33,955 bases of DNA from Devosiaceae bacterium MH13 (lineage in GTDB: Bacteria; Pseudomonadota; Alphaproteobacteria; Rhizobiales; MH13). The notes beneath the pieces were generated by a model. That model was not told the origin of the DNA. It saw nothing but the letters and a program-made list of their open reading frames with translations, and ran no database searches. A program made the position numbers and the translations under genes. Location: positions 1 to 33,955 of the forward strand of contig JAHCMG010000186.1 of NCBI GenBank assembly GCA_019192585.1. Reading direction: 5' to 3'. Shown one piece after another: positions 1 through 33,955 of this stretch (its first letter is position 1; every line of letters starts with the position of its first letter).

Positions 1-1
1 T

Positions 2-202
2 GGGGCGGTGACCGTTCTGGGCCTGCATCCGCGCGAGGGAGCAGCGGCCGAGCGCTTGCTGGTGCGTGCCATAAAGGGAAGGCGTACCGCGCCCCGGCTG
101 CTGCCCGGCCTGATCTTGCACGAGCCCGATGGCGCCTACACCGAAGCGGCGCAGGCGATCTTAGCAGGTAAGCGGGCCATTGATCTCGACGGCGGGCCCT
201 AG
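2..202 (+). CDS. TrmN6-like tRNA1(Val) adenine-N6 methyltransferase, C-terminal end only
   Basis: The reading frame is open from the left edge of the window and ends at TAG 200-202, so only the last 66 or so residues are present. The segment contains LHPREG, then RAIKGRRTAPRLLPGLILHE and a final YTEAAQAIL. This is how I remember the C-terminus of the alphaproteobacterial TrmN6/YfiC-like methylases (basic stretch, LLPGLxLHE, T-x-A-x-x-A). These enzymes methylate N6 of adenine 37 in tRNA1(Val). The catalytic NPPY motif would lie upstream, outside the window, so the function rests on the tail and on the context: in related genomes this gene precedes an S49 peptidase and glyQ. An ATG-like start inside the segment would give a 64-residue protein, but a truncated gene is the better reading. 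Confidence 0.65.
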   Translation, partial: GAVTVLGLHPREGAAAERLLVRAIKGRRTAPRLLPGLILHEPDGAYTEAAQAILAGKRAIDLDGGP

Positions 203-285
203 GGACCTGTTGCGGCTTCTGGGCGCCTCGGCGCCCTTGTGCGGGCCCGTCAACCACCCCATGTGGACCTCAACGGAGGGTTCTG

Positions 286-1170
286 ATGTCCATATTTCGC
301 CGCTACCTGCCCAAGGCCCTGAGGCCAAAAACGCCGCTTGTCCCGGTTCTACGCCTGACCGGCGTGATTGGCGGCGGCGGCCGGTTTGGGCGTGGCTTGA
401 GCTTGGCTGGCGTCGCCTCGCCCCTCGCGCGGCTGTTCTCTTATGACGCGCCTGTCGTGGCCATCTCGATCAACTCGCCCGGCGGCTCGCCGGTGCAATC
501 GCGCTTGATCCATGACAGGATCCGCAAACTTGCCGAGGAGAAAGAGAAAGACGTTGTCGTCATGGTCGAGGATGTCGGTGCGTCGGGCGGCTACATGCTT
601 GCTTGTGCCGGCGATGAGATCATCTGCGACGAATCCTCCATTCTTGGCTCCATCGGCGTGATCTCGGCGGGGTTCGGCCTCGACCGTGTCATCGAGCGCT
701 GGGGCATTGAGCGCCGGGTCTACACGGCGGGCGACAAGAAGCTTGCGCTCGATCCGTTCCAGCCCGAGAAGCCCGATGACATCCGCCGCCTCAAGGCCAT
801 CCAGAAGCAGATCCATGACAGCTTCGTTGGGCTCGTAAAGACCCGCCGCGAAGGCCGCATCGATGCCGACGACAAACAGCTGTTCACCGGCGAGTTTTGG
901 GCCGGCGAGCAAGCGGTGGCTCTCGGCCTTGCCGACCGGGTTGCCAATCTCGACACAGTGATGCGCGAGCGCTTGGGTGAGAAGGTGAAACTGGTCGCTG
1001 TGCCCATGCAACGCCGTGGGCTGGGCGCTTTGTTCCGCTCACAGGCTCCATTGGGTGGCGCTCAGAGTGGCATCGACGCGTTCGACCCATCGCGCTGGTC
1101 CGACGCGTTGGTGGACAGCGCCGTGAGCGCGGCCCAAGAACGGACCTATTGGGGCCGCTTCGGCCTGTAG
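286..1170 (+). CDS. S49 family serine peptidase (SohB/SppA-like)
   Basis: This 294-residue protein is a single-domain S49 (ClpP-fold) peptidase. ISINSPGGSP (residues 60-69) forms the oxyanion-side loop. ASGGYMLACAGDEI places the likely nucleophile at Ser100, and the likely general base is Lys151 or Lys152 in TAGDKK. That spacing fits the Ser-Lys dyad of bacterial SppA. The family cleaves leftover signal peptides or membrane-protein fragments. I see no clear signal peptide or strong N-terminal membrane segment, unlike classical SppA/SohB, so it may be cytosolic or peripherally bound. CGGAGG at 274-280 is a good ribosome site for this ATG. A small membrane-protein gene follows after 13 bp and is probably co-transcribed. 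The family call is secure; the substrate is unknown. Confidence 0.9.
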   Translation: MSIFRRYLPKALRPKTPLVPVLRLTGVIGGGGRFGRGLSLAGVASPLARLFSYDAPVVAISINSPGGSPVQSRLIHDRIRKLAEEKEKDVVVMVEDVGASGGYMLACAGDEIICDESSILGSIGVISAGFGLDRVIERWGIERRVYTAGDKKLALDPFQPEKPDDIRRLKAIQKQIHDSFVGLVKTRREGRIDADDKQLFTGEFWAGEQAVALGLADRVANLDTVMRERLGEKVKLVAVPMQRRGLGALFRSQAPLGGAQSGIDAFDPSRWSDALVDSAVSAAQERTYWGRFGL

Positions 1171-1183
1171 GGGAGCAACCAAC

Positions 1184-1387
1184 ATGCCTGCGCTTCTTGG
1201 GGTTGCGGCCCTTGCTCTTGGTGGTCTTGTGCTTGCGGGCCTCGCACGCCGCGAGTGGCGCCGCGTCAACCGCGCGATGGACGATGCGCGGCGCGAACCG
1301 GTGAAAGCCCCGGGCGAACGCGGCGAAACGCTCGAGCACGACCCTCAGTCAGGCACCTACAGGCCGCGCGACACTGAAACGCGCTAG
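1184..1387 (+). CDS. Small single-pass membrane protein of unknown function
   Basis: This is a 67-residue protein. Residues 3-20 are a hydrophobic helix (LLGVAALALGGLVLAGLA), followed by an Arg-rich stretch (RREWRRVNR) expected on the cytoplasmic side, and a polar tail with LEHDPQSGTYRPRD. The tail pattern EHDPxTGxYxP recurs, as I recall, in short uncharacterised alphaproteobacterial proteins next to glyQ. The gene starts 13 bp after the S49 peptidase stop with GGGGAG about 8 bases upstream, so the two are probably one transcript. No function is known to me. The peptidase next door and the membrane anchor make an accessory role possible, but that is only inference. Confidence 0.65.
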   Translation: MPALLGVAALALGGLVLAGLARREWRRVNRAMDDARREPVKAPGERGETLEHDPQSGTYRPRDTETR

Positions 1388-1421
1388 GCCGGCCGCACGA
1401 GCCCGCCCCCGGGCCGTAGCC

Positions 1422-1448
1422 TTGACCATCTGCCCAGCCCTGCTACGG
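1422..1448 (+). promoter_or_regulatory. Possible glyQ promoter inside a 7-bp inverted repeat
   Basis: TTGACC at 1422-1427 resembles a -35 box, and CTACGG at 1443-1448 could be an alphaproteobacterial -10 region (spacer 15 bp, or 16-17 with a shifted hexamer). The element lies within CCGTAGC (1414-1420) and GCTACGG (1442-1448), a perfect 7-bp inverted repeat with a 21-base interval. No T-box-like leader or specifier hairpin is visible before glyQ. This is a weak call, made by eye. Confidence 0.3.
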
Positions 1449-1528
1449 GAAGGTGCGCCGCATCATGCGGCCCAGTTCGCCTTCACATGTCCCGTCTTCA
1501 CAGTTCGACGTCACCGTCCCGCAGAGCC

Positions 1529-2482
1529 ATGACCACGCACAACGATCCCACGCGCTCGTTCCAGGGCCTCATCCTGACCTTGCAGCAATTTTGGGCCGAT
1601 CAGGGCTGCACCATTTTGCAGCCCTACGATATGGAAATGGGCGCTGGCACGTTTCACCCCGCAACAACGCTGCGGGCGCTTGGGCCGCTGCCCTGGAAGG
1701 CTGCCTATGTGCAGCCATCGCGCCGGCCCAAAGATGGCCGCTACGGTGAAAACCCCAACCGCCTCCAGCACTATTACCAGTACCAAGTGCTGCTGAAGCC
1801 CTCGCCGCCGGACCTGCAGGACCTGTACCTGCGCTCGCTGGCGGCCATTGGGCTTGATAGCGCAACCCACGATATCCGCTTCGTCGAAGATGATTGGGAA
1901 AGCCCAACGCTGGGCGCCTGGGGCCTTGGCTGGGAGTGCTGGTGCGATGGCATGGAAGTCTCGCAGTTCACCTACTTTCAGCAGGTCTGCGGCCAAGAGT
2001 GCCGCCCGGTGTCAGGCGAGCTGACCTACGGGCTCGAGCGCATCGCCATGTATGTGCAGGGCGTCGAGAACGTCTACGACCTCAACTTCAATGGTCGTGA
2101 GGGCGCCGACAAGGTCACCTATGGCGACATGTTCCTGCAGGCCGAGCAGGAATATTCGCGGCACAATTTTGAGGTTGCCGACACCGCAGTTCTCTTCCGG
2201 CACTTTGAAGACGCCGAGCGCGCGTGCCGCCAGCTGCTCGACGCCGGCGCACCCACCGAGCCTGGCGCCGAGCACCGCATCGTGCTGCCGGCCTACGACC
2301 AGTGCATCAAGGCCAGCCACGTTTTTAACCTTCTGGACGCGCGCGGCGTGATCTCGGTCACAGAACGCCAGTCCTATATCCTCAAGGTGCGGGAGCTTGC
2401 CAAGGCCTGCGGTGAAGCCTGGCTTCAAACCCGCGCTGGTGGCCACGGCCCGGCGCTTGATACGCAGCCCAACGCCGCCTGA
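1529..2482 (+). CDS. glyQ: Glycyl-tRNA synthetase alpha subunit
   Basis: GlyQ is the catalytic (class II core) subunit of the alpha2beta2 glycyl-tRNA synthetase, which charges tRNA-Gly with glycine using ATP. The N-terminal block [17 protein letters not shown], then [19 protein letters not shown] and [19 protein letters not shown], is the family signature. The centre has [22 protein letters not shown] and the C-terminal region has [15 protein letters not shown] prefer the ATG at 1529 (317 residues) because homologues begin shortly before the FQGLI motif. The upstream ATG at 1487 would add 14 low-complexity residues and has no better ribosome site. The beta subunit gene glyS lies about 3 kb downstream on the same strand, separated by three other genes instead of being adjacent. 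Confidence 0.97.
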
Positions 2483-2500
2483 TCTGACGGAGACTGCCCC

Positions 2501-3061
2501 ATGGAATGGATCATCTTTGGCCTCATCATCGCCGTGGTGGGCTACGGCATTGTCATCTACAACCAGCTGGTCAAACAGCGGCAGATGGTCCGCGAGGGCT
2601 GGTCGGGCATCTCGGTGCAGCTGCAACGGCGCTCGGACCTGATCCCCAACCTCTTGGAGACGGTCAAAGGCTATATGGGCCATGAGCGCGAGACGCTCGA
2701 GAACGTCACCGCGCTGCGCTCGCGCGCCCAGGCGGTCGGCGATGACCATCCAGCGGAGCGCGCCGGCATTGAAAGTATGTTGGGCGCTGCCCTGGGCCGG
2801 CTGATGGTTGTGGCCGAGGACTATCCCGAACTTAAAGCGTCGGAGAACTTCAAAGAGTTCCAAGACGCGCTCGAAGAGACCGAAGAGAAGCTGCAGTTCG
2901 CCCGCCGCTACTACAATGGCGCCGTGCGCCAGTTTAACACCCAGGTCGAGCAGTTCCCCTCGAACCTGGTGGCCGGCCAGTTCCGCTTTCAGCAGGCCGA
3001 ATATTTCGAGCTCGACGATCCCTCAGACCGTGCCAACCCGCGGGTCTCCTTCGGCAGCTAA
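2501..3061 (+). CDS. lemA: LemA family membrane protein
   Basis: This 186-residue protein has one N-terminal membrane helix (about residues 4-20, IIFGLIIAVVGYGIVIYN) followed by a long alpha-helical domain. The diagnostic LemA block RRSDLIPNLLETVKGY begins near residue 43 and continues with HERETLENVTALRS. The C-terminal end has FPSNLVAGQFRFQQAEYFE, also typical. LemA proteins have a short periplasmic N-terminus and a cytoplasmic helical bundle. Their function is unresolved, but they are very often encoded beside DUF2207 or TPM-domain proteins, as here. ACGGAGA lies upstream of the ATG, 18 bp after glyQ, and the DUF2207 gene follows at once, so glyQ-lemA-DUF2207 are probably co-transcribed. 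Confidence 0.93.
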   Translation: MEWIIFGLIIAVVGYGIVIYNQLVKQRQMVREGWSGISVQLQRRSDLIPNLLETVKGYMGHERETLENVTALRSRAQAVGDDHPAERAGIESMLGAALGRLMVVAEDYPELKASENFKEFQDALEETEEKLQFARRYYNGAVRQFNTQVEQFPSNLVAGQFRFQQAEYFELDDPSDRANPRVSFGS

Positions 3062-3073
3062 GGGCGCTAGGTG

Positions 3074-5044
3074 ATGCTTGCACGGCTGCTGGCGGTTTGG
3101 GTTTGCTTGTTTGCGCTCGCAGCCGCACCGGCGCTGGCGCAAGAGGAGATCCTCTCGTTCGAGAGCCGGGTGCAAGTTCAGACTGACGGGACCTTCCTGG
3201 TCACCGAGCGCATCGAGGTGCGGGCCGAAGGCGTACAGATCCGCCGCGGCATCTTCCGCGACTTTCCCACCGTCCAACGCCTGCCATCCGGCCTTGTTCA
3301 CCGCACCACGTTCGACCTTGTCAGCGTCCAGCGCGACGGGCGTGATGAGCCTCACCACACCGAGCTGATCGAGGGCGGCACGCGGGTCTATGTGGGCGAT
3401 GCGAACACGTTTCTGCAGCGCGGCGTCTACATCTACACACTGACCTACGAAACGCGCCATCAGATGCGCACGTTCGATACGTTCGACGAGGTCTACTGGA
3501 ACGCCACCGGCAACTTCTGGTCGTTTCCCATTCGGCGCGCGGTCGCGACCATTGAGCTGCCCACCGGCGCGCAGATCGGCAACACAGCCTCCTTCACAGG
3601 CCGGTTTGGCGAGGCGGGCAAACCGGCGCAGATGCGCATCGTCGGGCCCAACACCATTCGGTTTTCAACCGGCCGCACGCTTGGCCCCCGCGAGGGCCTC
3701 ACGGTGGCTGTGGCCTTCCAAAAGGGCCTTGTGGCGCAACCCGCCAATGCCGACCTCAAGCCGCTACTAGATAATGCCGGCCTTGCGGCCATCGGGGCGG
3801 GCACCCTCGGCGTGTTTGGCTTCATGTTTGTCAGCTGGTTGCGGGTTGGCCGCGACCCAGAACGCGGCGTGGTGTTCCCCCGCTTCGAGCCGCCACGTGG
3901 CCTGTCACCGGCCGAGATCAGCTGGGTCTACTTTCGCGGCCATAAGGGCGGCCAAGCCGGCAAAAGCTTCATGGCGGCTCTGATGTCGCTGGGCGTGCGC
4001 GACCAGCTCGTCATCGAAGAGGAGGGCAAGACCATCTCGCTGCGGCGCACCGAGTTTGGTGGCGCCAACCCAAAGCCCCAACCCTGGAACCGCAATCCCT
4101 CAGCTGATCCATCGCTGCCGCCGGAAGAACAGGTCCTGATGCGGAACCTGTTCGCGCGCGGCGATACTTTGGTCTTCGACCGCGCCAATGGCCGCCACCT
4201 GATGGCCGCCACCGGCGCCTTTCAGAAATCTGTCCGTGGTGCGCTGTCCGGCGAGTATTTCAAGCACAATCCCGGCTACACGGTTGTCGGCGCAGCGCTG
4301 GCCGCGATCAGCTTGTTTGTTTTCCTCGCGACCTTCCCATCGACCGAGATCATCGTGACCGGCGTTTTGGGCCACTTTATCGCTGGGCTGGTCCTCGGGT
4401 TCACCCTCAGCGCGGCCTATGCCCGGTTCACAGGCGCGGCGCCGCAAATCGGCCTGTTCACCACGCTTCTCTATGTGGTCATCGCCGCCGCGGTCCTGTC
4501 CGGCTTTTACAGCTTCTTCCATGCGCCCGACGCGCGCGAGTTCGCCACCGCGCCAGTGATCCAGGGCACCATGCTGGTGGCTCTGGCGATGGGCTTTCTC
4601 ATCACCCTGTTCGCGCGGCTGATGTTCGCGCCGACGCCCCAAGGCCAAGCGCTGATGGATGAGATCGAAGGCTTCCGCATGTATCTCTCGGTCGCCGAGG
4701 CCGAGCGGATGAACATGGAAGGCGCACCCGATTTCACCGTTGATCTGTTTGAGGATTACCTGCCCTACGCCATTGGCCTCGGCGTCGAAAAACCCTGGTC
4801 CGAAGCGCTGGAGGGGCACCTCAAAGACATGACGCCGCAAGAGCGCAGCAGCTACCGGCCGCGCTATTATCATGGCGGCTCGTTCAGCCCCGCAACAGTG
4901 GCTGCCTCAACGGCCGCGATCGCCTCGACCATCGGCTCGGCCTATGCTGCGTCCATGCCGCGCTCTTCGGGCTCGTCAGGCAGCAGCGGTGGCGGTGGCT
5001 TCTCCGGTGGTGGGGGTGGCGGCGGCGGTGGAGGCGGCTGGTAG
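3074..5044 (+). CDS. DUF2207 domain membrane protein with glycine-rich tail
   Basis: From the ATG at 3074 (a GTG sits directly before it at 3071) the protein has 656 residues. Residues 1-23 form a signal peptide ending ALAQ. The extracytoplasmic DUF2207 domain follows, with its usual start (QVQTDGTFLVTERIEV, RRGIFRDFP). A membrane helix lies near residues 234-255, then a cytoplasmic segment with RVGRDPERGVVFPRFEPP, and four more hydrophobic stretches between about 400 and 520. The tail ends in a Ser/Gly run (SGGGGFSGGGG and so on, terminal Trp), which is characteristic of the family. Function is unknown; the partnership with LemA is a recurring genomic pattern. Only 12 bases separate it from lemA. 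Confidence 0.9.
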   Translation: MLARLLAVWVCLFALAAAPALAQEEILSFESRVQVQTDGTFLVTERIEVRAEGVQIRRGIFRDFPTVQRLPSGLVHRTTFDLVSVQRDGRDEPHHTELIEGGTRVYVGDANTFLQRGVYIYTLTYETRHQMRTFDTFDEVYWNATGNFWSFPIRRAVATIELPTGAQIGNTASFTGRFGEAGKPAQMRIVGPNTIRFSTGRTLGPREGLTVAVAFQKGLVAQPANADLKPLLDNAGLAAIGAGTLGVFGFMFVSWLRVGRDPERGVVFPRFEPPRGLSPAEISWVYFRGHKGGQAGKSFMAALMSLGVRDQLVIEEEGKTISLRRTEFGGANPKPQPWNRNPSADPSLPPEEQVLMRNLFARGDTLVFDRANGRHLMAATGAFQKSVRGALSGEYFKHNPGYTVVGAALAAISLFVFLATFPSTEIIVTGVLGHFIAGLVLGFTLSAAYARFTGAAPQIGLFTTLLYVVIAAAVLSGFYSFFHAPDAREFATAPVIQGTMLVALAMGFLITLFARLMFAPTPQGQALMDEIEGFRMYLSVAEAERMNMEGAPDFTVDLFEDYLPYAIGLGVEKPWSEALEGHLKDMTPQERSSYRPRYYHGGSFSPATVAASTAAIASTIGSAYAASMPRSSGSSGSSGGGGFSGGGGGGGGGGGW

Positions 5045-5071
5045 CCTCCGCAACACCCAAGGGAAGACACC

Positions 5072-5455
5072 ATGGCCAAACTGCTCGAACAAGCGCCTGT
5101 CTTGCTGGCCCAAGACATTGAGGCGTCGATCGTCTATTGGCGCGACCAGCTCGGCTTCACGCTACGTCCCTATGGCGAGCCCAAAACAACCTTCGCGATC
5201 GGGCGCCGCGAAACCTGCTTCATCATGCTCTCCCAGGCGCCGGACGATCACACCATCGTGCCGCACTGGAAAATCGTCGACAAAATGTGGAACGCCTATT
5301 TCTGGGTCGACGATGCCAAAGCGCTCTATGAGGAATTTGTGGCAAGCGGCGCAAAGATCGACTACACGCTGTGCGAACAACCCTATGGCGTACTTGAATT
5401 CGGCATTCAGGACCTCGATGGCCACGACATAGCCTTCGGTCAGGACCTGGAGTGA
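5072..5455 (+). CDS. VOC-fold (glyoxalase/bleomycin-resistance type) protein
   Basis: This 127-residue protein has the single-module vicinal oxygen chelate pattern. It opens with APVLLAQDIEASIVYWRDQLGFTL (strand, helix, LGF turn), has a middle strand CFIMLSQAP, then NAYFWVDDAKALYEEFVASGAKI, and ends with GVLEFGIQDLDGHDIAFGQ. The last motif supplies the usual C-terminal metal-ligand Glu and the D-x-D/G-x-D/N-x-I-x-F ending. Substrate is not predictable; members include dioxygenases, glyoxalases and antibiotic-binding proteins. AAGGGAAG gives a good ribosome site. It sits between the DUF2207 gene and glyS, with gaps of 27 and 30 bp, so it likely belongs to the same transcript. Confidence 0.88.
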   Translation: MAKLLEQAPVLLAQDIEASIVYWRDQLGFTLRPYGEPKTTFAIGRRETCFIMLSQAPDDHTIVPHWKIVDKMWNAYFWVDDAKALYEEFVASGAKIDYTLCEQPYGVLEFGIQDLDGHDIAFGQDLE

Positions 5456-5485
5456 CCTGACATTCGCCCAACTCAGTGACTTCCT

Positions 5486-7612
5486 ATGCCTGATCTACTC
5501 CTTGAACTGTTCTCGGAAGAAATCCCCGCGCGCATGCAGCCGCGCGCAGCCGAGGACTTGCGCAAGGGCATCACCGATCGGTTGGTCGAGGCCGGGCTGG
5601 CCTATGAGGGCGCGAAGGCCTTCGCCACGCCGCGCCGGCTAGCACTGCATGTTGCCGGTGTGCCGCCCCGCTCACCAGATGTGATCGAAGAGAAAAAGGG
5701 CCCGCGCGTTGGTGCGCCAGACAAGGCGATCGAGGGCTTCCTGCGCGGCGCCGGCCTCGCGTCTATCGATGAGACCGAGCAGGTCTCCGACCCCAAAAAG
5801 GGCGATTTCTACGTCGCGAAAATCACGAAGCCGGGCCGTGATGCCGAGGCTGTGATTGCCGAGGCAGTCAAGGCCGTTGTCGAGAGTTTCCCATGGCCAA
5901 AATCCATGCGCTGGGGCGCCGGCTCGCTGCGCTGGGTGCGCCCGCTGCACTCCATTGTCTGCACCTTTGGACCTGAGACCGAGGACCCTGTGGTCATCAA
6001 TGTCGAGGTGGAGGGCATCGCCTCGGGCAACACCACCTATGGCCACCGGTTTCTGGCGCCGGACGCCATTCACGTGCGCCGGCTCGACGATTACCAGACG
6101 AAGCTTGAAGCGGCGAAGGTTGTGCTCGACCCTGAGCGGCGCAAGGCGATCATCGAGACCGAGGCCAAGAACCTCGCCTTCGCGCAAGGCCTAGAACTGG
6201 TCGAAGACCCTGGTCTGCTGGACGAAGTCGCCGGGCTGGTCGAGTGGCCCGTTGTGATGATGGGCTCGTTTGACGAGGCCTTCTTGCAGATCCCTGACGC
6301 TGTGATCCGGGCGACCATCCGCGCCAACCAGAAGTGCTTTGTGCTGCGCGACCCGGCGACGGGCGATCTCGCCAACAAGTTCCTTCTGACCTCCAATATC
6401 ATCCCCGATGATGGCGGCGCAGCGGTGGTCGCGGGCAATGAGCGGGTCATCCGCGCGCGCCTGTCGGACGCTCTGTATTTCTGGCAGACCGATCAGGCCG
6501 ACTTGCCCGACCTCGCGGAGCTGAAGGCCAGCGCCAACAAGCTTGGCCTTGATTTGGCGAAGCCCCTCGACCAGCGCGCGGCGCGTTTGGATGCCCTTGG
6601 CGTGGTCTTCCACGCTAAGCTCGGCACCCAGGGCGAGCGAATCGCCCGCATCGCCGCGCTCGCTCGAACAATCGCTGGCGAGATCGGCGCCGATCCGGAC
6701 CTTGCCGAGCGGGCCGCAAAGATCGCCAAAGCTGATTTGCAGACCGAAGTTGTGGGTGAGTTCCCCGAACTTCAGGGCTTTATCGGCGCGCGCTATGCAG
6801 CCCTTCAGGGCGAGGATGCGTCCGTCGTTGCGACCATCGAAGATCACTACAAGCCGCAGGGGCCTTCGGACTCCGTGCCGCAAGATTTCGTGGCCGTGGC
6901 TGTTGCGCTGGCCGACAAGCTCGACACGCTGACGGGCTTCTGGGCCATCGACGAGAAGCCAACCGGGTCCAAGGACCCCTATGCCCTGCGCCGTGCGGCT
7001 CTTGGCGTGGTGCGGATCATCCGCGAGCATGGGCTAGCGCTTGCCTTGCCGCAGACCCTGGCTAGCCAGAACGGCATCGACGCCGCGCAAACAGACGATC
7101 TTCTGAGCTTCGTGACCGACCGCCTCAAAGTGGCGCTGCGGGACGAAGGCATTGGCCACGATGTGGTGGACGCGTCCGCGGCGGCGGGGCAGGGCGACAT
7201 TCTGCAAACGGCCAAGGCCGCAGCTGCGCTCTCCGCCCTCCTCAAGACTGATGACGGCCAGAACCTCAAAGCGGGCTTCGACCGGGCGGCCAACATCCTC
7301 GCTGCCGAGGAAAAGAAGGGCACCGCCGTTGCAAGCGCTGTCAGCGCCGACCTGTTCGATCAGGCGGAGGAAGGGGCTCTCCACGCGGCCTTGAACGAGG
7401 CCAGCGCCAAAGCGAATGCCGCTGTCGCAGCGGGCGACTATGAAACCGCCATGCAGGCGCTGGCGACGCTCCGCGCGCCCATCGACGCGTTCTTTGAAGC
7501 GGTGCTCGTCAACGCCGACGATGAGGCCGTTCGCGCCAATCGGCTGGCGCTTCTCGAAGGCGTCCGCGCGGAGATCAGTGCCATCGCGGACCTGTCAAAA
7601 GTCGAGGGCTAG
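5486..7612 (+). CDS. glyS: Glycyl-tRNA synthetase beta subunit
   Basis: This 708-residue subunit is needed by GlyQ for tRNA-Gly binding and charging. The N-terminus [22 protein letters not shown] is the standard family start, and the next blocks ([48 protein letters not shown]) are all present. The central HD-like domain follows, and the C-terminal DALR-type anticodon-binding region includes [25 protein letters not shown] and ANRLALL. The length is normal. The stop codon TAG (7610-7612) overlaps the stop of the convergent membrane-protein gene in the palindrome CTAG (7609-7612), leaving no room for a terminator between them. Confidence 0.97.
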
Positions 7613-8172
7613 CTTTCTGGCTGAGCCCGTCCCGCGCGGGCCTGCTCCAACAGCTCCGGCCGGAACGCCAGCAGATGGTCCACCAGATCGCTAGGGTCCT
7701 TGGCGAGCGGGTGCAGATCAATCGACAGCGTGTCGCCATTGAGCTTCCACGCCTTCGACATCAGCCGCTTCCACGAAGGGCCTGGCTGCGGGTCGACAAT
7801 GATCTGATCTACGGGGCCCTTCAGCGCCACATGCAGCCGGTGAAGACGCAGCGTGCGCAGCGCCTGCTGCTCATGACGCACCGACGCGATAGCGTCCCAC
7901 GGCACGATCCCCAGGCGCTCAAAATAGAGCCCGCGCTCATCAGCGCCGAGCCGCACCACGCCCTTTTCGATCAGCGGGTAGAAATAGGCCGACACGCCCA
8001 GGCCCACCGGCACCATCCACAGGAAGATCGGTTGCCCGCGCACCAGCCAGGCCAGCACGCCGAGCGCTGCGAGGACGAGCCCGCCATAGGCCATCATATC
8101 GCCCGAGCCGGGCAGATAGTTCACGCCCAGCGAGCGCGGCCTTTCGGTCGGGGTACCCTCGCCACCGGCCAT
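7609..8172 (-). CDS. Two-helix membrane protein with PH-like cytoplasmic domain, unknown function
   Basis: This 187-residue protein has hydrophobic helices at about 26-44 and 48-66. A soluble region from about residue 72 onward ([27 protein letters not shown]) has the beta-strand pattern and the W-x-x-I-x-x-V element seen in bacterial PH-like, YcxB-like domains. I cannot name a family with certainty. Its ATG (8172-8170) shares one base with the ribB stop (TGATG), which points to translational coupling with ribB. Longer in-frame starts run into ribB and look like shadow sequence. The stop overlaps the glyS stop. A link to riboflavin or aromatic biosynthesis would be inference from position only. 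Confidence 0.7.
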
Positions 8173-9275
8173 CAGATGATCTCGGTCCGGGTGATCGTCA
8201 GCCCAAAGCCCTCGAGGCCCACATAGGTCCGCTCTTGGCTCGACAGAAGCCGGATCGATGTCAGGCCCAGATCGCGCAAAATCTGCGCGCCAAGCCCGAT
8301 CTCCCGCCACTGGCTTTGCCGCGCGCCGGCGGTCGCGTGATCATCGTCGATGCCCGCAAGCGTGCGCGCCCGGGCGGAGACATTGGCAACGCCCACAGAG
8401 CCCTCGCGCAGATAGACCACCACGCCGCAGGGCTCGGAAGCGAGCCGCTCGAGCACCGCATCGAGCCGCCGGCCAGCGCCGAACACATCATCGGCAACCT
8501 GCTCGAGATGGAGGCGGACGGGCACATCGGTCTGGCCCTCAAGGGTGCCATAGACCACCGCAAGGTGCTGCATCGGGTCGAACGGCACCTCGTAGCTGTA
8601 GGCACGCGCCGGGCCGTGTGCCGTTTCGATGTCGGCCTCATCGACCCGTGAGACGAGCCGTTCTGAGCGCTGCCGGTAGGCGATCAGGTCGGCAACCGAA
8701 ACCTGCGCCAGCCCATGCTCTTGCGCGAAAGCCGACACCTCCGCGCCGCGCTTGACGGTGCCATCATCATTGACGAGCTCAGCCAGCACGCCAACGGGCT
8801 CAAGGCCCGCCAATTTGCACAGGTCAACGCACGCTTCGGTGTGCCCCGAGCGAACAAGCACGCCCCCCTCGCGCGCGACCAATGGGAACACATGGCCCGG
8901 GCGCACAAAATCTTCAGCGCCAACATTGCCATTGGCCAGTGCCCGCACGGTGTTGGTGCGCTCTTCGGCCGAGATGCCCGTGGTCAGCCCGTGGCGGACG
9001 TCAACGGAGATGGTGAAGGCCGTGCTGAGCGGCGCATCGTTTGAGGAGACCATCGGATCGAGCCGCAAACGCTTGGCGTTGGCCGACGGCATCGGCGCAC
9101 AGACGATGCCCGAGGTGTGCCGCACGATGAAGGCCATGGCCTCTGGCGTGCAATGCTCGGCGGCGACAAACAGATCGCCCTCGTTCTCGCGATCGTCATC
9201 ATCGGTGACGACAAGCATCGCGCCGGTCTTGAAGGCCTCAATGGCAGCGTTCACGTGGGTAAGATCACGATCCAC
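8172..9275 (-). CDS. ribB: 3,4-dihydroxy-2-butanone-4-phosphate synthase with degenerate RibA-like domain (RibBX type)
   Basis: The N-terminal half (residues 1-205) is a complete RibB domain that makes 3,4-dihydroxy-2-butanone 4-phosphate from ribulose 5-phosphate for riboflavin. It has DDDDRENEGD at 25-34, RHTSGIVCAPM at 52-62, the RPGHVFPL loop from 125, and GHTEACVDL at 144-152. The C-terminal half (about 206-367) has the fold-level outline of GTP cyclohydrolase II, including GAQILRDLGLTSIRLL. However, the zinc cysteines of the E-C-x-T-G-D...C-D-C motif are absent (RLHLEQVADDVFG at 254-266), and the RQEGRG catalytic stretch is replaced by REGSVG. It is therefore a RibBX-type hybrid, and a separate RibA should exist elsewhere. 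The start is GTG at 9275 with GGAGAG upstream, 3 bp after aroC. Confidence 0.93.
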   Translation of the reverse strand: MDRDLTHVNAAIEAFKTGAMLVVTDDDDRENEGDLFVAAEHCTPEAMAFIVRHTSGIVCAPMPSANAKRLRLDPMVSSNDAPLSTAFTISVDVRHGLTTGISAEERTNTVRALANGNVGAEDFVRPGHVFPLVAREGGVLVRSGHTEACVDLCKLAGLEPVGVLAELVNDDGTVKRGAEVSAFAQEHGLAQVSVADLIAYRQRSERLVSRVDEADIETAHGPARAYSYEVPFDPMQHLAVVYGTLEGQTDVPVRLHLEQVADDVFGAGRRLDAVLERLASEPCGVVVYLREGSVGVANVSARARTLAGIDDDHATAGARQSQWREIGLGAQILRDLGLTSIRLLSSQERTYVGLEGFGLTITRTEII

Positions 9276-9278
9276 CGG

Positions 9279-10367
9279 TTACTCTCCGTTCTGCGCGCGG
9301 TTGCGCAAATAATGGTCGGCCAACACCAACGCCATCATGGCCTCGCCGACCGGAACCGCACGAATGCCAACGCACGGGTCGTGGCGGCCCTTGGTCATCA
9401 CATCGACCTCTTCGCCCTCGGAGGTCACCGATTGGCGCGGCGTGAGGATGGAGGATGTCGGCTTCACCGCAAAGCGCACCACCACCGGCTCGCCAGACGA
9501 AATGCCGCCCAAAACGCCACCGGCCTTGTTGGACAAAAACACCGGCTTGCCATCACCGCCCATGCGCATCTCATCGGCATTGGCTTCGCCGGATAAAGTG
9601 GCGGCCTCAAAGCCGTTGCCGATCTCAACGCCTTTGACCGCGTTGATCGACATCATCGCCGAGGCGAGGTCCTGGTCGAGCTTGCCGTAGATCGGCGCGC
9701 CGAGCCCGACGGGAACGCCCTCGGCCACCACTTCGATCACCGCGCCCACTGATGAGCCGGCCTTGCGCACGCCATCAAGATAGTCGGCCCACTGGGCGGC
9801 GGCCTCGGGGTCGGGGCAGAAGAAGGGGTTGTTGCGCGTTTCGTCCCAGTCCCAATTGTCACGGTTGATCGTGTGCGGACCCATCTGCACCAGCGCGCCG
9901 CGCACCACGACACCGGGCACCACTTTGCGGGCAATGGCACCGGCGGCCACGCGCATGGCGGTTTCGCGGGCCGACGAGCGCCCGCCGCCGCGATAATCGC
10001 GGATGCCATATTTAGCGTCATAGGTGAAATCGGCGTGGCCCGGCCGGTAGCGCGACTTGATGTCCGAATAGTCTTTCGAACGCTGATCGGTGTTCTCAAT
10101 CAAAAGCCCGATTGGCGTGCCGGTCGTCCGCTGCACACCGTCTTCGCCTGTCATCACACCCGATAGGATCCGCACTTCATCGGCTTCGCGACGCTGCGTG
10201 GTGTATTTCGATTGGCCAGGCTTGCGCCGCTCCAAGTCCGCCTGGATGTCCGTCTCGGTCAGCGGCAAGCGCGGCGGGCAGCCATCCACGACGCAGCCGA
10301 TGGCGACCCCATGGCTCTCACCGAAGGTCGTGAAACGAAACAGATGGCCGAAGCTGTTGTGGGACAT
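9279..10367 (-). CDS. aroC: Chorismate synthase
   Basis: This 362-residue enzyme of the shikimate pathway converts 5-enolpyruvylshikimate 3-phosphate to chorismate, using reduced FMN as cofactor. Signatures are FGESHG at residues 15-20, [38 protein letters not shown] followed by GGRSSARET, and the C-terminal [15 protein letters not shown]. The length is normal for the family. ribB begins 3 bp after its stop. The pairing makes some biochemical sense because chorismate synthase needs a flavin cofactor, although this is context and not proof of regulation. A plausible promoter lies at 10413-10441. Confidence 0.98.
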
Positions 10368-10412
10368 GCACGCAAACTCGAGAACGCGGGCGGCTGGGGG
10401 CGGGTCGCAGCG

Positions 10413-10441
10413 GTGCTACACTGCGGGCATCGGAGCGTCAA
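10413..10441 (-). promoter_or_regulatory. Candidate aroC promoter
   Basis: Read on the minus strand, TTGACG (10441-10436) is followed after 17 bases by TAGCAC (10418-10413), giving a leader of about 40 bases before the aroC ATG. The -35 box matches 5 of 6 consensus bases, but the -10 is weak. CGCAG/CTGCG arms around the -10 could form a small hairpin. This is based on pattern only. Confidence 0.3.
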
Positions 10442-10486
10442 ACGTGTGGGCAGAACGCTCCCGCCCGACATGGACCCGCGTGCAGG

Positions 10487-11092
10487 TCACAGCCAAACGC
10501 CTTGGCCGTCTTCAAACAGGTAGAGCTTGTCCTGCGGCGCATCGAGATAGGGCACTTCGTCCGGGTCGAGATCGAGCAACAGCCCTCGCACCGCCCGCGA
10601 AACACCGCCATGCGAGACCGCAATGGTCGGCTCATCGAGCCCTTCCAGCCAACCGGTGATGCGCTGCGTCAGCATGGCATAGCTCTCGCCACCTGGCGGC
10701 GCGAAGCCAAACTTGTCGGCCTCCCGGGCGTCGACGATCCCCGGGTCGCGGGCGTGCAGCTCCGTGTAGGTGCTGCCTTCCCACTCTCCAAAGGTGATCT
10801 CGGTCAGCCGCGGATCGATGGCAAAGCCCTCATCGGTGGGCAACTCAAGCGCTTGGCGCACGCGTCCCATCGTTTGCAGGCACCGGCCCAGCGGTGAAGC
10901 AACAAAGCTGAAGGTCGAAAGATCGAGCGCGCCATCCTCGGCAAGCCCGCGCAGGCGGCGCCCATTGCGGGTCGCCTGGGTCTGGCCGAGCGCGTTGAGC
11001 GGAATGTCCTTGCCGCCCTGCAACCGACCTTCCCGGTTCCAGTCGGTTTGGCCGTGGCGAATAAAGACAAGGGGGTAGCGCAGGGTAATCAC
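10487..11092 (-). CDS. Histidine phosphatase family protein (phosphoglycerate mutase-like)
   Basis: This 201-residue protein opens with YPLVFIRHGQTDWNREGRLQG; RHG at 12-14 carries the phosphorylated His13. SPLGRCLQT (about 66-74) supplies the second Arg, FGEWEG (101-106) the acid residue, and SHGGVSRAV places the second His at 161. It is a branch-1 histidine phosphatase. Members include cofactor-dependent phosphoglycerate mutases, alpha-ribazole phosphatases and broad-specificity phosphatases, and the substrate here cannot be fixed. The start is GTG at 11092, 13 bases after fabI. The aroC start is 119 bp beyond its stop. The fabI - phosphatase - aroC order is, to my knowledge, common in Rhizobiales. 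Confidence 0.9.
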   Translation of the reverse strand: MITLRYPLVFIRHGQTDWNREGRLQGGKDIPLNALGQTQATRNGRRLRGLAEDGALDLSTFSFVASPLGRCLQTMGRVRQALELPTDEGFAIDPRLTEITFGEWEGSTYTELHARDPGIVDAREADKFGFAPPGGESYAMLTQRITGWLEGLDEPTIAVSHGGVSRAVRGLLLDLDPDEVPYLDAPQDKLYLFEDGQGVWL

Positions 11093-11105
11093 AAAGGGGC
11101 TGGTA

Positions 11106-11918
11106 TCAGTCTTTGACGACAGAAATATCTGGCGCGTCCACAGCCTTCATGCCGACCACGTGGTAGCCCGAATCCACATGGTGCACTTCGCCCGTCACCC
11201 CGCGCGACAGCGGCGACAAAAGGTAGACGGCCGCATCACCGACTTCGTCAATGGAGACGGTCTTCTTCAGCGGCGCGTTGTACTCGTTCCACTTCAAAAT
11301 GTAGCGGAAGTCGCCAATGCCAGAGGCGGCCAGCGTCTTGATCGGGCCTGCCGACAGCGCGTTGACGCGAATGCCCTTGCCGCCCAGATCCACCGCCAGG
11401 TACCGCACCGAGGCTTCCAGCGCGGCCTTCGCGACGCCCATCACATTGTAGTGCGGCATCACGCGTTCGGCGCCATAATAGGTCAGCGTTACGGCCGACC
11501 CACCATCGTTCATCAGCGGCTCAGCACGCTGCATGAGCGCGGTGAACGAGTAGACCGAGATGTGCATCGACCGGTCGAAATTTTCAGCGCTTGTGTCGAC
11601 ATAGCGGCCCGTCAGCTCGTCCTTGTCGGAAAACGCGATTGCGTGGACCAGAAAGTCGAGCCCGCCCCACTGCTCCTTCACCGCGTCGAACACCGCATCC
11701 ATCGAGGCCGGATCGGTGACATCGCAATGGCCGAACACCGTGCCACCCAGCTCCTCAGACAGCGGCTCAACCCGCTTGCGCAGCGCGTCGCCTTGATAGG
11801 TGAAACCGAGCGTTGCGCCGTGCGCGTGGCACGCTTTCGCAATGCCCCAGGCGATGGATCGATTGTTAGCCAGGCCCAGAATCAGGCCGCGTTTGCCTTC
11901 CATGATCGGAGCGGTCAC
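11106..11918 (-). CDS. fabI: Enoyl-[acyl-carrier-protein] reductase (NADH)
   Basis: This 270-residue short-chain-dehydrogenase-fold enzyme carries out the last reduction of each type II fatty acid elongation cycle. The atypical nucleotide motif GLILGLANNRSIAWGIA lies at residues 11-27. Catalytic residues are Tyr157 and Lys164 in HYNVMGVAKAALEASVRYLA (Y-x6-K), with Tyr147 in LTYYGAERV just before. GIRVNALSAGPIKTLAASGI covers the substrate loop. The frame begins with GTG at 11918 (GAGG about 8 bases upstream); an internal ATG at 11903 is possible but leaves a shorter N-terminus. FabI is the target of triclosan-type inhibitors. It is transcribed divergently from the FAD-linked oxidase, with 128 bp between them. 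Confidence 0.96.
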   Translation of the reverse strand: MTAPIMEGKRGLILGLANNRSIAWGIAKACHAHGATLGFTYQGDALRKRVEPLSEELGGTVFGHCDVTDPASMDAVFDAVKEQWGGLDFLVHAIAFSDKDELTGRYVDTSAENFDRSMHISVYSFTALMQRAEPLMNDGGSAVTLTYYGAERVMPHYNVMGVAKAALEASVRYLAVDLGGKGIRVNALSAGPIKTLAASGIGDFRYILKWNEYNAPLKKTVSIDEVGDAAVYLLSPLSRGVTGEVHHVDSGYHVVGMKAVDAPDISVVKD

Positions 11919-12046
11919 GGGGAGTGCCTCATTGTCGGATGTGGATTCGCCGCTTGGCGGTGCGGCGTGTCTTACCGTAGGACAATGGGCAGGAAAAGCC
12001 CTGCCAAGGGGCCACGAACACGCAAACCGCCGAGCCTTCAGTTCCG

Positions 12047-13495
12047 ATGCAACCAGCAGACGCCCAAACCAGCCCTAACCCGAACGCAACCATCTCGTCC
12101 CTAACCGAGCTGTTGGGCGCCAGTGGCGTGCTGGCCGACCCCGCTGACAAGGCGCCCTATCTGCGCGAGTGGCGCGACCTGTTCATCGGTGAAGCTGTCG
12201 CCGTCGCCCGCCCCAGCAACGCGCAAGAGGTTTGCAGCATCCTGCGTTACGCGCACGAGACCGGCACGCCCATTGTCCCGCAAGGCGGCAATACCGGGCT
12301 AGTGGGCGGCCAGACGCCAGACGCATCGGGCCGGGCCATCATCCTGTCGCTGGCGCGGATGAACGCCATCCGCGAGATCGACCCCACGGGCAACACGATA
12401 ACGGTCGATGCCGGCGCCGTGCTGGAGCGCGTGCAAAACGCCGCCGCAGAAGTTGAGCGGCTGTATCCGCTTGCGCTCGGCGCCCAGGGCTCGTGCACCA
12501 TTGGCGGCAACATCGCCACAAATGCCGGCGGCACCGGCGTTCTCGCCTATGGCAACACCCGCGATCTCGTGCTGGGCCTCGAGGTTGCCCTGCCTGACGG
12601 ACGGCTGTGGAAGGGGCTCTCTTCGCTGCGCAAAGACAATACCGGCTACGACCTCAAGAACCTGTTCATCGGCTCGGAGGGCACGCTGGGCATCGTCACC
12701 GCCGCCACGCTGAAGCTGTTTCCCAGGCCAAAGGGCATGCTCACCGCCTTCCTCGGCCTTGAAAGCCCGCAGCAGGCTCTCGCCGTCTTCTCGCGGCTTC
12801 AGGGTCTGGCCGGATCAGGCCTGACCGGGTTTGAGATCATGCCGCTTGAAGGGCTCGCCTTTGTTTTGCGCCATCAGCCCGGCGCCCGCGACCCGCTCGA
12901 AACCCAGTACCCTTGGTATGTGCTCGCGGAAATCTCGTCTGGCCGCAGCGAAGAGGACGCGCAAGCCCTGATGATGGATGGGCTGGAGGCGGCGCTGGAC
13001 GCTGGCGAAATCGTCGACGCCGCCATCGCGCAATCGCTGGAGCAATCAAACGAGTTTTGGGCGATCCGCCACGGCATGTCTGAAGTGCAGAAAGCCGAAG
13101 GCGCCTCGATCAAGCACGATGTTTCGGTGCCGGTCGCCAAGGTGCCGGCCTTCCTTGACGAGGCCATCGCGGCCGTTCTCGACATGGTGCCCGGCTGCCG
13201 GCCAGTGCCGTTCGGCCATCTTGGCGATGGCAACATTCATTTCAACGTCTCGCAACCGGTGGAGATGGAACGCCAGGCCTTTCTGGACCTGTGGGAGCCG
13301 ATGAACGATCGCGTCCACGCCATCGTGACGGCGATGGACGGCTCCATTTCCGCCGAACACGGGATCGGGCAGCTCAAACGCGATCTGCTACCCGGCGTGA
13401 AGGATCCCGTCGCTTTGGCGCTGATGCAAACGCTGAAGCAAGCCATTGACCCAAAAGGGATTATGAACCCCGGTAAGGTTCTCGCACTACCTTAA
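12047..13495 (+). CDS. FAD-linked oxidase, D-2-hydroxyglutarate/D-lactate dehydrogenase type
   Basis: This 482-residue flavoprotein has a PCMH-type FAD-binding domain at the N-terminus, with VPQGGNTGLVGGQ at about 77-89 as the FAD pyrophosphate loop. GAQGSCTIGGNIATNAGG follows, then NTGYDLKNLFIGSEGTLGIVT. The C-terminal FAD-oxidase domain has GHLGDGNIHFNV near 389-400 and GSISAEHGIGQLKRD; the His residues in these two motifs bind the active-site metal in D-2-hydroxyglutarate and D-lactate dehydrogenases. It ends with AIDPKGIMNPGKVL. The exact 2-hydroxyacid substrate cannot be told. No clear ribosome site precedes the ATG. It is convergent with the SRAP gene, 15 bp apart. Confidence 0.9.
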   Translation: MQPADAQTSPNPNATISSLTELLGASGVLADPADKAPYLREWRDLFIGEAVAVARPSNAQEVCSILRYAHETGTPIVPQGGNTGLVGGQTPDASGRAIILSLARMNAIREIDPTGNTITVDAGAVLERVQNAAAEVERLYPLALGAQGSCTIGGNIATNAGGTGVLAYGNTRDLVLGLEVALPDGRLWKGLSSLRKDNTGYDLKNLFIGSEGTLGIVTAATLKLFPRPKGMLTAFLGLESPQQALAVFSRLQGLAGSGLTGFEIMPLEGLAFVLRHQPGARDPLETQYPWYVLAEISSGRSEEDAQALMMDGLEAALDAGEIVDAAIAQSLEQSNEFWAIRHGMSEVQKAEGASIKHDVSVPVAKVPAFLDEAIAAVLDMVPGCRPVPFGHLGDGNIHFNVSQPVEMERQAFLDLWEPMNDRVHAIVTAMDGSISAEHGIGQLKRDLLPGVKDPVALALMQTLKQAIDPKGIMNPGKVLALP

Positions 13496-13510
13496 GTCTT
13501 AAACTGACCC

Positions 13511-14251
13511 CTAGAATAGGTCGAGCTGCGCCTGCTTCGGCGCGTCCTCCTCCTCCGCCGTGGAGCCTTCTGGAAGCGGTATCTCTTCAAGGAGCCGCGC
13601 GCCATCGACACCCGCGCGGTTGACGGCACGGTCGACCGGCCAGAGCATCCAGGCATCAGGCGGCGGCGTCCGCAAGGGTTCGAGCGCCGTTTCAGGGCTT
13701 ACCGTCCGGCAGTCGAGCCAGCTGGCATAGTGCTCCGCGGGAACCACGACCGGCGCCCGGTGATGGATATCCAAAAGCGCCCCATCGGCCTGTTGGGTCA
13801 GGATCGCAAGCGTCGGAACCGTTGAACCATCGGCGCCCGACGGCTCGTCAATGATCCCCGCAAAGGCAAACAAACCCTCTGATCCATCGGGGTTTTTCCG
13901 GTTCGCCGCGTAGGGCTGCTTAACCTTCCCTTCGCGCCGCCACTCGTAAAAATGTGTCGCGGGCACCAACACCCGGCGGTGCCGGACGGCGGTCCGGAAC
14001 GATGGTTTTTCCAGCACCGTTTCGATCCGGGCATTGATCAGCATTTGCGCGTTCGCCGGGTCCTTATGCCAATGCGGCACCAGGCCCCAGCGGGCAAAAT
14101 CGGTCTGCCGCTCGCCCAAAAACGCGTGCACATGCAGCACCGGCTGGCTCGGCGCGATGTTGAACCGCGCCTCATGCAGCACGGTCACTTCAACCTCAAA
14201 AAGCGCTTCAACCGCTTCACGCGAGGCTTCAAGCACAAACCGTCCACACAC
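13511..14251 (-). CDS. SOS response-associated peptidase (SRAP/YedK/HMCES) family
   Basis: SRAP proteins use Cys2, exposed after removal of Met1, to form a covalent thiazolidine link to abasic sites in single-stranded DNA. The GTG at 14251 gives M-C-G-R-F, which puts Cys at position 2 as required, and it has a perfect AAAGGAGG six bases upstream. A longer frame to 14296 would bury this Cys and is wrong. Other active-site elements are RFNIAPSQP (Asn31), INARIETV (72-79), ATHFYEWRR with Glu103, and IHHRAPVVV with His163/164. The length is 246 residues, and the C-terminal tail is acidic. It is divergent from a gene of unknown function; I did not find a convincing LexA box (GTTC-N7-GTTC) in the 171-bp gap. 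Confidence 0.93.
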   Translation of the reverse strand: MCGRFVLEASREAVEALFEVEVTVLHEARFNIAPSQPVLHVHAFLGERQTDFARWGLVPHWHKDPANAQMLINARIETVLEKPSFRTAVRHRRVLVPATHFYEWRREGKVKQPYAANRKNPDGSEGLFAFAGIIDEPSGADGSTVPTLAILTQQADGALLDIHHRAPVVVPAEHYASWLDCRTVSPETALEPLRTPPPDAWMLWPVDRAVNRAGVDGARLLEEIPLPEGSTAEEEDAPKQAQLDLF

Positions 14252-14257
14252 ACTTGG

Positions 14258-14265
14258 CCTCCTTT
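14258..14265 (-). promoter_or_regulatory. Strong ribosome binding site fixing the SRAP start
   Basis: The minus-strand sequence AAAGGAGG is complementary to the 16S anti-Shine-Dalgarno and lies six bases before GTG 14251-14249. It decides in favour of this GTG over the longer frame starting at 14296. Confidence 0.85.
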
Positions 14266-14422
14266 GCTTGGCCCTTTTGGGCGAGTTTGCGCGCACCCCG
14301 GCGCGCGGGGCAAAGGTCTGGTAACCCTTTGGCTTCTATCATTTTAGGCGAATTTCACGGGAATTCACCCGCCCGTTCCACCTGTCTGGGGCGACCCGCT
14401 GCCTGCTGATTACCACCGCGCC

Positions 14423-14941
14423 ATGTCTGTTTCTGTCTTGACCACCGAGCGCCTCGCCGCCGCCAACATCAATCCGACCAGCTATCTGGCGACGGATTAC
14501 CTCAATCATTTCAATGAGGTATTGATGTTGATGGAGATGGTGCCCGACGTGCCGGACATGGCCGCTGATGTGCTGGAATGGGAGCCGCGGGGCTATGCGG
14601 AGCATTTCGAGCAATCGGTTTTCACAGAAAAAGCGCTTGCCATCGAAGCTTACGCAAAGGCGCCGCGCGACACGCTTGAGCGCTTTGGTGCGGTGATTGC
14701 CGAACTCGATGCGGGCATTGGTGACGCGCAAATCCTCCTTGCCGGTGTCGACCCGACAAGCCGCATGGACCCTGCGCTCGCCGACCGGCTGACCACCACG
14801 ATCGTCGACCATTTGCGACCCGCCATCGACCGCGCGAGCGCCATCATCAACGCAACCGATGCCGGCCAGGCCGCACTGCCTGAAGATGATGAGACCGCGA
14901 AAATGCGCGCGCAAGACGCCATCGATCAGCTGTTCGACTGA
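14423..14941 (+). CDS. Conserved-looking hypothetical protein, 172 residues
   Basis: I do not recognise the family with certainty. The protein is soluble and mostly helical, with a tyrosine- and methionine-rich N-terminal part (LATDYLNHFNEVLMLMEMVPDVPDMAADVLEW, residues about 23-54) and an acidic C-terminus (LPEDDETAKMRAQDAIDQLFD). There is no signal peptide or membrane segment. Codon use and composition match the neighbours, and the opposite-strand frame over this region is full of low-complexity Arg, so this frame is the better coding candidate. No good ribosome site precedes the ATG. It stands alone between the divergent SRAP gene and the DUF3179 gene 198 bp downstream, so context gives no clear function. 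Confidence 0.7.
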   Translation: MSVSVLTTERLAAANINPTSYLATDYLNHFNEVLMLMEMVPDVPDMAADVLEWEPRGYAEHFEQSVFTEKALAIEAYAKAPRDTLERFGAVIAELDAGIGDAQILLAGVDPTSRMDPALADRLTTTIVDHLRPAIDRASAIINATDAGQAALPEDDETAKMRAQDAIDQLFD

Positions 14942-15139
14942 CCTCCAGCCTCGGCGCGATACGCGTGTCCGGACGTACCGCTTTGTTGCGCGGGTTTGTT
15001 CTACCATCGCCTGATCCTGTTCCGCCTCCGCTCTCGCGGCCCTGGCGCCTCTCACCTCTCGTGAATGTGATGCAACGACGCTGGAGCATTCGCGCCGTTC
15101 GGCCCATGGTGACGCCACCGCACTCGGAGGTTGAGCACC

Positions 15140-16141
15140 ATGTCCAGATCCACACAGCCGCACGCGCCCTCGCACGCCATCATGGTCGCCACCGCGGCGC
15201 TGCTCTGCTTGCTGTTTGCGGCGCCGGCCCTTGCCGACCCCGACCGCTGGACGCGTGAAGGCTGGCGGACCGACTTCACCCAGACGACTGTCGATCTCGG
15301 CGAAGTGCAAGATGGCGGCCCGCGCCGCGACGGCATTCCGCCCATCGACAATCCAAGCTTCACGCCCGTTGCCGAGGTCGAGCATCTCGCGCCGCTCGAT
15401 CCGGTGATGAGCTTCACCCACAATGGTGAAACCCGCGCCTACCCACTGCGGGTGATGACGTTCCACGAGATCGTCAACGACACGGTTGGCGGCGCGCCGG
15501 TGGCCGTCACCTACTGCCCGCTGTGCAACGCCGCGATCGTTTTCGATCGCACCTTAGGTGGCGAAGAGCTGAGCTTCGGCACCACGGGCAAGCTGCGCAA
15601 CTCTGACCTGATCATGTATGACCGCGCGTCCGACAGCTGGTGGCAGCAATTCTCAGGCGAGGCGATCGCCGGCGCGTTCGCGGGCACCGAACTGACCATG
15701 CTGCCCTCCAAACTGATCAGCTGGGAGCGTTTCGCGGCCGACCATCCCGAAGCCCTCGTGCTCGACGACCCGACCCAATTCCGCCGCCCATACGGCATGA
15801 ACCCCTATCGCGGCTACGACACGCTCTCCCGCCCGTTCCTCTACAACGGCCCGTTCCCCGACGGCATCGCACCCTTGCAGCGCGTGGTGATGGTGCGCGA
15901 CGGCGCCAATGTGTTCGCAATCTCCACCGATCGGCTGGCCGATGAGGGAAGCTTCGAGCACGAAGGGGTCACCGTCACGTTCACGCCGGGCCAGGCCTCG
16001 GCGCTCGACAGCGAGGTCATCCGCGAGGGCCGCGATGTCGGCAACATCACCGTGACCCGCGGCGGCGAGCCGATCGTCCACGATGTGACCTTCGCCTTCG
16101 TGGTGCACGCGTTCGAGCCGGAGCTTGAGATCATCCAGTAG
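15140..16141 (+). CDS. Secreted DUF3179 domain protein
   Basis: From the ATG at 15140 the protein has 333 residues; CGGAGG at 15125-15130 fits this start, and a TTG at 15131 lies too close to it. Residues 1-32 form a signal peptide (hydrophobic core TAALLCLLFAAPALA, cleavage after ALA). The mature part carries the DUF3179 hallmarks: FHEIVNDTVGGAPVAVTYCPLCNAAIVFDR with Cys-x2-Cys in YCPLC, then FGTTGKLRNSDLIMYDR and SDSWWQQFSGEAI. The function of the family is unknown to me; the CxxC suggests metal or redox chemistry in the periplasm, as inference. The 198 bases upstream show no clear promoter. YgfZ follows 50 bp downstream. Confidence 0.88.
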   Translation: MSRSTQPHAPSHAIMVATAALLCLLFAAPALADPDRWTREGWRTDFTQTTVDLGEVQDGGPRRDGIPPIDNPSFTPVAEVEHLAPLDPVMSFTHNGETRAYPLRVMTFHEIVNDTVGGAPVAVTYCPLCNAAIVFDRTLGGEELSFGTTGKLRNSDLIMYDRASDSWWQQFSGEAIAGAFAGTELTMLPSKLISWERFAADHPEALVLDDPTQFRRPYGMNPYRGYDTLSRPFLYNGPFPDGIAPLQRVVMVRDGANVFAISTDRLADEGSFEHEGVTVTFTPGQASALDSEVIREGRDVGNITVTRGGEPIVHDVTFAFVVHAFEPELEIIQ

Positions 16142-16191
16142 GCCACCTATGTCGGCGGCATGCTTGCCGTGCCCTCAAACGCCGCCGATAG

Positions 16192-16995
16192 ATGGTCCCG
16201 ATGCCGCTGATCTCGCTCCCCCACCGCGCCCTGATTTCGGTCACCGGACCCGATGCGGAGCATCTGCTTGAAGGGCTGGTGACGTCCGCGCTCCCTGCAG
16301 AAGGGGAGGCCACCGGATCGGCGCTTCTGACGCCGCAGGGCAAGATCCTTTTCACCTTTCTTCTTAGCCGCACCGCCAGCCTTGCCGATGGCGGCTTTCT
16401 GCTCGAGTGCGATACCGCCGAGCAAGCGCCGCTGATGCAGCGGCTGACGCTCTACAAGCTGCGCGCCAAGGTCGAGATCGCCCCCTTCGCCGGCGCCGTC
16501 TTGGTCGGCGGTGAGGAGGGTCTCCGCGACCTGCGCCACGACAGTTTGCCGCGCCGGACCCATGCCGAAAGTGGCGGACAGGCGGCCGAGGGCGATAGCG
16601 CATCCTACCAGGCCCAACGCATCGAGGCCGGCGTTCTCGAAGGCCCAGGCGAGGCCATCAGCGCGCAGGATTTTCCGCACGATGTCGGCCTCGATCTCAC
16701 CGGCGCCGTCTCCTTTTCCAAAGGCTGCTTTGTCGGCCAAGAGGTTGTCAGCCGCGTCAAACATCGCGGCACGGCGCGCCGCCGTCCCGTGCGTATCGAG
16801 GGCGCAAACGTGGAGGCAGGCGCTCCGGTCGTCAGCGGCGAACGCGAAATCGGCACGGTTCGGCTTGCCAAAGGCGGCAAAGGCTTGGCCGTGTTGCGCA
16901 TCGATCAGATTGGCGAGGCCGTCAGTGTTGGTGGTGAGCCAGCCACTCTGGCTCTGCCGCCTTACGCCACCTATGCGCTGGGCGCGGAGAGCTAG
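16192..16995 (+). CDS. ygfZ: YgfZ-like folate-binding protein (Fe-S cluster assembly factor)
   Basis: This 267-residue GcvT-fold protein has the signature K-G-C-F-x-G-Q-E near residues 177-184 (SKGCFVGQEVVSRVKHRG). In E. coli YgfZ this Cys motif is essential for its tetrahydrofolate-dependent role in iron-sulfur cluster assembly or repair. The N-terminus (ALISVTGPDAEHLLEGLVT, then TPQGKILFTFLL) matches the family's first domain, and HDVGLDLTGAVSFSKGC matches the region before the Cys motif. Start 16192 or the in-frame ATG at 16201 are both possible. The HD-domain gene begins 5 bp after the stop. NadA, encoded downstream, is itself a 4Fe-4S enzyme, so a supporting role is conceivable, but this is inference. 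Confidence 0.9.
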   Translation: MVPMPLISLPHRALISVTGPDAEHLLEGLVTSALPAEGEATGSALLTPQGKILFTFLLSRTASLADGGFLLECDTAEQAPLMQRLTLYKLRAKVEIAPFAGAVLVGGEEGLRDLRHDSLPRRTHAESGGQAAEGDSASYQAQRIEAGVLEGPGEAISAQDFPHDVGLDLTGAVSFSKGCFVGQEVVSRVKHRGTARRRPVRIEGANVEAGAPVVSGEREIGTVRLAKGGKGLAVLRIDQIGEAVSVGGEPATLALPPYATYALGAES

Positions 16996-17000
16996 CGGCC

Positions 17001-17630
17001 GTGCCGAAACGCGCACCTGCCCCCAAAACGCAGCGCGTTTGGCAACGTATGCTGTCGGGCCGCCGGCTCGACCTGGCCGATCCATCCCCGTTCGACATTG
17101 AGATCGAAGACATTGCCCACGGCCTTGCCCGCGTCGCGCGTTGGAACGGCCAGACCGTCGGCGATCATCCTTTTTCGGTGGCCCAGCACTCGGTGGTGGT
17201 GGCCGACCTTGTCGCGACCCTCCAAAACGGTGACGGGTCAGCCGGCCTTCAGCTCGCGGCCCTGCTGCATGATGGGCCGGAATATGTGATCGGCGACATG
17301 ATCTCGCCCTTCAAGGCGCTGCTCGGCGATGGCTATCGGGCGGTTGAAGCCCGCATCGGGGCGGTGATCCACTTGCGCTATGGCCTGCCAGCCGAGGCGC
17401 CCACGGATTGGCACGAGGCCATCAAAACGGCCGACCGCATCTGCGCCTACCATGAGGCAACGCAGCTTGCCGGCTTCGCGCCGGCGGAAGCGACCCGGTT
17501 TTTCGGGGAGCCGCCGGCGGATCTCTCGGCCCTGGCACTCGATCCCCTGCCGCCGCGCGACGCCGAAGCGCTTTTCCTCGAGCGGCACCACGCGCTCACA
17601 GCTGCCTATGATGACGAGCGTGGCGGCTGA
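17001..17630 (+). CDS. HD-domain hydrolase (YfbR-like nucleotidase type)
   Basis: This 209-residue protein starts with GTG, 5 bp after the ygfZ stop. Metal-binding residues of the HD fold are visible: His63 in HPFSVAQHSVVVADLV, His90-Asp91 in AALLHDGPEYVIGDM, and a distal Asp in EAIKTADRICAYHEATQL. DMISPFK after the HD dyad is typical of YfbR-like enzymes, which remove 5'-phosphate from (deoxy)nucleoside monophosphates, though specificity for this subgroup is not established. It sits in a plus-strand run ygfZ-HD-phosphatase-nadQ. A nucleotide substrate linked to NAD metabolism (for example NMN) would be an attractive but untested idea. Confidence 0.85.
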   Translation: MPKRAPAPKTQRVWQRMLSGRRLDLADPSPFDIEIEDIAHGLARVARWNGQTVGDHPFSVAQHSVVVADLVATLQNGDGSAGLQLAALLHDGPEYVIGDMISPFKALLGDGYRAVEARIGAVIHLRYGLPAEAPTDWHEAIKTADRICAYHEATQLAGFAPAEATRFFGEPPADLSALALDPLPPRDAEALFLERHHALTAAYDDERGG

Positions 17631-17654
17631 CCGCACCCTGTGTTAGTTGCGGCT

Positions 17655-18206
17655 ATGCGCCTGATTGTTTGCTCCCTTTCCGCCATTTCCGCCGTCGCTG
17701 AGGCAACAGGCGCCCGCCACATGCTCAGCGTGCTGTCCGCCGGTACACCGGTGGAGCGACCCGCGAGCATCCCAGCGGACAATCACCTGTTCTTAGAGTT
17801 CAACGACATCACCGCACCCGCCGATGGCCTCGTGCCGCCCGGTGCCGAGCATATCGAGCGCATCTTGGCGTTCGGCCGCGCTTGGGACCGCAAGGCGCCG
17901 CTGATCGTCCATTGTTGGGCGGGGGTGAGCCGCTCCACAGCGGCGGGCTACATCCTATCCCACACGCTGACCCAAGGCTCTGATCCGCACGCGCTGGCCC
18001 GCCTGCTGCGTGCCCGCGCCCCCTGGGCGACGCCCAACAGCCGCATGGTTGCCCTCGCAGACAATGTCCTGGGAGAGCGCGGCGCGATGCGCGATGCCAT
18101 CGCTGCTATTGGCCGGGGCGCGTCCGCCTATGAGGGCAACCCATTCGAACTGCCCGTTGATCCGCCAACCCAAACTGAAGCGGCCCCCGAAACGGGAGGG
18201 CGCTGA
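17655..18206 (+). CDS. Tyrosine-phosphatase-like protein (CX5R)
   Basis: From the ATG at 17655 the protein has 183 residues; a GTG at 17640 would add five. The phosphatase loop HCWAGVSRS (86-94) contains the C-x5-R motif with Cys87 and Arg93, the catalytic nucleophile and phosphate-binding Arg of the cysteine phosphatase superfamily. The N-terminus MRLIVCSLSAIS and the FNDI segment (about 49-52), which may supply the general acid, fit the small alphaproteobacterial PTP-like group. The substrate may be phosphotyrosine or another phosphoester. Its stop overlaps the nadQ ATG (TGATG), so the two are translationally coupled, and it probably belongs to an operon with the HD gene 24 bp upstream. Confidence 0.85.
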   Translation: MRLIVCSLSAISAVAEATGARHMLSVLSAGTPVERPASIPADNHLFLEFNDITAPADGLVPPGAEHIERILAFGRAWDRKAPLIVHCWAGVSRSTAAGYILSHTLTQGSDPHALARLLRARAPWATPNSRMVALADNVLGERGAMRDAIAAIGRGASAYEGNPFELPVDPPTQTEAAPETGGR

Positions 18207-19240
18207 TGTCGCGATCCGCCGATCAGGCGATCGGGCTCGATCTCACCGCCGCCGTTGTCGCACTGGTTGAAGGCCATCCGGCGATCCTGACGGTCGGCGG
18301 CGCCGAACCGCAGGCCGAGCCGGCCCTGCCATCGGGCCCGTTCGCCCCTTTGGAGCACCGGACGCTGGAGCTGGGCCTGCGCGGGTTTGTGGAAGCCCAA
18401 ACCGGCTTCCGGCTTGGCTACATCGAGCAGCTTTACACGTTTGGCGACCGGGGACGGCACGCAACGGGCCTGTCATCGGCGCCGCACGTTCTGTCGATCG
18501 GCTATGTGGGCCTCACACGCGCCGTTGAGGAGGGCGTGCCCGAACGCGACGCCGCGCCACGCACGGCCTGGTCTTGGCAGGGCTGGTACCGCTACTTCCC
18601 GTGGGAAGACTGGCGCAGCGGGCGGCCGCCTGTGTTGGATGAACGCTTGCTGCCTGGCCTGCAGGCCTGGCTCGCGCGGGACGCCCGCGACGAGCCGCCC
18701 GGCCGCGCTCTGTCGCGCCGCGAACGGGTGTCACTGGCCTTTGGCGCGTCGGCGATGGATGCCAGCCTCAATGGCGCCCAGCGCGATGACACGCCCTGGG
18801 ACGAGGAGCGCGTGCTTGAACGCTATGAGCTCCTGTATGAGGCTGGGCTGGTGGTGGAGGCCGTTCGCGACGGCCGCGACGCGGCCGCGACACCAGCCGA
18901 TGGGCTCGGCCGGCCGATGGCGCTCGATCATAGACGTATTCTGGCAACGGCCATCGCGCGGCTGCGCGGCAAGATGAAGTACCGGCCCGTGGTGTTCGAG
19001 GTGATGCCCGCCACCTTCACGCTGACCGATCTGCAATTGGCCGTGGAGGCGATTGCCGGGCGGCGGCTGCACAAGCAAAACTTTCGCCGCCTTGTCGATC
19101 GCGCGGGCCTTGTCGAGCAGACCGGCGCTACCACCCTCGCCACCGGGGGGAGGCCGGCTGCGCTGTACCGGTTCCGCCGTGATGTGGTGGCCGAGCGCCC
19201 CGCCGCCGGGCTGCGACTGGGCCAGCCCGTGGTGCGATAG
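18206..19240 (+). CDS. nadQ: NadQ-like NAD metabolism regulator (degenerate Nudix + winged helix)
   Basis: This 344-residue protein resembles NrtR/NadQ (COG4111-type) regulators. The N-terminal half has a Nudix fold with EQLYTFGDRGRH (74-85), as in NrtR. The Nudix box is broken: about 44-67 reads G-x5-E ... R-G-F-V-E-A-Q-T-G where active enzymes have R-E-x-x-E-E-x-x-G, so hydrolysis is unlikely and ligand sensing more likely. The C-terminal region after about residue 250 is a winged helix-turn-helix with PATFTLTDLQLAVEAIAGRR, HKQNFRRLVDRAGLVEQTG and GGRPAALYRF, the NrtR-family DNA-binding block. GGGAGGG precedes the ATG. NadQ was predicted to control nadABC in alphaproteobacteria, and nadABC lies 3.2 kb downstream. 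Confidence 0.8.
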   Translation: MSRSADQAIGLDLTAAVVALVEGHPAILTVGGAEPQAEPALPSGPFAPLEHRTLELGLRGFVEAQTGFRLGYIEQLYTFGDRGRHATGLSSAPHVLSIGYVGLTRAVEEGVPERDAAPRTAWSWQGWYRYFPWEDWRSGRPPVLDERLLPGLQAWLARDARDEPPGRALSRRERVSLAFGASAMDASLNGAQRDDTPWDEERVLERYELLYEAGLVVEAVRDGRDAAATPADGLGRPMALDHRRILATAIARLRGKMKYRPVVFEVMPATFTLTDLQLAVEAIAGRRLHKQNFRRLVDRAGLVEQTGATTLATGGRPAALYRFRRDVVAERPAAGLRLGQPVVR

Positions 19241-19427
19241 CTGCGCTGATACCGTCTGTCAGCACCAGGGTTAGCGGCCTGTAAACGCGAGCCTTTTGTT
19301 TGCAGCTATCACCTTTACCGCTCGTTGGCTCTGCCTTGCGATTGCCCCATTTCGTGGCCTCCCGCTAACCATTGTGCAGCGGGCCTTTGCTACATCGCAG
19401 CCAACACCGAGCAACAACAACGGTGAG

Positions 19428-19724
19428 ATGATGCAGGGCACTGGGCAACATTCGAACGGCCGTTCTGGCCGCACGGCACGCGCACGTCGGTACGGCTCAA
19501 CGCTGGTGGCCGTCACGCTGCCGGCACTGGCGGCAAGCGGTATCGCGGCGATGGTTTTCGCCGGCGGCGAGGATCGCGGAGCGGAAGCGCTCGATCTGGC
19601 AACGCGTGCCGATCTGATCCGTCAAGCGGCGGGCCTTGAGGTCACCCCAACCGCGATCAGCGCTGCCGAGCCGGTGGGCGCCGCGCTCGCCGAGCGGCTT
19701 CAGCCGGCCCCGACCGACCTGTAA
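19428..19724 (+). CDS. Small single-pass membrane protein, hypothetical
   Basis: From the tandem ATGs at 19428/19431 (GGTGAG just upstream) this is a 98-residue protein. It has a basic N-terminal segment (GRSGRTARARRYGS), one hydrophobic helix (LVAVTLPALAASGIAAMVFAG, residues about 25-45) and a polar C-terminal part outside. The frame extends upstream to a TTG at 19296, but that part looks non-coding. I do not recognise the family. It could be an uncharacterised envelope protein or a spurious frame in GC-rich DNA; it lies in a gap between nadQ and the convergent acuI, 7 bp from the latter's stop. Confidence 0.45.
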   Translation: MMQGTGQHSNGRSGRTARARRYGSTLVAVTLPALAASGIAAMVFAGGEDRGAEALDLATRADLIRQAAGLEVTPTAISAAEPVGAALAERLQPAPTDL

Positions 19725-19731
19725 CTGTCGC

Positions 19732-20742
19732 CTAGTAGGTCGCCACCAGGCGGCCGCGCACCTTGCCCTCGACGATTTGATGGCCCGCATCGAGCAGGTC
19801 ATCAAACCCGATATGCTGGGTCATCGCGTCAAGCGTTTCCATCGGTAGGTCTTTGGCCAGCTGGTCGTAGGCAGCCTTGCGCATCGGGATCGGGCTCATC
19901 ACCGATTCGACGCCAATCAGCTGCACCGCCCGCAATATGAACGGGTGAACGAAGGATGGCAGATCGCCGCCCTGTGCGAGGCCGCACGCGGCAACCGCGC
20001 CGCCATATTTCACCTGGCTGAGAACGTTGGCGAGGGTCTTCGAGCCCACGGCATCCACCGCGCCAGCCCACTTCTCTCGCGACAGCGGCCGCACATCGCC
20101 GCCAAACTCATTGCGGTCGACGATCTCGGCGGCGCCAAGGCCCTTCAAGTAGCTCTCTTCTTCGGGGCGGCCGGTAGACGCGACGACGTGGTAGCCGCGC
20201 TTGGCGAGGATCGCGATGGCGACCGAGCCCACACCGCCCGCAGCGCCCGTCACCAGGATCGGGCCATCGTCCGGTTGGATGCCCGCCTTATCGAGCGCCA
20301 TCACACACAGCATCGCGGTGTAGCCCGCCGTGCCGATGGCCATGGCTTGCGCACCCGTCAGCCCATCGGGCCGCTTGATCAGCCAATCGCCCGACACCCG
20401 CGCGTAGGGGGCGTAGGCGCCCATATGCCCTTCACCAACGCCGAAGCCGTTGAGGATCACCTCATCGCCCTCGGCAAAATCGGCATGGTCTGAGGCCAGC
20501 ACCGTGCCGGCCATATCGACCCCTGGGATCATCGGGAACTTGCGGGCAATGGGGCCCTTGGCGGTGATCGCCAGGCCATCTTTGTAGTTCACCGTGGTGT
20601 GCGTGACCTTCACCGTCACATCGCCATCCATCAGGTCGCCCATGGTGATCTCCTGGACGGTGGCAGGCTTGGCGCGCTTGCCATCATCGGAGGTGATCCA
20701 GATGGCGCGGAAGCTGTCGGATGCGGCGGGCAGAGCGGTCAT
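19732..20742 (-). CDS. acuI: Acryloyl-CoA reductase AcuI/YhdH-type MDR oxidoreductase
   Basis: This 336-residue zinc-independent medium-chain reductase matches the AcuI/YhdH subfamily. It has the N-terminal VTHTTVNYKDGLAITAKGPIARKFPMIPGVDMAGTV block, the Rossmann motif LVTGAAGGVGSVAIAIL, GRPEEESYLKGLGAAEIVDR, and a C-terminal RGRLVATY ending. AcuI proteins reduce acryloyl-CoA to propionyl-CoA with NADPH, in 3-hydroxypropionate assimilation or in acrylate/DMSP detoxification. No zinc-site cysteines are present, as expected. The MFS gene ends 12 bp upstream, so the two form a minus-strand pair, and the carrier may move a related short carboxylate. Confidence 0.88.
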   Translation of the reverse strand: MTALPAASDSFRAIWITSDDGKRAKPATVQEITMGDLMDGDVTVKVTHTTVNYKDGLAITAKGPIARKFPMIPGVDMAGTVLASDHADFAEGDEVILNGFGVGEGHMGAYAPYARVSGDWLIKRPDGLTGAQAMAIGTAGYTAMLCVMALDKAGIQPDDGPILVTGAAGGVGSVAIAILAKRGYHVVASTGRPEEESYLKGLGAAEIVDRNEFGGDVRPLSREKWAGAVDAVGSKTLANVLSQVKYGGAVAACGLAQGGDLPSFVHPFILRAVQLIGVESVMSPIPMRKAAYDQLAKDLPMETLDAMTQHIGFDDLLDAGHQIVEGKVRGRLVATY

Positions 20743-20754
20743 GGTGGCGTCGTC

Positions 20755-21999
20755 CTATTGAGCAGGGGTGGCAAGGGGCGCGTCGGCGCGGGCTTCGCGG
20801 ATCGGCCAGTGGATGATGGCCGCTGCGATACCAAGCGCGATGCTGATGTACCAGACCACATCGTACGAGCCGGTGGTGTCGTAGAGCCGCCCGCCAAGCC
20901 ACACGCCCAGGAACGCGCCGACCTGGTGGTTGAAGAACACGATGCCCATCAAGGTTGCCAGGTACTTGGGCCCAAACATAATGGCCACCAGCGACGAGGT
21001 GGGTGGCACCGTCGACAGCCATAACAGGCCGATGGTGGCTGAGAACACCAGCACCGACAGCGGCGAGATGGGCAGAAGGATGAACAGCCCGATCGCCACA
21101 GCGCGGGCGAGGTAGATCAGCGCCAGGAAGATCGGCTTGGAATATTTGCCCGAGATGACGCCTGCGGCGAGCGATCCGATGACGTTGAACAGCCCGATCA
21201 GCGCCAGCGACCAGGCACCCAATGCCGGATCGAGCCCGAGATCCTCGATATAGGCGGGCATGTGCGCGGCGATGAACTGCACGTGGAAGCCGCACACGAA
21301 GAAGCCCGCGACCAGGAGCACATAGGAGCGGTGGGCAAAGGCCTGCCGCACCGCCTGTGTCAGCGTCTGATCTTCGATGAACGCGGCCGCCGCGTTGCTG
21401 TCCGCCTTACCGCGCAGCGCATAGGCGAGGAGCGGCACCGCCAGCATCATCGCGCCGAGCATCACAAGCGCCTGTTCCCAGCCATAGTCCGCGATCAACG
21501 CCCGGCCCAAGGGCGCGAACAGGAACTGGCCCATGGAACTGGCGGCCGTGCCGATGCCAAACACGAGCGCCTGTTTGGTCGCCGGCACCGTGCGCCCGAA
21601 CGCGGCCAGCACGATCGAGAAGCCAGCCGATGCCGCGAGCCCGATCATGACGCCCGCCGACAGGTGGAGCCATAGCGGGCTCGGCGCCCAGGCCATGAGC
21701 ACCAGCCCGGCGGCGTACAAAAGCCCACCGCCGACGAACACGCGGGCGGTGCCGTATTTGTCGGCGATCGCGCCACAAATCGGCTGGCCGATGCCCCACA
21801 TGATGTTCTGAATGGCCAGCGAGAGCGCGAAGATCTCGCGGCTCCACTCGCGCGCTTCGGTGACCGGCACCAGAAACAGCCCCATCACAGAGCGGGGCCC
21901 GAACGATAGGAGCGCGATCAGGCAGCCAGCCACGATGACCACCCAAAGAGCGGTGCCTCCGGCGCCCGATCGGGCCGGTGTGTCTTGCGTCGACGCCAT
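20755..21999 (-). CDS. MFS transporter, oxalate/formate-antiporter-like
   Basis: This 414-residue protein has about twelve hydrophobic segments in two halves. The loop after TM2, GAIADKYGTARVFVGGGLL, fits the MFS motif A. The first-helix region SFGPRSVMGLFLVPVTEAREWSREIFALSLAIQN is typical of the OFA/monocarboxylate-type group, which moves oxalate, formate, lactate or similar acids. I chose the ATG at 21999 because GGGAGAAA precedes it and the 17 residues before it in the longer frame lack any membrane or family character. It is transcribed with acuI (12 bp), which suggests a C3 carboxylate substrate such as acrylate or 3-hydroxypropionate, as inference. Confidence 0.88.
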   Translation of the reverse strand: MASTQDTPARSGAGGTALWVVIVAGCLIALLSFGPRSVMGLFLVPVTEAREWSREIFALSLAIQNIMWGIGQPICGAIADKYGTARVFVGGGLLYAAGLVLMAWAPSPLWLHLSAGVMIGLAASAGFSIVLAAFGRTVPATKQALVFGIGTAASSMGQFLFAPLGRALIADYGWEQALVMLGAMMLAVPLLAYALRGKADSNAAAAFIEDQTLTQAVRQAFAHRSYVLLVAGFFVCGFHVQFIAAHMPAYIEDLGLDPALGAWSLALIGLFNVIGSLAAGVISGKYSKPIFLALIYLARAVAIGLFILLPISPLSVLVFSATIGLLWLSTVPPTSSLVAIMFGPKYLATLMGIVFFNHQVGAFLGVWLGGRLYDTTGSYDVVWYISIALGIAAAIIHWPIREARADAPLATPAQ

Positions 22000-22147
22000 G
22001 TGTTTTCTCCCGGTTGGCCAGACGCCGCCGAAGCGAAGCGCGGCCGACATTTACGAACCACCATTTGGCCGAAAACCGCCCCAGGTCCATCCTCAAGATG
22101 AGGGGTGGCAAAGCCTCATCGCGGGTCAAATTGCCGGCTCACAAGCC

Positions 22148-22183
22148 AAAAACGGCCAAAACCGGCGAAAAACCGCCAAATTT
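22148..22183. repeat. Four A-tracts phased at exactly 10 bp (probable bent DNA)
   Basis: A-tracts begin at 22148 (AAAAA), 22158 (AAAA), 22168 (AAAAA) and 22178 (AAATTT). Each sits in a roughly repeated decamer, GCCAAAAACG / GCCAAAACCG / GCGAAAAACC / GCCAAATTTA. A-tracts in phase with the helix add their bends, so this segment should be intrinsically curved. It lies about 110-150 bp upstream of the nadA operators and may also influence the divergent MFS gene or bind nucleoid proteins. Confidence 0.75.
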
Positions 22184-22291
22184 ATCCGACTAAAGTTGAA
22201 GATAGGCGCGCTGACCTAGGCCTTTTGAGGCATGCCAGCGCACTGTTTCGGCCGACACGCTTGCGAACTCCGGCCCGAACCCTTACCTATA

Positions 22292-22304
22292 GCTCACTTT
22301 GAGC
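22292..22304. promoter_or_regulatory. Candidate NadQ operator 1 (inverted repeat)
   Basis: GCTCA-CTT-TGAGC is a perfect 5-bp inverted repeat in an AT-rich setting (TATA before, AAAA after). A second, related repeat begins exactly 35 bp further on. It overlaps a possible -35 box of nadA. The assignment to NadQ is inference from the nadQ gene nearby and the nadABC target. Confidence 0.5.
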
Positions 22305-22327
22305 AAAACCGGCTCGCCGTACATATG
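22299..22327 (+). promoter_or_regulatory. Candidate nadA promoter
   Basis: TTGAGC (22299-22304) could be the -35 box and CATATG (22322-22327) or TATGCT (22324-22329) the -10 region, with spacers of 17 or 19 bp. The -35 lies in operator-like repeat 1 and the -10 touches repeat 2, an arrangement that suits repression by promoter occlusion. Confidence 0.4.
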
Positions 22328-22339
22328 CTCAATTGGAGT
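22327..22339. promoter_or_regulatory. Candidate NadQ operator 2 (imperfect inverted repeat)
   Basis: GCTCA-ATT-GGAGT matches repeat 1 (GCTCA-CTT-TGAGC) at 9 of 13 positions in the same register, with ATAT before and ATTA after. The match is to the GCTCA half and the GAG core of the right half. Confidence 0.45.
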
Positions 22340-22407
22340 ATTAGTCCGGAAACGAGCCTCAGGCAGCGCCGAATATGAACGCTGCCGCCCCAGGAGGAGG
22401 GGACCCT

Positions 22408-23577
22408 ATGCAGCTGCCCCAAACCGCGTCTCAGCACGCGTCTCAGAACCAGCCGGCCGCCGACATGAACGGACGCCAGTTCACGCTGGAAAGCCCGCGC
22501 AGCCTGGCCGCCGTTGCGGCGGAAGCTTGGCATAATGAGCCCGCACCCGCACCGAGCCGGACGTTCCAGCCGCTGCCCATGCCCGATTTGACCTACACCG
22601 ACGCTGTCGAGGCCGAGGTCGGCCATCTGTACGCGAACATGGCCCACGCCGTGCCGCGCATCGAGTGGCCGGTGCACGCGCCGTACATTGCCGCGATCAA
22701 CCGGCTCAAGAAGGAACGTGGCGCCGTCATCCTGGCGCACAATTACCAGACCCCGGAGATTTTCCACGGCGTTGCCGACATTGTCGGCGACAGTCTGCAG
22801 CTTGCCAAAGAGGCCACCAAGGTCACCGAGGATGTGATCATCCAGTGCGGCGTGCACTTCATGGCCGAGACCTCGAAGATGCTGAACCCGGAAAAAACGG
22901 TCCTCATCCCCGATATGAAGGCGGGCTGCTCACTGGCCTCCTCCATCACTGGCGCCGATGTGCGGGCGCTGAAGGCCGCCTATCCGGGCGTACCCGTGGT
23001 AGCCTATGTCAACACGTCCGCGGACGTGAAAGCGGAGGTCGATATCTGCTGCACCTCGTCCAACGCGGTGCAGGTTGTCGAAAGCCTCGGCGTGGAGAAG
23101 GTCATCTTCCTGCCGGATCAGTATCTCGCTCGCTGGGTCGCCTCGCAGACCGAGGTCGACATCATCGCCTGGAAGGGCGCGTGCGAAGTCCATGAGCGCT
23201 TCACCGGCGCGGAGCTGCGCGCCTACAAAGAGGCCGACCCGTCGATCAAAGTGATCGCGCACCCTGAGTGCCCGCCCGATGTGATCGCCGAGGCCGACTT
23301 TACCGGCTCGACGGCGCATATCATCGATTGGGTGGTCGAGCAGAAGAGCGGCAAGGTTCTCATGGTGACCGAGTGCTCCATGGCCGACAATGTGGCCGTG
23401 GCCGCGCCCGATGTGGAGTTCGTGCGCCCCTGTAACCTCTGCCCGCACATGAAGCGTATCACCTTGCCCAAAATTCTTGATACGCTGCTGACCATGCAAG
23501 GCGAGGTGCTCATCCCGCCGCAGATGGCGGAGCGCGCCCGCCGCTCGGTTGAAGCGATGGTCAATCTCAAGAACTGA
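22408..23577 (+). CDS. nadA: Quinolinate synthase A
   Basis: NadA condenses iminoaspartate with dihydroxyacetone phosphate to quinolinate using a 4Fe-4S cluster. From ATG 22408 the protein has 389 residues; AGGAGG at 22392-22397 and following G residues favour this start over ATG 22375. The first 80 or so residues are a variable extension. The core begins with [25 protein letters not shown]. Cluster cysteines are Cys174 (DMKAGCSLA), Cys288 (HPECPPDV) and Cys345 in [17 protein letters not shown] (Cys342 is two residues before it). [19 protein letters not shown] matches the substrate loop. nadB follows 10 bp later. Repression by NadQ when NAD is plentiful is likely, given the operator-like repeats upstream. 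Confidence 0.97.
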
Positions 23578-23587
23578 GGGCCCCAAC

Positions 23588-25174
23588 ATGGCTGAAGCGG
23601 GGAGCCACACCGTGGCCCAAACCGTGACGCATGTCGACGATGTGCTCATCGTCGGCGGCGGCCTGGCTGGCCTGTTTTGCGCGCTCAAAATGGCGCCGCG
23701 CCCCGTAACGGTCATCACCTCGGCGCCCTTGGGCGTCGGCGCTTCGTCGGCCTGGGCGCAGGGCGGCATCGCCGCGGCCATCGCCGAGGGCGACACGTGG
23801 CAGGCGCACCTGGCCGATACGATTGCAGCGGGCGCGGGCCTCGTCGATGAGGCCATGGCCGAGCTGCTCGTTCGCGAAGCCAATGCCCGCATCGAAGACC
23901 TGCTGCGCTATGGCGTGCCGTTCGACACCGATCTCGCGGGCCGCTTGACCTTTGGTCGCGAGGCGGCGCATTCGGCCGACCGGATCGTCCACGTTCAAGG
24001 CGATAGGGCCGGCAAGGCCATCATGGCGGCGCTGATCGATGCGGTGCGCAACACCCCGTCGATCCGGGTCATCGAGAACCATGTGGTTGAAATGCTGCTC
24101 AGCGAAGGCCGCCAGGTGGTGGGCTTGCAAGCGCGTGGCTATGCCGGCCAGGCAGAGGCGCTTACCAACTTCCACGCCCGCGCCGTGGTGCTGACCTCCG
24201 GCGGCGTTGGCGGCCTCTACGCGACAACAACCAACCCCGTTGAAGCCCGCGGGCAGGGCCTCGCCATGGCGGCCCGCGCCGGTGCCATCATCGCCGATGC
24301 GGAGTTTGTGCAGTTTCACCCCACGGCCTTGGCAGTGGGCAAAGACCCAGCGCCGCTTGCCACCGAAGCCCTTCGCGGAAAAGGCGCGACGCTGATCCAT
24401 GCCGACGGCAGCCGGCTGATGGAGGGCGTGCACCCCGACCTTGAGCTTGCGCCACGCGACATCGTTGCCCGCGCCATCCACCGGGCCGTCCAGTCCGGTA
24501 GGGGCGCGTTCCTTGATTGCCGTCAGGCCATCGGCACCGCGTTCCCCGAGGCCTTTCCGACTGTCTATGAAAGCGCAAAGGATGCCGGCCTCGACCCGGT
24601 CACCGAGCCTTTGCCGGTGGAGCCCGCCGCGCACTACCATATGGGCGGCATCCTGACCGACGCATTCGGCAGAACATCGCTCGATGGGCTGTGGGCGGCC
24701 GGCGAAGTGTCCTCCACCGGGGCGCATGGCGCCAACCGTTTGGCCTCGAACTCGCTGCTGGAGGCGGTCGTTTTCTCAGCCCGCATCGCCGAGGACATCG
24801 TCCGCTCGATGCCCGATCCCGAGCTGCGCCGCTGCGAGATCGACGCGCAGTCCGGCTCTGTGATGCAGACCCATGCCGAGGCCGAAGCCGCCCGCGCCAT
24901 CCGCATGGTCATGGCCAAACATGTCGGCGTGGAACGCAGCGGGCCCGGCCTTGAAGCGGCGCTCGAGACGCTCGGGCAGATCAAGGACAACGCGCTGAAC
25001 CTCTCGATCCGGAACATGGCGCTCGCCGCCTGGATCGTGACGGCCAGCGGCTTGGTGCGCACCGAAAGCCGCGGCGGCCACGCCCGGTCGGACTATCCTA
25101 AAACGGATCCAGGCCAGCAGCGCCGGTCCTTCTGGACCCTTGCGGACTTGCGCGCGGCGGTGCCGCAAACGTAG
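23588..25174 (+). CDS. nadB: L-aspartate oxidase
   Basis: NadB oxidises L-aspartate to iminoaspartate, which NadA uses. From the ATG at 23588 (GAGGG upstream) the protein has 528 residues; a longer frame into nadA from 23549 is unlikely. The FAD motif is [18 protein letters not shown] near residue 18, followed by [15 protein letters not shown]. The succinate-dehydrogenase-like active site has [12 protein letters not shown] and [20 protein letters not shown], and [28 protein letters not shown] closes the flavin domain. A C-terminal helical domain follows. The gene lies between nadA (10 bp) and nadC (55 bp), so the whole pathway branch is one operon. Confidence 0.97.
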
Positions 25175-25229
25175 CTTGCCTCCCGCTGGCCCCGACGGGG
25201 TTGGCACAACCACCGCAAAGAGCAGCCCG

Positions 25230-26099
25230 ATGAGCCTTCCGCACCCCATAGTTGCCGACCTGGTTGGCGCCGCCTTGCGCGAGGATCTCGGCCGCGCTGG
25301 CGACATCACGAGCCAGGCCACCCTGCCAGCAGGCGCAACGGCCCGGGCGCACATCAATGCCCGCCAGGCCGGTGTGGTGGCCGGGTTGCCGCTCGCCGCG
25401 GAGGCGTTCCGGCAGATCGGTAGCGGCATCGCCTTTGTGGGCGATGTGGCCGATGGCGCCCGCGTCGATCCCGGCACGATGGTTGCGAGCATCGAGGGGC
25501 CTGCGCTTGAGCTTCTGTCCGCCGAGCGCGTGGCGCTCAACTTCCTGACCCATCTGTCAGGCATCGCCACGGCCACGCGGCGCTATGCGGATGCCATCGC
25601 GCACACCGATGCGCGGGTGACGTGCACCCGCAAAACCTTGCCAGGCCTGCGGGCCGTGCAGAAATATGCCGTGCGCGCCGGCGGCGGCTCCAACCATCGT
25701 TACGGCCTCGATGATGCGATCCTCATCAAGGATAACCATATCGCCGTGTGCGGCGGGGTGGTGGAAGCCATGGCCTCCGCCAAAGCGTTTGCCGGTCATC
25801 TGACGGCGATCGAGATCGAGGTCGACACGCTCGACCAGTTCGCCAGCCTTCTCGCCTTGCCAGACACCGCGCGGCCAGACGTGGTGATGCTCGACAATAT
25901 GAGCCCGCATGATCTGCGCCAGGGTGTCGAGATGAATGAAGCTGCCATCGGCCGCCCCGCGGTGCTTGAGGCCTCGGGTGGCATCACGCTTGAGACCATC
26001 GCGGCGGTTGCCGAAAGCGGGGTCGACTACATCTCGTCGGGCTGGCTGACCGCGTCCGCGCCCGCGCTCGATTTAGGCCTCGATATCGAGATCCTTTAG
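25230..26099 (+). CDS. nadC: Nicotinate-nucleotide pyrophosphorylase (carboxylating)
   Basis: NadC (quinolinate phosphoribosyltransferase) turns quinolinate and PRPP into nicotinate mononucleotide and CO2, ending the de novo branch. From the ATG at 25230 it has 289 residues. Conserved parts are ALREDLGRAGDITSQA (substrate-binding N-terminal domain), LNFLTHLSGIATATRRYADAI, TRKTLPGLRAVQKYAVRAGGGSNHRYGLDDAILIKDNHI, EIEVDTLDQ, VMLDNMSP and EASGGITLETI. A longer frame from 25140 overlaps nadB and is rejected. A short GC hairpin (CCCC-GAC-GGGG) lies in the nadB-nadC gap. The stop overlaps the stop of the convergent small membrane protein. Confidence 0.97.
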   Translation: MSLPHPIVADLVGAALREDLGRAGDITSQATLPAGATARAHINARQAGVVAGLPLAAEAFRQIGSGIAFVGDVADGARVDPGTMVASIEGPALELLSAERVALNFLTHLSGIATATRRYADAIAHTDARVTCTRKTLPGLRAVQKYAVRAGGGSNHRYGLDDAILIKDNHIAVCGGVVEAMASAKAFAGHLTAIEIEVDTLDQFASLLALPDTARPDVVMLDNMSPHDLRQGVEMNEAAIGRPAVLEASGGITLETIAAVAESGVDYISSGWLTASAPALDLGLDIEIL

Positions 26100-26407
26100 G
26101 ACGAGCTGGCCCCACCGCTCAGCGGACGGCGGCCGATGCGCCGGTAGCGCGTTTTGCGCAAAATCGCGCCCAGGCGCGCCGGCGAGCGGGTCTCAAGATA
26201 GCTGAAGCTTCGGTCGATGAACCGCACGCGCATGCGCATCCAGCGCATCATGCGGCGAGCCGCCCGCGAGGTGGTGATCAGGATGACGAGGCCTGTTGCC
26301 ATCACCGGGATGCCGAGCGGAATCGGCAGCACGAACATCACGAAGCCAACAACCGCCAGCGTCCAACCGACGATGCGCAGTACCAGTGATTTAAGTGCCT
26401 GTGTCAC
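26096..26407 (-). CDS. Small two-helix membrane protein (PGPGW/DUF454-like)
   Basis: This 103-residue protein starts with GTG at 26407 (CAGGGT about 8 bases upstream). Two adjacent hydrophobic helices (about 8-27 and 29-46) flank a proline-containing turn (LPIPLGIPVMATGLVILI), reminiscent of the small PGPGW-type membrane proteins. A very basic tail follows (RRMMRWMRMRVRF, RKTRYRRIGRR). No enzymatic motif is present and I do not know a function. It is the last gene of the minus-strand run and its stop overlaps the nadC stop by three bases. Confidence 0.7.
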   Translation of the reverse strand: MTQALKSLVLRIVGWTLAVVGFVMFVLPIPLGIPVMATGLVILITTSRAARRMMRWMRMRVRFIDRSFSYLETRSPARLGAILRKTRYRRIGRRPLSGGASSS

Positions 26408-26469
26408 GCCGCAACCCTGTTCAAGCCCACCAGCTTTCGTACGGATAAGCCGTTACGGATGGATGACCA

Positions 26470-26489
26470 GCGAACCGCTGCCGGCTCGC
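26470..26489 (-). terminator. Hairpin just after the methyltransferase stop
   Basis: On the minus strand GCGAGCCG-GCAG-CGGTTCGC can form an 8-bp stem (one G-U pair) with a 4-base loop, starting 8 bases after the methyltransferase stop. There is no T-run after it, so it is at best a weak or factor-dependent terminator or an mRNA-stabilising structure. Confidence 0.35.
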
Positions 26490-26497
26490 TAAACGCC

Positions 26498-27595
26498 CTA
26501 TGGTTTCTCAAATGCAAGCACCTTGGAGACAAAGGCCGTCTCCTCGTGGACGGGCCGCAGGCCCGCCTCGCTGAACAGGGCCACCAGGTCGGTCGTCGCG
26601 TAGCTTGTGTAATAGGGCTCGTGGAACAGCTGCGGGAACAGTTCGAGCAGCCCGTCATAGTCTGGCGTGTCGCCGGGCTGGAGGCTGTCGACAAAGGCAA
26701 ACAGGCCGCCTGGCTTGAGTGTGCGGGCGATCTCGCGCGCCACCGCGACGCGGATCTTCGGCGGCAGTTCGTGGAACAGGAACACGCAGCTCAGAAGATC
26801 AACGCTCCCGCTCGCAAACGGCAGGTCTTCGCCCTTGGCCACCAGAGCTCGATGGTGCCGGCCTTGCTTGAAGCGGACCCGAGCGTGCCGTGTGTAGGCT
26901 TCTGAGAGGTCGATCGCTGTCAGCGGCATGCGCGGATAGGCGTTCGCCAGCGCCACGGCCATGTTGCCGGGCCCGGTCGCAAGATCGACGGCCTGCACGG
27001 CGCGTTGGTCGCGGCCGGCCATGAAACGGGCGATCGGCACCAGGGCCTGCCGGCGCATGGCTTCGGTCGCACCCGAAAACAGCACCTCGACTTGGGTGTC
27101 GTAGAGCGCTGCCGAGTGCTCCGACATCCAGCCATCGGTCTGGAAATGAAAATTCTGCTCGTAGTAGCGCGGCCGTTTGCCGGCCTCATCGCTTTGGTGC
27201 ACTTCCTGGTGACGCTTGTCGGCCCGCCGGCGCGCCACCTCCGGCAAATCGGCGAAGAAAGCGCGGGCGTCGCGGATGCGCTGACCCCAGTCGGCATTCT
27301 CGCGCGGCGCCGGGTAAAGCCCCGCTTCGATGTTCGCCAGGTCCCGCGCGGAGAGGGCCGCAACGCCGCGCAGCAGCTCGGGTACACCGGGCACGTGGCC
27401 CGTGGGCGCTTCGACGTCCGGCTTCAGTGTTGGGTCACGCTCGATGGCCTGCTGCTGCACCCGGCGCATCCGATAGGCCTGGCCGGCATACCAGCCCACG
27501 CGGCTGCCTTGTTGCGCCACATAGCGGGCGCGCAGCGCCAGCTTCGCAAGCGGCGCGAGAGGGGCAAGCGGGGCGGGGCGAGCGGTTTCGGCCAT
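26498..27595 (-). CDS. SAM-dependent methyltransferase of unknown substrate
   Basis: This 365-residue protein has an N-terminal helical extension with an Ala-Pro-Leu repeat (APLAPLAPLAK, residues 8-18). A conserved block YYEQNFHFQTDGWMSEHSA (144-162) comes before the Rossmann domain. Motif I is AVDLATGPGNMA (202-213), the Asp after strand 2 is in TAIDLS (226-231), and post-motif segments include LSCVFLFHELPPKIRVAVAREIARTLKPGG. The YxQNFHxQTDG block is shared, as far as I recall, with uncharacterised methyltransferases also found in cyanobacteria and plants; the substrate is unknown. GGAG lies six bases upstream of the ATG. tlyA ends 50 bp before it. Confidence 0.85.
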   Translation of the reverse strand: MAETARPAPLAPLAPLAKLALRARYVAQQGSRVGWYAGQAYRMRRVQQQAIERDPTLKPDVEAPTGHVPGVPELLRGVAALSARDLANIEAGLYPAPRENADWGQRIRDARAFFADLPEVARRRADKRHQEVHQSDEAGKRPRYYEQNFHFQTDGWMSEHSAALYDTQVEVLFSGATEAMRRQALVPIARFMAGRDQRAVQAVDLATGPGNMAVALANAYPRMPLTAIDLSEAYTRHARVRFKQGRHHRALVAKGEDLPFASGSVDLLSCVFLFHELPPKIRVAVAREIARTLKPGGLFAFVDSLQPGDTPDYDGLLELFPQLFHEPYYTSYATTDLVALFSEAGLRPVHEETAFVSKVLAFEKP

Positions 27596-27645
27596 GGCGT
27601 GCTCCGTCGGCGGTGGCTGGTGTTCGCGATCTTCAGAAGGTGGCG

Positions 27646-28392
27646 TTACCCGGGCGTCCGGACAAGATGCAAAAGCCGCTCAACCGTGCCATCGCCGCCG
27701 GGAAGGGGCGAGCGGATTGACGCAGCCACCCGCCAGCCGAGCCTGCTTAGCCTATCTAACAGCTCCGACAGGGCTTGCTCTTCGGCCGCCTCGCTGGTCA
27801 CGCGCCCGCCCTTGCCGATGGCGGCGCGCCCAACCTCGAACTGCGGCTTGAACAGCGCAATCGCGGTGCCCGAGGCGGCCAGCCGGGGCAAGACCGCCGG
27901 CAACACGAGCTGCAGCGAGATGAAGCTGACATCCACGACCGCTAGATCGAACGGTCCCATGGGCAAGGCTGAGGTGTCGCGGGCGTTGATGCCTTCGAGC
28001 ACCGTCACCCGCCGGTCGGCGGCGATGTCCGGATGCAGCTGATCGTGGCCGACATCGACCCCCGTCACGTGGGTAGCGCCCCGCTCCAGCAGAATCTGCG
28101 TGAAGCCGCCTGTTGATTGGCCAACATCAAGCGCGTGCCAGCCCATTGGGTCCACCGCAAAGGCGTCGAGGCCCGCCACAAGCTTGAGCGCCGAACGCGC
28201 CACATAGCGCTGGGCATCATCATCAACCGCAATGCTGGCGTCGGGCGCCACGGCGGCCCCAGGTTTGGCGATGGGCTTGCCATCCACCCGCACGCAGCCA
28301 CGCGCCACGGCATCGCGTGCACGGGCCCGCGACGCAAAAGCGCCGCGCTCGACCAGCAACTGATCAAGGCGGCGCTTGGTTATGTCAGCCAT
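27646..28392 (-). CDS. tlyA: TlyA family rRNA methyltransferase/putative hemolysin
   Basis: This 248-residue protein has an N-terminal S4 RNA-binding domain (RRLDQLLVERGAFASRARARDAVARGCVRVDG, residues 7-38) and an FtsJ-like Rossmann methyltransferase domain with WHALDVGQSTGGFTQILLERGA (85-106). ALFKPQFEVGR carries the catalytic-type Lys. Mycobacterial TlyA 2'-O-methylates 16S and 23S rRNA; the name hemolysin is historical. Whether this protein methylates both rRNAs is not known from sequence. TlyA is often near dxs in proteobacteria; here dxs lies about 3 kb upstream on the same strand, with the copper genes between. Confidence 0.92.
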   Translation of the reverse strand: MADITKRRLDQLLVERGAFASRARARDAVARGCVRVDGKPIAKPGAAVAPDASIAVDDDAQRYVARSALKLVAGLDAFAVDPMGWHALDVGQSTGGFTQILLERGATHVTGVDVGHDQLHPDIAADRRVTVLEGINARDTSALPMGPFDLAVVDVSFISLQLVLPAVLPRLAASGTAIALFKPQFEVGRAAIGKGGRVTSEAAEEQALSELLDRLSRLGWRVAASIRSPLPGGDGTVERLLHLVRTPG

Positions 28393-28419
28393 CGGGTTTG
28401 CCAGCCGACGCTTTGCGCG

Positions 28420-29034
28420 TCAGCTGCCGAGCTCAGCCAGCCGCTGAAGCTTGGCGAGCGCGGTGGCTGGATCTTCCTGATAGGCGATGGTGCCCACCAG
28501 CTCATTGTTGTGGTCCATCAGAAAGATCGAGGCGGTGTGGTCCATCGTGTAGTCGCCATCATCAAGCTCGACCCGGCGCGCATAGACCCGATAGTTGGCC
28601 ACCGCTTCATCAACGGCTTCTTGGGTGCCGGTGAGCCCGACAATCCGGTCGGAGAACGCGCCAACATATTGCTGCAGGAACTCCGGCGTGTCGCGCTCGG
28701 GATCGATGGTGATCATCAGCGTGTGCAGATTGTCCGCATCTTCGCCGAGCTGATCGAGATAGGTCGCCAGCTCAAACAACGTCGTCGGGCACACATCGGG
28801 GCAGTAGGTGAAGCCAAAGAACATCACCTTGGGCCGATCGGCAAAGTCGGCATCGGTCACCGCTTCGCCGGTGTCCGAGCGCACCAGCGAGAACGGCCCA
28901 CCGATCGTGTCGACCGCGCTTTCGTAGAGCCCATCGTCGCTCGACCCGCGAAGATAGGTTTGCAGCCCCACCGCGCCGACGGCCACGATGGTGAGCGCCA
29001 CCAGGCCCCAAAGGCCATACCGCAGCATCCGCAT
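28420..29034 (-). CDS. SCO1/SenC family copper chaperone
   Basis: This 204-residue thioredoxin-fold protein has an N-terminal membrane anchor (about residues 7-27). The copper ligands are Cys78 and Cys82 in FTYCPDVCPTTLFEL (C-x3-C) and His166 in YTMDHTASIFLMD. TIDPERDTPEFLQQYV is also typical. SCO proteins pass copper to, or reduce, the CuA site of cytochrome c oxidase subunit II. Its ATG shares one base with the stop of the PCu(A)C gene (TGATG), so the two are translationally coupled, as fits their known joint role. Confidence 0.93.
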   Translation of the reverse strand: MRMLRYGLWGLVALTIVAVGAVGLQTYLRGSSDDGLYESAVDTIGGPFSLVRSDTGEAVTDADFADRPKVMFFGFTYCPDVCPTTLFELATYLDQLGEDADNLHTLMITIDPERDTPEFLQQYVGAFSDRIVGLTGTQEAVDEAVANYRVYARRVELDDGDYTMDHTASIFLMDHNNELVGTIAYQEDPATALAKLQRLAELGS

Positions 29035-29603
29035 CAGTTGTGGCTCCCGTGGCTGCCATCATCACCGTGCTGCATGTCCATCGTGCGGGCGCGCACCGGC
29101 AGGATGATCTCGCGCTCGTCGCCGCTCTCGAAGACCAGCGTAACGGGCACTTCGTCGCCTTCGGTGAACGGGGCCGACAGGCCCATGAACATCAGGTGCA
29201 AGCCGCCTGGCTCGAGATCGACCTGGGTTTCGCCGGGAATGGCGATGCCATCTTCGAGCTCGCGCATGCGCATGACATCGTTTTCCATGGTCATGGTGTG
29301 CAGTTCGACCCGCTCGGCCCACGGTGAACTTGCGGCGACGAGGCGGTTCTCTTCGGATGCGTAGTTATAGAGCGAGATGAAGCCGCCAGCGTTGCGGGCG
29401 TTCGGCGGCGTCTCCAGGGCGCGGCGGTTGAACACGTGCAACTGACCGATGGAAACCGTGTCGGACCCGTGGGTCGACACCACCTCTTCGGTGGCGTTGG
29501 CGCCGGTGTACGCGGTGCCGGTGGAGCACCAGGCAAAGGCGCTGGTGGGCGCAGTGAAGACGATAAGAGCGGCTGCAGCTGCAGCAATAACAGAACGGGA
29601 CAT
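29034..29603 (-). CDS. PCu(A)C periplasmic copper chaperone
   Basis: From the ATG at 29603 the protein has 189 residues. Residues 1-24 are a signal peptide ending AFA. The copper site H-x10-M...H-x-M is intact: His102 and Met113 in ELHTMTMENDVMRM, then His136 and Met138 in GGLHLMFMGL. The C-terminal tail is rich in His, Asp and Gly (MQHGDDGSHGSHN) and may bind extra metal. PCu(A)C proteins deliver Cu(I) to cytochrome c oxidase CuA together with SCO proteins. The open frame extends upstream to 29822, but that part is Arg-rich and lacks the signal peptide. Confidence 0.92.
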   Translation of the reverse strand: MSRSVIAAAAAALIVFTAPTSAFAWCSTGTAYTGANATEEVVSTHGSDTVSIGQLHVFNRRALETPPNARNAGGFISLYNYASEENRLVAASSPWAERVELHTMTMENDVMRMRELEDGIAIPGETQVDLEPGGLHLMFMGLSAPFTEGDEVPVTLVFESGDEREIILPVRARTMDMQHGDDGSHGSHN

Positions 29604-29673
29604 AAGAAGCCTCAAGCTTGAAAGAGTGTACGCCAGCGTCTGCCGCCGGGCGCGAAAAGACAGAAAGGTCAGA

Positions 29674-30054
29674 TCAAGCGAGGAAGGCTGGAGGCGCGCG
29701 CGCTGGCGGCGGGGGCGCTGCCTGGAGCGGTGAACGCTCAAACGTTTGCGAGATGATGGGCGGCTGCGCGGTCGCCAGAACCGGCGCGGGCCCCGCATCT
29801 GGCGCTGGCGCCAAGGCCGCACCGACGATCAGGAGGCAAAGGCAATCGTGCGCGACGCCAAGCGGTGCGTTCTGGTCATCCTGGCCGGGAACCGAGGTCA
29901 GTTCCGCCGACAGGCACAGCGTGAAGCCGCCCTGGTCGCTCAGGCTCGGGTTTGCCGCAAAAGCGAAGCCAACAAGCTGCTGCGCCGCAAGCGCGCACAG
30001 CGCGAGGGCGACCAGCGGCCCCCGAAGGCTCAATAAGATGGCGCTAACGCTCAT
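29674..30054 (-). CDS. DUF2946-like small secreted or anchored protein
   Basis: From the ATG at 30054 the protein has 126 residues: a hydrophobic signal/anchor (about 11-34, ending AFAA), a FTLCLSAE segment with Cys47, HDCLCLL at 69-75, and a tail ending ARAPPAFLA. The Cys-rich short motif, and a Pro-rich C-terminus ending in R-x-P-P, match my memory of DUF2946 proteins, which are frequent neighbours of copper-handling genes. An alternative start at 30108 would add 18 residues and overlap the upstream MFS stop. PCu(A)C starts 70 bp downstream, so it likely belongs to the copper unit. Confidence 0.65.
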   Translation of the reverse strand: MSVSAILLSLRGPLVALALCALAAQQLVGFAFAANPSLSDQGGFTLCLSAELTSVPGQDDQNAPLGVAHDCLCLLIVGAALAPAPDAGPAPVLATAQPPIISQTFERSPLQAAPPPPARAPPAFLA

Positions 30055-30085
30055 GACAGGGGTATCGCGCGAAGCGGCGCGCAAC

Positions 30086-31459
30086 TCAAGGCGCCGAAGG
30101 TGGGCCATCGGGTCGCGTGCCCGGTGACGGCGGGGTCTGCGCCGCCGAGTCCGTATCGGCTTCGGTCTCGGCCTCCTCTTCGGGGTCAAGCTCGGGCTGA
30201 AACTGGATGGGCTCAGGCTCGATCAGATCGATGTCCTGATCTTCAAGTTCAGAATCGACCAGCACCGCACCCACGGGCGCCGTGGCGTAGAGGGTGAAAT
30301 CCTCTTTCTCTTCTTCGGCAATGGCGCCCCGCCGCGTCAGCCGGAACAGCACCACGAGCGCGGTGAGGCTCTGGATGACGGCGATGTAGCCGAACATCCC
30401 CGCCGCGCCGATGCTCTCCACGACGACCGATGCGATCAGCGGGCCGATGATCGAGCCAACGGCGAAGGCCAGCAGCAGGCCTGACGCGACCGTCACATGC
30501 TGGTCGGAGGGCGCGTGGTCGAACGTGTGGGCCACCGAGATGGCGTAGATTGGGAACACGCTAGCGCCGAGCGCGAAGCCGGCGACCATGATGAGCGGCT
30601 GTTCGTTGGGCGCCACAAGAAAGCTCGCCAGCGCGACGCAGGCACCGATCACGGTGATGCCAAGCAAGATCAGCCGCCGGTCGACACTGTCCGACAAGCG
30701 GCCCACCGGCCATTGCAGCACCGCCGCGCCGATAATGGTCGCGGTTAGAAACAGCGCTGCGCCATCCGCCGTCAGCCCGGCGCGCGTGGCGTAGACCCCG
30801 CCAAAGGCCCAAAAGGCGCCTGTCATCATGCCGACCCCGACGGTGGCGATCACGCCAACGGGCGAGGTGGCGAACAGGCCCGGCAGATCGAGCCGCACGG
30901 CGTACAGGGGCGCGGGCTGTGTGGCGCGGCTCATCGCCAGCGGGATGGCCGCAAAAGAGATAAGCACCGACGCCAGCGTGAACAGCGCGAACGATTCCAG
31001 CGGGTAGGTGGTCAGCAGCATCTGGCCGACAGCGATCATGGCGAAATTGATGATGACGTAGAACGACATCACCGCGCCGCGGCTCGCATTGTCCGTGCGT
31101 TCGTTCAGCCAGCTTTCGATGATGATGTAGAGGGTGGCGAGGGCAAACCCTGAGATCACCCGCAGGCCAACCCAGATGAGCGGGTCGATGGCCAGCGGGT
31201 GCAGCAAGATCGTGCCCGACATCAGCCCCACAAAGGCGGCGAAAACGCGAATATGACCGACGCGCGCCACCAGCGCCGGGGCGAACCAGCAGCCAAGCGC
31301 GTAGCCGACAAAAAAGCCCGACCCGAGCCCGCCAACCCATAGCGAGCCGAACGCTTCGGCCTCGCCGCGCAACGGAATGAGCGCGTTCTGCAACGCGTGC
31401 CCCGCGACCAGCAGGGCGGTTGAAATCAACAGTGCAGTGAACGGAACAAGGGCGCGCAT
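30086..31459 (-). CDS. MFS transporter with long acidic C-terminal tail
   Basis: From the ATG at 31459 the protein has 457 residues; a TTG at 31498 would add 13 and is less likely. About twelve hydrophobic segments are visible, with GYALGCWFAPALVARVGHIRVFAAF as the TM2-TM3 loop and SESWLNERTDN-like text (IIESWLNERTDNASRG) after TM5, as in YcaD-type carriers. The last 75 or so residues are cytoplasmic, acidic and low in complexity (EPEPIQFQPELDPEEEAETEADTD). Substrate is unknown. It lies upstream of the DUF2946-PCu(A)C-SCO genes; a copper role is possible but unproven. Confidence 0.85.
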   Translation of the reverse strand: MRALVPFTALLISTALLVAGHALQNALIPLRGEAEAFGSLWVGGLGSGFFVGYALGCWFAPALVARVGHIRVFAAFVGLMSGTILLHPLAIDPLIWVGLRVISGFALATLYIIIESWLNERTDNASRGAVMSFYVIINFAMIAVGQMLLTTYPLESFALFTLASVLISFAAIPLAMSRATQPAPLYAVRLDLPGLFATSPVGVIATVGVGMMTGAFWAFGGVYATRAGLTADGAALFLTATIIGAAVLQWPVGRLSDSVDRRLILLGITVIGACVALASFLVAPNEQPLIMVAGFALGASVFPIYAISVAHTFDHAPSDQHVTVASGLLLAFAVGSIIGPLIASVVVESIGAAGMFGYIAVIQSLTALVVLFRLTRRGAIAEEEKEDFTLYATAPVGAVLVDSELEDQDIDLIEPEPIQFQPELDPEEEAETEADTDSAAQTPPSPGTRPDGPPSAP

Positions 31460-31603
31460 GGCGGGCGACTTCCGAACCGGCCGTATCGGCGATGGCAATC
31501 AGCCGCCGGTACGCACGAAGCATCGGTCACGCAAGCGAAAAATGCGGTCGTTCGGTGATTTCACGACCGGCCATGCGCGCATGCCATGGATGAGTGCGGG
31601 GGA

Positions 31604-31619
31604 GGGCGGCTGCCCGCCC
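31604..31619 (-). terminator. GC-rich hairpin after dxs
   Basis: GGGCGG (31604-31609) and CCGCCC (31614-31619) can form a 6-bp GC stem with a 4-base loop, beginning 8 bases beyond the dxs stop on the minus strand. No T-run follows, so an intrinsic terminator is not proven. The remaining part of the 168-bp gap to the MFS start shows no clear promoter. Confidence 0.35.
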
Positions 31620-31627
31620 GTTGGCAG

Positions 31628-33556
31628 CTAAGCGATGGCAGCGGGGGTCGGCACCGCGTCGCGGCCCAAAAGCCGGAAAACCGAGGCAACGATACCGTCA
31701 GCGTCGAGCCCCGCCTGGGCGACCATCTTCTCGGGCTTGTCCTGATCGAGATAGACGTCCGGCAAGGTCAGCGTCGCCAGTTTCAGCCGCCCATCGAGCA
31801 GCGCCGCATCGTTGAGTGTGTGCAGCACATAGGAGCCGAAGCCGCCCACTGAACCCTCTTCGACGGTGATCAGCACTTCGTGCTCGCGCGCCAGGCGGGT
31901 GACCAGGTCGACATCAAGCGGTTTGGCGAAGCGGGCATCGGCGACCGTGGTCGAAAGACCATCGGCTTCGAGCCGTTCGGCGGCCTTGAGGGCATCTTTC
32001 AAGCGCGAGCCAAGCGATAGGATCGCAACCGTCGAGCCTTCTTTGACGATGCGGCCCTTGCCGATCTCAAGGATGCTGCCGCGATCGGGCAGATCGACGC
32101 CCACACCTTCGCCGCGCGGGTAGCGGAACGCGATCGGGCCCTCGTCATAGGCGGCGGCCGTGCGGACCATGTGCATCAACTCGGCCTCATCGCCGGCGGC
32201 CATGATCGTGAAGCCCGGCAGGCAGCCCAGATAGGCAACATCGAACGAGCCGGCATGGGTGGGGCCATCGGCACCCACCAGACCGGCGCGGTCGATGGGG
32301 AAACGCACCGGAAGGTTCTGGATCGACACGTCGTGGACGACCTGGTCGTACCCGCGCTGCAGGAAGGTCGAATAGATGGCACAGAACGGCTTCATGCCGT
32401 CGGCGGCCATACCGGCTGAGAACGTCACCGCATGCTGCTCGGCGATGCCGACATCAAAGGTGCGCGTCGGGAAAGCTTGGCCGAACAGGTCGATCCCCGT
32501 GCCGGACGGCATAGCGGCCGTGACGCCGACAACGCGGTCATCTTCTTCGGCTTCGCGCACCAGGCTCTGGCCGAATACGCGGGTGTAGCTGGGGGCGTTG
32601 GGCTTCGACTTGGCCTGCTCGCCCGTGATGACGTTGAACTTCGAGACGCCATGATATTTGTCGGCGGACGATTCCGCGGGCTCGTAGCCCTTGCCTTTCT
32701 GGGTGCGCACATGCACCAAGATCGGCCCTTGCTCGGCATCGCGGACGTTCTCGAGCACCGGCAGAAGGTGATCGAGATTGTGCCCGTCAATTGGCCCCAC
32801 ATAGTAGAAGCCAAGCTCTTCGAACATGGTCCCGCCGGTGAAGAACGAGCGGGTAAACTCTTCGGCCTGCGCCGCTTTCTTGTGCCAGTAGGGTGGCAGC
32901 TTCTGCGCGACGCGCTTAAGGCCCTCGCGCACCGAGCGGTAGGTGTTGCCCGACACAAGCCGCGCCAGATAGGCGCTCATCGCGCCCGTCGGCGGGGCAA
33001 TCGACATGTCATTGTCGTTGAGGATCACGATCAGCCGCGCGTCCATCGCGCCGGCATTGTTCATCGCCTCATAGGCCATGCCCGCTGACATCGACCCATC
33101 GCCGATCACAGCGATCACATTGTTGCTCTCGCCCTTCTGGTCGCGCGCCACCGCGAAGCCAAGGCCAGCCGAGATAGACGTCGACGAGTGCGCGGCACCA
33201 AACGGGTCATAGGCGCTCTCGGCGCGCTTGGTGAAGCCCGACAGCCCACCGCCTTGGCGGATGGTGCGGATGCGGTCGCGGCGGCCGGTAAGAATCTTGT
33301 GCGGGTAGCACTGGTGGCCAACGTCCCAGATGACCTTGTCTTTGGGCGTGTCGAACACCACGTGCAGCGCAACCGACAGTTCAACAACGCCCAGACCCGC
33401 ACCCAGATGGCCCCCGGTCACTGAGACAGCGGAGATCATCTCCGCGCGCACCTCATCGGCGATGGCGCGCAGCTCTTCATGGGAGCGTCCTTTAAGGTCC
33501 GAAGGGCCCTCGATGGTATCGAGCAGCGGTGTTTGCGGGCGGTCGATGATGTCCAT
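31628..33556 (-). CDS. dxs: 1-deoxy-D-xylulose-5-phosphate synthase
   Basis: This 642-residue transketolase-family enzyme condenses pyruvate with glyceraldehyde 3-phosphate, the first step of the MEP isoprenoid pathway; the product also feeds thiamine and pyridoxal synthesis. The thiamine diphosphate site has [11 protein letters not shown] (46-56), [14 protein letters not shown] (81-94), and the GDGSMSAG motif (152-159) followed by NDNDMSI with Asn180/182. The second half has [15 protein letters not shown] and [22 protein letters not shown]. Length and all blocks are normal. The ATG at 33556 has no obvious Shine-Dalgarno sequence. A promoter candidate lies about 115-140 bases upstream. Confidence 0.98.
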
Positions 33557-33668
33557 GGCGTCACACTATCGCTTCGCGCAGAGGCTTGGCACCTGGGCCG
33601 GGGCGCGGCCAACGGGCGCAGGCGTACGGGTTTCAGACTAAGAAGCCTACGCCCGCCAATGCGAACTG

Positions 33669-33697
33669 TAAAGTAAATTAGACACTTCTTGTGTCAA
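33669..33697 (-). promoter_or_regulatory. Candidate dxs promoter overlapping a palindrome
   Basis: The minus strand has a consensus TTGACA at 33697-33692 and a weak AT-rich -10 (ACTTTA at 33674-33669, spacer 17). The same spot carries a perfect inverted repeat GACAC-TTCTT-GTGTC (33681-33695), which could instead be a weak terminator for the upstream GNAT gene (TAATTTACTTT follows it) or an operator. The area is markedly AT-rich for this genome. Confidence 0.35.
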
Positions 33698-33955
33698 ACG
33701 AGATTGTCATCTTTCACTGGTTGCAACGGATCAGGCGCCCGAAAGGTAACCATGTTTGGGTCGTAAGCGGGCGGTGTCGCGGCGGGGTCCTCAACAAACC
33801 CAAGACGGTGCGCCATCGCCACCGAGGCGGCATTGTCTGGCGCAACCCGCGCCACGAGACGCGGTCCGCGCCAAGCCTGCAAAATGGCCCGCGACGCCTC
33901 GGTTGCGTAGCCATACCCCTCATGGCTTTTGTCCCACAAGGTCCAGGTCATTTCT
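33694..33955 (-). CDS. GNAT family N-acetyltransferase, C-terminal part (runs off the window)
   Basis: The frame is open to the right edge, so the N-terminus is missing. EMTWTLWDKSHEGYGYATEASRAIL matches the acetyl-CoA-binding motif A of RimJ/RimL-type acetyltransferases (x-x-G-x-G-x-A-T-E-A), and RVAPDNAASVAMAHRLGFVED matches motif B (N-x-x-S-x-x-x-x-x-x-x-G-F). Such enzymes acetylate amino groups of proteins or small molecules; the target is not predictable. The stop TGA lies inside the small palindrome before dxs, and dxs follows on the same strand after 137 bp. Confidence 0.85.
   Translation of the reverse strand, partial: EMTWTLWDKSHEGYGYATEASRAILQAWRGPRLVARVAPDNAASVAMAHRLGFVEDPAATPPAYDPNMVTFRAPDPLQPVKDDNLV

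Follow-up and report, generated by a model that had tools for sequence, protein, structure and literature searches.

Two palindromic sequences that lie directly upstream of nadABC, the genes of de novo NAD synthesis, in Devosiaceae bacterium MH13 are almost certainly binding sites, as predicted from sequence, of the regulator NadQ. These two boxes, here called O1 (distal) and O2 (proximal), very probably form an operator pair through which NadQ would repress the operon, with O1 blocking initiation, O2 blocking promoter escape or elongation and a ligand relieving the repression. The stretch analyzed (hereafter the window) is 33,955 nucleotides long, and what the initial annotation had put forward as an open guess is thereby settled: the repeats are predicted NadQ operators, and the gene for the regulator lies in the same window. 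The operator pair itself is ordinary regulation by a known repressor. The new part, and the more interesting lead, is a hairpin–operator element in the nadA leaders of relatives, described further below.

The initial annotation had reported two related inverted repeats before nadA, and both are there: GCTCACTTTGAGC at 22292-22304 and GCTCAATTGGAGT at 22327-22339, 35 bp apart from start to start. The former is a perfect 5-3-5 palindrome, and the latter, imperfect in this 13-bp frame (three of five arm pairs), shows good symmetry in the wider frame ATGCTC-AATTG-GAGTAT (22325-22341; five of six pairs). Perfect 5-3-5 palindromes are not rare in the 408-bp intergenic region, which holds two against 0.49 expected from 20,000 dinucleotide shuffles, and the evidence is therefore the match to a motif and not the symmetry. 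The available text of the published regulon account gives the NadQ box consensus as ttATRCTCannntGAGYATaa (PMC5343134), and the comparison with this motif that had been proposed as a check comes out in favor of both boxes. O2 (ATATGCTCAATTGGAGTATTA, 22323-22343) matches 13 of the 14 core letters. O1 (TATAGCTCACTTTGAGCAAAA, 22288-22308) reaches 11 of 14: its inner core is perfect, its left outer arm is degenerate and all its mismatches are confined to the outer arms. Neither box is assigned a strand, and their centers are 35 bp apart. A site of the grade of O2 (at least 13/14) arose in none of the 20,000 shuffles of the intergenic region, and one of the grade of O1 (at least 11/14) in 1.4% of them.

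The boxes also stand out when scored with a matrix built from 44 proximal boxes in families of the order other than the window's own; the relatives' boxes were chosen via the published consensus, and the matrix thus depends on that consensus, though not on the window. Over all positions of the window, O2 ranks first (31.6 bits) and O1 second (15.9 bits), and the next best position reaches 2.1 bits. In the genome as a whole, among the matches listed, O2 is the only one with at most one mismatch to the 21-letter pattern, and every other match has at least three. Consensus and matrix scans of the window found no box before nadQ, and hence no sign of autoregulation. With no other near-matching site listed and none before nadQ, the NadQ regulon of this genome appears, as judged from its sequence, to be nadABC alone. 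The MFS transporter gene that diverges from the far side of the intergenic region (20755-21999, minus strand) lies about 290 bp from O1, and there is no reason to place it under NadQ.

The cognate regulator is encoded about 3 kb from the operators, at 18206-19240 on the plus strand. Its product has a Nudix-like N-terminal part and a C-terminal winged helix of the NrtR type (PF21906 NrtR_WHD, E 1.7e-20, 73.4 bits against a cut-off of 27), and it is homologous over its full length to PDB 7q91 (‘NADQ transcription factor’, entries 7q91-7q94; E 7e-76, residues 12-338). NrtR, the Nudix-related NAD regulator, acts in the same pathway and has the same type of winged-helix domain at its C terminus, but the protein here matches NadQ over its full length; identity as NrtR was rejected at 70.9 bits against the NCBI equivalog cut-off of 400. 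The operon, likewise on the plus strand, consists of nadA (quinolinate synthase, 22408-23577; NF006878 and TIGR00550 over cut-off), nadB (L-aspartate oxidase, 23588-25174; NF005701 over cut-off) and nadC (nicotinate-nucleotide diphosphorylase, 25230-26099; TIGR00078 over cut-off). A Shine-Dalgarno sequence, AGGAGGAGG, directly precedes the nadA start, and an alternative in-frame ATG lies at 22375. As far as the available text describes it, the NadQ (COG4111) regulon of Alpha- and Betaproteobacteria has the same motif, the same target operon and nadQ near nadABC (PMC5343134). The window differs in its paired boxes, one of them weak, and in having no box before nadQ; neither paired boxes nor a leader hairpin is discussed in that text.

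Across the order, the box follows the regulator. We searched 81 genomes, found nadA in 56 of them and scanned the stretch before each nadA for boxes with at least 12 of 14 core letters. Such a box precedes nadA in 48 of the 49 genomes with NadQ and is absent from six of the seven genomes that lack NadQ (Fisher p 1.5e-6). The exception with NadQ (G017) has a degenerate site only (11/14), and the exception with boxes and no NadQ (G018) is a fragmented assembly of 430 contigs with a congener that has nadQ. The published motif, the presence of nadQ in the window and the paired presence and absence of regulator and box together bear out the assignment of the repeats to NadQ. They also speak to whether the repeats could instead act as RNA hairpins of the nadA leader, an attenuator or a riboswitch, and not as DNA operators. 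A 6-bp stem is predicted to be possible in the transcript of O2, but no Rfam family matches within the window, the presence of the box follows that of a DNA-binding protein and the conserved letters are those of that protein's published motif, all of which makes an RNA role highly improbable. The NAD+-I riboswitch (nadA motif) precedes nadA in other bacteria, as the boxes do here, and Rfam searches of the window and of 12 related loci gave no match to it.

Alignment of nadA upstream regions from related genomes, the other check that had been proposed, shows both boxes kept in three congeners and in one further genus of the family. The tandem arrangement noted at the outset is thus conserved in the genus and the family, and roughly half of the boxed leaders in the order hold two boxes. 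In the alignment of the five family members, the conserved letters fall in the left half of O2 and in the right half of O1, whose sequence TGAGCAAAA is invariant. Searching the order for pairs of perfect boxes at a short distance gave 0 of 297, with a pattern so strict that the window itself fails it. It is conceivable, if rather doubtful, that O2 is the sole working operator, with O1 an accessory half-site, or one in decay, located at the promoter by chance: the score of O1 is half that of O2, its left arm is degenerate and roughly half of the order's leaders that have a box do with a single one. Against this, O1 is present in five of five family members, with TGAGCAAAA invariant and at the promoter there, and leaders with two boxes are common across families. 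In the nearest other genus, nadA reads as two pieces (G004:C88:4492-5513), possibly through a frameshift or a sequencing error, and in another genome (G043:C1:1067704-1068675) nadQ carries one in-frame TGA and the nadA box is perfect.

The place of the boxes relative to the promoter is best seen in the relatives, where CTTGC(G/C) or CTTGAC is followed after 17 bp by TATACT, TATGTA or TATCTG abutting O1. The window keeps the -35-like element (CTTGCGA, 22260-22266, plus strand, conserved in the family alignment; CTTGCG from 22260), but its -10 is degenerate (TACCTA/CTATAG) and the start site uncertain; a scan for consensus sigma-70 promoters found none and likewise missed the -35-like element. 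Given the position of the -35 and -10 elements in the relatives, the likeliest placement puts O1 over the -10/start region and O2 over the early leader. The suggestion that the two repeats together overlap the best promoter candidate is thus upheld for O1, which is probably at the -10/start, and not for O2, which by the family alignment probably lies beyond the start and within the leader. This placement suggests promoter occlusion combined with an elongation block. A different two-box arrangement is seen in three genomes (L081, L082 and L083), where O1 is placed between a TTGACA -35 element and the -10 and is followed 28-34 bp later by O2.

What the analysis shows is the motif match, the linked nadQ, the co-occurrence of box and regulator and the conservation within the family; NadQ binding, repression, the position of the promoter, the way in which O1 and O2 share the task and the direction of the response to ATP are inferred. 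NadQ would occupy both boxes as dimers and thereby repress nadABC: on O1, in the -10/start region, NadQ would block initiation, and on O2, about 35 bp further in the transcribed leader, it would interfere with escape or elongation. Repression would be relieved by a ligand bound to the Nudix-like domain; NadQ is said to be ATP-responsive in the title of the 2022 structure paper by Minazzato and colleagues, as cited in PMC12421817.

The initial annotation had also pointed to a spacing of exactly 35 bp and to the cooperative repression that tandem sites could allow. As a constraint, neither is supported. Spacings within the genus are 35 (the window), 36, 36 and 42 bp; the next genus has 48 bp and most other two-box leaders of the order have 28-99 bp, with a few second candidates further off; the spacings of family and order leaders have no 10.5-bp helical periodicity (R 0.20, p 0.36). 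This variable spacing and lack of helical phasing leave fixed-face cooperative repression unsupported. Selection of the 35-bp spacing, whether for looping or to let two dimers bind cooperatively on one face, would accord with the closeness of the boxes within the family (35-48 bp) and with the better conservation of the halves of O1 and O2 that face each other, but it is unlikely in view of the spread of distances in family and order, the missing periodicity and the fact that 35 bp amounts to 3.33 turns.

The nadA leaders of most other families contain, between the promoter and O2, an RNA hairpin, typically CCGGC-loop-GCCGG, and after it a T-rich stretch. The base of the hairpin lies 18-20 nt before the NadQ box; the window and its own family lack the element. 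The loci include those of Rhizobium, Bradyrhizobium, Afipia, Ancylobacter and Hyphomicrobium, among others (L037, L038, L040, L042, L044, L047-L054, L056, L065, L067, L069, L070, L074, L075 and others; L131-L210 adjoining nadA). Of 49 leaders, 32 have a hairpin with a T-run in this position; the number expected from shuffles is 3.6. In the MAFFT alignment (A1), which has no gaps, the stems of some rows are displaced, and pairing was instead assessed by swapping arms between sequences: 17 full 6-bp stems form with the leaders' own arms, against 7.9 with swapped arms, and none of 5000 swaps reaches 17. Both arms are replaced in L039 and L056. A pattern scan of public genomes, which required CCGG arms and gauges spacing and not frequency, gave for hairpins directly before nadA, among the matches listed, hairpin–box spacings of 18 (at least 30 cases), 19 (at least 9) and 20 nt (at least 2), with none of 17 or 21, whereas the listed matches that are not before nadA spread over 17-21. 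The hairpin was also considered as the terminator of the upstream gene and rejected in that role, the upstream gene being divergent in many loci. Rfam gave no family for it in 12 related loci (an M23 hit below threshold, on the opposite strand of L040, was disregarded), and a literature search for a leader hairpin before nadA in rhizobia returned nothing relevant.

The distance from the active site of RNA polymerase to its front edge is about 18-20 nt. The similar spacing between hairpin and box suggests a NadQ roadblock that would hold the polymerase at the hairpin. We tentatively propose, as a possibility that falls short of our favored expectation, that NadQ bound at O2 stops the polymerase on the hairpin and T-tract, causing pausing or termination, and that the window's family is derived, having lost the hairpin and using two close operators instead. 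By a simple count, the stalled polymerase would sit slightly short of the classical release point. The hairpin–operator element would open the control of transcript elongation by NadQ to direct tests in standard laboratory rhizobia.

Several further features lie near the boxes in the window. In the nadA leader, a strong 7-bp RNA stem, GGCAGCG/CGCTGCC, is predicted at 22362-22386, and beside it a weaker predicted fold takes in part of the Shine-Dalgarno sequence. The other perfect 5-3-5 palindrome of the intergenic region, CCTCAAGATGAGG at 22091-22103, does not fit the NadQ motif. Also between the MFS gene and nadA, positions 22145-22180 hold three head-to-tail 10-bp units, GCCAAAAACG, GCCAAAACCG and GCGAAAAACC.
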